DNA of 64,000 nucleotides from positions 1 to 64,000 of the forward strand of contig NZ_SSCL01000013.1 of the NCBI RefSeq assembly GCF_005876955.1. The letters run 5' to 3'. Under the pieces are notes generated by a model, which saw nothing but the letters and a program-made list of their open reading frames with translations, ran no database searches and was not told the origin of the DNA. This DNA is from Sinomonas gamaensis. Lineage in GTDB: Bacteria; Actinomycetota; Actinomycetes; Actinomycetales; Micrococcaceae. Below are positions 1-64,000 of this stretch, one piece after another; within the stretch, counting starts at the first letter, position 1; each line of letters begins with the position of its first letter. The position numbers and the translations under genes are program-made.

Positions 1-619
1 CGACCACGGCGGGCAGGCCCAGGGCCCGGGCCAGGATCGCGGTGTGGGACTGCGGGCCGCCGCCGGAGGTGACCAGGGCCAGGACCCGGGCCGGGTCCAG
101 GGTCGCGGTGTCGGCCGGGGCGAGGTCGTCCGCGGCGAGCACGAACGGGGTCGGGGAGGCCGGGATCCCCGGGGCGGGCAGCCCGCGCAGCTCGGCCACG
201 ATCCGGGACCGGACGTCTAGGACGTCGGCGGCCCGCTCGGCCATGTACCCGCCCAGGGACTTCAGCTTCTCCGCCACCGCGGCCCCGGACTCCCACACGG
301 CCCGCTCCGCGGTCCGGGCCGGCCCGTGCGGGCCCGGGGAGAGCAGCTTCACCGCGCCCTTGACCAGCATCGGGTCCGCGGCCATCAGCGCGGTGGCCTC
401 CAGCACGTTCCGGGCGTCCCCCGAGGCCGTCTCGGCCCGGGCCTTCAGCTCCGCCTGGACGGCCTTGGACGCGGCCCGGATCCGCTCGGCCTCCGACTCC
501 GGGCCCACCCCCTCCGGGATCGCGACATTCGCGTGCGGCTCCCGCACCGGGGCCGGCATCTGCCGCACCGGCCCCACAACCCGCCCCGGAGTCACACCAA
601 CGCCGTGAAACTGCTGCAT
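1..619 (-). CDS. ptsI: PTS enzyme I, phosphoenolpyruvate-protein phosphotransferase (N-terminal part)
   Basis: Enzyme I takes phosphate from PEP and passes it to HPr at the head of the sugar phosphotransferase system. Only the first 206 residues are inside the window; the gene runs off the left edge. The reading frame starts MQQFHGVGVTPGRVVGPV, and the swivelling-domain motif GGGPQSHTAIL carries the phospho-accepting His at about residue 192 (codon 44-46), close to the His189/190 of other enzymes I. The start ATG at 617-619 lies 26 bp beyond the fruA stop in the same direction, so ptsI is probably the last gene of the fru operon. The frame is free of stops throughout. The family call is firm; total length and C-terminal PEP-binding domain cannot be seen. 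Confidence 0.93.
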   Translation of the reverse strand, partial: MQQFHGVGVTPGRVVGPVRQMPAPVREPHANVAIPEGVGPESEAERIRAASKAVQAELKARAETASGDARNVLEATALMAADPMLVKGAVKLLSPGPHGPARTAERAVWESGAAVAEKLKSLGGYMAERAADVLDVRSRIVAELRGLPAPGIPASPTPFVLAADDLAPADTATLDPARVLALVTSGGGPQSHTAILARALGLPAVV

Positions 620-645
620 CTTCGACCTCGAACTTTCTCCGCTCG

Positions 646-2670
646 TCAGGCGGCGACAGGCTCAGCTTCGACGGCCTCCGGGGCCTTCCTGCCAACGTAG
701 CGCTTGAGGCCGATGGTGGCCAGAGCGGTCACGACCACGCCGACGGCAATCGAGACGACCCACAGGAGGAAGTTGTCGATCGCGAAGAAGACGAAGATTC
801 CGCCGTGCGGAGCCTTGGACGTGATGCCGAAGCCCATGGACAGCGCACCCGTGATCGCGCCGCCCAGCATCGAGGCGGGGATGACGCGGAACGGGTCCGC
901 TGCGGCGAACGGGATGGCACCCTCGGAGATGAACGCTGCGCCCAGGAGCCAGGCGGCCTTGCCGTTCTCGTGCTCCGTTGCGTTGAAGTTGCGGTGGTCG
1001 AGGACGGTGGCGAGAGCCATGGCGAGCGGCGGAACCATGCCCGCGGCCATGACGGCGGCCATGATCTGCCAGGGCGCGTGGTTCGTGGCGGACGCGGCGC
1101 CGAGGCCGGCGACGGCGAACGAGTAGGCCACCTTGTTGACCGGGCCGCCGAGGTCGAAGCACATCATGAGGCCGAGGATGATGCCGAGGACGATCGCGGC
1201 AGCACCGGACATGCCGGACAGCCAGTCGTTGAGGGCCTTCGTGACGAAGGCGATCGGGCCGCCGAGGACCACGAACATGAGGCCCGACGAGATGATCGAT
1301 GCCACCAGCGGGATGATCGCCACCGGCATGAGGCCACGGAGCCAGCGAGGAGCCGAGAGCGAGGCGAGCCAGTGCGCGGTGTAACCGGCCAAGAGGCCGC
1401 CGACGATGCCGCCGAGGAAGCCGGCGCCCATGAAGCCTGCTACCGCGCCGGCGGTGAAGCCGGGGGCGATGCCGGGGCGGTCAGCGAGGGCGTACCCGAT
1501 GTAGCCGGCGAGGGCCGGGACCAGGAAGCCGATCGAGAGCGCGCCGATCTTGAACAGCACTGCGCCGAGATACGCGCCGAGCGGTCCCCAGGCCTGCGTC
1601 CCAAAGTCGGTCGGCAGGTTGAAGAGGTTGTTCTTGACCACGATCGTGTCGGCGTACTTCGTGATGTCGTACCCGCCGAGGAGGAAGCCGAGCGCGATCA
1701 GAAGGCCGCCCGCCGCGACGAACGGGATCATGTAGCTGACGCCGGTGAGCAGGGCGCGCTTCAGCTTGGCACCGGTGGACTCGCGGCCTTCAGGAGCGGC
1801 CGACGACGGACCACCCGCAGTGCCCGCGAGGCGCCGGCCGTTGGGGTCGGCTGCCGTGGCGAGGGCCTCCTCGATCATGACGCGGGGCTCGTCGATCGCG
1901 CGCTTGACCGGCGACTGAACGTACGGCTTGCCGGCGAAGCGCTGCTTGTCGCGCACGTCCACGTCAACGGCGAAGACCACTGCGTCCGCGGCGTCGATGA
2001 TCGACTGGGCCAGCGGCGTCGCGCCCGCGGAGCCCTGCGTCTCCACCTGGACGTCGATGCCCTGCTCCTTGCCCGCGGCGACCAGCGAATCGGCGGCCAT
2101 GTAGGTGTGGGCAATGCCGGTCGGGCAGGCCGTGACGGCGACGATCCGCCGAACCGTGGAGGTGGAGGTGGACGATGCGGTAGCGGCAGCGGCCGGAGCG
2201 GCTTGTGCTTCACCGCCCGTCAGGCCGAGCGCCTCATTCACGAGCCCGACGACCTCCTGGGAGGTTCGTGCCGCCCGCAGGGCTGCCGTGAAGTCCTTCT
2301 TGATGAGGCTCCGGGCGAGCTTCGCGAGGAGCTTGAGGTGCTCCTGGTCGGCCCCGGAAGGCGCTGCGATGAAGAAGACGATGTCTGCCGGGCCATCTTT
2401 GGCGCCGAAGTCGACCGGCTGCGAGAGTCGGGCCATCGCGAGGGACGGTACGGTCACGGCCTCGGAGCGGCAGTGGGGGATCGCGATCCCGCCGGGCACG
2501 CCCGTGGCCGTCTTCTGCTCGCGTGCATACGCGTCGGCGAAGAGGCCTTCGGCGCCTGTCGCGCGGCCTTCGGCGGCCACAGTCTCGGCGAGCTTCCGGA
2601 TCACGTCGGCCGAAGCGTCGCCGAGGGCGACGTCCAGCAGGACCAGCTCCGGGCTGATGAGTTCGGTCAT
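646..2670 (-). CDS. fruA: PTS fructose transporter, fused IIA-IIB-IIC subunit
   Basis: This 674-residue membrane protein imports fructose while phosphorylating it to fructose 1-phosphate. Domains read in order IIA (about 1-150) with the active His66 in GIAIPHCRSEAV, an Ala/Thr-rich linker (about 152-172), IIB (about 173-275) with the phospho-Cys182 in AVTACPTGIAHTY, and a IIC membrane domain (about 320-660) with multiple hydrophobic segments. I chose the ATG at 2668-2670 because the product then begins directly at the IIA domain; upstream in-frame codons overlap fruK and look like noise. It lies 2 bp after fruK and just before ptsI in one operon with the DeoR regulator. The fused A-B-C order is common in bacterial fructose permeases. 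Confidence 0.95.
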   Translation of the reverse strand: MTELISPELVLLDVALGDASADVIRKLAETVAAEGRATGAEGLFADAYAREQKTATGVPGGIAIPHCRSEAVTVPSLAMARLSQPVDFGAKDGPADIVFFIAAPSGADQEHLKLLAKLARSLIKKDFTAALRAARTSQEVVGLVNEALGLTGGEAQAAPAAAATASSTSTSTVRRIVAVTACPTGIAHTYMAADSLVAAGKEQGIDVQVETQGSAGATPLAQSIIDAADAVVFAVDVDVRDKQRFAGKPYVQSPVKRAIDEPRVMIEEALATAADPNGRRLAGTAGGPSSAAPEGRESTGAKLKRALLTGVSYMIPFVAAGGLLIALGFLLGGYDITKYADTIVVKNNLFNLPTDFGTQAWGPLGAYLGAVLFKIGALSIGFLVPALAGYIGYALADRPGIAPGFTAGAVAGFMGAGFLGGIVGGLLAGYTAHWLASLSAPRWLRGLMPVAIIPLVASIISSGLMFVVLGGPIAFVTKALNDWLSGMSGAAAIVLGIILGLMMCFDLGGPVNKVAYSFAVAGLGAASATNHAPWQIMAAVMAAGMVPPLAMALATVLDHRNFNATEHENGKAAWLLGAAFISEGAIPFAAADPFRVIPASMLGGAITGALSMGFGITSKAPHGGIFVFFAIDNFLLWVVSIAVGVVVTALATIGLKRYVGRKAPEAVEAEPVAA

Positions 2671-2672
2671 GG

Positions 2673-3644
2673 TCAGTCCTTCGTGAGAGCCGTGACGGTC
2701 ACGGCAGAGGGGTGGGTCTGGTTGACAGCCGGGACGGTGGATCCCGGCAGGGAGGCGGCAGCCGCACCGTGGGCGACAGCCTGGCGGAGGCGGCCTTCGG
2801 CGTCCGCTCCGGAGATGTCGGCCAGGAGGTATCCGGCCAGGGAGGAGTCGCCGGCACCAACGGTGCTGACGGCCCGGATGGGGGCATGCGTGGCGAGCCA
2901 CGCGCCGTCGGCCGTCACAAGGACGGCGCCTTTTGCGCCGAGGGTGGCGAGCACAGCGCCCACTCCGGCGTTCACGAGGGAGCGCGCGGCGGTAGCCGCC
3001 CGCTCCGGTGAGGCCTCGAGCTCCGCCGGGGTGCCGGCGTCGGGGAGGCCCACGAGTGCGGCGAGCTCGGCGAGCTCGTCCGCGTTCGGCTTGAGGAGAT
3101 CGGGCCGGCCGCCGAGCGACGCCTCAAGGGGCGCGCCGGAGGAGTCGACGGCGATCTTCGGGGCGTCGTCGCCGAACTCGGTGCGGAGCCGCTCGGCGAC
3201 GAACGTGTAGAAGGAGGCGGGGACGCCTGGCGGGAGGGAGCCCGCGAGCACCACCCAGGAGGCCCCGCTCGACTGCTTCACCAAGAGCGTCAGCAGCTGC
3301 TCCTGCTGGTCCGCGGTGAGCTCGGGACCGGGTTCGTTGACCTTTGTGGTCACGCCGCCGGGCTCGGTCAGCGTGACGTTGGAGCGGAGCGTCTGGCCGA
3401 TGGGGAGCGCCGCGAACGGGACGCCGCGCGCCTCGAGTCCCACGACCACGGGGTCGCCGGGATCGCCGGGGAGGACTGCGAGCGTGTCGAGGCCCGACGC
3501 GACGAGCGCGCGGGACACGTTGACACCCTTGCCGCCGGATTCCTGGTGCACTGCGACGGCGCGCTGCACCTCGCCCCGGAGGAGGGGCCCGCCGAGTTCG
3601 ACCGTGCGGTCGAGGCTCGGGTTGGCCGTGAGGGTCACGATCAT
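2673..3644 (-). CDS. fruK: 1-phosphofructokinase
   Basis: PfkB-family sugar kinase of 323 residues that phosphorylates fructose 1-phosphate made by FruA to fructose 1,6-bisphosphate. The N-terminal MIVTLTANPSLDRTV, the ESGGKGVNVSRAL substrate loop and the C-terminal VGAGDS anion hole with catalytic Asp near residue 266 are all present. Its start codon overlaps the stop of the upstream DeoR regulator by 4 bp, and fruA follows after 2 bp, so the three are translationally linked. No oddities seen. Confidence 0.95.
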   Translation of the reverse strand: MIVTLTANPSLDRTVELGGPLLRGEVQRAVAVHQESGGKGVNVSRALVASGLDTLAVLPGDPGDPVVVGLEARGVPFAALPIGQTLRSNVTLTEPGGVTTKVNEPGPELTADQQEQLLTLLVKQSSGASWVVLAGSLPPGVPASFYTFVAERLRTEFGDDAPKIAVDSSGAPLEASLGGRPDLLKPNADELAELAALVGLPDAGTPAELEASPERAATAARSLVNAGVGAVLATLGAKGAVLVTADGAWLATHAPIRAVSTVGAGDSSLAGYLLADISGADAEGRLRQAVAHGAAAASLPGSTVPAVNQTHPSAVTVTALTKD

Positions 3645-4447
3645 CGCTTGCCTGCTTTCACTACTTCGACTCCTGCCTTCTCGAGCGCCGCGGCCAGATC
3701 CGGCTCAGGGTCGGCGTTCGTGACGATCGCATCGATCTGATCCAGCCGAGCGAATTGGACGAGGGTTTCGACGCCCAGCTTGCTGGCGTCCGCGAGGACG
3801 ACGACGCGCCTCGCCGAGCGCACGAACGCCGCCTTCACAGCGGCTTCCTCGCTGTCCGGGGTGCTCAGTCCGAAGGCGACGTGGACGCCGTTCGTGCCGA
3901 CGAAGGCCAGGTCGGGGCGCAGGCGCTCGACCGCTTCGACCGTCTCCTGTCCCACCGCGGCGCGGGTGAGGCCGCGGATCCGGCCGCCGAGGAGGTGGAC
4001 GGCGTGGCCAGGGACTCCCGCGAGCTTGTCCGCGAGGGGGAGGGCGTTGGTGATGACTACCTGCTCGTCGCTGGTGCGGCGGGCCGCCAGCTGGCCAAGG
4101 AGGACGTCGACGAGCGCCTCGGTCGAGCTGCCGGCATCGAGCAGGACGCTCCCGGGGCGGCTCGCAGCGATGAGGTCGGCGGCGGCTTCCGCGATCAGGC
4201 GCTTCTCAGGGAGGTGCTGGACGAGGCGCTCGGAGAGGGTGGTCTCGGTGGTGGAGACGTTGTCAGCGGGGACGGCACCCCCGTGGACTCGCCGGAGGAT
4301 CCCGGCCTGCTCGAGGGTGGCGAGATCGCGACGCACGGTTTCGGTCGTGACGGCGAAGCGGTCCGCGAGTTCGGTGACGCTCACCCGGCCCGCCTCGGCA
4401 ACCCGCGCCGCGACGAGCTTCTGCCGCTCCTCAGCGAACATCTGCAT
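3641..4447 (-). CDS. fruR: DeoR-family regulator of the fructose operon
   Basis: A 268-residue DeoR/GlpR-type repressor, first gene of the fru operon. The N-terminal winged helix (residues about 5-60, with RVSVTELADRFAVTTETVRRDL) is followed by a sugar-phosphate sensor domain containing the family's DAGSSTEALV and TNALPLADKL segments. Members of this family usually respond to fructose 1-phosphate or a related ester and act on their own operon. The first of two close ATG codons is preferred because an AAGGAC ribosome site lies 5 nt upstream. Its stop overlaps the fruK start. The ligand is inferred from context. Confidence 0.88.
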   Translation of the reverse strand: MQMFAEERQKLVAARVAEAGRVSVTELADRFAVTTETVRRDLATLEQAGILRRVHGGAVPADNVSTTETTLSERLVQHLPEKRLIAEAAADLIAASRPGSVLLDAGSSTEALVDVLLGQLAARRTSDEQVVITNALPLADKLAGVPGHAVHLLGGRIRGLTRAAVGQETVEAVERLRPDLAFVGTNGVHVAFGLSTPDSEEAAVKAAFVRSARRVVVLADASKLGVETLVQFARLDQIDAIVTNADPEPDLAAALEKAGVEVVKAGKR

Positions 4448-4499
4448 CGAACGTCCTTGTCCTCATGTGGCTTGCATCACAACAACTTTGGTTTGATTG

Positions 4500-4529
4500 A
4501 CTCTATCTGCGTTTCTGTGGCTTTGTCAA
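4500..4529 (-). promoter_or_regulatory. Likely sigma-70 promoter of the fru operon
   Basis: Read on the minus strand, TTGACA (4524-4529) and TAGAGT (4500-4505) are separated by 18 nt and point at fruR, whose start is about 50 bp downstream. The surrounding stretch 4448-4560 is distinctly AT-richer than the flanking genes and contains CAAAC/CAAAG steps that could be FruR half-sites. The hexamer match is seen; operator identity is a guess. Confidence 0.6.
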
Positions 4530-4573
4530 CGGTTCCCACATAAACAAAGATCGGCCTAGTCCCAACACAAAAA

Positions 4574-4600
4574 TGGAGCCCGGCACAAAGCCGGGCTCCA
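4574..4600 (-). terminator. Intrinsic terminator downstream of the DUF6458 gene
   Basis: TGGAGCCCGGC (4574-4584) and GCCGGGCTCCA (4590-4600) form a perfect 11-bp stem with a 5-nt loop. On the minus strand the stem is followed by a T run, the classical arrangement for ending transcription of the leftward gene at 4654-4869. Confidence 0.85.
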
Positions 4601-4653
4601 CGTTGGTTCTCTCGCTGGGGAGGTCACACCTCGGGGGACATCACGCTTCCTGG

Positions 4654-4869
4654 TCAGACATCGACGTCGTCGACACCCGCGCCGCGATGCCGCACCACAG
4701 TCCTGTGGCTCGACGCCATGATCAGGGACACAATGAGGCCCACTGCGCCAACCGCCATGAGGATGTAGCCGATCACGGTCTGGTTGACGTAGGGGATGAC
4801 TCCTGGCTGCACGGCGAACGTCAGGATGGCGCCCAGAGCGATGAGAACGATCGATGAACCAATTCGCAT
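4654..4869 (-). CDS. DUF6458-like small membrane protein
   Basis: A 71-residue protein beginning MRIGSSIVLIALGAILTFAV, with two predicted membrane helices (about 5-22 and 32-50) separated by a short loop, then a basic and acidic tail. The opening and size match the DUF6458 family of Actinobacteria, whose function is unknown. A strong GAGGAG ribosome site precedes the ATG, and an intrinsic terminator follows, so it is a stand-alone transcript between the fru operon and the divergent esterase. Confidence 0.8.
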   Translation of the reverse strand: MRIGSSIVLIALGAILTFAVQPGVIPYVNQTVIGYILMAVGAVGLIVSLIMASSHRTVVRHRGAGVDDVDV

Positions 4870-4967
4870 GATTCACTCCTCTTCTTGTACGGGTGCGGAC
4901 GTGCACTCGCTGCACCCTCGCTACTACCCAGTGAGGCTTCCCATAAACCCCAGTTAGACTCGGCGCC

Positions 4968-5603
4968 ATGCCGAGACCGCTGGACGTGGTGTGGTCCGAT
5001 CCCGAGAACGAGCGCCCCGGAAAGCCCCTGATCGTCCTCCTGCACGGCTACGGAAGCTCGCCTGAGCGCATCCTCGCGGCCGCCCGGGGCCTGCCGACCG
5101 AATTCACCCTCGCGGCTCCCCGCGGCCCGCTCGACGTGGGCGGCGACCACGGGTGGTTCCTCCTGGACTTCTTCCTCGCCTCCGACTTCGCCGAGGTCGT
5201 GGAGACGACGACGGCGGTCCAAGCCTGGGTCGACACCGTTCGGGCGAACCATCCGAGTGTCGCCCTCCTCGGCTTCTCCCAGGGCATGGCCCTCGCAAGC
5301 ACCCTCGTCCGGCTCACGCCACACGCCTACGCCGCCGTCGTCGGCCTCTCGGGGTACGTGCTCGAGAACGAGCTGCTCGCCCTCACAGAGAATTTCCCCG
5401 AGCCGCCGGCGTTCTTCTGGGGGCGCGACGTCGAGGACCCGGTCATCAATGCCGACGCTGTGGCCTCGACATCCGTCTGGCTCGATGAGCACACGCGGCT
5501 GACGGCGAGGACCTACCCGGGCATGGGCCATCGAATCGGCAGCCGCGAGATCTCGGATGTCGCAGTGTTCCTCCGGCACTATCTGCGGGCACCGCGGGTC
5601 TAG
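4968..5603 (+). CDS. Alpha/beta hydrolase, carboxylesterase/phospholipase type
   Basis: A 211-residue cytoplasmic serine hydrolase of the small carboxylesterase family. The oxyanion strand IVLLHGYGS is at 22-30, the nucleophile Ser104 sits in LGFSQGMALA, an acid residue is likely Asp154 or Asp157 in WGRDVEDPVI, and the catalytic His188 is in GMGHRIG. No signal peptide. Substrate unknown; relatives cleave short acyl or lysophospholipid esters. The next gene starts 9 bp after its stop, so the two may be cotranscribed. Confidence 0.85.
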   Translation: MPRPLDVVWSDPENERPGKPLIVLLHGYGSSPERILAAARGLPTEFTLAAPRGPLDVGGDHGWFLLDFFLASDFAEVVETTTAVQAWVDTVRANHPSVALLGFSQGMALASTLVRLTPHAYAAVVGLSGYVLENELLALTENFPEPPAFFWGRDVEDPVINADAVASTSVWLDEHTRLTARTYPGMGHRIGSREISDVAVFLRHYLRAPRV

Positions 5604-5612
5604 GCTGGGGGG

Positions 5613-6473
5613 ATGGCGAGGAAGAATCGTGCTCTCCGCATCGCCCAGGAATCTGCCCGTGGAGCAATGTTCGACCGCTCGGGACGCCCGCGCCCCGGCC
5701 TCCACCGTGCCCTCCTGCGCGCCGTCGACGTCCAGCGCCCGCTCGTCCTGGCAAACCTGCGCCGAATGCGCCGCCAGAATCCGGGCTTCAGCCCCGCGCA
5801 ATTGAGCCGGCGGCTCGAGCGCGACTATCTGGCAGCGGTGGCCGGGGGAGGGGCAGCAGTGGGCGGGACAGCGGCGGTCCCCGGGGTGGGAACCGTCGCG
5901 TCCCTTGGCCTCTCCGCAGTCGCGACAGTGGGCTTCCTCGAGGCCACCGCGTTCTATGCGGCTTCGGTCGCCGAGCTCCACGGGATTCATCTCGAGGACC
6001 CGGAGCGGGCACGCACCACGGTCATGGCCATCATGCTCGGCGAGGAGGGAGCTGCTCTGCTCAGCAGCCTCACGGGCCACGCGCTCGGGCCCGGTGCTGG
6101 TCCCCAAGCGGCGTGGGGCGCCGCGATCAACCGCTCCGTCTCCGCTCCCGCCGTGCGGCTCATCCAGCGCCAGATCCAGGAGCGGTTCTTCAAGTGGGTC
6201 CTGCGCCGCCAAGCCGGTGCCATGCTCGGGCGGGCGCTCCCGTTCGGGGTCGGCGCAGTGGTGGGCGGTGCCGGGAATCTGGCCATGGGGCGCGCGGTCA
6301 TCCGTGCCACCCGCACCGCCTTCGGCCCAGCGCCGGGCGCTTTCCTTGAGACGGTGCCCGGCGAAGTGGTCGCCGCGCCTTCTGTTGCAGGCCTCGCGGC
6401 GGAGTCGCCGCAGCAGGTTGTGGAACGCGAGATCGAGGAGCGTCGGGCTCGGCTGCACGGGAACGGCCGCTGA
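5613..6473 (+). CDS. Hypothetical protein with glycine/alanine-rich hydrophobic core
   Basis: A 286-residue protein I cannot assign. It starts with a basic stretch (MARKNRALRIAQESARG), has a Gly/Ala-rich hydrophobic segment at about 75-110 and a second one at about 200-225 (LPFGVGAVVGGAGNLAMG), and ends in a charged tail rich in Glu and Arg. The arrangement of Gly-rich hydrophobic hairpins resembles EcsC-like proteins, but this is only an impression. Coding use and the GGGGGG ribosome site before the ATG support a real gene, and it follows the esterase by 9 bp. Confidence 0.7.
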   Translation: MARKNRALRIAQESARGAMFDRSGRPRPGLHRALLRAVDVQRPLVLANLRRMRRQNPGFSPAQLSRRLERDYLAAVAGGGAAVGGTAAVPGVGTVASLGLSAVATVGFLEATAFYAASVAELHGIHLEDPERARTTVMAIMLGEEGAALLSSLTGHALGPGAGPQAAWGAAINRSVSAPAVRLIQRQIQERFFKWVLRRQAGAMLGRALPFGVGAVVGGAGNLAMGRAVIRATRTAFGPAPGAFLETVPGEVVAAPSVAGLAAESPQQVVEREIEERRARLHGNGR

Positions 6474-6520
6474 CGCGTTCCTCACCTGGCCAGCCGCTCA
6501 GTTTCCTCGCGGGCTAGGCG

Positions 6521-7834
6521 TTACCCGCCGAAGATGGCGTGCGCGACGGCGTAGATGAGCAGACCCGCGAGGGCGCCGACAATCGTGCCGTTGAGCCGGA
6601 TGTACTGCAGGTCGCGCCCCACCTGGAGCTCGATCTTCTGCGACGTCTCCTCGGCGTCCCAGCGGGCAATCGTGTCCTCGATGACCCCAGCGATGTCCGA
6701 GCGGTAGGTCGAGACGACGTAGCCGGCGGCGTCGCCGATCCAGGCATTGACCTTGTCGGCCAGCTCGTCCTCGGAAACCAGGCGGGTGCCGAAGTCGCGA
6801 ACCGCGGTCGTGAAACGCCGGTACAGCTCGCTGTGGGGGTCGTTGACGGCGTCGAGGAGGGCGTGCTTGATGGTCGACCACGTGCGCTGCGCCAGGTCGC
6901 GCACCTCGGGATCGCCGAGGACCTGCGCCTTGATGTTCTCGGCGCGGGCGATCATCCCCGGATCGTGCTGGAGATCCTGCGCCAGGTCCTTGAGGTACTT
7001 GTCGATCGACTGCCGGACCTGGTGGTTCGGGTCGGACTGGACCGCCGCCACAAACTTGGACAGCTCGATGTAGACCTTGTCCCCCACGAGCTCGTTCGCG
7101 AAATGGGGAACCCACGATGGCGCGCGATCCGTGACCAGATGGGACACCGTCTGGTAGTTCCCGCTCACCCAATCCGCCGCGCGGTCCACGAGGAGGTCGA
7201 CGAGCCGGTGGTGATGGCCGGCGTCGAACACGCGCTCGGCGAGGCGGCCGATCGGCGGGCCCCACGGCGGGGTGAGCAGATGCTTCCGCACGAGCCCCTC
7301 GATGACCGCTTGGACGTCGTCGTCATTGAGCACAGTGAACGCTCCGCGGACGACGGCGGCACCCTCCTTGGCGACCCGCTTGGCTCCCGCCGGGGTCGCC
7401 AGCCAGCCGCCCACCTTGCGCGCGATGTCCACCGAATCGAGCTTCGTGCGGACGACGTCCGCGGAGAGGAAATTGTCCTCCACAAAGCCGCTCAGCGCCG
7501 AGCCGATCTGGTCCTTCCGGCGAGGGATGATCGCGGTGTGGGGGATCTTGAGGCCCATCGGGTGGCGGAAGAGCGCGGTGACCGCGAACCAGTCGGCGAG
7601 GGCGCCCACCATGCCGCCCTCCGCCGCGGCGCGGACGTACTGGAGCCAGGGCACCTGGCCCTGAAACGCGAAGGCGACGGCGAAGACCACGGCCATCGCA
7701 ACAAGCAGGCTCAGCGCGAGGGCCTTCATGCGGCGGAGCGCCGCGGCGCGTTCGGCGTCCGCGGGGCTGAGCTCGGGCTTCGGGCGTGCCGAGGCCCGGG
7801 TAGGGGTCTCCGATCCGGGATGGAGCGTCACCAT
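6521..7834 (-). CDS. DUF445 family membrane-anchored protein
   Basis: A 437-residue protein of the DUF445 (YjiN-like) family. It has an N-terminal helix (about 36-58), the conserved ADWFAVTALFRHPMGLKIPHT region at about 80-100, a long helical central part, and a C-terminal hydrophobic anchor (GTIVGALAGLLIYAVAHAIF). Function is unknown; membrane attachment at both ends with a long cytoplasmic or periplasmic helical body is the usual picture. It is convergent with the preceding hypothetical gene and divergent from the GDPD gene 54 bp away. Confidence 0.88.
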   Translation of the reverse strand: MVTLHPGSETPTRASARPKPELSPADAERAAALRRMKALALSLLVAMAVVFAVAFAFQGQVPWLQYVRAAAEGGMVGALADWFAVTALFRHPMGLKIPHTAIIPRRKDQIGSALSGFVEDNFLSADVVRTKLDSVDIARKVGGWLATPAGAKRVAKEGAAVVRGAFTVLNDDDVQAVIEGLVRKHLLTPPWGPPIGRLAERVFDAGHHHRLVDLLVDRAADWVSGNYQTVSHLVTDRAPSWVPHFANELVGDKVYIELSKFVAAVQSDPNHQVRQSIDKYLKDLAQDLQHDPGMIARAENIKAQVLGDPEVRDLAQRTWSTIKHALLDAVNDPHSELYRRFTTAVRDFGTRLVSEDELADKVNAWIGDAAGYVVSTYRSDIAGVIEDTIARWDAEETSQKIELQVGRDLQYIRLNGTIVGALAGLLIYAVAHAIFGG

Positions 7835-7888
7835 ACAGCAACCCTACCCGCGAGCGTCGGCGCCCAAGAGGTTCGATAGCGTAGAACC

Positions 7889-8764
7889 ATGACTTCCGAG
7901 CGCCCTCTCGTGTACGCCCACCGTGGAGCAAGCGCCCAGTTCGCCGAACACACGCGCGCGGCCTACCTCCAAGCGCTCGCTGACGGCGCCGACGGGGTCG
8001 AGTGCGACGTCCACCTCACGCGCGACCAGCACATCGTGCTCCTCCACGACTCCAACCTCGATCGCACCTCAACCGGCACAGGTCCCGTGGGGGATCGCAC
8101 CCTCGACGAGCTGCGAGAGCTGGACTTCTCGTCGTGGAAGGGCGCGCGCATCCCCGTCGAGTACGGGGCTGTGAGCGAGCAGCTGCTCACCCTTCCGGAC
8201 CTCCTGGACCTCCTCGAGGCCGCGGACCGGGAGATCGGCCTCGCGATTGAGCTCAAGCATCCGAGCCCTTACCAGCTTCGGCTCGAAGACACCGTCCTCA
8301 AGCTCCTCGAGGCCCGCGGCTGGGAACCCGAGTCGTCCCGGCGCGGGAAAGTTCAGGTGAGCTTCATGAGCTTCGACTCGGACGCCGTCCGGTACCTCCT
8401 CGGCCACATGCCGCCTGAGCACGTCTGCATGCTCGTGGACGACGTCCAGGTGGAGGATGTTCGGACCGACCTGGCCCTGGGACGCCTGACCGGGGGCGCG
8501 GTCGCCAATGTGCTCAAGGCGGCACAGGCCGAGGCGGAGGAGATCCTCGACGGCGGACGCGCGGGCATCGCGGGCCCGGGCATCGGGTACGTGCGCAGCC
8601 ACCCGAACCGCGTCCGCCAATGGCTCGCCGACGGCAGGCGTTTCCGCGTGTGGACGGTCGACGAGGCCGACGACGTTGAGCACTGCCTCGCCGTCGGGGT
8701 TCAGGAGATCACCACGAACCGCCCCGCCGACGTACTCAAGCAGGTGGGCGCGACCGTTGTCTGA
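7889..8764 (+). CDS. Glycerophosphodiester phosphodiesterase
   Basis: A 291-residue GDPD TIM-barrel enzyme that hydrolyses glycerophosphodiesters to glycerol 3-phosphate and an alcohol. The metal and catalytic residues are seen as His11 in YAHRG, Glu38 and Asp40 in GVECDVHLT, and His53 in LLHDSNLDRT. The usual PENT of the first motif reads AEHT here, keeping the Glu. No signal peptide, so a cytoplasmic enzyme. The C-terminal RFRVWTVDEAD motif is intact. Its stop overlaps the likely start of the azlC-like gene. Confidence 0.92.
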   Translation: MTSERPLVYAHRGASAQFAEHTRAAYLQALADGADGVECDVHLTRDQHIVLLHDSNLDRTSTGTGPVGDRTLDELRELDFSSWKGARIPVEYGAVSEQLLTLPDLLDLLEAADREIGLAIELKHPSPYQLRLEDTVLKLLEARGWEPESSRRGKVQVSFMSFDSDAVRYLLGHMPPEHVCMLVDDVQVEDVRTDLALGRLTGGAVANVLKAAQAEAEEILDGGRAGIAGPGIGYVRSHPNRVRQWLADGRRFRVWTVDEADDVEHCLAVGVQEITTNRPADVLKQVGATVV

Positions 8765-9509
8765 GGTGTCCCTCCGCAGGTCGCCCGCGTTCCGGGTGGG
8801 TTTGTCCATTGCTGTCGCGACCGGACTCTACGGGGTCTCGTTCGGCGCGCTGGGCGTTGCGGCGGGCCTGAGCGTCCTGCAGACCATCGCATTGAGCCTG
8901 CTCATGTTCACCGGCGGGTCCCAGTTCGCGTTCATCGGCGTGATTGCCGGCGGGGGCTCCGGGGCTGCGGCAGCCGCGGCGGCAACGCTCCTGGGCGTCC
9001 GGAACGCTGTGTACGGGATGCAGCTCAACGCGCTCCTCGGGCCCCGGGGTTGGCGTCGCTTCGCTGCGGCCCAGATCACCATCGACGAGTCGACAGCAAC
9101 CGCGTCCGGCCAGAGCGAACACCTCGAGCAGCGGCGCGGTTTCTGGACCGCGGGGCTCGGCGTCTTCGTGCTCTGGAACATCTTCACGGCCGTCGGCGCG
9201 CTCGCCGGGGACGCGTTGGGCGATCCCAAGCAGTGGGGGCTCGACGGCGCAGCCGTCGCCGCATTCTTGGGGCTCCTCTGGCCGCGCCTGAAGGGGCGTG
9301 AGCCAGCCGCGATCGCGGTGGTCTGCGCGTTGGCAACAGTCCTCGCGGTTCCCTTCCTCCCGCCGGGAGTGCCGATTCTCGTTGCGGCGGTAGTGGCGGC
9401 GGTCCTCGGCTGGGTCAGCCACGCTCGGTCGGCGTCCGGCAGGGCCATGGAGATGGAGGGCCTTGAGCCCGACCTTGACCCGTACAGGCATCGGGAGGAG
9501 GGACAGTGA
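8757..9509 (+). CDS. azlC: AzlC family branched-chain amino acid exporter, large subunit
   Basis: About 250 residues with the AzlC signature region GLYGVSFGALGVAAGLS near the start and FTGGSQFAFIGVI, followed by several membrane helices. With the small AzlD partner it forms a proton-coupled exporter of branched-chain amino acids or analogues. The start is uncertain: a TTG at 8757 gives LSEVSLRRSPAFRVG and overlaps the GDPD stop by 8 bp, while GTG 8766 is the alternative. The downstream azlD start overlaps its stop by 4 bp. Confidence 0.85.
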   Translation: MSEVSLRRSPAFRVGLSIAVATGLYGVSFGALGVAAGLSVLQTIALSLLMFTGGSQFAFIGVIAGGGSGAAAAAAATLLGVRNAVYGMQLNALLGPRGWRRFAAAQITIDESTATASGQSEHLEQRRGFWTAGLGVFVLWNIFTAVGALAGDALGDPKQWGLDGAAVAAFLGLLWPRLKGREPAAIAVVCALATVLAVPFLPPGVPILVAAVVAAVLGWVSHARSASGRAMEMEGLEPDLDPYRHREEGQ

Positions 9510-9817
9510 CGCTCTGGGTCTGGATCATCGGCGCGTCTGTCGCCGCCTACGCCGTGAAGCTCCTCGGCTACCTCGTGCCGCGCCGTTGGATGGACAACGA
9601 ACGGATGACTCGGATCGCGGGCACCATGACGATCGGACTCCTCGCCTCCCTCACGGCCGTGAACGCCCTCGGGACCGGTCAGGCCCTCGCGATCGACGCC
9701 CGGCTCGGTTCCCTCGTGGCCTCGGCGGTGGCGCTCCTGCTGCGCGCGCCGTTCCTCGTCGTCGTGATCGTCGGGGCGGCTGTCGCAGCCGGCCTTCGGC
9801 TCCTCGGCTGGGGCTGA
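9506..9817 (+). CDS. azlD: AzlD family transporter small subunit
   Basis: A 103-residue, four-helix membrane protein that pairs with AzlC. It starts at a GTG with a GGAGGAGGG ribosome site inside the end of azlC, and carries the family pattern AAYAVKLLGYLVPRRW, then hydrophobic stretches to the C-terminus. Overlap and strong ribosome site point to stoichiometric coexpression with the large subunit. Confidence 0.87.
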   Translation: MTLWVWIIGASVAAYAVKLLGYLVPRRWMDNERMTRIAGTMTIGLLASLTAVNALGTGQALAIDARLGSLVASAVALLLRAPFLVVVIVGAAVAAGLRLLGWG

Positions 9818-9840
9818 CGCGGGTCGGCGCAGACGAAAGA

Positions 9841-9899
9841 AAGTCACCTTCTCGCAGGGAAGTCAGCCTCAAGATGACTTCCTCGCGAGAAGGTGACTT
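9841..9899. repeat. Nested palindrome between convergent genes
   Basis: An outer 15-bp perfect inverted repeat (AAGTCACCTTCTCGC at 9841-9855 with GCGAGAAGGTGACTT at 9885-9899) encloses an inner 8-bp repeat (GGAAGTCA 9858-9865 with TGACTTCC 9875-9882) around a 9-nt loop. Arms share the AAGTCA/TGACTT word. It sits between azlD and the convergent DUF5684 gene and may serve as a two-way terminator, but there is no T run, so a palindromic interspersed repeat is also possible. Confidence 0.75.
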
Positions 9900-9909
9900 C
9901 CCTCGGCGG

Positions 9910-10587
9910 CTACTGCTGCGATTCGCCCGGCTTGGGCTGCTCAGGCTGGCCCTGGCCCGGTGCGTGGCCCGGTGCCTGCCCGTACCCGGGCTGCTGCCCG
10001 TAGGCAGGCGGTTCTCCGTAAGCGGGGGGCTGGTACGTGGGCTGCTGGCCGTACGGGCTCGGCTGCTGGCCGTACGGGCCCGGCTGGCCGTACTGCTGGG
10101 GCTGCGGATAGCCCGTTGAAGGGTAGCCCGCATTCTGCAGCCCCATGAGCGCTCCCTTGCCCAGGTAGGGGCTCTGGCCGTAGCCGAGGATGGACACGAA
10201 GACCACGGGCAGGAGGACGAGGCCAACGGTCCAGCCGGCATCCTTGCCGAACGACTTGGAGAGGTCGTTCATGACCAGGATCTGAAGGACCAGGAGGCCG
10301 ATGCCGATGAGGAAACCAATGAACGGGATCCAGGACAGGAGCACTCCGCCGACGAAGAGCCAGATCCACCAGGATGGGCGGCCCACGATGTCGAGGAGCA
10401 GGTAGTAGTTGTAGAACGGGACGAAGGCAGCCCACTGCGGCTTGCCGGCCTTCCGGAAGACCCCCATGAACATGATGCCCGTCACCGCGATGGCAATGAC
10501 GATCGAGATGATGGTGGCGACGAAGAGGAACCCGATAGCGGCCGCGCTCGATGCGCCGTCGTTGTAATAGGAACTCATGGTGCTCAT
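9910..10587 (-). CDS. DUF5684-like membrane protein with Pro/Gln/Tyr-rich tail
   Basis: About 225 residues. Four hydrophobic helices lie in the first 150 residues, with the family pattern FRKAGKPQWAAFVPFYNYYLLLDIVGRPSWW between helices. The C-terminal 75 residues are a low-complexity tail of repeated YGQQP/YGQPGPYG blocks. Function unknown. Start is ambiguous: ATG 10587 (MSTMSSYYND) is taken, ATG 10578 is equally possible, and a longer start at 10617 is less likely. It is convergent with azlD across the nested palindrome. Confidence 0.78.
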   Translation of the reverse strand: MSTMSSYYNDGASSAAAIGFLFVATIISIVIAIAVTGIMFMGVFRKAGKPQWAAFVPFYNYYLLLDIVGRPSWWIWLFVGGVLLSWIPFIGFLIGIGLLVLQILVMNDLSKSFGKDAGWTVGLVLLPVVFVSILGYGQSPYLGKGALMGLQNAGYPSTGYPQPQQYGQPGPYGQQPSPYGQQPTYQPPAYGEPPAYGQQPGYGQAPGHAPGQGQPEQPKPGESQQ

Positions 10588-10677
10588 GACGCTGACATTA
10601 GCGGGCGCACCGGACAATGACGACGAATTGAGATGAACAATCTCACCGCGTCGGATGAACCTGCAGGTCGGATGAAG

Positions 10678-11304
10678 CTACAGGGGAAGATCGACTTCCG
10701 GGATGGCCTCGAGCGGGGGCAGCGGGCGAGGTTCGCGCCGAGTGCGGATGGCGTCCTCGACGAGCGCCACGTAGCGCAGCCACGCCATGGAGCCCGGCGC
10801 CACGGTGTCGCCGACGCCGATCAGCATCGCGACGAGCCGCACCATGTCGAGGAGTCGCAGTTCCTCGCGCAGGGTCCCCTGCTCCTGGCCGCGGCTGAGC
10901 AGGACCCCGAGCGATTCGATGAGCTTGCTGGCGAGGCCCACGAGGAGCTGCCGGCGGCCGGCGACGGCGGAGAGCAGATGGTGCTCGTCATTCGCGACCT
11001 GCATGATGGCGCTCAGGACTTCGATGAGGCCCGCGGCCGCGTCCGGATTGTCCAGGGCGGACTCGGCGATGGGCTCGACCTTGACCTTGATCTGCCGCTC
11101 GATCGCGGCGAGTACGAGTTCTTCCTTGTCGGCGAAATTGCGGAAGAGCGTGGCGGGACCGACACCGGCGCGGTCTGCGACGAGCTTGAGCGAAACGTGC
11201 GGTCCGTCTTCGCGGAAGCACTCGAGGGCAGCGGTGATGATCTTCTCGATGTTCCGGGCCGCGTCCGCGCGCATGGGCTTCCGCCAAGCTCCTTCGTACT
11301 GCAT
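10678..11304 (-). CDS. TetR family transcriptional regulator
   Basis: A 208-residue regulator. The N-terminal helix-turn-helix (about 15-60) reads RNIEKIITAALECFREDG then GVGPATLFRNFADKEELVLAAI, and the C-terminal ligand domain resembles the SbtR-type TetR_C. I start it at ATG 11304 (MQYEGAWRKPMRAD); the longer upstream frame is not protein-like. The spacing to the divergent thiamine-binding gene (about 120 bp) includes an AT-rich stretch with a CGATAC/GTATCG pair near 11315-11328 that could be its operator. Target unknown. Confidence 0.85.
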   Translation of the reverse strand: MQYEGAWRKPMRADAARNIEKIITAALECFREDGPHVSLKLVADRAGVGPATLFRNFADKEELVLAAIERQIKVKVEPIAESALDNPDAAAGLIEVLSAIMQVANDEHHLLSAVAGRRQLLVGLASKLIESLGVLLSRGQEQGTLREELRLLDMVRLVAMLIGVGDTVAPGSMAWLRYVALVEDAIRTRREPRPLPPLEAIPEVDLPL

Positions 11305-11426
11305 ACCTCCACCGTATCGACCGATACTTTCGCTGTCGTCTATGTGAAGCACGACTCTCAGGGAAAATTCACCTTTGGGCGGCAAGAAGACAAAAACCCG
11401 GACGACGGCGGTGGCAGACTGAGCGG

Positions 11427-11768
11427 ATGATCGTCGCCTTCTCTGTGTCCCCCTCTGGCGAGAGGCCCGCTGAAGCCGGGAATCCGCCGTCATCCGCTGC
11501 CGCAGACTCCGTGCATGAGGCGGTCGCGGCCGCCGTGAAGATCGTGCGCGAGTCCGGGCTGCCCAACCGTACGAGCTCGATGTTCACGGAGATCGAGGGG
11601 GAGTGGGACGAGGTCATGGACGTCGTGAAGCGCGCGACGGACGCGGTGGGCCGGTACGGATCGCGCGTCTCCCTCGTGCTCAAGGCGGACATCCGGCCGG
11701 GCCACACGGGCGAGATCGAGGGGAAAGTCGAGCGGCTCGAGCGGGCTCTTGCCCAACATTCCGACTGA
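11427..11768 (+). CDS. Thiamine-binding protein, MTH1187/YkoF-like family
   Basis: A 113-residue protein of the small DUF77/MTH1187 family, which folds as a ferredoxin-like oligomer and binds thiamine or its pyrimidine. Seen are the opening MIVAFSVSPSG, the central RESGLPNRTSSMFTEIEGEWDEV and the SLVLKADIRPGHTGEIEGKV region. It is followed after 17 bp by the O-methyltransferase gene in the same direction. Ligand is inferred from the family. Confidence 0.82.
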   Translation: MIVAFSVSPSGERPAEAGNPPSSAAADSVHEAVAAAVKIVRESGLPNRTSSMFTEIEGEWDEVMDVVKRATDAVGRYGSRVSLVLKADIRPGHTGEIEGKVERLERALAQHSD

Positions 11769-11785
11769 CCGCCAGACTGGGCCGC

Positions 11786-12448
11786 ATGGTCGAGCACGCA
11801 CCCAAGCCGAGTTGGATCGACGTCGAGAAATGGCTTACCGAGACTGTGGTGAAGCCCGGGCCGGAGCATGAGCGCGCCCTGAGCACCGCCGTCGAGCGCG
11901 GCATGCCGCCCATCGAAGTGCAGCCCACGGCAGGGAAGCTGCTCCACCTGCTCGTGCGGATGAGCGGCGCCCGGCGGGTCCTCGAAATCGGGACCCTCGC
12001 CGGGTACAGCACCATCTGGATGGCCCAGGCGCTGCCCGAGGGCGGGCATCTGGACACGCTCGAGTACCTCCCGGAGCATGCTGAGATCGCCCGGGAGAAC
12101 CTTGCCGCGGCGGGACTCGAGGAGCGCGTGACGGTCCACGTCGGGTCCGCGCTTGAGACGCTGCCCTCGCTCGAGGGGCCCTATGACTTTGTGTTCATCG
12201 ACGCGGACAAGCAGAACGACAGCAACTACCTCCAATGGGCCGTGCGTCTGGGGCGCCCGGGGACGGCAATCGTCGTCGACAACGCGGTGTGGGAGGGCGC
12301 CCTCCTTGATCCTTCGATGGACGAGACGAACGCCCCGGGCATCATCGCGGCGCTCGAGCTGCTCGGCCGGCCGCCCTTCGACGCCACGGTCGTTCAGACC
12401 GTCGGAGGGAAGGGCTGGGACGGCTTCGCGCTTGCGCTGGTGAAATAG
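11786..12448 (+). CDS. SAM-dependent O-methyltransferase (class I, metal-dependent)
   Basis: A 220-residue enzyme of the catechol/caffeoyl-CoA O-methyltransferase family. SAM motif I is VLEIGTLAGYSTIWMA at about 73-88, and the metal-binding acidic residues appear in VFIDADKQN and VVDNAVWEG. The start at ATG 11786 gives a full-length family member; the longer frame upstream overlaps the thiamine-binding gene. It ends just before a GC-rich hairpin shared with the convergent small gene. Confidence 0.87.
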   Translation: MVEHAPKPSWIDVEKWLTETVVKPGPEHERALSTAVERGMPPIEVQPTAGKLLHLLVRMSGARRVLEIGTLAGYSTIWMAQALPEGGHLDTLEYLPEHAEIARENLAAAGLEERVTVHVGSALETLPSLEGPYDFVFIDADKQNDSNYLQWAVRLGRPGTAIVVDNAVWEGALLDPSMDETNAPGIIAALELLGRPPFDATVVQTVGGKGWDGFALALVK

Positions 12449-12450
12449 GT

Positions 12451-12469
12451 GCCGGCCGAATAGGCCGGC
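12451..12469. terminator. Possible bidirectional terminator
   Basis: GCCGGCC (12451-12457) and GGCCGGC (12463-12469) form a 7-bp GC stem around GAATA between the convergent O-methyltransferase gene and the ABM-like gene. No T run on either side, so termination is presumed from position only. Confidence 0.45.
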
Positions 12470-12490
12470 CAAATAGGAGGGGTCAGGCGA

Positions 12491-12796
12491 TCAGAATTGA
12501 TCCGGTGATTCGATCGAATCGCCCCAGATGATTTCCGGTGGGACGCTGGGGTCACCGCCTGCGGCACTGATGAATTCACGCATTGCGGGATCGCCGAAGA
12601 AACTCTGGAAGGCCTCGGCAGTCTCCCATTCATCGTTCACGATGACGAATCCGTCCCCGACGGCGAACCGGTGGTGGAGGGCGCCCTTCTCTTTGGCACG
12701 CTCGGCGATCTTGCGGTAGTCGTCTGCGCGTTCGCTGAGCGACTTCTTGAAGACTTCGGTGTCTCCGGTGAGCTTGACCGCGACGATGACCGACAT
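12491..12796 (-). CDS. Small dimeric alpha/beta-barrel (ABM-like) protein
   Basis: A 101-residue protein with the size and pattern of antibiotic-biosynthesis-monooxygenase-like barrels: MSVIVAVKLTGDTEVFKKSL, then RFAVGDGFVIVNDEWETAEAFQSFFGDPAMREFISAAGG. Such proteins may be oxygenases, heme-degrading enzymes or unknown stress proteins; no heme-ligating motif can be singled out here. An AGGAGG ribosome site precedes the ATG. Confidence 0.75.
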   Translation of the reverse strand: MSVIVAVKLTGDTEVFKKSLSERADDYRKIAERAKEKGALHHRFAVGDGFVIVNDEWETAEAFQSFFGDPAMREFISAAGGDPSVPPEIIWGDSIESPDQF

Positions 12797-12905
12797 GGCG
12801 ATTGACCTCCTACTGCTGTGAGACCGCTGACCATGTTAGGAACCCCCCAAAGGGCCCGCAATAGCCCGCGTTGACTCACCGAGCGCTACCGATAGCGTGG
12901 TGCCC

Positions 12906-13727
12906 ATGGACACGCGCGCGCCCCGGTTGGCTCCTGGCCTGTACCCGATCGACACGGGCACCGCCGAGCTCCAGCGCGACGGCGACGCCGCCGACGGCTG
13001 GCTCCTCAAGATCAACGGCGTGCAGAGCTCGCACATCGTCCTCAGCGATCCGCTCCGCCTCGACTTCGAATACATGCGCTGGATCATCGCGCTCGTCGAG
13101 GAGCGCTTCCCGCCCGAGACCACAGGGCGCCTGCGCGCGCTCCACCAGGGCGGAGGGGGGTGCTCGATGCCCCGGTACCTCGCGGCGCGCTACCCCGATG
13201 CGCGGCAGGTCGTCGTCGAGCTCGATGGCCAGCTCGCCGAATACGTCCGGGCCTGGTTCGACCTGCCCAAGGCCCCGCTCCTGCGGCTGCGGGTCGGTGA
13301 GGCGCGCGAGGTCACGGAGTCGCTGACGCCTGGCACGCGGGACCTCGTCATCCGCGACGTCTTCGCCGGGTCCCGCACCCCGCATCGGCTCACCACGGTC
13401 GAGTTCACGCACGCTTCGGCCGCGCTTTTGGACGGCAACGGCCTGTTCGTGGCCAACGTGGGCAGTGCGCCGGACCAGGTCACGGCGAAGGAGGAGGCTG
13501 CCTCGATCGCCGAGGTCTTCCCCTACGTCGCCGTCGTGGCCGACCCTGCGATGCTCAAGGGCCGGCGGTACGGGAACATCATCGTTGCAGGCAGCGACAC
13601 TCCGCTCGACGCCTCGGCCGACCTGCGCCGTCGTCTGCTGGGCGGGGGAGTTCCCGCGCAATTCTGGGATGACGCGCAGGCGCGCGCATGGATCGGCAAC
13701 AGCCGCTCACGTCACGATCCCGCCTGA
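12906..13727 (+). CDS. Spermidine synthase-like methyltransferase-fold protein
   Basis: About 273 residues with a spermidine-synthase-like Rossmann fold. Seen are LRALHQGGGGCSMPRYLAARYP (SAM-site equivalent, about 75-95), QVVVELDGQLAEYV with the acidic ribose-binding residue, and RDLVIRDVFAGSRTPHRLTT for the active-site loop. The polyamine-specific residues cannot be confirmed, so a true aminopropyltransferase role is doubtful. ATG 12906 is preferred to the GTG at 12897. The 3' end overlaps the convergent LysR gene by 21 bp. Confidence 0.78.
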   Translation: MDTRAPRLAPGLYPIDTGTAELQRDGDAADGWLLKINGVQSSHIVLSDPLRLDFEYMRWIIALVEERFPPETTGRLRALHQGGGGCSMPRYLAARYPDARQVVVELDGQLAEYVRAWFDLPKAPLLRLRVGEAREVTESLTPGTRDLVIRDVFAGSRTPHRLTTVEFTHASAALLDGNGLFVANVGSAPDQVTAKEEAASIAEVFPYVAVVADPAMLKGRRYGNIIVAGSDTPLDASADLRRRLLGGGVPAQFWDDAQARAWIGNSRSRHDPA

Positions 13728-14624
13728 ATCCTCGCCCATGAGCTGGGGCCGCAGCTCGGCCACCTTCCGCCTGAGTGCCGTCGCGACGGCGGCCACGGCC
13801 GGCTGCCGCATCGAATCGGGCCGCAGCACCATCCAATACGGGAGCTGCTCACGGAAATAGTCGGGGAGGAGCCGGACGAGGTCGGCGTGGCGGTCGGCCA
13901 TGAAGCACGGCAGGAAACCAATGCCCGCGCCCGCGCGCGTCGCCTCGACGTGCACGAACACATTCGTCGAGGTGAGGCCGTCCCGCATTTCGGGGGCGAG
14001 GCGGCGGGGCGCGTCGAGGTCGTCGACTTGGAGCATTGAGTCCACGAAATAGACGAGGCCATGGCGGGCCAATTCCTCAGGCGTCTCGGGCGCGCCGTGC
14101 CGTGCGAGGTAGTCCCGTGAGGCGTACATGCCGAGCGTGTAGTCGCCGAGCCGGACCGCCTCCGCCCGGTGCACCTGCGGCTCGCCCACCACGACCTCGA
14201 TGTCCACCCCTGAGCGCTGCTGCATCGCGCGGCGCGTCACCGTGATGAGCTCGACGGCGAGCCCGGGGTGGTCTCGCCGGAGCACGGCGACCGCGGGCGA
14301 GGCGATGTACGCGCTGAAGCCGTCCGTCGCCGTCATCCGCACGACTCCGGTCACCGGATCGTCCGCGCCCGGGGCCAGACGGCCGACGGCGTCCGCCACC
14401 TGAGCGGCAACGCCCACCGCACGCTGGCCGAGCTGGGTGAGCTCCCACCCGCCCGCTGCTCGAGCGAGGACCCGGCCGCCGAGCGCCTTCTCGAGCGCGG
14501 CGATCTTGCGCGCGACGGTGGTGTGGTTGAGGCCCAAGGCCTCGGCCGCCGTCGTGAATTTGCCGCTCCGGGATACCTCGAGGAGCACGAGGAGCTGATC
14601 CGGCGAGGGGGACGTCGTCGTCAT
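13707..14624 (-). CDS. LysR family transcriptional regulator
   Basis: A 305-residue LysR regulator. The N-terminal helix-turn-helix (about 10-65) includes GKFTTAAEALGLNHTTVARKIAALEKALGG, followed by a two-lobed ligand domain. It is transcribed away from the MHS permease/3-hydroxybutyrate dehydrogenase pair with a 156-bp divergent gap, the usual arrangement for control of that operon by a substrate. Ligand unknown; hydroxybutyrate or a related acid is a context guess. Confidence 0.9.
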   Translation of the reverse strand: MTTTSPSPDQLLVLLEVSRSGKFTTAAEALGLNHTTVARKIAALEKALGGRVLARAAGGWELTQLGQRAVGVAAQVADAVGRLAPGADDPVTGVVRMTATDGFSAYIASPAVAVLRRDHPGLAVELITVTRRAMQQRSGVDIEVVVGEPQVHRAEAVRLGDYTLGMYASRDYLARHGAPETPEELARHGLVYFVDSMLQVDDLDAPRRLAPEMRDGLTSTNVFVHVEATRAGAGIGFLPCFMADRHADLVRLLPDYFREQLPYWMVLRPDSMRQPAVAAVATALRRKVAELRPQLMGEDSGGIVT

Positions 14625-14780
14625 GCGCCCACCTTATCTGCGAATCTGCACAGCTACTCTGCGGTACTGGTCATTGAGGGAGCAAAAACGCGCAACCATA
14701 CTTGCTTGGTCAGGTGGCCCGCGTCACAAGCGGGTCCAGTGCCGTGAGGCACGTGTCAGAGCAGACACCGGAGGGAATCC

Positions 14781-16160
14781 ATGAGCTCACCGCAGCGCTC
14801 GGGCGGCAGCGCCGCAGACCGCTCGCTCCTCACGAAGATCGTGTCCGCCTCGATGGCCGGGACGGTCGTCGAGTGGTACGACTTCTTCCTGTACGCGACC
14901 GCGTCCACGATCGTCTTCAACAAGATCCTGCTGCCCAAGATGGGGAACGAGTATGACGCGATCATCGCCGCGTTCCTCACCTACGCCGTCGGCTTCATCG
15001 CACGGCCGCTCGGTGGCGTGATCTTCGGGCAGATCGGTGACCGGCTCGGCCGCAAGCAGACCCTCCAGATCACGATCATGCTGATCGGCATCGCGACCGT
15101 GCTCATGGGCTGCCTTCCGACATACCAGCAGATCGGCGTGTGGGCCCCCATCCTGCTCGTGGTCCTCCGCTTCATCCAGGGCCTCGCGCTCGGTGGCGAA
15201 TGGGGAGGCGCGGTTCTCCTGGTCGCCGAGCATGCGCCGGACCAGGAGCGCGCGTTCTGGGCCTCGTGGCCGCAGGCCGCCGTCCCGGTCGGCAACGTCC
15301 TCGCGACTTTCGTGCTCTGGATCATGACGACAGTGCTCCCCGGCGACGGCTTCCTGACGTGGGGCTGGCGGGTGGCGTTCTGGCTCTCGGCTGTCGTGGT
15401 GCTCGTGGGGTACTACATCCGCACGAAGATCACGGACGCGCCCATCTTCCAGGCGGCGAAAGAGGAGCTGGACTCGGAGAAGGCCGCGGGCTACGGCGTC
15501 ATCGAGGTGCTCAAGCGGTACCCGAAGGGCGTGCTCGTCGGTATGGGGCTGCGATTCGCGGAGAACATCTTCTACTACCTCCTGGTGACGTTCTCGATCG
15601 TCTACCTAGGCACCGGGCTCAAGATGAACACGGGGGATATCCTCGGCGTCATCGCAATAGCCCACCTGTGCCACTTCGCGGTGATTCCTCTGATCGGGCG
15701 ACTCGCGGACCGCGTGGGCCGGAAGCCGGTCTATCTCGTGGGGACCATTCTGGGCGGGACGTGGGGCTTCTGGGCCTTCCCGGCGTTCGGCACGAAGAAC
15801 ACGTGGATCATCCTCTTGACGATCATCGTCGGCCTGGTTTTTCATGCCCTCATGTACTCCGGCCAGCCGGCGATCATGGCTGAGATGTTCCCGACCCGCA
15901 TGCGCTACTCGGGCGTCTCTATCTCGTACCAGGTGACGTCGATCGTCGCGGGCTCGCTCGCGCCGGTCTTCGCGACGGAATGGCTCAAGGCGACCGGCTC
16001 CTGGTGGCCGACGGCGCTCTACCTCGCCATTGCCGGTGTGATCACCGCCGTCGCCGTCGTGGCGCTTCGCGAGACCCGCGGTGCCTCGCTCCGCGCCGTC
16101 GACGCCGCGGACGCCGCCCGCACGGGTGCTGCCACTCCCGAGGCGGGAGCGCGCGCATGA
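14781..16160 (+). CDS. MFS transporter, metabolite:H+ symporter (MHS) family
   Basis: A 459-residue, 12-helix permease. The MHS hallmarks are present: SASMAGTVVEWYDFFLYATAS at the first helix, the loop GQIGDRLGRKQTL, GLALGGEWGGAVLL, and a second GRLADRVGRKPVY loop. Family members carry organic acids, betaines, shikimate or alpha-ketoglutarate. Its stop overlaps the start of a 3-hydroxybutyrate dehydrogenase-like gene by 4 bp, which suggests uptake of a hydroxy acid. Divergent from the LysR gene. Confidence 0.9.
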   Translation: MSSPQRSGGSAADRSLLTKIVSASMAGTVVEWYDFFLYATASTIVFNKILLPKMGNEYDAIIAAFLTYAVGFIARPLGGVIFGQIGDRLGRKQTLQITIMLIGIATVLMGCLPTYQQIGVWAPILLVVLRFIQGLALGGEWGGAVLLVAEHAPDQERAFWASWPQAAVPVGNVLATFVLWIMTTVLPGDGFLTWGWRVAFWLSAVVVLVGYYIRTKITDAPIFQAAKEELDSEKAAGYGVIEVLKRYPKGVLVGMGLRFAENIFYYLLVTFSIVYLGTGLKMNTGDILGVIAIAHLCHFAVIPLIGRLADRVGRKPVYLVGTILGGTWGFWAFPAFGTKNTWIILLTIIVGLVFHALMYSGQPAIMAEMFPTRMRYSGVSISYQVTSIVAGSLAPVFATEWLKATGSWWPTALYLAIAGVITAVAVVALRETRGASLRAVDAADAARTGAATPEAGARA

Positions 16161-16903
16161 GTGGACTTTCGGGGCGCAAGGCGCTCATAACCGGCGGCGC
16201 CGCGGGCATCGGAGCCGCCGTGGCGAGGGGACTCGCGGAGCGGGGGGCCGCCGTCGTCATCGCGGATCTCGACGGCGACGCAGCGGCCAAGCTTGCCGGC
16301 GACCTCGGCGGGGAGGCTTGGCAGGTGGACCTTCTGGACACCGCTGCGCTCGAGGGCCTCAAGCTAGACTGCGACATCCTCGTCAACAATGCGGGCATCC
16401 AGAAGGTGGCGCCGATTCAGGAGTTCGATCCGGACGCCTTTCGCCGCATCCAGAAGCTCATGGTCGAGGCTCCGTTCCTGCTGATCCGGGCCGCGCTGCC
16501 GCACATGTATGAGCGCGGGTGGGGGCGCGTGATCAACCTCAGTTCGGTGCACGGCCTCCGGGCGTCGGCGTTCAAGAGCGCGTATGTGACGGCGAAGCAC
16601 GCCCTGGAGGGCCTCTCGAAGGTCACAGCGCTTGAGGGTGCGGAGCACGGAGTGACGTCGAACTGCATCAATCCGGGGTACGTGCGGACGGCGCTCGTGG
16701 AGAAGCAGATCGCGGACCAAGCCGCGACCCACGGGATCTCCGAGGACCAAGTGCTCGCGGACGTCATGCTCGCCGAGATGGCGATCAAGCGGCTTGTTGA
16801 GCCGGCGGAGGTCGCCTCGCTTGCGTGCTGGCTAGCGTCCGACGACGCCGCCATGGTCACCGGGGCGAGCTACACGATGGACGGCGGCTGGTCTGCGCGG
16901 TGA
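16157..16903 (+). CDS. 3-hydroxybutyrate dehydrogenase-like SDR
   Basis: A 248-residue classical short-chain dehydrogenase. The NAD-binding TGGAAGIG is at 12-19, NNAG at 77-80, and the catalytic Ser130, Tyr143 and Lys147 are in place (INLSSVHG, SAYVTAKHAL). The SSVHGL...KSAYVTAKH pattern and the C-terminal VTGASYTMDGGW match D-3-hydroxybutyrate dehydrogenases, which convert hydroxybutyrate to acetoacetate with NAD. ATGA overlap with the permease indicates one operon. The exact substrate is inferred. Confidence 0.85.
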   Translation: MSGLSGRKALITGGAAGIGAAVARGLAERGAAVVIADLDGDAAAKLAGDLGGEAWQVDLLDTAALEGLKLDCDILVNNAGIQKVAPIQEFDPDAFRRIQKLMVEAPFLLIRAALPHMYERGWGRVINLSSVHGLRASAFKSAYVTAKHALEGLSKVTALEGAEHGVTSNCINPGYVRTALVEKQIADQAATHGISEDQVLADVMLAEMAIKRLVEPAEVASLACWLASDDAAMVTGASYTMDGGWSAR

Positions 16904-16918
16904 CCCCTCCCTCCCGTT

Positions 16919-16956
16919 GCGCCGTCACGTCCGCAGGGTCCGGGACATGACGGCGC
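16919..16956. terminator. Hairpin after the SDR gene
   Basis: GCGCCGTCA (16919-16927) pairs with TGACGGCGC (16948-16956); inside, GTCC and GGAC extend the stem. It would end the rightward SDR operon and overlaps the 3' end of the small leftward ORF. The outer 9-bp arms recur in the hairpin at 17357-17399. Confidence 0.6.
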
Positions 16957-16996
16957 ACAAGAATTCGATGATGACGCTTCGACCCCAGTACTTCAT
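16925..16996 (-). CDS. Putative 23-residue peptide overlapping the small membrane protein gene
   Basis: Reading leftward from ATG 16996 gives a 23-residue peptide beginning MKYWGRSVIIEFLCAV and ending SRTLRT, with one Cys and a hydrophobic centre. GGGGGGAG lies 4 nt before the ATG, and the ATG overlaps the stop of the preceding 56-residue ORF as ATGA, so translation could be coupled. Its stop lies in a hairpin arm. No homologue is recognised. It could be a real peptide or chance; I place it as a candidate only. Confidence 0.35.
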   Translation of the reverse strand: MKYWGRSVIIEFLCAVMSRTLRT

Positions 16997-17163
16997 TTCT
17001 CCCCCCAATGTTCGCTTTTTCTGCGTTCCTTTAACCTGCATAAAGCAAGGACCAGAGATGCGGAAATAAAAATGCCAGCTGCCCAGACGAAGCCAAATGC
17101 GGCAAGCGCGCAAAAGGCGACGACGAGAGGAAGTTCCCGGTTCTTCATTCCGAGCTCTTTCAT
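16993..17163 (-). CDS. Small single-pass membrane protein (56 residues), hypothetical
   Basis: A leftward ORF beginning MKELGMKNRELPLVVAFC with a long hydrophobic stretch (about 11-42) and a charged tail CRLKERRKSEHWGEK, the layout of a one- or two-pass small membrane protein with a cytoplasmic basic tail. A second start at Met6 has AAAGAG about 10 nt upstream and may be the true one. The DNA is much AT-richer than the neighbours, as often for acquired or peptide genes. Unknown function; its stop overlaps the 23-residue ORF. Confidence 0.5.
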   Translation of the reverse strand: MKELGMKNRELPLVVAFCALAAFGFVWAAGIFISASLVLALCRLKERRKSEHWGEK

Positions 17164-17356
17164 CAGATTCGCTAACTTTGTGCCGTCACGCTACTACCTT
17201 CACCACTGAGATGTCATCGGTCATGAGCACTGAATTACCTGCTCCCACCACAAATTTTTTGGGCAATTCGAGCTGAAAATTCCCTCAATACGGAGAAGGG
17301 GCCCTGGCGATGAACGGGCACGAGTGAGAAGGCAACCGTAGGTGTTGGATGCAGAA

Positions 17357-17399
17357 GCGCCGTCAGCTCGCATGGTCGGGCCATGCGAGCTGACGGCGC
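17357..17399. terminator. Long perfect hairpin
   Basis: GCGCCGTCAGCTCGCATGG (17357-17375) and its exact complement (17381-17399) form a 19-bp stem with a TCGGG loop. It lies downstream of the leftward DUF4190 gene and upstream of the AT-rich small ORFs. The DUF4190 gene is transcribed toward it, so it may terminate that message; a run of A follows on the plus strand. Confidence 0.65.
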
Positions 17400-17420
17400 A
17401 AAAGGAAAAGCGTAGCTTTC

Positions 17421-17456
17421 CCGCACTTCCGCGCCGGGTCCGGCGCGGAAGTGCGG
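17421..17456. terminator. Second strong hairpin downstream of the DUF4190 gene
   Basis: CCGCACTTCCGCGCC (17421-17435) and GGCGCGGAAGTGCGG (17442-17456) form a 15-bp perfect stem with a 6-nt loop. It is the first structure met by transcription leaving the leftward gene at 17497-17835, about 40 bp after its stop, and on the minus strand it is followed by a weak T-containing stretch. Confidence 0.65.
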
Positions 17457-17496
17457 CTAAGGGCGCCCGTAGCGGGGAAGGGCGCCGGATAGGCAG

Positions 17497-17835
17497 TTAG
17501 CTGCAGGTGATCGTCACGCCGCCCTGCTGGTGGACGCCGGGGCCGAGCTGCTGGCACTGCTGGGCAACGGCACCGATTCCCGCGATGATCGTGATCGTCA
17601 CGATGAGCCCCACGACGACGCTGATGGCACCGAGCACAATCCCGACCACGGCGGGCGTGTTCTTCACGCCGGCCTTCTTGGACTGGACCTTCGCGACGAT
17701 GCCGAGGATGAGGCCAATCAGGCCGAAGCCGACGAACGGCAGGATGACGGAGACGATTCCCAGGGTCTTGCCAGGAACTGCCCGCTGTGCTGGGTAGGCG
17801 GGTGGGGCGGTCGGAATGTTGGAAGCGTGCGACAT
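17497..17835 (-). CDS. DUF4190-like small membrane protein
   Basis: A 112-residue protein with a Pro-rich N-terminus (IPTAPPAYPAQRAVPGKTLG) and two hydrophobic hairpin helices at about 24-48 and 62-88, separated by a basic KVQSKKAGVKNTPA loop. This is the DUF4190 layout, common in Actinobacteria and of unknown function. The C-terminus carries two Cys that may pair outside the membrane. Stand-alone gene with hairpins downstream. Confidence 0.8.
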   Translation of the reverse strand: MSHASNIPTAPPAYPAQRAVPGKTLGIVSVILPFVGFGLIGLILGIVAKVQSKKAGVKNTPAVVGIVLGAISVVVGLIVTITIIAGIGAVAQQCQQLGPGVHQQGGVTITCS

Positions 17836-17953
17836 GAGAGCCTCTCTGGAGCATCAAGGGGTGGAACGGCTGCCCACGGATGCAGGCAGAGTGGTGCTCT
17901 CAATTTGACATGTCCAACGCCAGAGCGACACGCGAGTGTGACGCCCCGCGATT

Positions 17954-19399
17954 TCAGCCCAGCTGCGCCTTCTGACGGCCGGATTCTGCCTCGGCAACCA
18001 CAGGGATCGGCGCGGTTTCGTCGCGGAGGGCGGGCCGCCGTCGTCCGTCGCCACGGACCCAGAGCGCGTAGGCGGCGGCCAGCAGCCCCAGCCAGATGGC
18101 TCCCACCACGAGCGCAACCCGAGTCTCCTCGAACCAGCCGAGCACGCCGATGACGAGCGTCATGAAGGCAATCGCCGCGATCGATGCGGCGGGCCAGAGC
18201 GGCGACGGGAACTCGGACGGGGCCAGCGCGTACTTCCGGATCTCGCGCTTCATGGCCACGTGGCTTGCGAGGATCATGACCCATACCCAGACGGTCGCGA
18301 ACGTGGCAATCGAGGCGATGACGAGGAACACATCCTCGGGAATCACCGCATTGAGCACCACGCCCACCAGCAGCACGCCCGTCATCACGACGACGGTCAG
18401 CCACGGCACCCCACGCTTCGACACCTTGCCGAACGACCGCGGCGCGTGCCCCTGCTGCGCGAGCCCGAAGAGGACCCGGCCGGCGCCGAAGATGTCGGAG
18501 TTGATCGCGGAGAGGGCTGCGGTGATGACCACGGCGTTGAGCACGTGCGCTGCGCCGGGCACCCCGAGCCCGTCGAAGATCTGGACAAACGGGCTGCCTT
18601 GAGTGCCAACCTCGTTCCACGGGAACAGGCTCATGAGCACGGTCAGGGTGAGCACGTAGAAGAGGAGGACGCGCACCGGCACGGTGTTGACGGCCTGGGG
18701 AATGGCGCGCTTGGGGTCGGCTGCCTCGCCGGCGGTCACGCCGATCGTCTCGACACCGCCGAACGCGAACACCACTACGGAGAATGCGGCGAGCATCCCG
18801 CCGAAGCCGTTCGGCATGAAGCCGCCGTGGTCCACGAGCTGCCCGAAGCTTGGCTGGTGGCCCCCGAGCTGGATGCCGAAGACGATGAGCGCTGCGCCGC
18901 CGAGGATCATCGCGCCGATCGCGAGGACCTTCACGAGCGAGAACCAGAACTCGAGCTCGCCGAAGACCCGGACGCTCAGGAGATTGATGCCGGTGAGGAA
19001 GAAGATGACGGCCAAGATCCAGATCCACCGCGGGGTCTCGGGGAACCAGAAGCCCATGTAGATGGAGAAGGCCGTGACGTCGGCGATGGCCACGATCGCC
19101 ATTTCGAAGACGTAGGTCCAGCCGGTCACGAAGCCCGCGAGCGGGCCGAGGTAGCGCCCCGCGTACTGGCTGAACGAACCGGCGACGGGGTGGCGCACGG
19201 CCATCTCGCCGAGGGAGCGCATGACCATGAAGACGGCGGCGCCCGCGATCATGTAGGCGATGAGGACGGCGGGGCCAGCGGCTTGGATCGCTGAGGCCGA
19301 GCCGTAGAACAGCCCAGTCCCGATGGCCGAGCCCAAGGCCATGAACCGGATGTGGCGGACGTTGAGGCCGCGGCTGAGCGCGGCAGGTGAATGCTGCAT
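17954..19399 (-). CDS. APC family amino acid permease, probable histidine permease
   Basis: A 481-residue, 12-helix permease of the amino acid transporter (AAT) group. It opens with [28 protein letters not shown], the conserved first-helix motif, and keeps [31 protein letters not shown]. Relatives include ProY, HutT and aromatic amino acid permeases. Its placement back to back with an IclR regulator and hutU-hutH makes histidine the most likely substrate, which is inference. ATG 19399 is chosen since the upstream frame is not protein-like. Confidence 0.88.
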
Positions 19400-19557
19400 G
19401 GGGGATTCCTCGCGTCGCTGGGAAGATCCCTTCCACTCTCCCGGGCCGGAAGGGCCTGTGAGTGGCATCACGAGCGCCCTGTGTCTGGCATCGCAGACTT
19501 GCGCCTGTCCGCAGGAGGTGCGCTCCGCCGTCGTCCGCCTGCACACTGGAGTTCGGT

Positions 19558-19566
19558 ATTTCAGAC
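19558..19566. promoter_or_regulatory. Candidate regulator motif in the permease/iclR divergent region
   Basis: ATTTCAGAC here, read in reverse as GTCTGAAAT, matches GTCTGTAAT at 20401-20409 in front of hutU at 8 of 9 positions. Two sites flanking the IclR gene would fit a shared hut operator. Weak evidence from sequence likeness only. Confidence 0.3.
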
Positions 19567-19590
19567 AGTCTCCCTCCAAAGGTGCCCCGC

Positions 19591-20379
19591 ATGTCCATCG
19601 AAGCCAGCCAGAAGTCCAAGGTCCCCGCCGCCGAGAGCACGCTGCGCATCCTGCGCCTGCTCGCGTCGCGTCGGGGGCCGCAGCCCGCCGCGAGCATCGC
19701 CTCGGCCCTCGGGCTGCCGCGGTCCACCGTCTACCACCTGCTCGCCGTCATGGAGGAGAACGGTTTCGTGATGCATCTCGCGGAGGAGCGGCGGTACGGG
19801 CTCGGGATCGGCGCGTTCGAGCTCTCGAGCGCCTACTCCCGCCAGGAGCCCCTCTCGCGGCTGGGCCGGCCCATGCTGGCCTCGCTCGTCGACACGCTCG
19901 GGGAGAGCGCCCACCTCGCGGTCCTGCACGGCCGCGATGTGCTGTACATCGTCGAGGAGCGGGCCAAGAACCGGCCCTCGCTCGTGACCGACGTCGGCGT
20001 CCGGCTTCCCAGCCATCTCACCGCGAGCGGGCGGGCCATCCTCGCGGCCCTGCCGAAGTCGCAGGTCCGCGCGCTGTACCCCAACGCTGCGGCGTTCAGC
20101 GAGCGGACCGAGGAGGGCGAGCACATCCGCAGCTACGCGGCGCTCCAGTCCGCGCTCGATCAGGTCCGCCAGCGCGGCTACGCGACGGAGGACGGCGAGG
20201 TGACCTCCGGGTTCGCCTCCGTCGCCGCTGCCGTCAAGGATCACGCGGGATGGCCGACGGCGGCCGTCGCCGTGACCTTCCTGGCTGAGAAGGTGCCGGG
20301 AGACGAGCGCGAGGAGCTCGCGCGGCAGGTTGCGCGGGTGGCAGCCGAGTTGTCCCACCGAATTTACGGTCGAGGCTGA
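19591..20379 (+). CDS. IclR family regulator, probable hut regulator
   Basis: A 262-residue IclR-type protein. The N-terminal winged helix (about 15-75: [39 protein letters not shown]) is followed by the effector domain with [14 protein letters not shown] and the [20 protein letters not shown] region typical for small-acid binding. It stands between a divergent amino acid permease and hutU, so it very likely senses a histidine-pathway intermediate such as urocanate and controls both sides. Start at ATG 19591; upstream codons are unlikely to be translated. Confidence 0.88.
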
Positions 20380-20400
20380 GGCCGCTGGCTCCGGGGACAC

Positions 20401-20418
20401 GTCTGTAATCCCGGACAG
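20401..20418. promoter_or_regulatory. Candidate hutU operator
   Basis: GTCTGTAAT and the following CCCGGACAG contain a CTGT-N8-ACAG inverted pair (20403-20418), about 80 bp before the hutU start. A related 9-mer lies in the iclR promoter. Could be an IclR site; not proven. Confidence 0.3.
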
Positions 20419-20500
20419 GACCCCTCGAAAGCCTCTGTTTCCGGGCCTCCCAGCGAGGTGTCATGGATGAAGACAATCCATCACCGACGCAGGAGTCACG

Positions 20501-22201
20501 ATGACCACCAACAAGCCCCACAAGGCGGACTTCACCACCGGCGCCCGCCCGGTCCGCGCCCCTCGAGGCACCGAGCTCACCGCCAAGTCGTGGCAGACCG
20601 AGGCGCCGATGCGCATGCTCATGAACAACCTCGACCCCGAGGTGGCTGAGCGCCCCGACGAGCTCGTCGTCTACGGCGGCACGGGCCGCGCGGCCCGCTC
20701 GTGGAAGGCCTTCGACGCGATCATCGACACGCTCAAAGACATGGACGACGACGAGACCCTCCTTGTGCAGTCCGGCAAGCCTGTGGGCGTCTTCCGCACC
20801 AACAAGTGGGCGCCGCGTGTGCTGATCGCCAACTCGAACCTGGTGGGCGACTGGGCCAACTGGCCGGAGTTCCGCCGCCTTGAGGCCGAGGGCCTCACGA
20901 TGTACGGCCAGATGACGGCCGGCTCGTGGATCTACATCGGCACCCAGGGCATTCTGCAGGGCACGTACGAGACGTTCGCCGCAGTGGCTCAGAAGCGGTT
21001 TGGGGGCTCCTTGAAGGGCACGCTCACCCTCACTGGCGGCTGCGGCGGCATGGGCGGCGCTCAGCCGCTGGCCGTCACGCTCAACGGGGGCGCGGTGCTG
21101 ATCGTGGACGTCGACGAGACCCGCCTGCGCCGCCGGGCCGGCAAGCGCTACCTCGACGAGGTCGAGACGGATCTGGACATTGCTCTGGCGAAGGTCGTCG
21201 CCGCGAAGGCCGAGGGCCGGGCGCTGTCGGTCGGGTACGTGGGCAACGCCGCCGACGTGTTCCCGGAGATCCTGCGCCGTCACCGCGCCGGCGAGCTCAC
21301 CGTCGACATTGTGACCGACCAGACCTCGGCCCATGACCCGCTGAGCTACCTCCCCAGCGAGTACACCGTGGAGCAGTGGCACCACGAGGCCGAGGCCGAC
21401 CCGGAGGGCTTCACCAAGAAGGCCCAGAACGCGATGGCCCGCCACGTGCAGGCGATGGTCGAGTTCCAGGACGAGGGCGCCGAGGTCTTCGACTACGGCA
21501 ACTCGATCCGCGACGAGGCCCGCAAGGGCGGCTACGAGCGCGCGTTCGAGTTCCCCGGCTTCGTCCCGGCCTACATCCGCCCGCTGTTCTGCGAGGGCCT
21601 CGGCCCGTTCCGCTGGGTCGCCCTCTCGGGCGATCCCGAGGACATCAAGGTCACCGATCAGGCCATCAAGGAGCTCTTCCCGGAGAACGAGCACCTGCAC
21701 CGCTGGATCGACGCAGCCGAGGAGTTCGTCGAGTTCGAGGGCCTCCCCGCGCGGATCTGCTGGCTCGGCTACGGCGAGCGTCACAAGGCAGGCCTCCTGT
21801 TCAACCAGCTTGTCGCCGAGGGCAAGGTCAAGGCCCCAATTGTGATCGGCCGCGATCACCTCGACTCCGGCTCCGTCGCCTCCCCCTACCGCGAGACCGA
21901 GGCGATGAAGGACGGCTCCGATGCGATCGCCGACTGGCCCCTCCTGAACGCCCTGACCGCCGCTTCCTCCGGAGCCACGTGGGTCTCGATCCACCACGGC
22001 GGGGGCGTCGGCATCGGCCGCTCGATCCACGCTGGCCAGGTCTCCGTCGCCGACGGCTCCGAACTCGCGGCCGCGAAGCTCACCGCCCTGCTCACCAACG
22101 ACCCCGGCATGGGAGTGATCCGCCACGTCGACGCGGGCTACGAGCGCGCCGTCGACGTCGCCGCCGAGCGCGGCGTCAAGATCCCCATGGCCGGACGCTG
22201 A
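20501..22201 (+). CDS. hutU: Urocanate hydratase
   Basis: Second enzyme of histidine breakdown: adds water to urocanate to give imidazolonepropionate, with tightly bound NAD. Length of 566 residues is normal. The NAD-binding glycine cluster [15 protein letters not shown] is at about 178-191, and the active-site Cys420 lies in [13 protein letters not shown]. It starts at ATG 20501 after a GGAGTCACG stretch and is followed 14 bp later by hutH with an AAAGGA ribosome site, so the two form an operon. Confidence 0.97.
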
Positions 22202-22215
22202 CAAAGGAACCTGAC

Positions 22216-23817
22216 ATGACCCTCACCGCATCCGAAACCGGCCTTCCCACCGAAGTGACCCTCGCCCCCGGAGGGCTGACGGCAGCCGATGTCGTCGCCG
22301 TCGCCCGCTACGACGCGAAGGTGGCCGTCGCGCCCGAGGCCCTCGAGGAGGTGGCGCGAGTCCGAGCCCATGTCGAGGAACTCGCCGCGAGCGAGACCCC
22401 TGCCTACGGCATCTCCACGGGCTTCGGCGCCCTCGCGAACCGCCACATTCCGCAGGAGCTGCGCACGCAGCTCCAGAAGTCACTCATCCGCAGCCACGCC
22501 GCGGGGATGGGACCGGCCGTGGAGCGCGAGGTGGTCCGCGCGCTCATGCTCCTGCGCGCCAAGACTTTGGCGTCGGGCCGCACGGGCGTTCGGCCTGTGG
22601 TCCTCGAGACGTTCGTCAAGCTCCTCAACGCTGGGATCACCCCGGTGATCCGCGAGTTCGGCTCGCTCGGCTGCTCGGGCGATCTCGCGCCGCTCAGCCA
22701 CGTCGCCCTGGTGCTCATGGGCGAGGGCGAGGCGGTGGGCCCGGACGGCGAGGCGTTCGGCGGCCGCGGCCAGCGGACGACGGCGGAGCTCCTCGCCGAG
22801 CACGGCATCGAGCCGGTCACCTTGGCGGAGAAGGAGGGCCTCGCGCTGGTCAACGGCACGGAGGGCATGCTCGGCATGCTCCTCATGGCCCTCCACGACC
22901 TCGACGCCCTCGTCAAAACCGCCGACATCACGGCTGCGCTCTCCGTCGACGGGCTCATGGGCACGGACCAAGTGTTCCTGCCCGAGCTGCACGCGCCGCT
23001 TCGGCCGCACCCCGGGCAGGCGGCGTCGGCGGCGAACATCCTCGCCGTCCTGCGGGGATCCAAGATCGTCGAGTCCCACAAGACCGGGGATAACCGCGTT
23101 CAGGATGCCTACTCGCTCCGCTGCGCTCCGCAGGTGGCCGGCGCCGTCCGCGACACGATCGCGCATGCGCGCGCGGTCGCCGAGCGCGAGCTTGAGGCCG
23201 CGATCGACAACCCCGTGGTGCTGCCCGATGGGCGTGTGAGCTCGAACGGCAACTTCCACGGTGCCCCCGTCGCGTACGTGCTCGACTTCCTGGCGATTGC
23301 CGCCGCGGACCTCGCGTCGATGGCCGAGCGCCGCACGGACCGCATGCTCGACCCCGCCCGCTCGCACGGCCTTCCGGCGTTCCTCGCGGACGATCCCGGC
23401 GTGGACTCCGGTCTCATGATCGCGCAGTACACGCAGGCCGGCCTCGTCTCGGATCTCAAGCGTCTTGCCGTCCCTGCCTCCGTGGACTCGATCCCGAGCT
23501 CGGCCATGCAGGAGGACCACGTCTCGATGGGCTGGCACGCTGCCCGAAAGCTCCGCAAGGCAGTGGAGAACGTGCGCCGGGTGCTCGCCATCGAGCTCGT
23601 GACCGCGGCCCGCGCGATCGACCTCCGCACGGCCATGTCCGACGGCGCACTCACCCCGGGTCCCGGCGGTCAGGCCGCGCTGGAGGTGCTTCGGCGGACG
23701 GTGCCGGGGCCCGGCCTCGACCGCTTCATGTCCCCCGAGCTCGAGGAGGCCGACGCCCTCCTCGCGCGGGGCGAGGTGCTCGCGGCGGTGGATTCCGCCG
23801 TCGGGGGTCTGGTCTGA
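22216..23817 (+). CDS. hutH: Histidine ammonia-lyase
   Basis: First enzyme of the pathway: removes ammonia from L-histidine to give urocanate, using the self-made MIO cofactor. 533 residues. The conserved YGISTGFG is at 64-71. The MIO tripeptide reads Cys153-Ser154-Gly155 in GSLGCSGDLAPLSH, rather than the textbook Ala-Ser-Gly; I believe this Cys form occurs in other actinobacterial enzymes, and the Ser and Gly are kept. The C-terminal SIPSSAMQEDHVSMGWH signature is intact. Cotranscribed with hutU. Confidence 0.96.
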   Translation: MTLTASETGLPTEVTLAPGGLTAADVVAVARYDAKVAVAPEALEEVARVRAHVEELAASETPAYGISTGFGALANRHIPQELRTQLQKSLIRSHAAGMGPAVEREVVRALMLLRAKTLASGRTGVRPVVLETFVKLLNAGITPVIREFGSLGCSGDLAPLSHVALVLMGEGEAVGPDGEAFGGRGQRTTAELLAEHGIEPVTLAEKEGLALVNGTEGMLGMLLMALHDLDALVKTADITAALSVDGLMGTDQVFLPELHAPLRPHPGQAASAANILAVLRGSKIVESHKTGDNRVQDAYSLRCAPQVAGAVRDTIAHARAVAERELEAAIDNPVVLPDGRVSSNGNFHGAPVAYVLDFLAIAAADLASMAERRTDRMLDPARSHGLPAFLADDPGVDSGLMIAQYTQAGLVSDLKRLAVPASVDSIPSSAMQEDHVSMGWHAARKLRKAVENVRRVLAIELVTAARAIDLRTAMSDGALTPGPGGQAALEVLRRTVPGPGLDRFMSPELEEADALLARGEVLAAVDSAVGGLV

Positions 23818-23967
23818 CCACACCGCTGGAGGAGTGCACAACGGTTCCTGAGGATCGTCGTATGGGGTTACATGGCGACGCGCCTCAGGAACCGATAGAA
23901 ACGATGTATCCGCAATGACGCGGGTCACAATGGGCACCAGAGACCGATACCGGAGGGGTTTAGGAAC

Positions 23968-24204
23968 ATGAAGGCACGCGAGGCAGTACTGACCAGGCGA
24001 GAGGCACATCAGGCGCCGCTCACCAACTGGGGCGAGCTTCGGGCCGATGAGCAGGTCGAGGTGGTCAAGCACGCACAGGTCGTGGCCGCGGGGCGGGTCG
24101 AGGAAGTCTCGCTGAGCGGAAATGTGCTCTGGCTGAGCGCGGAGGGCGCCGAGCCGCGCCGACTGTTCCTCAAGTCTGACGGCGTGCTCGTGCGCCGCGC
24201 CTGA
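23968..24204 (+). CDS. Small hypothetical protein
   Basis: A 78-residue soluble protein beginning MKAREAVLTRREAHQAPLT, with a beta-rich second half (VVAAGRVEEVSLSGNVLWLSAEG). No family recognised, though similar short proteins are common in Arthrobacter-like genomes as far as I recall. A GGAGGGG ribosome site sits before the ATG and an intrinsic terminator follows 36 bp after the stop, so it is a stand-alone transcription unit behind the hut operon. Confidence 0.7.
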   Translation: MKAREAVLTRREAHQAPLTNWGELRADEQVEVVKHAQVVAAGRVEEVSLSGNVLWLSAEGAEPRRLFLKSDGVLVRRA

Positions 24205-24240
24205 GTTCCCTCGCTCGCAACGGGGAACGCTGCAAGCCGA

Positions 24241-24272
24241 GAGGGCCCGCACCGACGACGGTGCGGGCCCTC
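24241..24272. terminator. Intrinsic terminator between convergent genes
   Basis: GAGGGCCCGCACCG (24241-24254) and CGGTGCGGGCCCTC (24259-24272) form a 14-bp perfect stem with an ACGA loop, between the small hypothetical gene and the convergent hutG. It probably serves both. Confidence 0.85.
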
Positions 24273-24313
24273 TTGGCTGTTCCCCAGTGGCTCGGCCTCG
24301 GGCTGCGCGTCGG

Positions 24314-25369
24314 CTAGCCGAGGATCGTGTCCACCAATCGCGCGGCCACGCGGGCGGTGCGGCTGTCGACGTCGTACGAGGGGTTGAGCTCGGCGAGGTC
24401 CGCGTGGACCAGCTTGCCGCTGGCCACCACACGACGCACGACGGCGACGATTAAGTCGAGCGGCACCCCGAGCCCGGCGGGGGCGGAGACCCCGGGGGCG
24501 ACGGCGGCCGGCAGGACGTCGAGGTCGATGGTCAAGTAGACGGCGTCGAGGCCGGAGAGGAAGTCCTCGACGAATGATTCCGCGGTTTCCCGTGTGGCGT
24601 ACTCGTCGAGGAGATACCGCACGCCGAGCTCGTCCGCACGCCGGAACAGCGCGAGCGTGTTGTTCGGCCGCGAGATGCCGACGACGGCGTACTCGAGCGT
24701 GCGGCCTGCGGCCGCTTCCGCCCGGGCCATCTGGAGGAACGGTGTGCCGGAGCTCGCCCGATCTTCCGCGCGAAGGTCGAAGTGGGCGTCGAGGTTGAGC
24801 ACGCCGACCCGGGCGCCCGCGACGCGTTCCGAGTCCACGACCCCGAGGTAGCTCGCGTACGCCGTCTCGTGCCCACCGCCGAGCGTGACTGTCAGGGCTC
24901 CGGCGTCGAGCATCGACGTGATCACCTCGCCGCAGCGCTCCTGTCCGCCCTCGAGGTCGCCCGGGGCACCCTCCTCGCCCAGCTTCACGGTGACGTCGCC
25001 GGCGTCGAACACGTCCCGGCCCAAGTGAAAGGCGAGCGGGCCGAGGGCGGCGCGGATCGCGTTCGGTGCGGCAGCGGCACCCACTCGGCCCTTGTTGCGG
25101 CGCACGCCCTCGTCGCTGGCGAAGCCGAGGAGCACGGCCGGCCTCCTGCCGCCTTGGGCTTCTGCGGCGGCAACGGCTTCAGTGAGGCCCTCGCGCGTGC
25201 AGGGCTGCACCGCTTGCCACCAGCGGCGGTGTTCGGGCGAATCGCCGTCGTGCCGTCCTGTCCAGGGCGCGGGGGAGACGTCGGGCGCAGGGAAGGTATC
25301 GCGCGCAGGGAAGACATCAGGCGCAGGGAAGACATCATCGGACAGGGCAGGAGAGGTGGCTTCGCTCAT
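24314..25369 (-). CDS. hutG: Formimidoylglutamase (arginase family)
   Basis: Cleaves N-formimidoyl-L-glutamate to glutamate and formamide, last step of histidine use. 351 residues from ATG 25369. The binuclear Mn ligands lie in TLGGGHETAYASY, VLNLDAHFDLR and LTIDLDVLPAAVAPG, and HADLAELNPSYDVD closes the site. The N-terminal 30 residues contain three FPAPDV-like repeats encoded by an 18-bp tandem repeat and are probably disordered. It faces the hutUH operon from the other strand, so it needs its own promoter. Agmatinase or arginase are less likely because of the hut setting. Confidence 0.88.
   Translation of the reverse strand: MSEATSPALSDDVFPAPDVFPARDTFPAPDVSPAPWTGRHDGDSPEHRRWWQAVQPCTREGLTEAVAAAEAQGGRRPAVLLGFASDEGVRRNKGRVGAAAAPNAIRAALGPLAFHLGRDVFDAGDVTVKLGEEGAPGDLEGGQERCGEVITSMLDAGALTVTLGGGHETAYASYLGVVDSERVAGARVGVLNLDAHFDLRAEDRASSGTPFLQMARAEAAAGRTLEYAVVGISRPNNTLALFRRADELGVRYLLDEYATRETAESFVEDFLSGLDAVYLTIDLDVLPAAVAPGVSAPAGLGVPLDLIVAVVRRVVASGKLVHADLAELNPSYDVDSRTARVAARLVDTILG
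25285..25338. repeat. Three 18-bp tandem repeats inside hutG
   Basis: Units start at 25285, 25303 and 25321, each beginning GCGCAGGGAA. Units two and three differ only at the last base; unit one differs at four positions. They encode the FPAPDV/FPARDT block near the HutG N-terminus. An 18-bp unit keeps the frame, so copy number can vary between strains without breaking the gene. Confidence 0.85.
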
Positions 25370-25512
25370 CCCACCAGCACAGCGCACATTGAAGGGGGCG
25401 CGCCAGAGTCTGGAGGGAGAGATGTCCGGGGGGCCGTACGGATGGCGCTTTTCGTATCTTTCTGCGAATTGAATCCATCGTCGTGGTAGTATAGGAACAT
25501 ATTTTCTATCTG

Positions 25513-26979
25513 ATGTTGGGGGCATCGATGGCGGGGCTTGCGTTTTCGGAGGGGCCTGAGGGCTCAGGTGCCGTGCTGCTCGAGCCGGCCCCGGGGTCCC
25601 TGCTGGAGGGGGCGCTGTGGCACCCGGACCCGTCCACGCTGACCGGGTAGCAGGCCCGGCAGGTGCTGGCGGATGTGGTGGCGATGCGTTCGTTCCTGGC
25701 CGCGGTGGAAGCCCTCGCCGTCGAACGGGTGAGGCAGGCCTGCGAGGAAGAAGCCCGCAGGGTTGAAGACGGCCGCCGCGCGGCTTGTGCGGGACCCGAG
25801 CGTTTCAGCGGGGACATGGGCCGGGCGCTCGCCGTCTCCGAGGTCGCCGTCGCGGAGGGAATCGGCGAGTTCGCCGCGGCCAGGCTTCTGGCTGCGGCCG
25901 AGTCGCTGTGCGGGGTGCAGCTGGCGGTGCTGGACCGGCTCGAGGCCGGGATGCTCACCGAGGCGCACGCATGCGTGATCACCGACGAGACCGCGACTCT
26001 GCCCGAGGCCGCAGCGGGGGAGTTCGGCATCGAATGCCTGCGGCGGCTTGAGACGAGGACAGGTCGACGCCGGACCCCGGCAGAGTTCCGCAGGGCGGTG
26101 CGAGCGCTGCGGGAGCGACTGCACCCCGAGTCCATCCGTGCACGGCGCGTCAAGGCCGAGAAGGATAGGGGCGTGTGGGTGAAGCCCGAGCCGGACGGGA
26201 TGTGCACGCTGACGGCCTTCCTTCCGGCGCAGGTCGGGCTCGCGGTGCACCCCCGGGTTGATGCCCTGGCCCGGGCTCGCCGGGATGCGGATCCCCAAGA
26301 GGCCAGGACTCTTCCGCAGCTGCGAGCCGACGCCCTCGCCGCGGCCGTGCTGGCCCAGGCCGAGGACGGGGACGTTCCGGTGCCGGCGGCCGAGATCGTG
26401 GTGCACATCCCCGTCGGGACGCTGCTGGGCGTCGGGGAGGAGCCGGGGGAGCTGGAGGGCTACGGGCCGATCGACGCCGCCACGGCCCGGGAGCTGGCGG
26501 TCGCGGCCCCGACGTGGCAGCGGCTGCTGGACTCGGCCGAGGGAGTGCCACTGTCCCTCGGCCGGGCAGCGTACCGGCCGCCGAAGGGGCTTCGTCGCTA
26601 CATCGAGTACCGCGACGGGATGTGCCAGTTTCCCTCCTGCACCTGCCCAGGCAGGCGGGGCGAGACCGACCACGTCGTGGAGTGGCAGCACGGCGGGGCC
26701 ACTGACGCGGCGAACCTTCAGATCCTGTGCCGCAAGCACCACGCGCTCAAGAGCCTGGGCCTCTGGCGGGCCGAGCGCCTCCAGCCCAACCCCGACGGCA
26801 GCGCCGGGGACCTCCACTGGACCTCGCCCCTGGGCGGGACCGCCCTCGCTGGCCCTGTCGACCGCGAACTCGGCCCACTCAGGGAGCCGCGCCCAACGCG
26901 GGACGACCCCGACCCACCTGCGGATCTGGGTGGATCGGGGGCTGAGGGACCAGGAGCACGCAGCGGTTGCCGCGCGTGA
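25513..26979 (+). pseudogene. DUF222/HNH endonuclease family gene interrupted by an amber codon
   Basis: Translation from ATG 25513 (MLGASMAGLAFSEGPEG) runs 45 codons and hits TAG at 25648-25650; the same frame then continues for 438 codons as a normal DUF222-HNH protein. Context LTG-stop-QARQVLADVVAMRSF suggests a CAG to TAG change. The C-terminal HNH nuclease motif is complete (RYIEYRDGMCQFPSC, then ETDHVVEWQHGG, NLQILCRKHHALK). A GTG at 25663 might allow restart, leaving most of the protein. These proteins occur in many copies in Actinobacteria and may be mobile. Broken, recently so, or a sequencing error. Confidence 0.8.
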
Positions 26980-27157
26980 GCACGAGGAGGTCTTCGAGGC
27001 GCTCGAGGCCCACGACCCCGACCGCGTGCGGCGCGTCATGGGCCACCACATGGGGTCCGCGAGCGCGCGCCTCCTCTCCGAGTTCGATCAGGGCTCGTCA
27101 GAGCCAAGCCGAAAGAGGGCTCGCCGAGCTCTTGCGATCACGCGACCCCATACCTAG
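26918..27157 (+). pseudogene. Remnant of a GntR family regulator (FCD domain C-terminus)
   Basis: In a frame different from the HNH gene, the segment reads LRIWVDRGLRDQEHAAVAAR and then EHEEVFEALEAHDPDRVRRV, MGHHMGSASARLLSEF, ending at TAG 27155. This is the last two helices of an FCD ligand domain of FadR/GntR regulators, with the EH...LEAHDPD..R..M..H pattern. The N-terminal helix-turn-helix and most of the FCD domain are missing and overlap the HNH gene end. It looks like the stump of a regulator displaced by the HNH element. Confidence 0.6.
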
Positions 27158-27167
27158 ATTGTCTAGG
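27153..27167. promoter_or_regulatory. Probable PadR operator at its own start codon
   Basis: CCTAGA-TTG-TCTAGG is a 6+3+6 perfect inverted repeat ending 1 bp before the ATG of the PadR gene. A site this close to the start fits autorepression, and the message may be nearly leaderless. Confidence 0.55.
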
Positions 27168-27168
27168 C

Positions 27169-27492
27169 ATGGGACGAAGTGCGGTGAACGGACAACTCGA
27201 CCTCCTGCTCCTGGCCTCCCTCGGGGCGGGCGAGGCGCACGGCTACGCGCTCATCGCGCGTATCCACGAGCGCAGCGGCTCGCGCTAGGAGCTTCAGGAG
27301 GGGTCGGTCTACCCGGCGCTCCACAAGCTGGAGGCTTCCGGGAGCGTCGCGAGCCGGTGGGCGGACGACGACGGCGCACGCCGCCGCGTCTACTCCCTCA
27401 CCGAGGCTGGTCAGGCCGAGCTCGCCCGCAAGGCGGAGGAATGGCAGGGCTTCGCGACGGCGGTGCGGGGCGTCCTCGGAGCGGCGTCATGA
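27169..27492 (+). pseudogene. PadR family regulator gene interrupted by an amber codon
   Basis: The frame opens MGRSAVNGQLDLLLLASLG and HGYALIARIHERSGSR, meets TAG at 27286-27288, and resumes ELQEGSVYPALHKLEASG to ASRWADDDGARRRVYSLTEAG, the wing and C-terminus of a PadR-type winged helix protein. Without the stop it would be about 107 residues, normal for the family. The stop overlaps the start of the HAAS-like membrane gene by 4 bp, a standard PadR partner. The break falls inside the DNA-binding domain, so the regulator is probably dead unless the codon is suppressed or an error. Confidence 0.8.
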
Positions 27493-28286
27493 TCCCGGAC
27501 GGCCCCATTGAGGCCTATCTGGACGAACTGCTTGCGAGCGCAGGCGACGTCGAGCCGAGGGCCGTGCGCCGCCTGCTGGCCGAGACGGAGGCCCACCTCC
27601 GCGAATCGGCCGCCCGCCTCAGGGGTCAGGGCCTCGGCCCCGAGGACGCGGAGCGGGAGGCCGTGCATCGCTTCGGCCCGGTCGGCACCGTGACTGCTGC
27701 CCTTCGTCCGCCCCTGAGCGCCCTCGGAAGGATCCCGCTGCGCGCCTTCGTGCGTCCCGTCGTCGGCCTCGCGGCCATCGGGGCGCTGGCCGTCGGCCTC
27801 AGCGGGGTGGTGTCGGAGCTGTTCGGGCGCCTCTGGGGCGCGGGGTTCGTGTCAGGCGATCTTCCCGGCGTCGCCTATACGGCGGCGCGCTGCGCTGTGC
27901 TCCAGGCTCCGTACCCCGGACTCGACTGCTCCCAGGCCGCCGCCGAGCACCACTGGGGCGAGGTGGTCGAATACCGTGTCCTGGCCGGCGTCGTCGGCCT
28001 GCTGCTCCTGCTGGTGTGGCGGCTGCTGCCGCGCGAGGCGCCCCTGCCGGCCGGTCTGGTACCCGCACTCGCGGCCGCCGCATTCCTGCTCGGGGCGGCG
28101 GCCACGGGACTGCAGGCCGCGAACGCGGCTGTCCAAGGAGGGCAGGGGACGGGCGCCTGGCTGAGTGGCGCCGTCGTCGCCCTCCCGCTCGCGGTGGTGT
28201 TCGCCGTCGTCGCCCTCAGGGGCCTCACGGCCCACGGGCTCACACGCCCAGTGCCTGCTCGATCGGTCCGAGCGCGAAGAAGATGA
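27489..28286 (+). CDS. HAAS-domain-like membrane protein, PadR partner
   Basis: A 265-residue protein. The first 75 residues form the amphipathic DUF1700/HAAS-like domain (AYLDELLASAGDVEPRAVRR, then RGQGLGPEDAEREAVHRFG), followed by five or so hydrophobic helices. Such proteins are encoded directly after PadR regulators and are thought to act in membrane sensing. The start ATG overlaps the PadR stop. Its 3' end overlaps the convergent permease gene by 47 bp. Confidence 0.75.
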   Translation: MIPDGPIEAYLDELLASAGDVEPRAVRRLLAETEAHLRESAARLRGQGLGPEDAEREAVHRFGPVGTVTAALRPPLSALGRIPLRAFVRPVVGLAAIGALAVGLSGVVSELFGRLWGAGFVSGDLPGVAYTAARCAVLQAPYPGLDCSQAAAEHHWGEVVEYRVLAGVVGLLLLLVWRLLPREAPLPAGLVPALAAAAFLLGAAATGLQAANAAVQGGQGTGAWLSGAVVALPLAVVFAVVALRGLTAHGLTRPVPARSVRARRR

Positions 28287-29733
28287 GGAACGCAGCGGCG
28301 ACCGCCCACATGAGCGGGTGGATCTCCCGCGCGCGACCCTGGAAAGTCCGCACGAGCACGTAGCTGATGAAGCCCGCGCCGAGGCCGTTCGCGATCGAGT
28401 ACGTGAACGGCATCAGGGCGATCGTGAGGAACGCCGGGATGGAGATGCCCACGTCGGTCCAGTCGATCTTGGTGACCTGCTGGAACATGAGGAAGCCGAC
28501 CACCACGAGGGCCGGTGCGACCGCCTCGAACGGGACGAGGTTGATGAGCGGCGTGAGGAACATCGCCAGCAGGAGCATGATGCCCGTGACCACCGACGCG
28601 AGCCCCGTGCGGGCGCCCTCGCCGATGCCCGCGCCGGACTCGACGAAGATCTGATTCGAGGAGATCGACGATCCGCCGCCTGCGATCGCGCCGAACGCGT
28701 CGACGAGGAGGACGCGGTCCACGTTCGGGATGTTGCCCTGGGGATCGATCGTTCCGGCCTCGCGGGCGAGGCCGACCATGGTGCCCATCGCGTCGAAGAA
28801 GATGCTGAGCAGGATCACGAACGCCATGAGGATCGCCGCGAGGGCGCCGAGATGTGCGAACGCGCCGATCGGGTTGGCCTGGCCGATGATGCTGAGGTCC
28901 ACTGGACGCAGGTCTCCGAGGCCGGGCACCACGAGCGACCAGCCGCCGGGATTCGGCTTGCTGTCGGCTCCCACGCTGGGGCCGACGTGGAAGACCAGCT
29001 CGATGAGGTTCGCGAGGATGGTCGCGCCGATGATGCCGATGAGGATGGCGCCGCGGACGCGGCGGACCATGAGCGCGATGGTCAGGACGAGGCCCACCAC
29101 GAACACGAGCGTCGGCCACCCGATGAGGCGCCCGTCGAAGCCGAGGCCCAGCGGCACGGTGGTGCCGGCGGCGTCCGGGATGCGGCGAACAAAGCCCGCA
29201 TCGACAAGGCCGATGAGGGTGATGAAGACGCCGATGCCCACGACGATCGCCGTCTTCAAGCCCTCGGGGACGGCCTTGAACACCGCAGTCCGGAAGCCCG
29301 TCAGCACGAGCAGGAACATGACGATGCCGGCGATCATCACGAGCCCCATCATGTCCGGCCATGTGACGCCGGGGTGGGTCGCGACGGTCACCGCGACGAA
29401 CGCGTTGACGCCGAGGCCGGTTGCGAGCGCGAAGGGGTGCTTGGCCCAGAGGCCCATGATGACCGTGAGAATGCCTGCCACCAGCGCTGTCGCCGCGGCG
29501 ACCCGGGGGATGCCCAAGGTATTGCCTGCGGAATCCGCCCCCGAGAGGATGAGCGGGTTGAGGACCACGATGTAGCTCATGGCGAAGAACGTGGCGAGAC
29601 CGCCGCGGATCTCGCGGGCTACGCTCGAGCCACGCTCGGTGATCTTGAAATAGCGGTCGACGGCGTTAGTCGACGTTGCTGTTTGTGTCGACACAGAGGT
29701 TCCCTTGGAAGTAGTTGAGGGTGTGGTGCCCAT
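28240..29733 (-). CDS. NCS2/AzgA-like purine permease
   Basis: A 497-residue permease with 12-14 membrane helices. The N-terminal RYFKITERGSSVAREIRGG and then LATFFAMSYIVVLNP are characteristic of the AzgA branch, which imports hypoxanthine, guanine or adenine with protons. Conserved motifs TGLGVNAF and a DSSISSNQ-type segment (GGGSSISSNQIFVESGAGIG) are seen. A Ser/Thr-rich N-terminal tail of about 25 residues precedes the domain. No enzyme for purine use is adjacent, so the exact substrate is open. Confidence 0.9.
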   Translation of the reverse strand: MGTTPSTTSKGTSVSTQTATSTNAVDRYFKITERGSSVAREIRGGLATFFAMSYIVVLNPLILSGADSAGNTLGIPRVAAATALVAGILTVIMGLWAKHPFALATGLGVNAFVAVTVATHPGVTWPDMMGLVMIAGIVMFLLVLTGFRTAVFKAVPEGLKTAIVVGIGVFITLIGLVDAGFVRRIPDAAGTTVPLGLGFDGRLIGWPTLVFVVGLVLTIALMVRRVRGAILIGIIGATILANLIELVFHVGPSVGADSKPNPGGWSLVVPGLGDLRPVDLSIIGQANPIGAFAHLGALAAILMAFVILLSIFFDAMGTMVGLAREAGTIDPQGNIPNVDRVLLVDAFGAIAGGGSSISSNQIFVESGAGIGEGARTGLASVVTGIMLLLAMFLTPLINLVPFEAVAPALVVVGFLMFQQVTKIDWTDVGISIPAFLTIALMPFTYSIANGLGAGFISYVLVRTFQGRAREIHPLMWAVAAAFLIFFALGPIEQALGV

Positions 29734-29777
29734 ATTAGAGCGGGGGAAACGGACTCTCCCCCGGATAGCGGGTAAAT

Positions 29778-29996
29778 GTGATCGAGTACTCTGAATTCTT
29801 CGTGAATACGTCAGGTCCCAGCAGTCCTGTCCCCACGCCCCCAGCCATGCAGAGCGCCGTCCCGGGCACCGTCGCCAGCGCGCCGCCGGCTCCCGCGGCT
29901 CCGGGCGAACCGTTCCCGTGGGCGTTCGTGGTGTTCGGCGTGCTGGGGATCGCGCTGCTCATCGCGTGGTTCCGCCTCAGCAGGCGCGAGGACTGA
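29778..29996 (+). CDS. Small single-pass membrane protein
   Basis: A 72-residue ORF with a Pro/Ala/Ser-rich N-terminal half and one C-terminal membrane helix (WAFVVFGVLGIALLIAWF) closed by RLSRRED. GTG 29778 is used, but GTG 29802 is possible. Family not recognised; the helix-plus-basic-tail design supports a real protein. It ends 8 bp before the stop of the convergent flavoprotein-like gene. Confidence 0.55.
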   Translation: MIEYSEFFVNTSGPSSPVPTPPAMQSAVPGTVASAPPAPAAPGEPFPWAFVVFGVLGIALLIAWFRLSRRED

Positions 29997-30004
29997 GCGC
30001 GCTT

Positions 30005-30592
30005 TCAGGCGGGCTGGTACGACGACGACACCGAGTCCGCGACAAGTCTCGCCACTGACTTCGCCTGCCAGAGGAGCTCCCTCGTCGACGGCGAGGACAG
30101 TTCCGCCACCCCGATGAGATAGAGGCCGATTCCGGCGAGCTCCTCCATGAGCTTTTCGCCGAGCGAGAACCCGAGGTCGGCGAGGAAGCGGCGGAGCTGA
30201 TTGTGGGCGCACCGCGTGAGGACCACGGCGTCGGCGAAGATCACCCCGGCCTCGGTGCGAACCGCCCAGCGGAGGGGCGCCCCAGGTTTGAGCTGCTCGA
30301 CGAGCGCCAGATGCTGGGCGCGGACCGTCGTGCGGACGTCGAGGGCTTGGCTTGCGACATGCGCCCTCAGATGCCGCATGACCTTCAGGTACTCGACGGA
30401 CTCGTCGGACGAGAGGTCCGTGACCCGGAGCGTCGTCGTTGCGGTCGAGGGCGCCGCAGATTCGAGGCCGTCGACCGTCACTGTCGCCACCCCGTGGCGG
30501 CTGAGCTCTCCGGCTACCGCAAGCCCCGAGAGGCCTGTGCCGATGACGACGGCGCTCGTGGACTCTGAGGTGTTCGGCGGCAGCGTGGACAC
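30005..30592 (-). CDS. Truncated FAD/NAD(P)-binding oxidoreductase-like protein
   Basis: A 195-residue protein with an N-terminal dinucleotide-binding motif VVIGTGLSGLAVAGELSRHG at about 15-34, as in flavin monooxygenases and amine oxidases. The rest (about 60-195) is not a recognisable oxidoreductase domain and the length is less than half of a normal family member, so it may be a degraded copy or a small protein that kept only the cofactor fold. Convergent with the small membrane protein, divergent from usp. Confidence 0.55.
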   Translation of the reverse strand: MSTLPPNTSESTSAVVIGTGLSGLAVAGELSRHGVATVTVDGLESAAPSTATTTLRVTDLSSDESVEYLKVMRHLRAHVASQALDVRTTVRAQHLALVEQLKPGAPLRWAVRTEAGVIFADAVVLTRCAHNQLRRFLADLGFSLGEKLMEELAGIGLYLIGVAELSSPSTRELLWQAKSVARLVADSVSSSYQPA

Positions 30593-30802
30593 TTAGTCGG
30601 CTCTCCTCCGGTCGGCGGATCTTTGGGAACTGCTTGGGTCCTTCCTTCCCCCACGGCAGGCACCATCGGAACACTACCCGGATTCCCGACGCATCGGTAG
30701 GCCGTTGCCATCCGCCGTCGTGGGAGCTTGACCAAGCCAGTAAACCGACCACCATTGTCGGTAAGGGGGCCGGTTCGGCTCCCGCAGTCGAGGAGGATTG
30801 CG

Positions 30803-31822
30803 ATGGCAGACCAGCGCGACAGCGAAACGGGCCACACCCTCGGGGGAGACGCCGAGCTGCCCACCGGGATCGTCGTCGGCGTGGACGGGTCGGAACACGG
30901 AAGGTGCGCCCTCATCTGGGCCGCACGGGAGGCGCAGCGCCGCCGTCGGCCACTCCACGTGGTCACGGCGTACAGCGTTCCCATCTTCGCCGCATCGGGG
31001 CTCGATGGCGGCTACTCCACCATTGACGACACCGTGATCCAGGAAGGGGCCGCGGCGGTCCTCAGGGAGGCCGTGGAATCGGTCGAGGGCTACGAGGACC
31101 TCGAACTGACCTCGTCCGTGGAGAGCGGCGACGCCGCCGGCGTGCTGCTGCAGTTCTCCGAGGCCGCCGAGCTGCTCGTCTTCGGCACGCGCGGCCGCGG
31201 CGGATTCGTCGGCCGCCTGCTGGGATCGGTGAGCAGCGCCCTGCCCGCGCACGCCAAGTGCCCCACCGTGACCGTGCCGCTGCGATTCGCCGAGCGCCTC
31301 GGCGAGCGGGTCGAACGTGAGCGGGCGCCCAAGGAGCCCGTCGTGGTGGAGCCGCTCGTCGCCGTCGGCGTCGACGGTTCTGAGCAGGCGCGTGTCGCGG
31401 TGCTGGTGGCCGCGGAGGAGGCCATGCTGCTCGGCGTGCCGCTCCGGGTGGTCTGCGCCGTGCCGCAGTTCAGCGGAAGCCTCGCGTGGGTCCCCGCACC
31501 GGTGGACCGCGAACAGCTGTTCCGCGACATCCAGGCGCAGCTCAAGGCGGGCACCGCGTGGCTCCAGAGCCACTTCCCTGATCTCGAGGTGCAGACGAGC
31601 CTCATCGACGGCGCCCCGGTGGACGTCCTGGTCGGCGTGAGCCGCACCGTGGACCTCCTGGTGCTCGGCACCCGCGGCCACGGCGGCTTCGCGGGGATGC
31701 TCCTAGGGTCGACGACGGACGGCGTCCTCCATCACACGAAGGGGCCCGTCATGGTCGTTCCCGACCACGAGGATCCGCGGCTGGCCGATCGGCCGGCGTT
31801 CGGCCCGATGCTCACCACCTAG
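30803..31822 (+). CDS. Universal stress protein with two UspA domains
   Basis: A 339-residue tandem UspA protein. Each half carries the ATP-binding pattern: VVGVDGSEHG and GTRGRGGFVGRLLGSVSSAL in the first (about 20-175), AVGVDGSEQA and GTRGHGGFAGMLLGSTTDGV in the second (about 190-325). ATP binding is therefore expected. AGGAGG at 30791-30796 lies 6 nt before the ATG. Its TAG stop shares the palindromic CTAG with the stop of the convergent NlpC/P60 gene, so the two genes touch at their ends. Confidence 0.92.
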   Translation: MADQRDSETGHTLGGDAELPTGIVVGVDGSEHGRCALIWAAREAQRRRRPLHVVTAYSVPIFAASGLDGGYSTIDDTVIQEGAAAVLREAVESVEGYEDLELTSSVESGDAAGVLLQFSEAAELLVFGTRGRGGFVGRLLGSVSSALPAHAKCPTVTVPLRFAERLGERVERERAPKEPVVVEPLVAVGVDGSEQARVAVLVAAEEAMLLGVPLRVVCAVPQFSGSLAWVPAPVDREQLFRDIQAQLKAGTAWLQSHFPDLEVQTSLIDGAPVDVLVGVSRTVDLLVLGTRGHGGFAGMLLGSTTDGVLHHTKGPVMVVPDHEDPRLADRPAFGPMLTT

Positions 31823-33303
31823 GAATAGCGGGCGACGGTCGGCCAGACGTCCGACATCCACGCGAGCGGCGTCACGGTGATGCCGTCGCTCGGGTTGAGC
31901 GCGTTGACGATCTTCCCGCTGCCCAGATAGATGCCCACATGGTAGAAGTTCCCGGCGCTCCCGAACACGACGAGGTCGCCGGGGCGGGCTTGCGAGAGCG
32001 GGACGTGGACGGGCGCCGAGTTGTACTGGTCGGTCGCTGTCCTGGGGACCCAGATGCCCGCGGCGTTGAACGAGTACCAGACGAGCCCCGAGCAGTCGAA
32101 GCCGGTGGGCCCCGTGCCGCCCCAAAGGTAGTAGTTGGGCGGGCCGACCTTGGACATGGCCACGTTGATGGCTGCCTGGATCCCGGAACCCGTGGGCTGC
32201 GGGGCTGGTGCTGGAGCCGGGGCAGGCGCTGGTGGCGCGGGAGCCGGGGCTGGTGCTGGCGCGGGTGCCGGGGCTGGTGCTGGCGCCGGTGCTGGAGCAG
32301 GGGGTGGTGCCGGGGCGGGAGCCGGAGCTGGTGCCGGCGCAGCGGGCGGCTGGTCCGTCGTCGCCAGCGGGACCCCCGCACTGCCGCCGCCGGAAGCAGC
32401 GCCCTGGGCCGCCGTCGTCGTCCCTGAGGCGGACGCCGCTGTCTGGGAGCCTCCTGCAGGCGCGGCACCGGCCCGGGCGGCCTGCGCGTTCTGGGTCGAG
32501 GCCGCGTTCTGGGTGGAAGCCGCGAGCATCGCCGCGAACTGCTGCTGCTGGCGCTGCTGCTCGAGCCCGGCCACGCGCGCCTGCTCGAGTTCGACCGTGG
32601 TGTTGCGCAGGCTGGCGAGCTGGCCCACGAGAGTCGCACGCTGCGCCGTCGTCTGCGTGACCTCCTGGCGATAGGAGGCATTGGCGGCGTCGGCCGCGGC
32701 CTTGGCCTGCTCGGCGGCCCGTGCCGCCGCGTCGGCGGCGCGTGCTGCCTCATCGGCCTGCTCGTGGAGCTGCTTCGAGGCCTCCGCCGCCTGTTGGGCC
32801 GAACTGAACGCCTCGGCCCGGCGCGCGTTGATCGATTGGAGGGCGGCGGCACGGTCCAGGACGGCGCCAGCGTCGTCGGCGACGAAGGCCTGAACGCTCG
32901 GGTTCAGACCGCCGCTTCGATAGAGCTCCCCAGCGAGATTGCCGACCTGCTCACGGGCCGCGCGGTCCGCTGCAGCCGCAGCGTCGGCGGCCGCACGGGA
33001 CTTCTCAGCCTCAGAGCGGCGGTTACCGAGAGTCACGAGGGCCATGCTGTACGCGTCGTTCGCGCGCATGGCGTCGACCGTGCTGCGCCCTAGAGCATCC
33101 TGAGCGCTCGAGATCAAGCCTTCAACTCGGGTGACCTCGGACGCTGTTGCGTCGGCGTTCGCCTTCGCGGCGTTGATTTCCTCAGGGGTGGGGATTCCAG
33201 AGTCGTCCGCTGTGGCGGGGGCCGCGGCCAAGCTGAGCACGAGCCCGGCTGCCGCGAACGCAGCTGCCCAACCCGTCGCGACCGACTTCACACGCTTCTC
33301 CAT
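31819..33303 (-). CDS. Secreted NlpC/P60 (C40) peptidoglycan peptidase
   Basis: A 494-residue cell-wall hydrolase, RipA/Csp-like in layout. A signal peptide (about 1-34, ending APATADD) is followed by a long coiled coil rich in Ala (about 40-250), a Pro-Ala linker (about 320-370), and a C-terminal NlpC/P60 domain with catalytic Cys404 in FDCSGLVWYSF and His455 in FYHVGIYLG. It probably cuts between D-Glu and the diamino acid of the stem peptide during cell separation. ATG 33303 has a GAGGTG ribosome site; the GTG at 33309 is less likely. Confidence 0.92.
   Translation of the reverse strand: MEKRVKSVATGWAAAFAAAGLVLSLAAAPATADDSGIPTPEEINAAKANADATASEVTRVEGLISSAQDALGRSTVDAMRANDAYSMALVTLGNRRSEAEKSRAAADAAAAADRAAREQVGNLAGELYRSGGLNPSVQAFVADDAGAVLDRAAALQSINARRAEAFSSAQQAAEASKQLHEQADEAARAADAAARAAEQAKAAADAANASYRQEVTQTTAQRATLVGQLASLRNTTVELEQARVAGLEQQRQQQQFAAMLAASTQNAASTQNAQAARAGAAPAGGSQTAASASGTTTAAQGAASGGGSAGVPLATTDQPPAAPAPAPAPAPAPPPAPAPAPAPAPAPAPAPAPAPAPPAPAPAPAPAPQPTGSGIQAAINVAMSKVGPPNYYLWGGTGPTGFDCSGLVWYSFNAAGIWVPRTATDQYNSAPVHVPLSQARPGDLVVFGSAGNFYHVGIYLGSGKIVNALNPSDGITVTPLAWMSDVWPTVARYS
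32203..32343. repeat. Low-complexity Pro-Ala codon repeat in the C40 peptidase gene
   Basis: About 140 bp of near-repeating GCTGGTGCTGG/GCGGGAGCCGG units encode an uninterrupted Ala-Pro ladder linking coiled coil and catalytic domain. Slippage could change its length in multiples of the codon pair. Confidence 0.8.
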
Positions 33304-33449
33304 GCACACCTCGTAGCCTCAGCGTTTCCCCGCATGAGGCTACGGACCTAGCGTCACAATTGCAACACTAGTCACAGACGTACCTTAAACAACAGCAGTG
33401 TCATTAAGGGGGATCTTGGAAGGTATCGGCGTGTCTCACCGCCTCACTG

Positions 33450-33821
33450 CTAGCCCCAGCCGAGCTCGTGAAGTCTCTCGTCGCTGATCCCGAAATGGTG
33501 GGCGACCTCGTGGACCACAGTCACCAGGACCTCCTGCACCACCTCCTCCCGGCTCGAGCACATTTCGAGGATTGGCTCTCGGAAGATGGTGATCCGATCT
33601 GGGAGTGAACCGGCGTACCACTGATCCCGCTCAGTCAGGGGAATGCCCTCGTAGAGCCCGAGCAGCACGGTGCGGGGATCCTCGTGGGGGCCGGGGAGAT
33701 GGCGGTCCTCGATGAAGACGACGACGTTGTCCATGTGGCGCGCCAGCCGGCGAGGGATCCGATCGAGCGCAGCGTCCACCGCTTCCTCGAACTCGTCCTC
33801 ATTCATCCAGTCATGGGCCAT
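33450..33821 (-). CDS. Zincin-like metallopeptidase family protein
   Basis: A 123-residue protein of the small minimal-zincin (DUF1025-like) family. The HExxH motif VVHEVAHHFGISDERLHELGW near the C-terminus is complete, with the third ligand probably in the DERL-HE region. The N-terminal MNEDEFEEAVDAALDRIPRRLA and FREPI segments match the family. Substrate unknown. ATG 33821 (MAHDWMNEDEF) is chosen; ATG 33806 is also possible. Directly upstream of the tRNA cluster, which is on the opposite strand. Confidence 0.85.
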   Translation of the reverse strand: MAHDWMNEDEFEEAVDAALDRIPRRLARHMDNVVVFIEDRHLPGPHEDPRTVLLGLYEGIPLTERDQWYAGSLPDRITIFREPILEMCSSREEVVQEVLVTVVHEVAHHFGISDERLHELGWG

Positions 33822-33930
33822 GGCGCCACTGTAGCCACGCGATTTGTGGCCCGCCGCACGCACCCCGTATAGTTTTCTGCGTCGACTTCGACTGGGATGC
33901 TCCGCAAGGGGAGTCCCGTGAGGTTCTCAG

Positions 33931-34003
33931 GCCCCCATCGTCTAGCGGCCTAGGACACCGCCCTTTCACGGCGGCGGCACGGGTTCGAATCCCGTTGGGG
34001 GTA
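33931..34003 (+). tRNA. tRNA-Glu (anticodon TTC)
   Basis: A 73-nt cloverleaf: acceptor GCCCCCA with TGGGGGT (one G-U), anticodon loop CTTTCAC with TTC, T arm CGGGTTCGAATCCCG, discriminator A. First of three consecutive tRNA genes. No CCA encoded. Confidence 0.96.
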
Positions 34004-34083
34004 CAGGATCTGGTTTTGGAGCACGACCTGCGGGTCTGCTAGGATTTAGATCTTGTGAGCGAGGGAAGCCTCGGACATTGCAA

Positions 34084-34157
34084 GGCCCTGTAGCGCAGTT
34101 GGTTAGCGCGCCGCCCTGTCACGGCGGAGGTCGCGGGTTCAAGTCCCGTCAGGGTCG
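34084..34157 (+). tRNA. tRNA-Asp (anticodon GTC)
   Basis: A 74-nt cloverleaf: acceptor GGCCCTG with CAGGGTC, anticodon loop CTGTCAC with GTC, T arm GCGGGTTCAAGTCCCGT, discriminator G as expected for tRNA-Asp. CCA not encoded. Confidence 0.96.
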
Positions 34158-34207
34158 CTTCGGCGACATGGCCCCGGTCAGGTTGCCAACGGTGATTGAC
34201 TCACCGG

Positions 34208-34280
34208 GGCTCTGTAGCTCAGTTGGTAGAGCGTTCGACTGAAAATCGAAAGGTCACCGGATCGACGCCGGTCGGAGCCA
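34208..34280 (+). tRNA. tRNA-Phe (anticodon GAA)
   Basis: A 73-nt cloverleaf: acceptor GGCTCTG with CGGAGCC, anticodon loop CTGAAAA with GAA, discriminator A. The T arm is ACCGG-ATCGACG-CCGGT: the loop begins with A where position 54 is normally T. The last 42 nt are found again in altered form at 56734-56775. Confidence 0.95.
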
Positions 34281-34286
34281 CATCGG

Positions 34287-34314
34287 AAATCCCGCACCAC
34301 GAGGTGCGGGATTT
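34287..34314 (+). terminator. Terminator of the tRNA operon
   Basis: AAATCCCGCACC (34287-34298) and GGTGCGGGATTT (34303-34314) form a 12-bp stem with an ACGA loop, followed by CTTGTTTTCG. It starts 7 bp after the tRNA-Phe end. Confidence 0.88.
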
Positions 34315-34376
34315 CTTGTTTTCGCAGGTCAGGGGCCGGTTCTGCCCCGGCGTCGGGGGCCGAGGCTCCGGCACGG

Positions 34377-35717
34377 CTAGAAACCGATTGTCGGCGTGGC
34401 CCTCAACGCATTAGCTGTCCTATCTGCGATGACCTGCGCCTCGCTCCCGGAGTCAAGAATTGTGTTCCGAGCTGATTCGGAATCGATCATCACCGTCGTC
34501 ACCGCGAGACGGTCCGCAGCCTCGGTCGTCAACAGGGCGTCCACTTGACCTGAGTAACAGGAGTCGTTCGACGTGGAGCGAACGTCCATCGCCACCACGT
34601 GGTTGTTGGAGACGAAGTTGCCGGTACCCTCGACCAGCCGGATGATGACCGGCGTGGCGCCCTGCGGCCGGATGCGTTGCGAGTCGATGATCTGGGAGAA
34701 GTGGTTGCCGACGACGGAGTTGTTGCTGCCGCTCATGCGGAGGAGGCCGTTGAGGTCGTCGAGTCCGTTGTCGACTCCGAAGAAGGGCGTCCAGGGCTCA
34801 TGGTCGCGCAGGAAGTGGTTGGTGGCCACGAGGTTCTCGGAGCTGTTCGCTGCCAGGACCACCATCCCGGGGTAGAAGGAATGCAGGCGGTTATTGGTGA
34901 CGCTCGAACGCGTGACGCCTTCGAGGCGGACGCTGCTCGCGCCGCGGGGGAAGACGTTGTTCGCGGTGATGAGGAGCCCGCCGTGGTTCTGGGCGTAGAT
35001 CGAGTGGCCCTTGGGCCCTGCTCCGATGAGGTTGTCGGTGATCTTTGATGCCTGCCCCCACCCGCGCAGCTCGATGCAGCTTCCGCATTCGGCGATGAAG
35101 TTGTCGTGGATGGAGAGTGCGTCCGCGTTGTAGATGGTCAGGGCGTTCTCGAGGTAGACGAACCCCATGCCGGTGACGCGGAAGGAGTCGTTGGCGCTCG
35201 CGACATAGATGCCGGTCCTGCCGTTGACGTAGGTGTTCTCGGGGTGCATCCCCGTGCCGTCCGGGTCGAAGTGCAGGCCGTCGATGCAGAAGTTGGAGAA
35301 CTCGACCGAGCTGATCCGGGGGCTCCCGCTCCGGTTGATGTAGAAGGCGGCTCGCTCGGATTCCTCTGCGTCTCCGTCGGGGGGAAGGTCGACGAGGATA
35401 CGGCTGCCTCCGGGCCATAGCTCGTGCAGGTCGGGCCATTCGTCTTCTGGGACATTGAATCGGATGCTCGAGGACGTGAAACCGTGCCCCGAGCCTTCGA
35501 TCCTGAGGAAGCTGACGTCGATGACCACCTGGGTGCGAAGGCGGTAGTCGCCGGGCGGGATGTAGATCACCGCGCCGGGCTTTCCGCCGTCGTCCGCGTC
35601 GGCGGCGGTCTGCCGGTCCTTGACGTCGGCGATGATGCTGTTGATCACCTCCCCGACGTCCTTGGCCGGGTTGCCGACGGGCCACGTCGTCACGTCGTAG
35701 TAGTTGCTGCTTGACAT
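34377..35717 (-). CDS. GH91 family enzyme, probable cytoplasmic difructose anhydride hydrolase
   Basis: A 446-residue right-handed beta-helix protein of glycoside hydrolase family 91, which holds inulin fructotransferases and the related difructose anhydride (DFA) III hydrolase. N-terminus SNYYDVTTWPVGNP and VIYIPPGDYRLRTQVVIDV are family hallmarks. Asp205 and Glu216 in HDNFIAECGSCIELRGWG keep the 11-residue spacing of the catalytic pair known from the Bacillus fructotransferase. There is no signal peptide; GGGGAAG precedes the ATG at 35717, so the protein is cytoplasmic. Together with the GH32 and importer genes this favours DFA hydrolase (to inulobiose) over inulin lyase. DFA I versus III cannot be told. 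Confidence 0.85.
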   Translation of the reverse strand: MSSSNYYDVTTWPVGNPAKDVGEVINSIIADVKDRQTAADADDGGKPGAVIYIPPGDYRLRTQVVIDVSFLRIEGSGHGFTSSSIRFNVPEDEWPDLHELWPGGSRILVDLPPDGDAEESERAAFYINRSGSPRISSVEFSNFCIDGLHFDPDGTGMHPENTYVNGRTGIYVASANDSFRVTGMGFVYLENALTIYNADALSIHDNFIAECGSCIELRGWGQASKITDNLIGAGPKGHSIYAQNHGGLLITANNVFPRGASSVRLEGVTRSSVTNNRLHSFYPGMVVLAANSSENLVATNHFLRDHEPWTPFFGVDNGLDDLNGLLRMSGSNNSVVGNHFSQIIDSQRIRPQGATPVIIRLVEGTGNFVSNNHVVAMDVRSTSNDSCYSGQVDALLTTEAADRLAVTTVMIDSESARNTILDSGSEAQVIADRTANALRATPTIGF

Positions 35718-35745
35718 GGTTCTTCCCCTTGCAGTGTGACGGAGC

Positions 35746-37089
35746 TCAGCCGAGCGGATAGACCGTGCCATTGGCATCGCGGGACGCGAGCGTGGCGCAG
35801 CCCACCCGGGGTGCCGGGAAGGCGAGGGCGCCGAAGGAGCCAATGATTTCGACGATGGGACCGTCGACGACCACTCTCACCGGGTCGCTGCACGGAACGG
35901 ACCACTGCCCGGCGTCGGAGGTCGCCGTGAGGCTGCCTCCCGCGGGCCCCTGGGTTCGCTCAAGCCGGAACACGTTCCGGATGCCCTCGTCGAGCGAGAG
36001 GCTGCCTCCATGCGACCACTCCACATCGAAGGCGGCGCCGACCGGCATTTCGCCCCCCTCGAGTGCCGCGAGCGGTCGGCCGAACCCCCGGCGTCCCTTC
36101 AGGCCCAGCGGGAGGCGGACCTCGAGGCGGTCTCCGACGAGCGCGAGCTCATGAGGCAGGCTGTGCGCGCCAGCCCAGCCCGCGTCCGCGTCGGAGACGT
36201 TGCGGAGCCAGTAGACGATCCCCGGATTGTCGGCTTTGTCGCGGTAGACCGACCCGGCGTAGTAGGAGGGGCCATAGGTGAGCCGGCGCCAGGGCGTCTC
36301 GGCGATGAAGCGTCCATCGACGATGTTCCCGAGGGCATAGGCCTCGTAGTGCGGGCGCACCGGCTCCCAGACGGAGACGAGGAGCGCCCACTTGTCCCCG
36401 ACGCGAACGGCTTGGGGGCACTCCCAGACGGAGCCTGTCCAGACGCCGTCGGTCTCGCTCGTGTGGCGCGAGGCGAAGACGCCCTCGTAGCGCCAGGCGG
36501 CAAGGTCCTCCGAGGTCCAGGAGTAGGCGAGTGCGGTCCCGTCAGGGCGGCCGGAGCCGATGATCATGCGCCAGCAGGTCCCGTCGTGGAAGACCAGGGG
36601 GTCCCGAAACGCCACCGACTCCTCCCCTTCGGGCAGTTCGGCGACGACCGGGCCCTTGACCCAGTGCTCCCAGCTGACGCCACTGCCCGGAGCCGGACAC
36701 GCGGTGCGGGCCCTGCCGATCTCGAAGGCGTCGTCGTCAACTGAGGTGTAGAACAGGGTGCCTGTCCCGCCCGGCCCCGTCGCGATGCTGCCGGACCAGC
36801 AGCCGCCGTCGCCCTCTCCCGGCTCGAGGGCAATCGGCCCGACTCGCCACGTCAGGAGGTCGTCGGAGGTGGCGTGCCCCCATCGGCATTGCGGGGCCCA
36901 ATCGGCGGACCCGGGGATGTGCTGGTAGAAGAGGTGGTACTGGCCGCCGTGGAAGGTCAGCCCGAGAGGATCGTTGATCCATCCCGAGGGGGATGTGAAG
37001 TGGAAGGCCGGGCGCGAGAGCTTCTGTCCCGTCGCGTTGCTGGGGTCTGTGGTGACGGGACTTTCGTCGGTCGCGGAATGCTGTGGCAT
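35746..37089 (-). CDS. GH32 family beta-fructosidase (cytoplasmic)
   Basis: A 447-residue five-bladed propeller glycosidase that releases fructose from fructosides. Catalytic residues: nucleophile Asp40 in GWINDPLGL, transition-state stabiliser Asp163 in AFRDP, acid/base Glu223 in VWECPQ. The first motif reads INDPLG instead of MNDPNG. No signal peptide, so the substrate must be imported; inulobiose made by the neighbouring GH91 enzyme is the best guess, sucrose or levanbiose alternatives. It lies 28 bp upstream of the GH91 gene in the same operon. Confidence 0.9.
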   Translation of the reverse strand: MPQHSATDESPVTTDPSNATGQKLSRPAFHFTSPSGWINDPLGLTFHGGQYHLFYQHIPGSADWAPQCRWGHATSDDLLTWRVGPIALEPGEGDGGCWSGSIATGPGGTGTLFYTSVDDDAFEIGRARTACPAPGSGVSWEHWVKGPVVAELPEGEESVAFRDPLVFHDGTCWRMIIGSGRPDGTALAYSWTSEDLAAWRYEGVFASRHTSETDGVWTGSVWECPQAVRVGDKWALLVSVWEPVRPHYEAYALGNIVDGRFIAETPWRRLTYGPSYYAGSVYRDKADNPGIVYWLRNVSDADAGWAGAHSLPHELALVGDRLEVRLPLGLKGRRGFGRPLAALEGGEMPVGAAFDVEWSHGGSLSLDEGIRNVFRLERTQGPAGGSLTATSDAGQWSVPCSDPVRVVVDGPIVEIIGSFGALAFPAPRVGCATLASRDANGTVYPLG

Positions 37090-37129
37090 GAAGAGTCTCT
37101 CTGTGAATCGTTGTGTGTCGTCGGGCTTC

Positions 37130-38167
37130 TCAGGCCTGCCGGGGAGCGGCGACCGAGTCTCGGGGCACGAGCGGGCAGGGCAGCAGGACGGGCTCGAAGG
37201 GCCCCGCAGCGTGGTCGCTTCCCTCGGCGAGCATCTCGGCTGCGGTCTCGAGCGCCCAGGCACCCATCTCGTAGTGCGGCAGGGCGACCGTTGTCAGGGC
37301 GGGGAAGATGTTGGCCGCGATGATCTCCTGGTTGTCGAAACCGACGATGGAGATGTCTTGCGGGATCCGCAGCCCGAGTTCGCGGCAGGCGCGGTACGCG
37401 CCCATCGCCATGCGGTCGTTGTAGCAGAAGAGAGCCGTCGGGTGGGAGCGGGTCAAGATCTCCTTGGCGAGCTCGTAGCCTTCCGCGGTCTCCGATACCG
37501 TCTCGCCCACGAGGTTCTCGTCGTACGGAATGCGGTTTTCGGCGAGGACCTGCCGGTAGGCGGCCAGGCGCCCATGGGTGGCGGGGACGTCGTCGTTGTT
37601 GTTCAGGAAGGCGATCCGGCGGTGGCCGGCGTCGACAAGGTGCCGCACGGCGGCGACGCCGCCGCCGACCTCGTCGGGTACGACGGCGGGGAGCGCGCCC
37701 GCGGCGTCCGTGGCGTCGATGAGGACGGCGGGCACGGCGCCCAGGTTCGGGGGGAGGGTGATCCTGCGGTGGTACATGGTGGCGTACAGGATGGCATCGA
37801 CCTGCCGGTCGAGGAGTGCCTGCACGTCCGCTTGGTGCGCTGTGACGCCGTCGCCCCTCTCGGTGCTGACGATGACCAAGGTGAGGCCGTGGGCGCGCGC
37901 GGCCTCCTGGGCTCCGAGGATGATCCTGCCCGCGTGGGGCGTGGTCGCGATCTCTTCGCTCAGGAGCCCGATCAGTCCCGATCGTCGGGTCCGCAGAGCC
38001 TGTGCGACCCGGTTTGGCCCGTAGCCCAGGGACTTCGCGGCCTCGCGGACGCGGTTCCTGGTCTCCTCGGCCACACGGGTGTGCGGCGTCTCGTTGAGCA
38101 CATGCGAGACAGTCGTCACGGAGACGCCCGCAAGCTTGGCCACATCTCGGATGCCCGCGGTCTTCAC
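37130..38167 (-). CDS. LacI family regulator of the fructan/DFA locus
   Basis: A 345-residue LacI/GalR repressor. The DNA-binding domain MKTAGIRDVAKLAGVSVTTV then SHVLNE and the hinge RVAQALRTRRSGLIGLL are followed by a periplasmic-binding-protein-like sensor ending in a normal dimer interface. It sits between the ABC permease genes and the GH32-GH91 pair, all leftward, and LacI-type palindromes lie in the promoter region at 41.36-41.56 kb. The effector is presumably a fructoside or fructose. Confidence 0.9.
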   Translation of the reverse strand: MKTAGIRDVAKLAGVSVTTVSHVLNETPHTRVAEETRNRVREAAKSLGYGPNRVAQALRTRRSGLIGLLSEEIATTPHAGRIILGAQEAARAHGLTLVIVSTERGDGVTAHQADVQALLDRQVDAILYATMYHRRITLPPNLGAVPAVLIDATDAAGALPAVVPDEVGGGVAAVRHLVDAGHRRIAFLNNNDDVPATHGRLAAYRQVLAENRIPYDENLVGETVSETAEGYELAKEILTRSHPTALFCYNDRMAMGAYRACRELGLRIPQDISIVGFDNQEIIAANIFPALTTVALPHYEMGAWALETAAEMLAEGSDHAAGPFEPVLLPCPLVPRDSVAAPRQA

Positions 38168-38226
38168 ACGGATCCCTTCCCCGGGTTCTCCATGGCGTGA
38201 TTATTCCTTTCAACCGGCGCGGGGCG

Positions 38227-39066
38227 TCAGCCCTTGACCGCGCCGAGGGTGAGTCCGGCGACGATGCGCCGCTGGAGGAGGAGAGTCAGCAGGATCACCG
38301 GGACCGAATAGACGACCGCGAGTGCCGTCATCGAGCCCCAGTCCAATCCGAACTGGGTCTGGAAATTGGCGATCACCACGGGAGTCGTCTGCGCCCGCAC
38401 CGCCGTCAGGAGCAGGGCGAAGAGGAACTCGTTCCACGAGGCCAGGAACGCGAAGATCGCGGTCACGGCGACACCCCCGGACGCCACCGGGATGACGACG
38501 CGCCAGAGCGCGCCGAGGCGGGAGCACCCGTCGATCTTTGCGGCCTCCTCGAGGTCTGACGGCACTGCCTCGAAGAAGCTGGACATCAGCCAAATCGAAA
38601 GCGGCAGCGAAATGGTCGTGTGGGCGATAGCGAGAGCGATCGAGGTATCGGACAGTCCCAGGTTCCGGAAGATGGAGAGCATCGGAACGCCGACCACGAT
38701 CGGCGGGACCATACGGGTCACCAGGGCCGCGACGATGAAGAACCGGCCCGTCCGGGTCTTGTAGCGCACCACCGCATACGCAGCGGGCAGCCCCAGCGCG
38801 AGGGAGAACAGCGTGCTCAGTGAAGCCGTGACGACGCTGTTGACGAACGATGCCACGACGCCGCCCTTCGAGAGCGCGGCGACGTAGTTGGCCACGGTCC
38901 ACTGGCTCGGGAGCACCTTCGGCGGAACCGCGATGGTCTCAAGCGGCGACTTGAACGACGTCAGCAGCATGTACAGGAAGGGGAAGCCGTACAGGAGCAC
39001 GACCGCGGCGAGCAGGATCCAGAGGATCGTCTTCGAGCTGAGCTTGCGGACTTCGAGACCGTTCAT
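38227..39066 (-). CDS. Carbohydrate ABC transporter permease, MalG type
   Basis: A 279-residue inner-membrane subunit with six helices and the cytoplasmic EAA loop LEEAAKIDGCSRLGALWRVVIP that contacts the ATPase. Its start overlaps the stop of the MalF-type gene by 4 bp. With the partner and the lipoprotein it makes a CUT1 importer. No ATPase gene is found in the window, so a shared MsiK-like ATPase is likely. Confidence 0.92.
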   Translation of the reverse strand: MNGLEVRKLSSKTILWILLAAVVLLYGFPFLYMLLTSFKSPLETIAVPPKVLPSQWTVANYVAALSKGGVVASFVNSVVTASLSTLFSLALGLPAAYAVVRYKTRTGRFFIVAALVTRMVPPIVVGVPMLSIFRNLGLSDTSIALAIAHTTISLPLSIWLMSSFFEAVPSDLEEAAKIDGCSRLGALWRVVIPVASGGVAVTAIFAFLASWNEFLFALLLTAVRAQTTPVVIANFQTQFGLDWGSMTALAVVYSVPVILLTLLLQRRIVAGLTLGAVKG

Positions 39067-39920
39067 GGCTTCTCCTCACTTCCAGGACGCCAGATCGAGA
39101 GGATCGCGACGAGCGCGACCGCCAGCATGACGACGAGGTATACCGTGCCCATCGCGCTTGCCAGGCCGGGGTCGCCGAAGCGGACCATGGTCCGGTAGAT
39201 CAGGAGCGAGAGCGTCTCGGTGCTGGATTGGGGCCCGCCGTTGGTCTGGATGAGGATGACGTCGAAGGCCCGGGCGGCGTCGATCCCGCGCACGATGAGC
39301 GCGACGGCGATGACCGGGCGCAGGAGCGGCAGCAGGATCCGGAACAGGATCGTCGGGTATCGCGCACCGTCGATGCGGGCCGCCTCGATCACATCGCCTG
39401 GGATGTTCTGCAGGCCCGCGAACAGCACGAGCGTGATGAAGGAGGTGGTGAGCCAGATGTCCGGGATGGCAACCGAGAACAGGGCGATGTTCGGGTTGGA
39501 CAGCCATTGGACGTCCGAGCTCGAGTGCATGATGCCGACTCTGGTCAGCAGTTCGTTGACGATGCCGAAATTGTCGATCAGCAGGAACCGCCACAGGAGG
39601 CCCGCCACGATCGGGGCGATCATGAGCGGGTAGAGGAACACCGTCCTGAAGACCCGGGACGCATTGCCCAGTGCCGAGAAGATGAGCGCCACGGCCAGGC
39701 CGAGGACGAACTCGAGCGTCACCACGATCACCGCGTACAGCAGCGTCCGCCACGACGCGTTGAGGAAGTCAGCGTCCTGGAAGAGCCGGACGTAGTTCCC
39801 GAAGCCGACGAACTCCCGCGAGCCCCCGGCGATTGGCGCGATCTTGTAGAATCCGTCGACGACGAACTGCACGAGCGGCCAGCCGATGAAGACGGTCAGG
39901 AATGCCCCGGCGGGCAGCAT
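39063..39920 (-). CDS. Carbohydrate ABC transporter permease, MalF type
   Basis: A 285-residue permease with EAA loop IEAARIDGARYPTILFRILLP. The first start codon in this frame is ATG 39920, in the middle of helix one (MLPAGAFLTVFIGWPL). The preceding in-frame codons read RKTRVRLTDRRFAALL, clearly the missing cytoplasmic lead, but contain no ATG, GTG or TTG, so either a rare start is used or the N-terminus is slightly shortened. A strong hairpin separates it from the binding-protein gene. Confidence 0.88.
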   Translation of the reverse strand: MLPAGAFLTVFIGWPLVQFVVDGFYKIAPIAGGSREFVGFGNYVRLFQDADFLNASWRTLLYAVIVVTLEFVLGLAVALIFSALGNASRVFRTVFLYPLMIAPIVAGLLWRFLLIDNFGIVNELLTRVGIMHSSSDVQWLSNPNIALFSVAIPDIWLTTSFITLVLFAGLQNIPGDVIEAARIDGARYPTILFRILLPLLRPVIAVALIVRGIDAARAFDVILIQTNGGPQSSTETLSLLIYRTMVRFGDPGLASAMGTVYLVVMLAVALVAILSIWRPGSEEKP

Positions 39921-39981
39921 CAGCAGGGCCGCGAAGCGGCGGTCGGTCAGACGGACCCGTGTCTTTCTTGCCGGCGACCGC

Positions 39982-40008
39982 CGCGGGTGGCCGGTGAGGC
40001 CACCCGCG
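39982..40008. promoter_or_regulatory. Intercistronic hairpin between binding-protein and permease genes
   Basis: CGCGGGTGGCC (39982-39992) and GGCCACCCGCG (39998-40008) form an 11-bp stem with a GGTGA loop, 11 bp past the binding-protein stop. Such hairpins often keep the binding protein in excess over the permeases by partial termination or 3' end protection. Confidence 0.7.
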
Positions 40009-40018
40009 CGGTCCGCGA

Positions 40019-41290
40019 CTACTTGACTAGCGATTGGACCTGCTCCTTCGCAGCGTTCAGCAGGGCCTGGTCATCGGCCCCTGGCTGGAGCGACTTCTGG
40101 ATCATCGGCACTAGCACGGTGTCCACGATCTGCTGCCACTTCGGCGTTGCCGGACGTGGGATCGTGTTCGGGGCATTGAGCGTGTCGATCAGCGGCTTGT
40201 AGTTCTCATAGCCGGGCTGGTTCTCGTACTTCGAGAACGCCGACTTGCGGGCCACGAGGCCCAGGGAGGTCTGCGCCGCAAGCTCGTTGTGGTCGTAGGC
40301 GAACTTCACGAAGTCCGACGCGGCCTGCTGCTGCCCTCTGGCCTTGGGCACCGAGAGGTACCACGCGCCCGGGACACCGGCGACGCCGCCTGGGCCGGCG
40401 ATCATCTCGGCGACTCCGACCTTGCCGTTGACCGCGGCGTCCTTGGGGATCGAGCGGTACTCGTGGCCCCAGAACAGCGACATTGCGGTCTTGCCTTGGT
40501 TGAAGAGGTTCTGGGCGGCAGCCCAGTCGACCTGAGCGGCACCCGGAGGGGCGTACTTGGCCAGGCTGTCGTCGAACTGGAGGGCCTTGAGGCTGTTCGC
40601 ATCGCCAAGGGTGACCTTCGAGCCGTCGTTGCTCACGACCATCGGCTGCTCGCCCGTCTGCGACAGCATCGCGAGGTACTCGGTCTCTACGGCACCCTTC
40701 ATGTCGGTGCCGTACATCCCGTCCTTGGTGAAGAACTGCGCCGCATCGAGGTACTGCTGCCACGTCGTCGGCGGCTTGAGGTCATAGCCGTACTTGGCCT
40801 TGAAGGCGGCCTGGTTGGCGGAGTCGTTGAAGAGGTCCTTGCGGTAGTAGAGGATCTCCGAGTTGGTCCACACCGGCATTCCGATGTACTTCCCGCCGAC
40901 GTTCGCCTCCTTGACCAGCGACGGGAACAGGTCGTTCTTCACATCATCGGTGAAGAGGCTGTCCAGCGGCGCGACCCCGTCCTTGAAGGCGGACAGCCAC
41001 ACCGCGTCCAGCGCGGCGACGTCGAACGAGACGCTGCCGGAGGTGAACTCGCTGTTGAGCCTGTTGTACAGGCCGTCGTAGGGCAGCTCGACGAAGGAGA
41101 CTTTCGTGCCCGTTTCCTTGGTGAACTCGTCTGCGATCGGCTGGAGCTCGGCGTGGCCGCCGGCCTCCACGAGGACCGTGATGGACTTCCCCGACGCCGA
41201 CGACGTGCTGCCGCCGACGCCGCAGCCGCTCATCGCGATGGCGGCGGTCGTGGCGAGCGCTGCCGCCACGGCGAGTTTCTTGCGAAGCAT
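40019..41290 (-). CDS. Sugar ABC transporter substrate-binding lipoprotein
   Basis: A 423-residue extracellular binding protein of the CUT1 class. The signal sequence MLRKKLAVAAALATTAAIAM runs into a lipobox around SGCGVGG, where the Cys is lipidated. The mature part has the two-lobed type with GHAELQPIADEFTKETGTKV at the start. First gene of the transport and fructosidase operon read leftward. The likely ligand, given the cytoplasmic GH91 and GH32, is difructose anhydride or a short fructo-oligosaccharide; that is inference. Confidence 0.9.
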   Translation of the reverse strand: MLRKKLAVAAALATTAAIAMSGCGVGGSTSSASGKSITVLVEAGGHAELQPIADEFTKETGTKVSFVELPYDGLYNRLNSEFTSGSVSFDVAALDAVWLSAFKDGVAPLDSLFTDDVKNDLFPSLVKEANVGGKYIGMPVWTNSEILYYRKDLFNDSANQAAFKAKYGYDLKPPTTWQQYLDAAQFFTKDGMYGTDMKGAVETEYLAMLSQTGEQPMVVSNDGSKVTLGDANSLKALQFDDSLAKYAPPGAAQVDWAAAQNLFNQGKTAMSLFWGHEYRSIPKDAAVNGKVGVAEMIAGPGGVAGVPGAWYLSVPKARGQQQAASDFVKFAYDHNELAAQTSLGLVARKSAFSKYENQPGYENYKPLIDTLNAPNTIPRPATPKWQQIVDTVLVPMIQKSLQPGADDQALLNAAKEQVQSLVK

Positions 41291-41362
41291 CCTTACTCCG
41301 AATCTTCCTCTGCAGTGGGGGGTCACTGCTGTCTGTGCGAACTTCAGGGGGATCAGACGCTT

Positions 41363-41380
41363 TGAGAAAACGTATTGGCA
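41363..41380. promoter_or_regulatory. LacI-type operator candidate 1
   Basis: TGAGAAAACGTATTGGCA is a partly symmetric 18-mer centred on CG, 73 bp upstream of the binding-protein start. It overlaps candidate 2, with centres 13 bp apart. Confidence 0.5.
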
Positions 41381-41393
41381 AAACGTCTTGGCA
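41376..41393. promoter_or_regulatory. LacI-type operator candidate 2
   Basis: TGGCAAAACGTCTTGGCA matches its own reverse complement at 14 of 18 positions and has the central CG of LacI-family sites. It lies between the leftward importer operon and the rightward GH91 pseudogene and probably controls both directions. Confidence 0.6.
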
Positions 41394-41538
41394 TGACGCT
41401 AGAGCTGCCGGAAGCGCACCGTCAAGTGCCAAAACCAGCCAAAATCTCCGCTCGCTCGGCCAAACTTTTTTGGCTTCCCGAGCCGTCTCGGGGGCGGTTG
41501 ACGGCCCTCCTTCCCATCCCAAAAGTGACGCATGCCGC

Positions 41539-41556
41539 AGACAAATCGTTTTGGCA
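41539..41556. promoter_or_regulatory. LacI-type operator candidate 3
   Basis: AGACAAATCGTTTTGGCA shares the CAAA-n-CG-n-TTTG core of the other two sites and lies 23 bp before the GTG start of the secreted GH91 pseudogene, consistent with former coregulation of that gene. Confidence 0.55.
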
Positions 41557-41578
41557 TTTTGGCAGTCGAAAGGATGTC

Positions 41579-41967
41579 GTGCCATTTATGACCGCACCAT
41601 CAGCGCCACGGGCTTGGGCCAGACGGGAAGTGCTGCAAGCGGCCGTGCTGTCCCTCGCTGCCGTTCCGCTCGCTGCGACGGCGACTGTGCCAGCGGCCGC
41701 GGGTGTTCCCGCCACCCCCGCGACGGAGCCGGCAGCTCTCGCTGCTGACTACCGCAGCATCATCGGCGTCCTCTGACCCATCGAGAGATAGGAACATCGA
41801 CACAGTGACCACCGTCTACGACGTCACGACCTGGAGCGTCCCGGGAAACCCCTCCGCCTCTCCCTACAACGACATCGGCCTCGTGATCAACAGCATCATC
41901 GCCGACATCAAATCCCAGCAGACGAGCCAAGCGTCCAAGCCCGGCGGCGTCATCTACATCCCGCCGC
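41579..41967 (+). pseudogene. Broken secreted GH91 inulin fructotransferase
   Basis: From GTG 41579 (or ATG 41588) the frame gives a twin-arginine-like signal peptide, WARREVLQAAVLSLAAVPLA, and a mature start DYRSIIGVL, then TGA at 41774. One frame over the protein resumes as DPSRDRNIDTVTTVYDVTTW, SVPGNPSASPYNDIGLVINS, IIADIKSQQT to VIYIPP, the exact N-terminus of a GH91 enzyme like the one at 34377-35717. Deleting one T near 41774 would join the frames. Homology stops at 41966, so over 80 percent of the enzyme, with the catalytic Asp and Glu, is gone. Two separate lesions make this a clear pseudogene. Confidence 0.88.
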
Positions 41968-42033
41968 GCGAGCAGATGGGTCCTGGTGCGCCGCCATCGC
42001 CCGGAGTGCGCCAGGGCTGTTGAGAGTAGGGTG

Positions 42034-42059
42034 ACTTCGAAGGACACCGGCTTCAAAGT
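42034..42059. promoter_or_regulatory. Inverted repeat in front of the IclR gene
   Basis: ACTTCGAAG (42034-42042) and CTTCAAAGT (42051-42059) are inverted with one mismatch around 8 bp, ending 24 bp before the GTG start. It may be the autoregulatory site of the IclR protein. Confidence 0.45.
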
Positions 42060-42083
42060 AGGCGGGCTACTACAATCGTCTGG

Positions 42084-42857
42084 GTGACGGACTCGGAGCG
42101 CTCTGACCCGACGCGTGAGAGTTCGGTGCTTCTGCGGGGTCTGGCGATTCTGGGGTGCTTCGACAGCCCCATGCCGGTTATTACGGCCGGGGCCATCGTC
42201 AAGCAGACGGGCCTTCCTCCGGCGACGGTGCACCGAATTCTGAGCATCCTCATCGAGGGAGGGGCGGTGGAAAGGGTGTCCCGGGGCTCGTACCGGTTGG
42301 GTTTGAAGATGTGGCGTCTTGGCTCGTCTGTTCCGCAGGCCCGGGTCCTCCGTGACGTTGCCCTGCCGTTCTTGGAGGATCTCTACGAGACTACTCACGA
42401 GGTTGTCCATCTGGCGGTGCGGGACGGTCTTGAAACCCTGTACATCGAGAAGATCTCGGGACGTGGCGCCGTCTCGGTCACGTCCCGCGTCGGTCGACGC
42501 CTTCCGCTTCATGCCACCGGTCCGGGAAAGGTCCTTCTGGCCTATGGGCCCCCGGAGGTCTTCGATCAGCTTGTGGCCCGGGGGCTACCCGCGCTCACTC
42601 CGCAGACGATCACGGACCCTGACGCGATTCGGCGTTCCATGGCGGAAATAAGGCGGTCCGGCTACGCGCTCTCGCGAGAAGAGTCATCGGCAGGGACCGC
42701 CTCGGTCGCCGCCCCGATCTTCGGCTCGCTGCGCGAGATCGTTGCCAGCGTCTCGGTGGTGGTTCCGGCGTCAACGTTCAATCCCCGGACGCTTGCGCCC
42801 GTCGTCAGGGCCGTGGCGCTGGGGATATCCCGCGGCATGGGAGCTCCGTCACGCTGA
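42084..42857 (+). CDS. IclR family regulator, probably of the mandelate/benzoylformate genes
   Basis: A 257-residue IclR regulator starting at GTG 42084. The winged helix (about 15-75) reads SVLLRGLAILGCFDSPMPVI then TGLPPATVHRILSILIEGGA; the effector domain has LHATGPGKVLLAYGPPEV and GYALSREESSAGTASVAAPI. IclR proteins often control aromatic acid catabolism. It is convergent with the MFS gene of the benzoylformate cluster, from which it is parted by a strong terminator, so the assignment to that cluster is by proximity. Confidence 0.88.
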   Translation: MTDSERSDPTRESSVLLRGLAILGCFDSPMPVITAGAIVKQTGLPPATVHRILSILIEGGAVERVSRGSYRLGLKMWRLGSSVPQARVLRDVALPFLEDLYETTHEVVHLAVRDGLETLYIEKISGRGAVSVTSRVGRRLPLHATGPGKVLLAYGPPEVFDQLVARGLPALTPQTITDPDAIRRSMAEIRRSGYALSREESSAGTASVAAPIFGSLREIVASVSVVVPASTFNPRTLAPVVRAVALGISRGMGAPSR

Positions 42858-42876
42858 GGTGTCAGACCGAATGCGT

Positions 42877-42913
42877 GCCGCTGTCCTGGAGCAGCAGGCT
42901 CCAGGACAGCGGC
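42877..42913. terminator. Bidirectional terminator
   Basis: GCCGCTGTCCTGGAGC (42877-42892) and GCTCCAGGACAGCGGC (42898-42913) form a perfect 16-bp stem with a 5-nt loop between the convergent iclR and MFS genes. Confidence 0.85.
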
Positions 42914-42971
42914 GTGGCTGGTCCATATGAGTCGGCGAGCGTCCGGTGCCCCTTCCGACGAACGGGTCACG

Positions 42972-44309
42972 CTATGGCCGGCGGGCGTCGAGGCTGGGGC
43001 TGTCCGCGATGACTCTGGGGAGCAGGAGCATGAGGATCGTCCCGATCAGCAGGAATCCGGCGAGAACGAGGGTCGCGATCGCCGAGCTCCCGGTGGAATC
43101 GACCAGCCATCCGACTAGGAAGTTCGCCACGAAGCCTGCCAGATTCCCAAGGGAGTTGATGACCGCCAGGCCCACCGCGGCCGCTCCCGCGGAAAGGAAA
43201 GCCGTCGGGAGGCTCCAGAACAGGGGCAACGCGGTGAAGACACCAGCGGCAGCCAGCGCGAGTCCTAGCATCGTGAGGACTGTGTTGGCGGACCCCACGC
43301 TCACGATGACCAGGCCCGCACCTCCTAGACAGGCGGCGGCGCCGAGATGCAGCCGACGCTTTCCTGTCCTGTCCGAACTGCGAGCACCAAGGACCATCAA
43401 GACCAGGGCGGCAGCCCAGGGGATCGCACTCAGGAACCCGACCTGCAGGGGATCCGCAACTCCCGTGCTCTTGATCACCGCGGGCAGCCAGAACGCGATG
43501 CCGTAGGAACCCAGCACGAAGCAGAAGTAGACGGCGGAGAGCAGAAGGACTCGGCCGTCTTTGAAGCCGCTCCATGTGCTGTGGACGGACTTGTGCGACG
43601 CTTCTTTGTCGAGCTCTCTCTGGATACCGGACTTCTCTGCGTCGGTGAGCCATTGCGCAGTGGCCGGCCGGTCTGGCAGGAAGGCGAGAACGAGGAGGCC
43701 GACGAGGACTGCCGGTGCGCCTTCGATGAGGAAGAGCCACTGCCAGCCGCGCAGGCCGCCGATTCCTGTGAGCCCGTGGAGGATCCAGCCCGAGAGGGGT
43801 CCTCCGATGATGCCGGCGACTGGCGTTGCTGTGAAGAAGAAGGCGGTGGCCCGCGCCCGGCGGGGGCCGCTGTACCAGTAGGTCAGGTAGAGGATGACGC
43901 CGGGGAAGAAGCCTGCCTCGGCGGCGCCGAGCAGGAAGCGCATGAGGTAGAACTGCCATGGCTCGTGCACCACGAGCATCAGGGCCGAGATCGCGCCCCA
44001 GGAGATCATGATCCGGGCGATCCATGCACGGGCGCCGACCCGCTGGAGCAGGAGGTTGCTCGGGACCTCGAGGAGGAAGTACCCGATGAAGAAGATGCCA
44101 GCACCGAGACCGTATGCTGCAGCTGAGAAATGGAGGTCCTTGCCCATCTCGAGTTGTGCGAACCCGATGTTGACCCGGTCCAGGTAGTTGCAGATGTATG
44201 CCAGGAAGAGCAGCGGGATGAGGCGCAGGGTCACCTTGCGATAGGCACCGCTCATCGCAACACCGGGCGGAGACTGCCACGCCTTCGTGGCACGGTTCAG
44301 GCTTTCCAT
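42972..44309 (-). CDS. MFS transporter, anion:cation symporter (ACS) type
   Basis: A 445-residue, 12-helix permease. FLAYICNYLDRVNIGFAQLE in the first helix and the FFPGVILYLTYWYSGPRRARA segment identify the ACS family (phthalate, tartrate, glucarate permeases). Being last in the leftward block after the ketopantoate-reductase-like gene and benzoylformate decarboxylase, it probably imports mandelate, benzoylformate or a related aromatic acid. Confidence 0.87.
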   Translation of the reverse strand: MESLNRATKAWQSPPGVAMSGAYRKVTLRLIPLLFLAYICNYLDRVNIGFAQLEMGKDLHFSAAAYGLGAGIFFIGYFLLEVPSNLLLQRVGARAWIARIMISWGAISALMLVVHEPWQFYLMRFLLGAAEAGFFPGVILYLTYWYSGPRRARATAFFFTATPVAGIIGGPLSGWILHGLTGIGGLRGWQWLFLIEGAPAVLVGLLVLAFLPDRPATAQWLTDAEKSGIQRELDKEASHKSVHSTWSGFKDGRVLLLSAVYFCFVLGSYGIAFWLPAVIKSTGVADPLQVGFLSAIPWAAALVLMVLGARSSDRTGKRRLHLGAAACLGGAGLVIVSVGSANTVLTMLGLALAAAGVFTALPLFWSLPTAFLSAGAAAVGLAVINSLGNLAGFVANFLVGWLVDSTGSSAIATLVLAGFLLIGTILMLLLPRVIADSPSLDARRP

Positions 44310-44555
44310 GACGGTTTCTCGCTCCTAGGTGTGAGTAGGGTGCTTGGCGCTGGTCGTTCCAGCCGTTGGTGAGGCTCTGGTTTCCGATGAGATGCTCGCC
44401 GAAGTTGGAGGGCCAGAGAGGAGGGCCTAACGTGCTTGAGCTCGATGTGGCCGCCACCGCGCAGGTCTACAGGGCGTCGGTCGACGACGCCGCAGGGACG
44501 TCGGCACGAAGGTTCCCGTGCCCTTTCCGAGGGGATTGGGCGGCCGTGACGTGGG

Positions 44556-45461
44556 TCAGTTTGCGGTTCTGATCCGCACCAGACGGCACAGGGTCTCGAG
44601 TACGGGCGTGGGGACGCCTGATTCCCTACCGGTTTCGACCACCGCCCCGCCGATGAAGTCGACCTCGGTGGGGCGCCCGGCCTCCAGGTCGGCCAGCATC
44701 GAGGTCTTGTGGGTGGCGTGGTTGGCGAATGCGTTCTCGATTGCTTCGCGGACCCGCTCGATTGAGAGGTCGATGCCTTCTGACGCCGCAACGCTGTGGG
44801 TCTCGGCCAGGACGGCCGAGATGAGGGCTCGCGCATCCGGGGACTTGGCCAGGTCGCCGATGACCTTCCCCGTCACGGCCGACAATGAGTTCAACGCTGC
44901 GTTGAAGGCGGCCTTCTCCCAGATGGGGATCCGGACATCGCTTTCGACTTTCGCGTTCAGTCCTGCCCTGTTGAACGCCTGGGCCACTTCGTCAGCGTGC
45001 CCTTGCGGGCCGAGCGAGCCGATGCGCACCGACCCGCGTTCACTGCTCTTGACACGGCCGACCGCTTCCAGGTCCGCCGGGAAGTCGGTCACCCCCGCCA
45101 CCGTGTGTTCCGGTCCGAAGAACTCCATCAGGATCTTGGCGTGACCGAGGCCGTTTTGGAGAGTCAGTCCGACTGAACCGGGGCCCAGGAGGTGCTGCAC
45201 GGATTCGACGGCCGAGCGGGTGTGGAATCCCTTCGTGAAGACCACGAACAGGTCAAAGGGACCGCGTTCGTCTTCGGCCCGTCGCGCCTTCACCGCGACA
45301 TGTTCGGTGCCCTTCTCGGTCTCCAGGGAGATCCCGGAGGAGTTGAGGGCGTCGATCGTCCGCTGCTGGGTGTCGAACAGCGTCACGTCTTCCCCGGCCA
45401 GTTGGAGGCGTGCTCCGAAGAGCTGGCCCATGGCGCCGGCTCCCACGATTGCGGTCTTCAC
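44556..45461 (-). CDS. Ketopantoate reductase (PanE/ApbA) family protein, possible D-mandelate dehydrogenase
   Basis: A 301-residue NADP(H)-type reductase starting at GTG 45461. The Rossmann motif AIVGAGAMGQLFGARL is at 4-19, FTKGFHT matches the KxxxT cofactor region, and the catalytic Lys183 is in PIWEKAAFNAALNSLSAVTG. Known members reduce 2-ketopantoate, but D-mandelate dehydrogenases of enterococci belong to the same family. Lying next to benzoylformate decarboxylase and benzaldehyde dehydrogenase, it would logically oxidise D-mandelate to benzoylformate. A plain panE is the alternative, and no other pantothenate gene is near. Confidence 0.8.
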   Translation of the reverse strand: MKTAIVGAGAMGQLFGARLQLAGEDVTLFDTQQRTIDALNSSGISLETEKGTEHVAVKARRAEDERGPFDLFVVFTKGFHTRSAVESVQHLLGPGSVGLTLQNGLGHAKILMEFFGPEHTVAGVTDFPADLEAVGRVKSSERGSVRIGSLGPQGHADEVAQAFNRAGLNAKVESDVRIPIWEKAAFNAALNSLSAVTGKVIGDLAKSPDARALISAVLAETHSVAASEGIDLSIERVREAIENAFANHATHKTSMLADLEAGRPTEVDFIGGAVVETGRESGVPTPVLETLCRLVRIRTAN

Positions 45462-45650
45462 TGCATGATCTCTCTTTCTTCCTTGACCCACGCATTGCTG
45501 GGCTTTTCCGTGTTTCCGCGAACACCGCAAACCCCGCCGGATTCGCGCCGTTCTTGGCTGCGTGACCTTGGCTGGGAGACGGAAAAGCGGCGGGGACCGG
45601 ACTCGGTGCACAGAGGGGTGGCACTCGTCGTCCTGCGCCAGGCGAGGTTG

Positions 45651-47261
45651 CTAGTGCGTGACCACTCTGGCGTCGATGAGGACGGGGCCTGTGGAGACGA
45701 GCGCCTTCTGGTATGCCTTCTCGAATTCCTCGCGGGTCGTGGTCCTCTCGGCGGTCACTCCGTAGCCTTCGGCGATGGCCACGAAGTCGATGCCGCCGAG
45801 CTTGAGGCCGGGCACGTCGGGGACGCCCATGCGCTGCGCGAATCCGGCAAGGGCGCCGTAGGCCTCGTTGTTGACGATGATGAAGACGGTCCTGGTGTTC
45901 CGCTGGGCGGCTGTGTAGAGGGCGGTGATGCCGTAGTTGGCCGAGCCGTCGCCCACGGTGGCCACGACGGTCTTGTCCGGGTCGCCGATCGACATGCCGA
46001 CGGCGACCGGCAGGCCGAAACCGAGGCCGCCGGATGCCGGGAAGCTGTACATGCCGGGGCGTTCGATCGCGATGCGCTCGAGGTAGTCGAGGTCGAGCGT
46101 GGTGGTCTCGTTGACGTAGGCCACCGTGTCGTTGACGTTGGCGTTGAGCACTTCGAGGATCTCTGTGCCCGTCATGCCCTCGGAGGAGGTTCTGGCTGCC
46201 GGCAGCTTCCGGGAGCCGGCAGCACCCCGGCGGCGGCCACGGTCCCGCACGCCCTCGGCGAGGGCCTTGGCCGTGGAAGCGACGTCGGCGACGATGGAGC
46301 GTCCGAAGGGAGCGCGGGTGGCCTCGCGCGGGTCCTGGGTGACGTGGAGGACGGTGGTGCCCGGCGCGAGATAGTTGCTCGGCTCCCATCGGTGGTACCG
46401 GAACACGGCCGCGCCGAGCACGAGGACGACGTCGTAGCCGGCAAGGCGGTCCCGGACCGACTGGATTCCGGGCACCAGGACGCCCTCGAAGTTCGGGTGC
46501 GTGGTGGGGAAGGGGCCACGGGAGGGCGACGGGGCCACGAAGACCGAGGCGTCGGCCTTCTCCGCAAGGGAGACCACGGCGCCGAACACCTCGGGGTCCT
46601 GGATCGCGGCGGCGTCCACTTGAGGGCCCACCACGATGGCGAGCCTCTTCGCACTGTCGGCCGCGGAGACGAGCTCCGCCGACAGCTCAGCGGTAAGGGC
46701 CCCGGCAGTTGAGACCGAGCGCGCCATGAGGAGGGCGTCGTCCTCGAGCGCGGGCTGGGCCCAGTCGTCCAGGGGGACGGAGACGTAGACGGGGCCCTTC
46801 GGGTGGGTCGTGGTCTCGAAGAACGCCTGGGCGACGGTGCGGGGCACATCGGCGGCATCCAGTGGTTCGTGCGAGTACTTCACGAGCGGTGCGGGCAGGA
46901 GCGAGGCGTCGGTGCTGGCGAGCATGGTCTCCTGGCCCACGGTGCGGCGGACCTGCTGCCCGGCGAGGATCACCATGGGGATGTGCCCGTAGTGGGCGTT
47001 GGTGAGCGCGCCCATTGCGTTTCCGGACCCTGATGCCGCGTGGAGGTTCACGAGGGCGGGCTTTCCGGTGGCGCGGGCGTAGCCCTCGGCCATGCCGACG
47101 ACGACCTGTTCGTGGAGGCCGAGGATGAAGTCGAAGTCTCCGTCGAGGCCGGCGAGGAAGGTCAGCTCGTTCGAGCCGGGGTTGCCGAAGATCGTGGTCA
47201 GCCCGTGCGCCCGGAAGACGTTCAGGGCTGCTTCAAGGACTGTGCTCTGGGTGGTTGCCAC
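45651..47261 (-). CDS. mdlC: Benzoylformate decarboxylase
   Basis: A 536-residue thiamine-diphosphate enzyme turning benzoylformate into benzaldehyde and CO2. It aligns along its length with the Pseudomonas enzyme as I remember it: Ser30 in FGNPGSNEL, Glu51 for cofactor activation, His74 in VNLHAASGSGNAMG and His290 in VFRYH match Ser26, Glu47, His70 and His281. The TDP motif GDGSANYGITAL to NNEAYG is complete. Flanked by benzaldehyde dehydrogenase upstream and the PanE-like enzyme downstream, all leftward. Related phenylpyruvate or oxalyl-CoA decarboxylases fit less well. Confidence 0.92.
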   Translation of the reverse strand: MATTQSTVLEAALNVFRAHGLTTIFGNPGSNELTFLAGLDGDFDFILGLHEQVVVGMAEGYARATGKPALVNLHAASGSGNAMGALTNAHYGHIPMVILAGQQVRRTVGQETMLASTDASLLPAPLVKYSHEPLDAADVPRTVAQAFFETTTHPKGPVYVSVPLDDWAQPALEDDALLMARSVSTAGALTAELSAELVSAADSAKRLAIVVGPQVDAAAIQDPEVFGAVVSLAEKADASVFVAPSPSRGPFPTTHPNFEGVLVPGIQSVRDRLAGYDVVLVLGAAVFRYHRWEPSNYLAPGTTVLHVTQDPREATRAPFGRSIVADVASTAKALAEGVRDRGRRRGAAGSRKLPAARTSSEGMTGTEILEVLNANVNDTVAYVNETTTLDLDYLERIAIERPGMYSFPASGGLGFGLPVAVGMSIGDPDKTVVATVGDGSANYGITALYTAAQRNTRTVFIIVNNEAYGALAGFAQRMGVPDVPGLKLGGIDFVAIAEGYGVTAERTTTREEFEKAYQKALVSTGPVLIDARVVTH

Positions 47262-47311
47262 TTCTTATTTTCCTCGGAGGGTCTTGGTGTGGAACGTGTC
47301 TGTGTGGCGGG

Positions 47312-47352
47312 GAATGGGACCCGGCGTGCTCAGTGCCTGCCGGGTCCCATTC
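47312..47352. promoter_or_regulatory. Hairpin between benzaldehyde dehydrogenase and mdlC
   Basis: GAATGGGACCCGGC (47312-47325) and GCCGGGTCCCATTC (47339-47352) form a 14-bp perfect stem with a 13-nt loop, in the 124-bp gap between two leftward genes. It could terminate or attenuate the upstream part of the cluster, so mdlC may need a further promoter. Confidence 0.7.
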
Positions 47353-47385
47353 TCAGCGCGGCGGCGCCTGGCGGGTTGGCCGGGT

Positions 47386-48900
47386 TCAGAAGGGGACCGG
47401 GCCCATCGCGGTGCGCACCCCGACCCAGTGCAGGGTCGTGAAGTCCTCGATCGCCTGCTCGCCGTTGAAGCGGCCGATGCCGGAGTTCTTCTCGCCGCCG
47501 AACATGACGTTGGGTTCGTCGTTGACGGTCGAGTCGTTGACGTGGGTCATGCCGGCCTTGATGCCGCGGGCGAAGCGCACTCCGCGCTCGACGTCGCGGG
47601 TGAACACGGCGGAGGAGAGGCCGAACTCGGTGTCGTTGGCGATCCGCAGGGCATCGGCCTCGTCCAGGGCCTTGATGATGCCGATGGCGGGGCCGAAGAT
47701 CTCGTTTCTGGCGATGTCCATGTCCTCGGTGACGTCGGCGAAGACGTGGGGGCCGATGAGGCGGCCGTCGAGCTGGCCGCCTACTACCTCACGGGCGCCC
47801 TGCTGCCGGGCCGAGTCGATGAGCCGTGTGACCGTCCGGACCTGGTCGTCGTTGACGAGCGGGCCGAGGAGGACAGCATCGTCCGTGGTGTCCCCGGCGA
47901 CCAGTTGCTTGGCACGGGCGGCGAAGCGCTCCACGAAGTCGTCGTAGACGGCCGCGTCGACGATGATGCGGTTGGCCGCCATGCAGATCTGCCCCTGGTG
48001 GAGGAATTTCGCCATGAGGGCGCCGTTGACCGCTCCGTCGAGGTCCGCATCGTCCAGGACCACGAGCGGGGCGTTGCCCCCTAGCTCAAGGGCCACGTGC
48101 TTCATGTGCCCCTGGGCTGCAAGCGAGCCGACTCGCTGTCCGACCGGGGTGGAGCCGGTGAAGGAGATCATCGACGGGATGGGGTGCTGGACGAAGTGGT
48201 CGCCGATCTCGGAGCCAGCGCCCGCGACGACGGACAGCAGGCCTGCCGGGAGGCCGGCTTCCTCGAAGATCTCGGCCACGATCAGGCCGCCCGAGACCGG
48301 GGTGTCCGAGGCCGGCTTGAGGACCACTGCGTTGCCCAGCGCAAGGGCCGGGGACACGGAGCGGATGGAGAGGTGCAGGGGGAAGTTCCACGGGGAGATG
48401 ACGCCGATCACGCCGCGGGCCTCGCGGTAGACCCGGTTCTCCTTGCCCGGGAAGGCGGAGGGGTGCAGGGTCCCGTGGGCGCGGTTCGGGAAGGTGGCCG
48501 ACTCGCGGGTGATGCCGATCGCGGAGCTGACCTCGATGTTGGCCTTGAGCGCGGAAGATCCGGACTCGACCCGCAGCAGCGCGGTGATCTCCGCGCGACG
48601 GCGTTCGAGGATCTCGGCGGCCCTGCTGATGACGGCCGCGCGCTCGGCCGGCGGCGCTGCGGCCCATTCGCCCTGGGCCCGCGCTGCGGCATCGTAGGCC
48701 TCGTCGACGTCGGCGGCGGAGGCGCCCGGGAACGAGCGCAGCTCGGCACCGTTGACGGCGGAGGTAACGGTGATCTTGCGATCCGATGAGCCGTCGCGCC
48801 AAGTGCCGCCGAGGAAGGCCCCGGCCTTGAGCCCTTGGATCACGGAGCCAGCATCGCTGGAGACCTGGGTCGGTGTGGGAGTAGTCGTGGTTGCAGTCAT
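47386..48900 (-). CDS. Benzaldehyde dehydrogenase (aldehyde dehydrogenase superfamily)
   Basis: A 504-residue NAD(P)-dependent aldehyde dehydrogenase. Catalytic Cys306 is in QGQICMAANR, the general base Glu272 in LELGGNAPL, and the cofactor motif FTGSTPVGQ at about 247-255. The IEVSSAIGITRESATFPNRAHG and HPSAFPGKENRV segments resemble benzaldehyde/vanillin dehydrogenases. Placed with benzoylformate decarboxylase it should oxidise benzaldehyde to benzoate. A Thr/Pro-rich lead of 20 residues precedes the domain. ATG 48900 is preferred; it has a GAGGGG ribosome site. Confidence 0.9.
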   Translation of the reverse strand: MTATTTTPTPTQVSSDAGSVIQGLKAGAFLGGTWRDGSSDRKITVTSAVNGAELRSFPGASAADVDEAYDAAARAQGEWAAAPPAERAAVISRAAEILERRRAEITALLRVESGSSALKANIEVSSAIGITRESATFPNRAHGTLHPSAFPGKENRVYREARGVIGVISPWNFPLHLSIRSVSPALALGNAVVLKPASDTPVSGGLIVAEIFEEAGLPAGLLSVVAGAGSEIGDHFVQHPIPSMISFTGSTPVGQRVGSLAAQGHMKHVALELGGNAPLVVLDDADLDGAVNGALMAKFLHQGQICMAANRIIVDAAVYDDFVERFAARAKQLVAGDTTDDAVLLGPLVNDDQVRTVTRLIDSARQQGAREVVGGQLDGRLIGPHVFADVTEDMDIARNEIFGPAIGIIKALDEADALRIANDTEFGLSSAVFTRDVERGVRFARGIKAGMTHVNDSTVNDEPNVMFGGEKNSGIGRFNGEQAIEDFTTLHWVGVRTAMGPVPF

Positions 48901-48934
48901 GAGAGCCCCTCTGGGTTCGGTGGAGGATTGGAGT

Positions 48935-50176
48935 TCAGTTGTGGGTGATCGGTGAAGCGTGCGCCCCGGCCGTCTGCGACTCGGACGCACTGGGGCGCGG
49001 TTTGGGCACGGCCGCGATCGCGGCCACTCCGAGCAGGGCTGAAGCGGCGAAGACGTAGAAGCTCATCGGATAGGCGAGGTGCGCCACGACGAGCATGCCT
49101 GTGATCCATGGGCCCGCGATGGCACCGAGCCGGCCGAAGGCCGAGACGAAGCCCATTCCGGTGGCAACTGCCGTCCGCGGGTAGATGTAGCCGACGAAGC
49201 CGTAGACGAGGACCTGGGCGCAGAAGACGAAGATCCCGGTGACGAATATGAAGCCGTTGAGCACCAGCTGGTTGTCCATCTTGAGGCTCAGGACCATGAG
49301 CAGCACCGCTGCGGCCCCGAACCAGAACATCGTGGTGCCCTTGATCCCCCTCCGGTCCGCGACGCGCCCTCCGATCAGCATGCCGGCCACCGCTCCCACG
49401 TTCAGGACGAGGAGCAGGACGAGGGAATCGGACACGTTGTATCCCGCGCCGCGCATGAGCTGGGGCAGCCACGTGTTCAGGCCGTAGACGAGCAGCAGCC
49501 CCATGAAGGCGGCAATCCAGAGGCCGATCGTGATCCTCAGGTAAGGGGGCCGCAGGAGATCAGCTACGCGGACTGCGCTGCTTTCGCGCTTCACGACGGC
49601 GGCGGGAGCCGTCGCAGTCCTCGTCTCCGGGAGCTTGGCCCACATGACCAGTGCTGCCACCACCCCCAGCACGCCGCCGATATAGAACATCACGGGCCAC
49701 TGCCTGCCAGCCAGGATTGCAACCAGGGACGCGAGGATCGCACCGACGTGGTAGCCCGTCATCGTGATGGTGCTCGAGTGCGCCCGGGCGTTGCCAGGGG
49801 CGGCTTCCTGCATCGCCGTCACAGCGACCGGCATACAGCCGCCCAGGCCGATGCCCGCCAAGAAGCGGAGGACCCCCATGATGGTGGTGTTCGGAGCCAG
49901 CGGGAACAGGATCGTGAACACGGAGAAGGCCAGAACGCAGGCGATCAAGGGGATGCGCCGACCGTAACGGTCAGAGATCGGGCCGATCAGCGCCGCGCCC
50001 ACCCCGACGCCCACGGACGAAATAGTGGCGACGAACGTCGCACTAGCGGCGTCGATGCCTCCAAACTTCGTGTCCAGGAGCGTCGGGATGGCAGCGCCGA
50101 GCGCAACGAGGTCGTATCCCTCGAAAACAACAGTCAGCCAACACAGGCTGACGATCCAACGGCGATGTGGATCCAT
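48935..50176 (-). CDS. MFS transporter, aromatic acid:H+ symporter (AAHS) family
   Basis: A 413-residue, 12-helix permease. The first-helix motif VFEGYDLVALGAAIPTLL with its conserved Asp, and the GPISDRYGRRIPL loop, mark the AAHS family (benzoate, 4-hydroxybenzoate, vanillate uptake). First gene of the leftward benzoylformate block, 34 bp before the benzaldehyde dehydrogenase gene. Probably takes up mandelate, benzoylformate or benzoate. ATG 50176 has an AAGGAAG ribosome site. Confidence 0.88.
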   Translation of the reverse strand: MDPHRRWIVSLCWLTVVFEGYDLVALGAAIPTLLDTKFGGIDAASATFVATISSVGVGVGAALIGPISDRYGRRIPLIACVLAFSVFTILFPLAPNTTIMGVLRFLAGIGLGGCMPVAVTAMQEAAPGNARAHSSTITMTGYHVGAILASLVAILAGRQWPVMFYIGGVLGVVAALVMWAKLPETRTATAPAAVVKRESSAVRVADLLRPPYLRITIGLWIAAFMGLLLVYGLNTWLPQLMRGAGYNVSDSLVLLLVLNVGAVAGMLIGGRVADRRGIKGTTMFWFGAAAVLLMVLSLKMDNQLVLNGFIFVTGIFVFCAQVLVYGFVGYIYPRTAVATGMGFVSAFGRLGAIAGPWITGMLVVAHLAYPMSFYVFAASALLGVAAIAAVPKPRPSASESQTAGAHASPITHN

Positions 50177-50735
50177 GGCATGAACTTCCTTGTCTACGCC
50201 AGCCGAAGCCGTCCTAGCGGGTGGGGTGCGGGACCGCCGATCCTCGAATTCGAGGTCCAGGGGCGACCCGCCTGACCGCAAGTAGACCCTTTCCATGATC
50301 CACGCCACAGGCCTTGTCTCACTCAGCGGAAAATGGTCTGCCTCCCTCGGCAGGAGGGAGAGGCATCAAGCCTCCCCGTGGCCGGGAGCGTGCATGACAG
50401 GACGAGACGGATGGCGCCCCAGTCAGCAGCCGCGGGTGGCAACTCCGCCGCCGAACGGCGGGGCCAGGCGGTGGTGGACTTGGACCTCGGGGCGGCCGCG
50501 TACCCGGTCCGTTCGTGGAGCCTGTGCCGCAGGGCCTGGGGCGGTTCTGACACCTGTCGGAACCGCCCGGGCGGAGGTGAATGGTCGCGCGGTACACCTG
50601 GGGGTCCCTTGCCAGAAGTGCGAGCCGGAATCCGTGCGCCTTCCGCCCGTCTTGCCCAGAGGGGCTGGAGGGGGACCTGTGGGCGATGTTGACGCGGGCT
50701 CGCATAGGCTTGAAGGGGACCGGGAGGGGAGAGGA
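50177..50735. other. Intergenic region between divergent MFS and TetR genes
   Basis: No convincing gene is seen in these 559 bp; the open frames here lack family features and overlap each other on both strands. The left part holds a 14-bp palindrome and should contain the promoter of the aromatic-acid block. The right end has a GGGAGGGGAGAGG ribosome site for the TetR gene. Confidence 0.6.
50242..50255. promoter_or_regulatory. Perfect 14-bp palindrome upstream of the AAHS transporter
   Basis: CCTCGAATTCGAGG is fully symmetric and lies 66 bp before the start of the first gene of the aromatic-acid operon, a good operator position. The regulator is unknown; the local IclR or TetR protein are candidates. 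Confidence 0.5.
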
Positions 50736-51350
50736 ATGTCGCCACGGGCGGAAAGCATCGCCATCAAGGGTGAACAGACGCGCAAGGCCGTGTTGGACAC
50801 GGCGATACAGCTGTTCGGCGAGCATGGCTACGACGGCTGTTCCCTCAGCCAGATCGCGAAGCGATCAGGCGTTGTCCAGTCGGCCCTGCACTACCACTTC
50901 GGGACCAAGGACAGGCTGCTCGCGGAGGCACTCGAATCCCACTACCCGCGCTCGGCCACCCGGCCGGATCTCGAGGCAATCGAACGCGGTGAGACCACGT
51001 TCTCGGAGGAGATCGTCCGGGTGACGGCCAAGAACGCCGCAGATCCGCACCTGGTGAGGTTCTTCTCGGTCATGAGCGGGGAGTCCCTGACCGAGTCCCA
51101 TCCCGCCGCTCGCTTCTTCCGTGAACGCTATGCCATCGTCACCACCGGTATGACCAATGCGATTGCCCGCTCGCAAGGTGTCACCGATCCGGAAGCGATC
51201 TCCCGGCTGGCCCTGCTCGTGCGCACCGTCTACGCGGGGATGGATGGGCTCCAGATGCAGTGGCTCCGGGACCCAGAGGTGGATCTAGTAGGAGGAGTGC
51301 GCCTCCTCGCCCGGATGGCAGAAGCGGAAATCCAGCGGATCGCTGGCTAG
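50736..51350 (+). CDS. TetR family regulator, likely of the MFS-GH3 operon
   Basis: A 204-residue TetR protein. The helix-turn-helix domain (about 12-60) reads TRKAVLDTAIQLFGEHGYDG and GVVQSALHYHFGTKDRLLAEAL; the rest is a helical ligand domain. It precedes an MFS transporter and a GH3 beta-glucosidase on the same strand. A 28-bp palindrome in the 253-bp gap before the MFS gene is a likely binding site. Confidence 0.88.
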   Translation: MSPRAESIAIKGEQTRKAVLDTAIQLFGEHGYDGCSLSQIAKRSGVVQSALHYHFGTKDRLLAEALESHYPRSATRPDLEAIERGETTFSEEIVRVTAKNAADPHLVRFFSVMSGESLTESHPAARFFRERYAIVTTGMTNAIARSQGVTDPEAISRLALLVRTVYAGMDGLQMQWLRDPEVDLVGGVRLLARMAEAEIQRIAG

Positions 51351-51522
51351 ACGGGAGTAGCCGCCTCCGCAGGCGCTAGTCCATACCGTCAGCCCGCCTG
51401 CCTCATCGGACAAGGCGGGTTCGATGCCCGGACAGCCTCCCCGGGATCATTCTGGTTCCAAGGACTCCTTCGCGGGGCTCAGTCAAAAATCCCAAGATTG
51501 CGTGAGGCGTCTCACACGGGCT

Positions 51523-51550
51523 AACATACAGGTCGGTCGACCAGTATGTT
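51523..51550. promoter_or_regulatory. TetR-type operator upstream of the MFS-GH3 operon
   Basis: AACATAC (51523-51529) and GTATGTT (51544-51550) flank a GGTCG...CGACC core; the whole 28-mer matches its reverse complement at 24 positions. Length and symmetry suit a TetR dimer pair, and the site is 54 bp before the MFS start. Confidence 0.7.
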
Positions 51551-51603
51551 CTGGAAGGCCTCGTCGTCGAAAGAACCCGAACACCCGAACACAAAGGAGT
51601 GTC

Positions 51604-52911
51604 ATGTCTGAGGCAGCAACGGCGCCAGGCGCGGTCCGCATCGCCGAGACCGTCCCCGAACGGAATCTGAGAGTGACGGGCCAGCGCGTGGGCGCCTGGT
51701 TCGTCATCAAGTACATTGCGGCGCTGACCGGGCTCTGGGTCGCGCTCATCACCCCCGCCTCGGTGACACTCGCGCTCCGGGTCGGGCAGATCGACCCGAC
51801 CGGCAAGGCAGCGTCCCTGGCCCTTGTCGCCAGCGTCGGGGCGGCGTGCGCCCTTTTCGCCAACCCCCTGTTCGGGGCACTGAGCGACAGGTCGACCTCG
51901 CGCTTCGGCCAGCGCAAGCCGTTCATCCTCGCTGGTTTCACCATCGGGGTTCTCGCCGTACTCGGCATAGGGCTCGCTCCCACCGTCGCCATGGTGGCCG
52001 CCGGTTGGGCCGTGGCCCAGATCGCCTTCAATGCCTCGGTCGCGGCGCTGATAGCGATCCTGCCCGAAAGGGTCCCGGAGGGGCTGCGGGGGCGGGTCTC
52101 GGGCTTCATGGGCATGACCGGCCAAGTCGGGGTTGTCGCGGGCACCTTCCTGATCCAGATCGTGGGAACGACCGGGGCAGCGATGTTCATCGTCCCCGCG
52201 GTCCTCGGCGGCGCCCTGCTGCTGCCCTTCGTGCTCACGCTCAGGGAGGCCCAACGTACGCGTGAGGAGGTCGGCCGAATCACTGCGGCGAGCCTGATTG
52301 GCTCCCTGTGGATCAACCCGTTCCGGCACCGCGACTTCGGATTCGCCTGGATCGGCCGCTTCCTCGTCTGGACGTCGCTGTATCTCCTGACTACCTACAA
52401 GACGTATTTCCTCATCGACCACCTTGGCTACACCACTGCCAGCGTGGCGCCCATCCTGACCCTTGCCATGTTCGTCCTGGCAGTCGGAGTCGCGGTCTCG
52501 AGCATCTCGGGCGGCTGGCTCTCCGACAGGCTGGGACGGCGCAAGGTCTTCGTCGTGCTGGCGTCGCTGCTGTTCGTCGCGGCCATGCTCGTGGTCGCGT
52601 TCTCCGCCACGGTCGAGGGATTCCTCATCGGCATTGCCCTGGCCGGCCTCGGCAACGGGCTCTACATGGGGGTGGACTACGCCCTGGTCGCACAGGTGCT
52701 TCCTGACAGCACCTCGGAGGCCGGCAAGGGAATGGGAGTCTTCAATCTCTCCTCCACCATTCCGCAGACCATTGCGCCAATGATCGCCCCGGCACTCCTG
52801 GCCATCGGCGCCACAGGAGCCGCCGCCAACTACACGAGCCTCTACCTCAGCGCCGCCGTCCTCGCAATGCTGGGAGCGCTGTTCGTCACGTTCATCCGCC
52901 GCGTGAGATAG
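51604..52911 (+). CDS. MFS sugar transporter
   Basis: A 435-residue, 12-helix permease starting at ATG 51604 after an AAAGGAG ribosome site. Loop motifs FGALSDRSTSRFGQRKPFIL and GGWLSDRLGRRKVF are the two MFS signature loops; the first has the RFGQRKP form found in sucrose/glycoside-type carriers. It is followed 42 bp later by a GH3 beta-glucosidase without signal peptide, so it probably imports the glucoside that this enzyme splits. Confidence 0.85.
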   Translation: MSEAATAPGAVRIAETVPERNLRVTGQRVGAWFVIKYIAALTGLWVALITPASVTLALRVGQIDPTGKAASLALVASVGAACALFANPLFGALSDRSTSRFGQRKPFILAGFTIGVLAVLGIGLAPTVAMVAAGWAVAQIAFNASVAALIAILPERVPEGLRGRVSGFMGMTGQVGVVAGTFLIQIVGTTGAAMFIVPAVLGGALLLPFVLTLREAQRTREEVGRITAASLIGSLWINPFRHRDFGFAWIGRFLVWTSLYLLTTYKTYFLIDHLGYTTASVAPILTLAMFVLAVGVAVSSISGGWLSDRLGRRKVFVVLASLLFVAAMLVVAFSATVEGFLIGIALAGLGNGLYMGVDYALVAQVLPDSTSEAGKGMGVFNLSSTIPQTIAPMIAPALLAIGATGAAANYTSLYLSAAVLAMLGALFVTFIRRVR

Positions 52912-52953
52912 CAGCCCCGGCCCCCACTCCACAGCCCACCGAAGGACAGACCC

Positions 52954-55179
52954 TTGAGCCCGAGCACGAACGACCGACTCCTCCTGACCACCGGGGCAGG
53001 GTATTGGACCACACACCCGATCCCGGAGGTCGGACTCCGCGGACTCCGCCTCGCAGACGGGCCCCACGGCCTCCGCGTCCAGGACGACGACGACCCCGAC
53101 CACCTCGGCCTCGGACGGAGCGCTCCCGCGACGTGCTTCCCACCGGCGGTCGCCCTCGCATCGTCATGGGACCCGGAGCTCATCGCCGAAGTGGGCACCG
53201 CCCTGGGGGCCGAGGCCCGCGCAGCCGGAGTCGACGTCGTGCTCGGGCCGGGGATGAACATCAAGCGCAGCCCCCTGTGCGGCCGCAACTTCGAGTACTA
53301 CTCAGAGGACCCGCTGCTCGCCGGCGCCCTCGCAGGGGCCGCCGTCGCCGGGATCCAGTCCCAAGGCGTCGCCGCCTGCATCAAGCACTTCGCCGCCAAC
53401 AACCAGGAGACGGACAGGCAGCGCGTGAGCGTGGACGTCGACGAGCGGACCCTGCGCGAGATCTACCTGCGAGGCTTCCAGATAGCCATCCGGGACGCCA
53501 GCCCCTGGGCGATCATGACCTCCTACAACCGCATCAACGGAACCTACGCCTCCGAGAGCCGATGGCTCCTGACCGAGGTGCTCAGGGGCGAATGGGGCTT
53601 CGACGGCGTCGTCGTCTCGGACTGGGGAGCCGTCCACAACCCCGTCTCCTCGCTCGCAGCCGGCCTCGACCTCCGCATGCCCGGCCGCCCGGACGACCCC
53701 CGGCCGGCAGCGGCACTCGCCGCCGGTGAGCTCGACGAAACGGCACTGGCCCGCGCGGCCGAAGCCCTCGGGCGGCTCGCGGACCGGACCCGGCCCCGAT
53801 CCGCCCCTCCCGTCATCGACTACGAGGAGCACTACAGCCTGGCCCGGCGGGCCGCCGGGGAGTCCGCCGTGCTTCTGGCAAACAATCGCCAGGCTCTTCC
53901 CCTGCACTTCGCCCAAGGGAGCAGCGTCGCCGTCGTCGGCGAGCTCGCACGCACCCCGAGGTTCCAAGGCGCCGGCAGCTCGCTCGTCAACTCGTACCGG
54001 TCGACCTCAATCCTCGAGGCCCTATCGCAGCGGGCCGCGTCGGCGGGAACGGACCTGCAGTTCGCTCCCGGCTACACCCTCGACGGCATGCCAAGCGGCC
54101 TCCTCCTCGAGGAAGCGGCCGAGCTCTCGCGCCAGGCCGACACTGTCCTTGTCGTGGCCGGACTTCCTCCCGCCGCCGAGGCAGAAGGCCGCGATCGGAG
54201 CGCCCTCTCGCTCCCAGATGACCAGATCGACCTGATCCGGGAGCTCTCGGCCAGCACCCGGGGGACGGTTGTCGTCGCCCTCGTCAACGGCTCAGCCATC
54301 ACGACCAAGGAATGGCGGGAGAGTGCAGACGCCGTCGTGGAGTTCTGGCTCACCGGCGAGGCGCACGGCGACGCCGTCGCCGATGTCCTGCTCGGCGACG
54401 TGAACCCCTCCGGGAAGCTCGCCGAAACCATCCCGCTCCGGCTCGAAGACACCCCCGCCTACCTCAATTTCCCAGGGGAACACGGGCACGTACGGTACGG
54501 AGAAGGCGTCTATGTCGGCTACCGCTACTACGACGCACGCAAGCTCGAGGTCGAACACCCCTTCGGCCACGGCCTCTCCTACACTACGTTCGACTACTCC
54601 GACCCGACGATCTCGCTGAAGCCCCTCGAGGACCCCGTAGCCTTCACAGCCGAATTCACCCTCACGAACTCCGGCAAGCACCACGGAGCGGAAGTCGCCC
54701 AGCTGTACGTGGAAGACCACGGCAGCACCCTCGACCTCCCTCCGCAGGAGCTGCGGGGATGGCGCAAGATACGCCTTGCACCAGGGGAGTCCCGACGCGT
54801 CACCATCACAGTGAACCGGGAAGACCTGCAGCATTGGCACCCGTCCGCCAACGCCTGGATCCACGAAGGGGGGCGGGCCACGATCAGCATCGGCTCCTCC
54901 TCCCGAGACATCCGCCTCCAGACCGAGGCCGACATCCCGGGAATCATGGTGCGCCCCGAACTCACCCCCTTCTCCACCTTCGGCGAATGGCTCGAGGACC
55001 CAGCAGCCGGCGAGAGGATCCGCGCCCTGCTCTCCGAGCGAGGCGGCATGCGCGGCCGCGCGGGCGACCTCTACAACGACGAAGGCAGCCGCGCCAGCAT
55101 CCTCAGCCTTCCCATGCTCGCCCTCGTCGAGTTCCCGGGAGTTCCGCTCAGCCAAGAAGACCTGAGCCTCGCGCACTAG
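52954..55179 (+). CDS. GH3 family beta-glucosidase
   Basis: A 741-residue glycoside hydrolase. The N-terminal barrel has IPEVGLRGLRLADGPHGLR at about 23-41 and the KH motif in ACIKHFAANN at about 141-150; nucleophile Asp223 is in GVVVSDWGAV. The second domain and a C-terminal fibronectin-III-like domain (about 570-640) complete the standard layout. No signal peptide, so a cytoplasmic enzyme fed by the MFS carrier. Translation starts at TTG 52954 with a GAAGGA ribosome site; the next in-frame Met is too late. Beta-glucosidase is the common activity; beta-xylosidase cannot be excluded. Confidence 0.92.
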   Translation: MSPSTNDRLLLTTGAGYWTTHPIPEVGLRGLRLADGPHGLRVQDDDDPDHLGLGRSAPATCFPPAVALASSWDPELIAEVGTALGAEARAAGVDVVLGPGMNIKRSPLCGRNFEYYSEDPLLAGALAGAAVAGIQSQGVAACIKHFAANNQETDRQRVSVDVDERTLREIYLRGFQIAIRDASPWAIMTSYNRINGTYASESRWLLTEVLRGEWGFDGVVVSDWGAVHNPVSSLAAGLDLRMPGRPDDPRPAAALAAGELDETALARAAEALGRLADRTRPRSAPPVIDYEEHYSLARRAAGESAVLLANNRQALPLHFAQGSSVAVVGELARTPRFQGAGSSLVNSYRSTSILEALSQRAASAGTDLQFAPGYTLDGMPSGLLLEEAAELSRQADTVLVVAGLPPAAEAEGRDRSALSLPDDQIDLIRELSASTRGTVVVALVNGSAITTKEWRESADAVVEFWLTGEAHGDAVADVLLGDVNPSGKLAETIPLRLEDTPAYLNFPGEHGHVRYGEGVYVGYRYYDARKLEVEHPFGHGLSYTTFDYSDPTISLKPLEDPVAFTAEFTLTNSGKHHGAEVAQLYVEDHGSTLDLPPQELRGWRKIRLAPGESRRVTITVNREDLQHWHPSANAWIHEGGRATISIGSSSRDIRLQTEADIPGIMVRPELTPFSTFGEWLEDPAAGERIRALLSERGGMRGRAGDLYNDEGSRASILSLPMLALVEFPGVPLSQEDLSLAH

Positions 55180-55230
55180 GGCGATCGACGTGGGCATGAT
55201 TCCCCATCAGTCTGACCGGGCGTGAGGTTG

Positions 55231-55326
55231 ATGATGGGGCCGCATCGGTGGGACGAGATCGCCGCCTTCGTCCTTCTCGCCGTCGTGCCTGTGTTCTTCA
55301 TCCTCGCCTTCGTCCTCGAGCGCTAG
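55231..55326 (+). CDS. Putative 31-residue single-pass membrane peptide
   Basis: ATG 55231 (or 55234) opens a short ORF MMGPHRWDEIAAFVLLAVVP that continues VFFILAFVLER: a polar start, one full hydrophobic helix and a charged end. GAGG lies a few bases upstream and a strong hairpin follows about 50 bp after the stop. Tiny proteins of this form are often overlooked; no homologue is known to me. Could also be chance. Confidence 0.45.
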   Translation: MMGPHRWDEIAAFVLLAVVPVFFILAFVLER

Positions 55327-55376
55327 AACTCCGGAGAGGAGTTGAGTCCCACCCTGTCGAACCTGGTACTCAGGAC

Positions 55377-55413
55377 GCAGCAGCCGTTCGCCTGCGCGAC
55401 GAACGGCTGCTGC
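55377..55413 (+). terminator. Hairpin terminator after the small ORF
   Basis: GCAGCAGCCGTTCG (55377-55390) and CGAACGGCTGCTGC (55400-55413) form a 14-bp perfect stem with a 9-nt loop. It probably ends transcription from the GH3 operon and the small ORF. Confidence 0.7.
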
Positions 55414-56013
55414 TGCCACTCACGTGAGTTCCTTGGCCCAAGCTTTACCGGGCATCGGAGGTCGGCAATCTAGTCAGCGCCGTTGGCACACCGAGTCCGA
55501 AGAGAGGCCGGTGCGCGTCATCTCATCCACGGCCCAGTCAAAGGTTCAATCTCGCCGATGCTGAGAATGCTTGAATCTTTTACTTTACGTAATGGAGATT
55601 ACGTCAAGCCGCCCGCGAGTGGTGCGGCATCCGTCACCCAGAGTTGCCCCGCCTGGCCCGGCCGTATGTGCGACAGAGTGTGGCGCATCTGTGGGTGAGA
55701 CACCGCCTACACCTAGGCCGCAACCGTGATGTCGCATCGGTTGCAGCCCTGCCGCCGATGAGGACCGTTGACAGCCGAGGCTTCTGCGAGGTCGCCGAGC
55801 GTGCACTTGGAGGAAGGCAGCAAGCGGCGCTTGGGTTCCATTCTTCCGCAGGTTTGCAATTTCGGACTTTATCCCGGTCTGCATGCTCATCGGCATCAGG
55901 GCACTCCCGCTGCGTCTTTCTCGCCGGATCGCGGTTCTTGCCGGATCGCGCCGGCTCTCCACTCTTGAGCGGAAGAGCGGTACGGTTGCGGCACAGCGGC
56001 GGAAGGACATCCC
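55414..56013. other. Gene-poor stretch
   Basis: About 600 bp without a recognisable gene; frames on both strands are compositionally odd and carry no motif. It contains a perfect 7-bp inverted repeat ACGTAAT-GGAG-ATTACGT at 55587-55604 in an AT-rich patch, a possible regulator site. The weaker GC bias and lack of a coding pattern suggest decayed sequence. Confidence 0.55.
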
Positions 56014-56260
56014 ATGGCCCGCTTCCTCACCGAATACCACGACACGCCCTGCCAACCGACGAACACCGGGGTCCTTCAAGGCGCGCTTTGGCTACGGGCC
56101 GAGACGAGCCGGGGTCGATTGAGTGGCGGCTTCGGCCCACCTCTCCTCCTGGACGGCCGGCCCGCTGCGGCCGCTCGATATCGGCTGGCTCCTGTTCGTC
56201 GACGCGCGCTCGCTCGCCTACAGAGCAGCTTCCCCGGTGGCCCGCAGTCCATAGCTCCTG
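56014..56260 (+). pseudogene. Degraded paralogue of the following YCII-like gene
   Basis: From ATG 56014 the frame reads MARFLTEYHDTPCQPTNTG and later RAETSRGRLSGGFGPPLLLDG, which follows the pattern of the intact neighbour MPRYLITYHGFPYPDIDTA and WAEKSLGRAMVDFGSPL. In the next frame PLDIGWLLFVDARSL parallels PVEIDGYTIVEARSV of the neighbour. The halves are out of frame by one base and the end is lost. This looks like a decayed tandem copy; the likeness is modest. Confidence 0.45.
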
Positions 56261-56300
56261 GCCATATGACGCAACTCACCGATTGGCTTGAGGTCTGAAC

Positions 56301-56606
56301 GTGCCGCGCTACCTCATCACGTATCACGGGTTCCCCTATCCGGACATCGACACCGCTGCCGAGCAGCGGCGGGCCTTCCGCGCGTGGGCAGAGAAGTCGC
56401 TCGGGCGCGCGATGGTGGACTTCGGGTCGCCGCTCTACGATGCCGGGCAGATGTCTGCCACGGGTGCACCGGTCGAGCCGGTGGAGATCGACGGCTACAC
56501 GATCGTCGAGGCGCGGTCCGTTTCGGAGGTCCGCGAACTCCTCGCCGGCCATCCGTTCCTCTCCCTCGGCGGCACGATCCAAATCAACGAGTGTCTGGAC
56601 GTGTGA
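56301..56606 (+). CDS. YCII-like dimeric alpha/beta-barrel protein
   Basis: A 101-residue protein starting MPRYLITYHGFPYP, with EARSVSEVRELLAGHPFLSL and GGTIQINECLDV near the C-terminus, the EV-ex-L-x-HP-F pattern of YCII/DGPF-like barrels. Roles in this family range from unknown to chloro-muconolactone handling; no catalytic residue can be named. A broken likely paralogue lies directly upstream. Confidence 0.75.
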   Translation: MPRYLITYHGFPYPDIDTAAEQRRAFRAWAEKSLGRAMVDFGSPLYDAGQMSATGAPVEPVEIDGYTIVEARSVSEVRELLAGHPFLSLGGTIQINECLDV

Positions 56607-56733
56607 GTCACGCCCTGAGACGACCTCCACTAGGACTCGAGTGGTGCGGACCGAACCAGTGACCCGGCTGGAAGCCGGTTCCGTTGCTCCATGCCGAGTC
56701 CGATCTGGGGCATATTTGGGCCATTAAATCCGC

Positions 56734-56775
56734 GAGAATCGAAAGGTCGCCCGACCGCCGCCGGTGGGAGCCACA
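56734..56775 (+). repeat. Degenerate copy of the tRNA-Phe 3' end (possible att remnant)
   Basis: Forty-two bases match 34241-34282, covering the anticodon-stem 3' side, variable loop, T arm and acceptor 3' side of tRNA-Phe, at 36 positions without gaps. The final CGCCGGT-GGAGCCACA is nearly intact. No 5' half of a tRNA precedes it, so it is not a tRNA gene. As with tRNA-Phe, a hairpin starts 7-8 bp later. Confidence 0.75.
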
Positions 56776-56782
56776 CCTGGAA

Positions 56783-56807
56783 GGACCCCCCGCGGGAGCG
56801 GGGGTCC
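56783..56807 (+). terminator. Hairpin following the tRNA-Phe remnant
   Basis: GGACCCCCCGC (56783-56793) and GCGGGGGTCC (56798-56807) pair with one bulged C and a GGGA loop. Its distance from the tRNA-like end mirrors that of the terminator behind the real tRNA-Phe. Confidence 0.6.
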
Positions 56808-56926
56808 GCTCGGAAGGCGCGGCCACCTCGGTCCCAGACCCGCTCGGACGTATGCTCAGAGGCAGAGAAAATCCCTACGGGCGACCACAGGGAAACGTCC
56901 GGTCGCCTCCACCGCGGGAGGGGCGC

Positions 56927-57367
56927 ATGATCGACGTGACGGTCGCCGTCGTCATCAGGCGGCCACGGGCCGAAGTCGCGGCCTATGCGGCCAACCCTGA
57001 TACCGCCGCGGAGTGGTATCAGAACATCATCGCCGCCGAAAAACGGACCTCGGAGCCTCTCGCTCGGGGCAGCGAAGTCGACTTCACGGCCAGATTCATG
57101 GGACGCACCCTGAAATACACCTATCGCGTCGAGGACTTCGTCGCCGGGCAGCGGCTCGTCATGGCAACCGCTGAAGGACCCTTCCCCATGCGGACCACCT
57201 ATGAGTGGAAGGACACCGGGGGCGGCACTCTCATGACGCTGCGGAACGAGGGCGGGCCAAAAGGCATCGGGGCGATCGCCAACCCGCTGATGGCTCTCAT
57301 GGTCCGGGCCAGCACTGCCAAGGACCTCAGGCGGCTCAAGGCGATCCTCGAGGCGCAGCCCGCCTGA
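56927..57367 (+). CDS. SRPBCC (START-like) family protein
   Basis: A 146-residue polyketide-cyclase/START-fold protein. MIDVTVAVVIRRPRAEVAAY opens the first strand and helix, and ANPDTAAEWYQNI, TYRVEDFVAGQRLVM and TLMTLRNEGGPKG follow the family. These bind hydrophobic ligands; function unknown. ATG 56927 has a GGGAGGGG ribosome site; the longer frame upstream crosses the tRNA remnant and is rejected. Convergent with the PEP-utilising enzyme gene. Confidence 0.85.
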   Translation: MIDVTVAVVIRRPRAEVAAYAANPDTAAEWYQNIIAAEKRTSEPLARGSEVDFTARFMGRTLKYTYRVEDFVAGQRLVMATAEGPFPMRTTYEWKDTGGGTLMTLRNEGGPKGIGAIANPLMALMVRASTAKDLRRLKAILEAQPA

Positions 57368-57406
57368 CCGCGGGGCGGACCCTGGGGATTGATGTGGCCC
57401 CGGGTC

Positions 57407-59983
57407 TTAGGGTGCCGCCTCGTCGAGGGAGACCGTGCCACGCGAGCCGTCTACGGTCACAATCGTCCCGGTCCTGATCCTTTCGGTGGCCCCCGGGACG
57501 CCGACTGCTGCAGGGATCCCGTATTCGCGGGCGACGACGGCCCCGTGGGACATCGCCCCGCCCATCTCCATGACCAAACCGCCTGCCGTGAGGAAGAGGG
57601 GGGTCCATCCCGGATTCGTGGAGGGGGCCACGAGGATTTCCCCGGGCTCGAGGCGGGCGCCTTCGGGAGAGAGGATCACGCGCGCTCGGCCGGTGACCAC
57701 ACCGGGTGAGGCCGGTGTGCCCGTGAGGTCCCCGCCTGCACTGGCGCCGATCATCGCTTCGACGTCGGTTCCGTCGGAGAGCAGTACTCGCGGGATGTGC
57801 TTCCGCTTCCGTTCACGCGCGAAGACCGCGCGCCTCTCGGCTACGACGGCGCGCAGGTCCTGCCCCGCAAGGGCGCGCCTGGCCTCGGGGACCGTGAGGA
57901 AGTACACGTCGGAGGGGTCGTCGATCCGGTGGTCTTCTGCGAGCTGTGCCCCTACAGGCTTCAACAGTTCGCGAGCGGGGCTGGCAAGGAGCCGGATGAG
58001 ATGGAACTTGGGTGCTTCTCTCATGCCGATGAGCAAGCGCACGCGCCGCAGCGCGAGGCGGAGGGCGGCCCGCCGCGCCCCGTGCACCCGGCCGAGCAGC
58101 TCCTCGACCATGGCATCTGCTTCCCGGGCGCCCTTGGCGAACTGAGCCTCGGGGTCGGGCAGCTCGTTGCCGAGGCGCACATAGTTGGCCAGTGCTCCCA
58201 GGAGGTGGGTCGGGTCCTCGGACCAGCGTGGCGTGCCGATGTCTATTTCACTGATGCAGCGGAAGCCATAGCGCGACAGGAAGTCGGCGAGCGCTGTCTG
58301 CAGCACAGGCGGAAGCGATCCGGCCCGGTAGTCCTGGGCGAGTTCGATGGGCGGGCGATCGATCAGCGCCGTCCTCGATGAAGGGTCGCGTCGTGCTGTG
58401 GCGCCGACCTGCCAGAGCGCCAAGTCCATCTCGGTCGTGGGATTCCGCGGCGCGCCGCGCGTCACGGTCCTGAGCTCGTCTGGGCTCGCACGCCCGCCCA
58501 GGAGCCGGCCGGCAAGTCCCAGCGAGAGCATCGCCGGGGCGAGCGTGCCGACGAATCGTGGGAACATGCGGGGCGGCGCTTCGACCACCAGCCGTTCCAC
58601 GGCATCAAGATGAGCGCTCGCATCCCCATCGGTAGGCATCAGGGGGCGCGCGATGGCATCGAGTTCGCGGGAGAGCCGCCTCGGTGCTCGGCCCGGGACA
58701 AGGAGGGTGCGGAGGGCCCGGGGCGGTACTCCCAGACGCAGCAGAGGCTCGGCGATTCGCCGCAGGGAGGAAGCCTTCGAGCGGCTCCGAGGACTGAATC
58801 GCGGATCGTTGGCGAGGACGGCGAGCAGGGCCGAACTCCGCGATTCGGCGACGCCGGCCACGAGGCGGAGCAATCGGTGTCCGATCGGATCCCGCAGCGG
58901 ACCCGTGACGTCGACGTGGAGGCGCATCGCGGCTTCGACCACCATCGACGGGCCAGCCGCCACATCCCGCGGCGCGATGGCCCCGCGCGACCGTCCGCCA
59001 AGCGCGCCCGACATGCCAGAGCCCAGGAGGCGGAAGAACTGCATCCCCATGGGCGTGATCGGCTCGAAGTACCCCTGGACCACATTCGCGGAGAGATAGA
59101 CGCGCAGATCGCGCGCGGGGTCGGGCGCCCCGGCGGGCAGCGGGTACAGCGTGGTGATATTCCTCGACTGCACGAGCCAAGGCCGGCGCTCGGCATCGAG
59201 TGCGAACTCGATGTCCTGCGGGGCACCGAACAGCCCCTCGACGCGGTCGCCGACGGCGGCAAGCTCCGCGAGTTCGTGCCCGCCGAGGACGGGGACGCTG
59301 CCGGAGATCCGACTGCGGACGACTGAGCCCTTCGCAGTGTCGACGGCGTAGTGGTCCGGGGTGACCTCCCCCGACACCAGGGCCTCGGCAAGGCCGGGAA
59401 CCGCATCGACCGCGGCCCGCCGCCGTGTTCCGGTGAGGGGATCAGCGGTGAACAGCACGCCGGCGGCGGTCGCGTCCACCATCTTCTGGACGACGACCGC
59501 CAGGGCGACGCCCCGTGCATCGATCGCGTTCGCACGCCGGTAAGCGACCGCCCGGTCCGTCCAGAGGGAGGCCCAGCATCGGCGCGTGGCGTCGAGAAGC
59601 GCGTCGTCGCCGACGATTCCAAGATACGTATCGTGCTGCCCGGCAAAGCTCGCCTCTGGCAGATCCTCCGCCGTGGCCGACGAGCGGACAGCGACGGGCA
59701 CCGATCCCAGCGCGTGGTAGGCCTCGAGCAGTCCCTCGGCAACGATCGGAGGAACGGCAACCGCGCGGAGCCTCTCAGCGGCACCTTGCGGATCATTGGG
59801 GTCCGCGTAGGCCTGAGCGGCGGCAATCCTGTAGGCCGCGGTCGTGAGCACAAAGCCGTCCGGCACCGGAAACCCACCGCGGACGAGTTCGCCGAGATTC
59901 GCTCCCTTTCCTCCCGCCAAGGCCACATCTCCGGACGAGAGGTCCCGCAGGCCAACTACGAGGGGGCCAGAATCGCTCTCCAT
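57407..59983 (-). CDS. PEP-utilising ATP-grasp enzyme, rifampin phosphotransferase-like
   Basis: An 858-residue three-domain protein. The N-terminal ATP-grasp domain has GGKGANLGELVRGGFPVPDG and VAVRSSATAEDLPEASFAGQ, ending QDIEFALDAERRPWLVQSRN; a long helical middle domain follows (about 330-730); the C-terminal swivelling His domain carries His813 in GGAMSHGAVVAREYGIPA. Order and length are those of rifampin phosphotransferase (about 867 residues), which inactivates rifamycins with ATP. PEP synthase lacks this middle domain and has a C-terminal TIM barrel, absent here. Other uncharacterised PEP-utilising proteins share the design, so resistance is a possibility only. Confidence 0.82.
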   Translation of the reverse strand: MESDSGPLVVGLRDLSSGDVALAGGKGANLGELVRGGFPVPDGFVLTTAAYRIAAAQAYADPNDPQGAAERLRAVAVPPIVAEGLLEAYHALGSVPVAVRSSATAEDLPEASFAGQHDTYLGIVGDDALLDATRRCWASLWTDRAVAYRRANAIDARGVALAVVVQKMVDATAAGVLFTADPLTGTRRRAAVDAVPGLAEALVSGEVTPDHYAVDTAKGSVVRSRISGSVPVLGGHELAELAAVGDRVEGLFGAPQDIEFALDAERRPWLVQSRNITTLYPLPAGAPDPARDLRVYLSANVVQGYFEPITPMGMQFFRLLGSGMSGALGGRSRGAIAPRDVAAGPSMVVEAAMRLHVDVTGPLRDPIGHRLLRLVAGVAESRSSALLAVLANDPRFSPRSRSKASSLRRIAEPLLRLGVPPRALRTLLVPGRAPRRLSRELDAIARPLMPTDGDASAHLDAVERLVVEAPPRMFPRFVGTLAPAMLSLGLAGRLLGGRASPDELRTVTRGAPRNPTTEMDLALWQVGATARRDPSSRTALIDRPPIELAQDYRAGSLPPVLQTALADFLSRYGFRCISEIDIGTPRWSEDPTHLLGALANYVRLGNELPDPEAQFAKGAREADAMVEELLGRVHGARRAALRLALRRVRLLIGMREAPKFHLIRLLASPARELLKPVGAQLAEDHRIDDPSDVYFLTVPEARRALAGQDLRAVVAERRAVFARERKRKHIPRVLLSDGTDVEAMIGASAGGDLTGTPASPGVVTGRARVILSPEGARLEPGEILVAPSTNPGWTPLFLTAGGLVMEMGGAMSHGAVVAREYGIPAAVGVPGATERIRTGTIVTVDGSRGTVSLDEAAP

Positions 59984-60068
59984 GCCCTCAGCGTCCCACC
60001 TGCGATTCCGCGCCGGAAGGATCGGCACCATTGGAGGGTGACCGCTCCCATCGCATAGCCTCGATTCC

Positions 60069-60644
60069 ATGGGCGAAGCACCGCGGACCTGGAAGGGCAT
60101 GATCGAGTGGAATCAGTCCCTGCTGCTGCGGAAGACGGGCCATGACATCCACTGGTGGGCTGACCGCGCCCGACAGCAGGGCTTCAGGGACAATGCCGCG
60201 CTCGGCGCATGGCTCCGGGACGAACAGGGCGTCACCGGCTACGCCCAGTACGCCGTCTCGTGGGAAGTGTTCGGCTATCCCGAGTTCATGCTCAGGGACG
60301 CAGACGAGCTCCTCGAGGGCCAGTACGCTGACCGAGATCACCTCAGGCCCCTCGCCGAGGCGATCCTCGCCTGGGCTGAGACGGCCGACGGCGTCGCGAT
60401 CCAGCTGCGGAAAGGGTACGTCTCGCTTCTCTCGCCCAGGCGGAAGTTCGCCCAGGTCACAGCGGCAACCAAGTCCGCCGTCGACATCACCTTCCGCTGG
60501 CAAGGGCCCACACCCGAACGGCTCGAGCCCATCCGCGTGCGCGCCGACGACCCGTTCGCATGGCGGGTCCGGCTGCGGTCCTCAGAGGACGTCGACGACG
60601 AGCTGTTCACGCTCCTCAGCGCCGCCCTCAAGCAGAACAGCTGA
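60069..60644 (+). CDS. DUF4287 plus DUF5655 domain protein
   Basis: A 191-residue protein with an N-terminal DUF4287-like part (about 8-60: TGHDIHWWADRARQQGFRDN and LRDEQGVTGYAQYAVSWE) and a C-terminal DUF5655-like part (about 95-188: GVAIQLRKGYVSLLSPRRKF). These domains often occur together in Actinobacteria; no biochemical role is established to my knowledge. Divergent from the PEP-utilising enzyme gene with an 85-bp gap. Confidence 0.82.
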   Translation: MGEAPRTWKGMIEWNQSLLLRKTGHDIHWWADRARQQGFRDNAALGAWLRDEQGVTGYAQYAVSWEVFGYPEFMLRDADELLEGQYADRDHLRPLAEAILAWAETADGVAIQLRKGYVSLLSPRRKFAQVTAATKSAVDITFRWQGPTPERLEPIRVRADDPFAWRVRLRSSEDVDDELFTLLSAALKQNS

Positions 60645-60728
60645 CAGGCCCGCCCGCATCCCTGACAATGAAAGGAGGCAGGCCACCTGCACCGAGCGCA
60701 TTTTGCCAGCGCATAGGGAAGGGCACGG

Positions 60729-61022
60729 GTGAATCAGAGCCAGATCGTCAGGCGCCCAGGTGCTTGGGGACCGATCGTGATGTCGCTGACGGTCCTGGTG
60801 ATGATTGTTGCCACTCTGACCGGCACGGGTGTTTCGCGTCAGTCGGATGAAGGCGCAGCAGCGCACATCTTCCAGATCTGGCTCGTCGTGGAGGTCGTGT
60901 TGATCGCAGCTTTCGCGGTCCGGTGGGTGCCCCGGAGACCAAGAGAAGGGCTGATTGTCCTGATTGTCCAAATCGCTTGCGCACTGGCGGCATGCGCACC
61001 GGTTTGGTATTTCAGGCTGTGA
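60729..61022 (+). CDS. Small three-helix membrane protein
   Basis: A 97-residue hydrophobic protein from GTG 60729 with helices at about 13-33 (PIVMSLTVLVMIVATLTGTG), 47-65 (IFQIWLVVEVVLIAAFAV) and 73-95 (GLIVLIVQIACALAACAPVWYF), separated by charged loops. No family recognised. It ends 33 bp before the stop of the convergent oxidoreductase gene. Confidence 0.65.
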   Translation: MNQSQIVRRPGAWGPIVMSLTVLVMIVATLTGTGVSRQSDEGAAAHIFQIWLVVEVVLIAAFAVRWVPRRPREGLIVLIVQIACALAACAPVWYFRL

Positions 61023-61055
61023 CTTGGAGGGGCATCCGTCGCCGGTCCACCGACT

Positions 61056-61979
61056 TCACCTGTTAGGGCGGATGCTGATGATCGTCTTTCCCTTGCGGCG
61101 GACGGTGGGGTTCAGGGCGGAGACCGCCTGGTCGAGGGGCGCGATGCTGTCGATGTTCGTCCGCAGTCGGCCGTCGCGGACCCGCTGCACGATCTCGACC
61201 AGCTCGGCGCGATCAGTTTCGACAACGAAGTCGACCGCCAGGCCGTCGGCCGGGCGGGCCTCGACCGGCCCGACGATGGACACCAGCGTTCCCCCGGGGT
61301 TGATCAGGGCCGCGGATCGCTTCTGGATGTCGCCTCCGATGACATCGAAGACCAGGTCGACGCCGCCGAGAGCGTCGAGCGCATCGTTCTCGAGGTCGAG
61401 GAACTCGTGCGCTCCGAAGTCGAGCGCCTTCTCACGGTCGGCCGCACGGCCTGTGCCGATGACATAGGCACCCGCCTCACGGGCGAGCTGTGTCACCATC
61501 GTCCCGACCGCCCCGGCCGCGCCGTGGGCAAGGACTGTCTGGCCGGCCTGCAGGCGGCCGTGCTGGAACAGGCCCTGCCATGCGGTCAGGCCTGATATGG
61601 GCAGGGATGCGGCTACCGTGAAGTCCACGTCGCCTGGCAGCGGGGCGAGGTTGCGTGCTTCGATGGCCACATACTCGGCGAGGGTTCCGTCGCGATGCCA
61701 GTCCGCGAGGCCGAAGACGCGCTGCCCGACGGACAGCCCGGTCGTGCCGTAGCCGAGGGCGCTGACCACTCCGGCCACCTCATGTCCGGGGATTGACGGC
61801 GTCTTGTCGTGGCCGGCGCGGTCCGTCCAGGTGGACGGCCAGTCCATCTCGGTCGGGACGAACCCCGAGGCATGGACTTGGACGATCACGTCATTGATGG
61901 CCGCCGTCGGCTCGGGGCGATCGGCCAGTGTCATCCCGGCGAGTCCTGCAGTCTTGTCTGTTGCCACGATGGCTTTCAT
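61056..61979 (-). CDS. NADP-dependent quinone oxidoreductase-like protein (MDR family)
   Basis: A 307-residue medium-chain reductase without zinc ligands. The N-terminal GroES-like domain has IPGHEVAGVVSALGYG, and the NADP domain VLAHGAAGAVGTMVTQLARE with the AxxGxxG motif at about 144-155. Members reduce quinones or enones. It follows the MFS gene on the same strand after 85 bp, and a TetR gene diverges from that pair, which suggests a detoxification unit. Confidence 0.87.
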   Translation of the reverse strand: MKAIVATDKTAGLAGMTLADRPEPTAAINDVIVQVHASGFVPTEMDWPSTWTDRAGHDKTPSIPGHEVAGVVSALGYGTTGLSVGQRVFGLADWHRDGTLAEYVAIEARNLAPLPGDVDFTVAASLPISGLTAWQGLFQHGRLQAGQTVLAHGAAGAVGTMVTQLAREAGAYVIGTGRAADREKALDFGAHEFLDLENDALDALGGVDLVFDVIGGDIQKRSAALINPGGTLVSIVGPVEARPADGLAVDFVVETDRAELVEIVQRVRDGRLRTNIDSIAPLDQAVSALNPTVRRKGKTIISIRPNR

Positions 61980-62064
61980 TGTTTTCTCCTCTTTCGGTAT
62001 CTCTGGGTGGAAAGTTGAAGCGAATATGCCGGGTTATCCGGGATGAGCGTCAGCGCACTGACAT

Positions 62065-63336
62065 TCATTGGCGGGGGCTCTCTGCTGCGACGCGCTGGTC
62101 GTTAATCGCTGGTGTGCGGGGATTGTGCGCGGAGAGGGCCGTGAACAGCGCGGCGAGGAGCGCGAGGCCCCCGTATCCGAGTGCGAGCTGCGGCAGCGAG
62201 AAGGCTCCGGAGAGCTGAGCCGAGATGAGGCTGGGGGCGGTCGCCCCGCTGTAGGAGATGAGGTAGACCACGGCGAGGATCGGTGCCCGGTCGGCCGAGG
62301 TTCCGCCGTGCAGGAGGGCCCCGGTGGCGGCGCTGATAGCGATGCCCTGGCCAGCCCCGGCGAGGACGGTTGCCGCGATGAACAGCGGCAGTGCCCCTGT
62401 GGCGATCGCGGTGATGAGGCCGATCCACCCCACCAGGAATCCGGCCATGCCGATCCGCTGAGCTCCAGCCTCTGTGAACCGGCCGCCGATGGGAGCCCCC
62501 AAGGCGCTCGAGCCCATGTACGCGGCGAACACCAGGCCGAGCACGAGCGGGCTGCTGGTTCGGAGCTGGTCTTGGACCAGTGCGGGCACAAAGGCCTGAT
62601 AGAAGGCTCCAGTTGCCCAGGTAGCGAGGAAGACCGCGGCCGCAACGGGGAGCAGATGCCTGACTCCGACCGGCAGGCGGACGCTGGGCCGCAGTGACCC
62701 CCAACCGCCCCGTGTCCGGGTCACGGTTTCGGGGCTGACAGCGATCATCAGCGCTGCGAGCAGGAGGAAGCCGATGTCGACGAGGTACACGAGGCCGCGC
62801 GGCCAGGGTCCGAGCTGGACCAGGGCACCGGATACTACGGCGCCCACGGCCAGCCCGAGCATGACCGTCTGGCTGGAGGCCACGGAGGCCAGCCAGGCCG
62901 GCTTCGCCGGGGCCGCGTCGACGATGTAGGAGGTAAGGCTGCTGCTGGCCAGCCCCGCACCGAGCCCCATCAGCAGCCGACCGGCGATCAGGATGCCGAT
63001 GTGGTGCACGTTCAACAGCGTCAGGGTTCCCGCAACCAGGAGGGCGAGGCTGGCGATGGAAACCGGTCGCCTGCCTGCATAGTTGGACAGCCAGCCCATG
63101 ACCAACAATGTCCCGAGGGTCCCGACCGAGTAGGCGACCACCGTCAGGGAGATGTCGGCGCTGTTGAACCCGTCCTGAGCCCTATAGATGTTGAACAGCG
63201 GAATCGTCGATCCCACCGTGGCGAATGACGCCAGCAAAGCGACCACCGCCGAGGCGAAGGCCGTCCATAGCGATTCGCCCCGGCCAATCCGTGCTTTCCC
63301 TGGTCCTAGCTCGACAGGCACGTTCGGTCTTGGCAC
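62065..63336 (-). CDS. MFS efflux transporter
   Basis: A 423-residue, 12-helix permease of the drug-efflux type. MGWLSNYAGRRPVSIASLAL is the loop 2-3 motif and GRLLMGLGAGLASSSLTSYIVDAAP the conserved helix 4-5 region. I use GTG 63336, which has AGGAGG 8 nt upstream; GTG 63345 overlaps that ribosome site. A TetR gene lies divergently behind an 11-bp inverted repeat, a usual layout for a substrate-induced exporter. Confidence 0.87.
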   Translation of the reverse strand: MPRPNVPVELGPGKARIGRGESLWTAFASAVVALLASFATVGSTIPLFNIYRAQDGFNSADISLTVVAYSVGTLGTLLVMGWLSNYAGRRPVSIASLALLVAGTLTLLNVHHIGILIAGRLLMGLGAGLASSSLTSYIVDAAPAKPAWLASVASSQTVMLGLAVGAVVSGALVQLGPWPRGLVYLVDIGFLLLAALMIAVSPETVTRTRGGWGSLRPSVRLPVGVRHLLPVAAAVFLATWATGAFYQAFVPALVQDQLRTSSPLVLGLVFAAYMGSSALGAPIGGRFTEAGAQRIGMAGFLVGWIGLITAIATGALPLFIAATVLAGAGQGIAISAATGALLHGGTSADRAPILAVVYLISYSGATAPSLISAQLSGAFSLPQLALGYGGLALLAALFTALSAHNPRTPAINDQRVAAESPRQ

Positions 63337-63446
63337 AGCAGACACCTCCTAGGGGCCGGGAATGAGCGGCGGTCTGTAAACCGTGATCGCGACCCATGGA
63401 TCCGATTTTTTGGGCTTGCCAGCCCAGTTCCTCCATTAAGCGCCTT

Positions 63447-63472
63447 AAGAGTGGGCTGTCAAGCCCACTCTT
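63447..63472. promoter_or_regulatory. Operator-like inverted repeat between MFS and TetR genes
   Basis: AAGAGTGGGCT (63447-63457) and AGCCCACTCTT (63462-63472) form a perfect 11-bp inverted repeat around GTCA, 18 bp before the TetR ATG. A related GGGCTTGCCAGCCC lies about 40 bp to the left. Likely the TetR binding site controlling both genes. Confidence 0.7.
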
Positions 63473-63489
63473 GCCTTACACTAGGAAGC

Positions 63490-64000
63490 ATGAAAGCCAG
63501 TGCAGGGGTCCGGGAGCCGCGGAAGCTCACCGACAAGGGGCAGGCGACGCGTGAGCGGATCCTTGAGCACGCTGCCGAGCTCATCTACACCAAGGGTGTT
63601 CATGCGACGAACAACGAGCAGCTCCGACGGGCCGCCGGCGTCAGCGGGTCCCAGCTCAACCACTACTTCCCGACCAAGGAGAGCCTCGTCCTAGCGGTCA
63701 TCGAATGGCGTGCGGAACGGGTTCTCTCGTTCCATCGCAGCGAGCGGTTCGCCAGCTTCGACAGCCTGGACGCGTTGCGGGACTGGGCAGACTTCTATGT
63801 CGGCTTCGAGCGCGCGCATCAGGAAGGCTGCACCCTCGGGTCCCTCGCGAGCGAGATCATCAAGACCGACCTCGACGTCCACGATGAGCTCGCAAAGGCG
63901 TTCGAGCAGTGGGGGGACATCTTCCGCGACGGTCTCCAGCGCATGCAGAAACTCGGCCGCATCAGCGCCGACGCCGATCCCGTGCGCCTGGCCAACCTGC
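63490..64000 (+). CDS. TetR family regulator (C-terminus beyond the window)
   Basis: The first 170 residues of a TetR regulator starting at ATG 63490. The DNA-binding domain reads ATRERILEHAAELIYTKGVH and AAGVSGSQLNHYFPTKESLV, and a helical ligand domain follows with GCTLGSLASEI, a pattern seen in TetR proteins with the C_16/C_33-like ligand domain. The gene runs off the right edge. It probably represses itself and the divergent MFS-reductase pair. Confidence 0.88.
   Translation, partial: MKASAGVREPRKLTDKGQATRERILEHAAELIYTKGVHATNNEQLRRAAGVSGSQLNHYFPTKESLVLAVIEWRAERVLSFHRSERFASFDSLDALRDWADFYVGFERAHQEGCTLGSLASEIIKTDLDVHDELAKAFEQWGDIFRDGLQRMQKLGRISADADPVRLANL

Follow-up and report, generated by a model that had tools for sequence, protein, structure and literature searches.

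The window, i.e., the whole stretch of 64,000 nucleotides that was analysed, carries a minus-strand operon (34377-41290) and, divergent from it, a small gene with a Tat-like signal and the 5' remnant of a second GH91 gene (Table 1).

Table 1. Features of the DFA-III locus and its surroundings.
Feature	Position	Strand	Details
GH91, DFA-III hydrolase type, 446 aa	34377-35717	-	5zks_A DFA-IIIase, E 3.2e-249
GH32 beta-fructosidase	35746-37089	-	PF00251, E 2.9e-57; best match 1uyp beta-fructosidase, E 5.3e-46
LacI-family regulator	37130-38167	-	PF00356, PF13377
ABC sugar permease	38227-39066	-	PF00528
ABC sugar permease	39063-39920	-	PF00528
ABC solute-binding lipoprotein	40019-41290	-	PF01547; SGCG in translation, presumably lipobox-like
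Two operator-like repeat copies ahead of the ABC operon	41366-41394		repeat family D1, 81% and reference copy
Third operator-like repeat copy, ahead of the small Tat gene	41542-41557		sequence repeat
Small Tat-signal gene (proposed escort), 62 codons, intact	41588-41776	+	C-terminus DYRSIIGVL; profile E 1.2e-11, own peptide among the profile sequences
5' remnant of signal-less second GH91	41805-41972	+	56 codons from GTG
IclR-family regulator	42084-42857	+	PF01614, PF09339

The operon and its hydrolase

As originally predicted, the operon encodes ABC importer components, a LacI regulator, a GH32 and a GH91 enzyme, each with family or structure matches, and neither enzyme carries a signal peptide as judged by eye from the translations. 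An ATPase gene was not seen among the operon genes. All of these genes are open frames, and the start of the GH32 gene was placed by choice at MPQHSATDE. The repeat copies ahead of the operon and of the small gene are putative operators. Of 179 fetched loci, some of which represent one place twice, 43 contain the operator-like 11-mer AWTCGTTTTGG. It is also located near several fused-signal fructotransferases.

Sequence comparison identifies the operon GH91 (P0001) as a close relative of the solved DFA-III hydrolases. The alignment with 5zks_A spans residues 1-446, including the lid and the lid cysteine, and scores 830 bits, compared with 374 (9j4i) and 359 (2inu). In the tree, the enzyme is placed in the DFA-IIIase clade with a support of 100/100. 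The alignment displays a C-terminal lid insert at about residues 377-406 with DSC kept, and the lid cysteine is the one changed in 5zl5 (C387A). PMC4640833 describes an acidic pair, D207/E218, in the A. aurescens DFA-IIIase with a spacing of 11 residues. D205 and E216 of P0001 match this pair when counted in the alignment, and their spacing and context suggest that they are equivalent. The operon would import DFA-III via the ABC system under the control of LacI; GH91 would open it to inulobiose, and GH32 would split inulobiose to fructose.

The small gene and its GH91 partner

The remnant covers about residues 2-56 of 401 (41808-41972), with its own GTG start likely located at 41805, and its frame continues to 42023 through unrelated sequence. 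It shares 65% with P0001 over residues 5-57 and 75% with the GH91b of genome G008 over residues 2-56. The IclR gene directly past the break is outside the DFA system. The rest of the second GH91 was not found anywhere in a search of the genome, and a sequencing error is therefore an unlikely cause of the loss. The original prediction of a destroyed second GH91 gene thus stands, but the Tat-like signal assigned to it is not part of its frame. The signal resides on a separate ORF with its own start and stop, which lies in a different frame and 28 nt away. Consequently, the supposed "dead secreted half" of the locus is dead with regard to the enzyme, while the signal is encoded by a gene of its own, which is intact and forms one half of a conserved two-gene unit.

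Two further genomes of this genus, and many others, show the same two-gene layout with an intact GH91. Based on this comparison, the small ORF of the window represents a conserved gene that is still intact, and only its GH91 partner is broken. In relatives, the small gene comprises 53-77 codons (starts inferred), and its start is preceded by a Shine-Dalgarno-like sequence. The product consists of a Tat-like signal, judged by eye, a linker rich in Pro and Ala, and a hydrophobic C-terminus that is conserved and frequently reads [HY]xx[IL][IV]G[VLM]L-COOH, with tail variants such as IIGVL, IVGLL and VPVGLL. A gene search found TatC to be present. As a side observation, the DFA-III hydrolase ends in TIGF and the proposed escort in LIGVL, which raises the idea of a common tail.

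The RR pair, the tail glycine and the last leucine are invariant in all 22 aligned small peptides. Synonymous change is free in the gene, as all four glycine codons and all three stops are used. Among 12 sequences, 22 pairs reach an identity of 70% or more, and dN is lower than dS in all 22, although the pairs are not independent. By these measures, purifying selection acts on the small gene as far as its own stop. The distance to GH91 ranges from 11 to 211 nt across 24 loci, with frame offsets of 0, 1 and 2 in 7, 5 and 12 of them, respectively. Because gap and frame vary, a programmed frameshift or stop read-through joining both ORFs was ruled out.

The presence of the small gene follows the absence of a signal on GH91. 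Within a set of 80 loci, it is present at 18 of 18 loci whose second GH91 lacks a signal, and at none of 15 loci with a fused signal; this listing of second GH91s includes L037, the first copy at L046, L059, L062 and L079. At L046, two GH91s are situated behind one small gene. It is likewise missing from all ten fused-signal GH91s of the family sample, which overlaps the 80-locus set. A small-peptide motif scanned against both strands of these 80 loci, 1.607 Mb in all, gave 17 matches, each located before a signal-less GH91. The motif was learnt from 15 of these; two of the 17 revealed GH91s not noticed before. Outside the family, the unit was found at five of five intact GH91s of one genus in another family, and in three genomes of two further families. 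Two cases do not fit the coupling. A divergent GH91 at L174 (36% identity) has neither signal nor small gene, and belongs to a genome, G1342, that is 90% complete and 7% contaminated. An Agrobacterium GH91 shows no signal and leaves no room for an escort upstream.

A small-peptide profile matched strongly in 17 of 395 family genomes (E <= 1.2e-11, reaching the last position), and these are exactly the genomes in which a second GH91 without signal is present with its 5' end. The scan scored 15 first-look candidates per genome, and the GH91 survey of the family at most four. Fourteen of the 17 genomes contribute their own or an identical peptide to the profile, while G159, G368 and G392 do not. 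General Tat proteins were rejected as the source of these matches, since they appear from E 5.7e-7 upward and mostly align with the signal part of longer frames. A wider role of the tail was rejected, as two small Tat ORFs inspected among the weak matches (L146 and L148) lack the conserved C-terminus. In G194, a weak match (E 6.5e-6) lies in a frame of 270 residues and extends to position 62; the tail alone is therefore not wholly specific.

Escort proposal and alternative explanations

Layout, conservation, purifying selection and coupling are best explained by a DFA-III import and hydrolysis operon that lies beside the remnant of a secreted two-gene fructotransferase unit, namely a small Tat escort gene and a signal-less GH91, with the cargo lost and the cell a probable scavenger. 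We assign this reading a probability of roughly 70%. The small peptide is proposed to be a minimal Tat "hitchhiker" escort. Its C-terminus would bind the folded GH91 in the cytoplasm, the Tat-like signal would carry the complex through the Tat pore, and signal peptidase would release a peptide of perhaps 25-30 residues together with the enzyme. AlphaFold was used to model two in-frame read-throughs as monomers, from alignments A5 and A6 without lone small-peptide rows, and left the peptide unplaced and disordered (pLDDT about 25-38). In these models, the signal helix itself is not formed, and only two and three alignment rows cover the peptide.

In the window, the proposed escort gene is intact and its cargo is cut off after 56 codons; therefore no DFA would be made from inulin through GH91. 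The original prediction that only import and opening remain is supported by the family assignment and by the search it called for. In the two families covered, the genome search found no secreted GH91 or GH32: it gave no intact GH91 besides that of the operon, the 56-codon remnant was the only trace of another, and a single further GH32 is likewise signal-less. Unable to make DFA via GH91, the cell probably feeds on DFA-III from neighbours. This state is plausible yet ordinary, as an intact second GH91 was missing from 24 of the 47 hydrolase-bearing genomes in the family sample, with at most four candidates scored per genome. It is also not unusual in view of the use of supplied DFA-III by means of a GH91 hydrolase, GH32 and ABC import, known from Blautia (PMC11538131).

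Several other explanations were weighed. That the locus once held a single secreted GH91 with a frameshifted Tat-signal N-terminus is hardly credible. The two out-of-frame ORFs and the truncated GH91 of the window fit this idea, but many genomes have a stop-separated small ORF ahead of an intact GH91 too, with every one of the three relative frames and the full range of gaps represented, and the small ORF is under purifying selection to its own stop. The small ORF is very improbable as a leader that tunes GH91 translation or transcription and only incidentally resembles a Tat signal. Shortness, upstream position and closeness to GH91 in many loci would suit a leader; the invariant RR, glycine and leucine, retained despite free synonymous change, and the variable distance and frame would not.

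An independent exported peptide, acting with GH91 outside the cell as a signal molecule, enzyme inhibitor or stabiliser while GH91 exits otherwise or by lysis, is improbable. It would agree with the short mature part, the strongly conserved C-terminus and the adjacency to GH91, but leaves unexplained why the small gene accompanies signal-less GH91s and none of the 15 fused-signal ones. With regard to the operon, it is unlikely, though still a reading of some weight, that it is a decaying leftover or that its substrate is inulobiose or another short fructan. Of 15 genomes of the genus that were searched, 12 have no match to the operon GH91, and the DFA trait thus comes and goes there; against this reading, every operon gene is open, and the enzyme retains both the lid of the hydrolases and the acidic residues that catalysis should require.

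Returning to the escort, the tree suggests that the two-gene state is old in GH91, with signal-fused fructotransferases arising by escort fusion and DFA-III hydrolases by escort loss. A new minimal Tat escort, consisting of a detachable signal and a roughly eight-residue C-terminal docking tag that exports a whole glycoside hydrolase, combined with such an old two-gene state and derived fused and cytoplasmic enzymes, is considered slightly better than an even bet. The working place of the enzyme would then be set by a separable tag gene, as the escort is fused or dropped. If true, the proposal explains the export of DFA-I-forming and related fructotransferases, and the docking tag could help to secrete folded proteins. 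To our knowledge, it would be the smallest natural Tat escort. An extracellular enzyme may pass for cytoplasmic when its signal is a tiny adjoining gene, and a "frameshifted" signal before an enzyme may be no frameshift.

Comparison with known systems

Fused-signal, DFA-III-forming inulin fructotransferases are GH91 enzymes expected to be secreted, and 15 of the 80 loci have one close to this type of hydrolase. Unlike the unit described here, they possess their own in-frame Tat-like signal and no small gene, and they form a separate clade (support 100/100). Neither the window remnant nor its closest relatives show a Tat-like signal in frame with GH91; signal and enzyme lie on separate ORFs. 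The group nearest to 8hsn, a DFA-I-forming enzyme, is signal-less, 393-394 residues long and carries the small gene. It resembles the DFA-I-forming fructotransferase of Arthrobacter globiformis S14-3, a GH91 of 392 residues that is signal-less yet extracellular (PMC5448860). That paper names no small gene; an escort would explain the published secretion.

Arthrobacter and Blautia DFA-IIIase clusters share the GH91 hydrolase with the window, and in Blautia, which uses supplied DFA-III, GH32 and an ABC importer are found alongside (PMC11538131). A route from DFA-III via inulobiose to fructose is proposed for such clusters (PMC11538131, PMC4640833). The window differs by its LacI gene and by the remains of a secreted GH91 unit in divergent orientation.

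Carriage of a signal-less enzyme by a Tat-signal partner has a precedent in the MelC1/MelC2 tyrosinase of Streptomyces (PMC2758597), and the same likeness extends to HybO/HybC, PaoABC and the gamma subunit of FAD-glucose dehydrogenase. Among five small peptides scanned, the MelC1 profile NF047833 gave 12.9 bits in one and no match in the other four (cut-off 120), and TIGR02811 (formate dehydrogenase region TAT target) reached at best 24.1 bits (L122; cut-off 48.45). The small peptides thus differ from MelC1 in falling below its profile cut-off, and from the gamma subunit, with 121 residues when mature, in having perhaps 25-30, mostly linker.

A small Tat-signal gene in front of signal-less GH91s

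The original prediction assigned a Tat-like signal to the destroyed second, fructotransferase-like GH91 of the window. This part of it does not hold, as the signal belongs to a separate conserved gene of 53 to 77 codons, which encodes a Tat-like signal, a Pro/Ala-rich linker and a conserved C-terminus (termed escort gene here). The misread detail leads to a two-gene, probable export unit that is conserved and apparently undescribed. Two other genomes of the same genus contain an intact second GH91, also without its own signal. Upstream of each GH91, an RR signal is encoded by a small ORF of its own, whose C-terminus (GGYARIVGML or PPYHAIVGVL) resembles that of the window's small ORF (DYRSIIGVL).

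The pairing was analysed in the best 80 of 243 loci from named genomes, all of which contain the DFA-III hydrolase type; this set shares some genomes with the sample of 395 family genomes used below. Of the 80 loci, 33 contain a second GH91 whose 5' end is present. Fifteen carry an in-frame Tat-like signal (fused type, e.g., L037 and L059) and lack the small ORF without exception, while the 18 signal-less copies (escort type) are all preceded by it. None of the 33 has neither. In L046, from a Subtercola metagenome bin, one escort gene is followed by a tandem GH91 pair; the second copy was left out of the fused class, its RR being taken as chance. The second GH91 of L014 has CVKL where others in the alignment have C[VI]EL or similar, so the expected catalytic glutamate is seemingly lost and this copy is perhaps inactive.

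Coordinates of the features and loci described
Feature	Location	Coordinates	Strand
Large ORF with NlpC/P60-like stretch	window	31819-33309	
Import operon (SBP, two permeases, LacI, GH32, GH91)	window	34377-41290	-
Hydrolase-type GH91	window	34377-35717	-
Operator-like repeat, import operon	window	41366-41394	
Operator-like repeat, escort gene	window	41542-41557	
Escort gene	window	41588-41776	+
Second GH91, remnant	window	41805-41972	
Broken second GH91	L019	5940-6145	
Tandem GH91 pair behind one escort gene	L046	912-3368	
Second GH91 with CVKL	L014	1093-2292	
Tandem GH91s, Agrobacterium	L163	2520-5182	
Small ORF before signal-less GH91	L014, L015, L019, L025, L033, L034, L036, L039, L050, L056, L058, L061, L065, L069, L071, L046 (tandem pair), L062, L079		

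Judged by its sequence, the small ORF is a real gene. Sequences resembling a Shine-Dalgarno site lie ahead of the starts chosen, and the gap to the GH91 ranges from 11 to 211 nt, with offsets 0, 1 and 2 in 7, 5 and 12 of 24 cases. dN is lower than dS in 22 of 22 pairs of at least 70% identity, which are not independent because they derive from only 12 sequences. The tail glycines are encoded by GGC, GGT, GGA and GGG, and the stop codons are TGA, TAG and TAA. The window's small peptide has no match in Pfam, and none of five small peptides scanned against NCBIfam attains any cut-off.

A profile of 22 small peptides was searched against the 395 family genomes, with 15 candidates scored per genome. 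Among the matches listed, it reaches the last position in 17 genomes (E 9.7e-22 to 1.2e-11), always upstream of a signal-less GH91 or a remnant thereof; in 14 of them the genome's own or an identical peptide is part of the profile, and for G159, G368 and G392 only close relatives are. The next matches listed, from E 5.7e-7, mostly cover the signal part within longer frames, with the exception of G194 (E 6.5e-6), which extends to position 62 in a frame of 270 residues. Both strands of the 80 loci (1.607 Mb) were also scanned for RR, a hydrophobic stretch and the C-terminus [ILVP][IV]G[VLM][LI]-stop. All 17 matches lie before signal-less GH91s or remnants, and two GH91s missed before were revealed. 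The small peptide of L071 (LLGVL) falls outside this pattern. Because most of the matched loci had themselves supplied the pattern, the scan gauges false positives (none) more than sensitivity.

Distribution and evolution

In a genus of another family, the small gene accompanies all five intact GH91s (G774, G700, G931, G982 and G789), with the C-terminus YxxIVG[LV]L. A GH91 remnant from this genus (G1061) still has the escort tail, with no visible signal, and in two fragments (G933, G803) the 5' end is missing. A sample of 396 genomes from the order adds three with the small gene, which belong to two further families (G1281, G1205, G1428); the GH91 of G1342 has none. It is present at a GH91 copy on an Arthrobacter megaplasmid and absent from an Agrobacterium GH91. 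GH91s are also found on rhizobial and Agrobacterium plasmids, several being annotated as NosD domain proteins. In the Agrobacterium locus L163, a hydrolase-type and a second GH91 stand in tandem, adjoining a GH32 and a kinase; by eye, neither has a signal, and there is no space for an escort gene between them.

In a midpoint-rooted tree of 49 GH91s, the fused group forms one clade (100/100), the escort group is not a single clade (3 changes), and some escort-type sequences cluster with the hydrolases (100/98). Under this root, the escort state may have come first, followed by fusion and loss; this order is tentative in view of the root, an unsettled bootstrap and three long rows (L174, L163_Oa, L171). 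The second GH91 of the window stops after 56 codons, and that of A. humicola (L019) breaks into unrelated sequence after about 52, both behind an intact escort gene. These breaks, in different genera, look like separate events at almost one place. An operator-like repeat precedes both divergent units of the window, and its core recurs in 43 of 179 loci, some of which overlap.

Import operon and scavenging

The genome amounts to 4.32 Mb in 35 contigs, and the window is the beginning of one of them, C5. No ATPase gene was seen among the genes of its import operon, which likely relies on a shared ATPase encoded elsewhere. Sharing of ABC ATPases is a habit of actinobacteria. At lower coordinates lies a large ORF in which a long Pro/Ala repeat precedes a C-terminal stretch that, judged by eye, resembles an NlpC/P60 cell-wall hydrolase. 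The operon's GH91 can be aligned over its full length with the DFA-IIIase of 5zks (830 bits, compared with 374 and 359 for two fructotransferases), and it retains the lid and its cysteine. The known route leads from DFA-III via inulobiose to fructose, according to PMC4640833 and PMC11538131.

A genome search with the window's GH91 returned the query itself and the remnant (match from 41811), and a search for GH32 returned the operon copy and one on contig C30. The latter starts MTSTTTRDRYRPRLHYTP, has no signal and sits behind a permease and an apparent sugar kinase. Within these two families the genome thus holds neither a second intact secreted GH91 nor a signal-bearing GH32, either of which would argue against a cell feeding on difructose anhydride released by others. 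The scavenger reading is therefore plausible, but it describes an ordinary condition, because 24 of 47 hydrolase-bearing family genomes have no intact second GH91. This census counted GH91 alone, with at most four candidates scored in each of the 395 genomes and types assigned by score band. GH91 occurs in 48 genomes and the hydrolase type in 47, G226 being of the escort type without it. An intact second GH91 is present in 23 of the 47 (13 escort type, 10 fused type). No second copy was found in 20 of the 24 others; leftovers comprise 5' remnants (G000, G392), a 3' fragment (G387) and a truncated copy (G302, 275 of 401). A match to the window's GH91 is present in 3 of the 15 genomes searched in the same genus.

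Proposed escort mechanism and known systems

The small Tat peptide is proposed to carry its signal-less GH91 partner across the membrane. The mature escort would perhaps comprise 25-30 residues, i.e., the linker and the conserved tail, with the tail as a putative dock for the GH91. In-frame read-throughs were modelled twice as monomers with AlphaFold; the GH91 is folded well in both, but the peptide including the signal has a pLDDT of about 25-38. The models lend the docking no support, with the peptide covered by only 2 and 3 rows. Among the open PMC papers listed, none was recognised as describing such a small gene.

One GH91 group with the small gene is nearest to the solved structure of 8hsn, which we take to be a DFA-I-forming enzyme. 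A. globiformis S14-3 makes a DFA-I-forming enzyme of nearly the same length, which was judged to be a monomer and was found in the culture supernatant although its gene lacks a signal peptide (Haraguchi, PMC5448860). PMC4640833 describes the hydrolase of A. aurescens as trimeric. According to PMC2758597, the signal-less tyrosinase MelC2 hitchhikes on the small Tat protein MelC1, with a gene layout like that of escort and GH91. HybOC and PaoABC (PMC4273604) and the gamma subunit of FAD-glucose dehydrogenase (PMC6719666) likewise have layouts comparable to the escort gene and its GH91.
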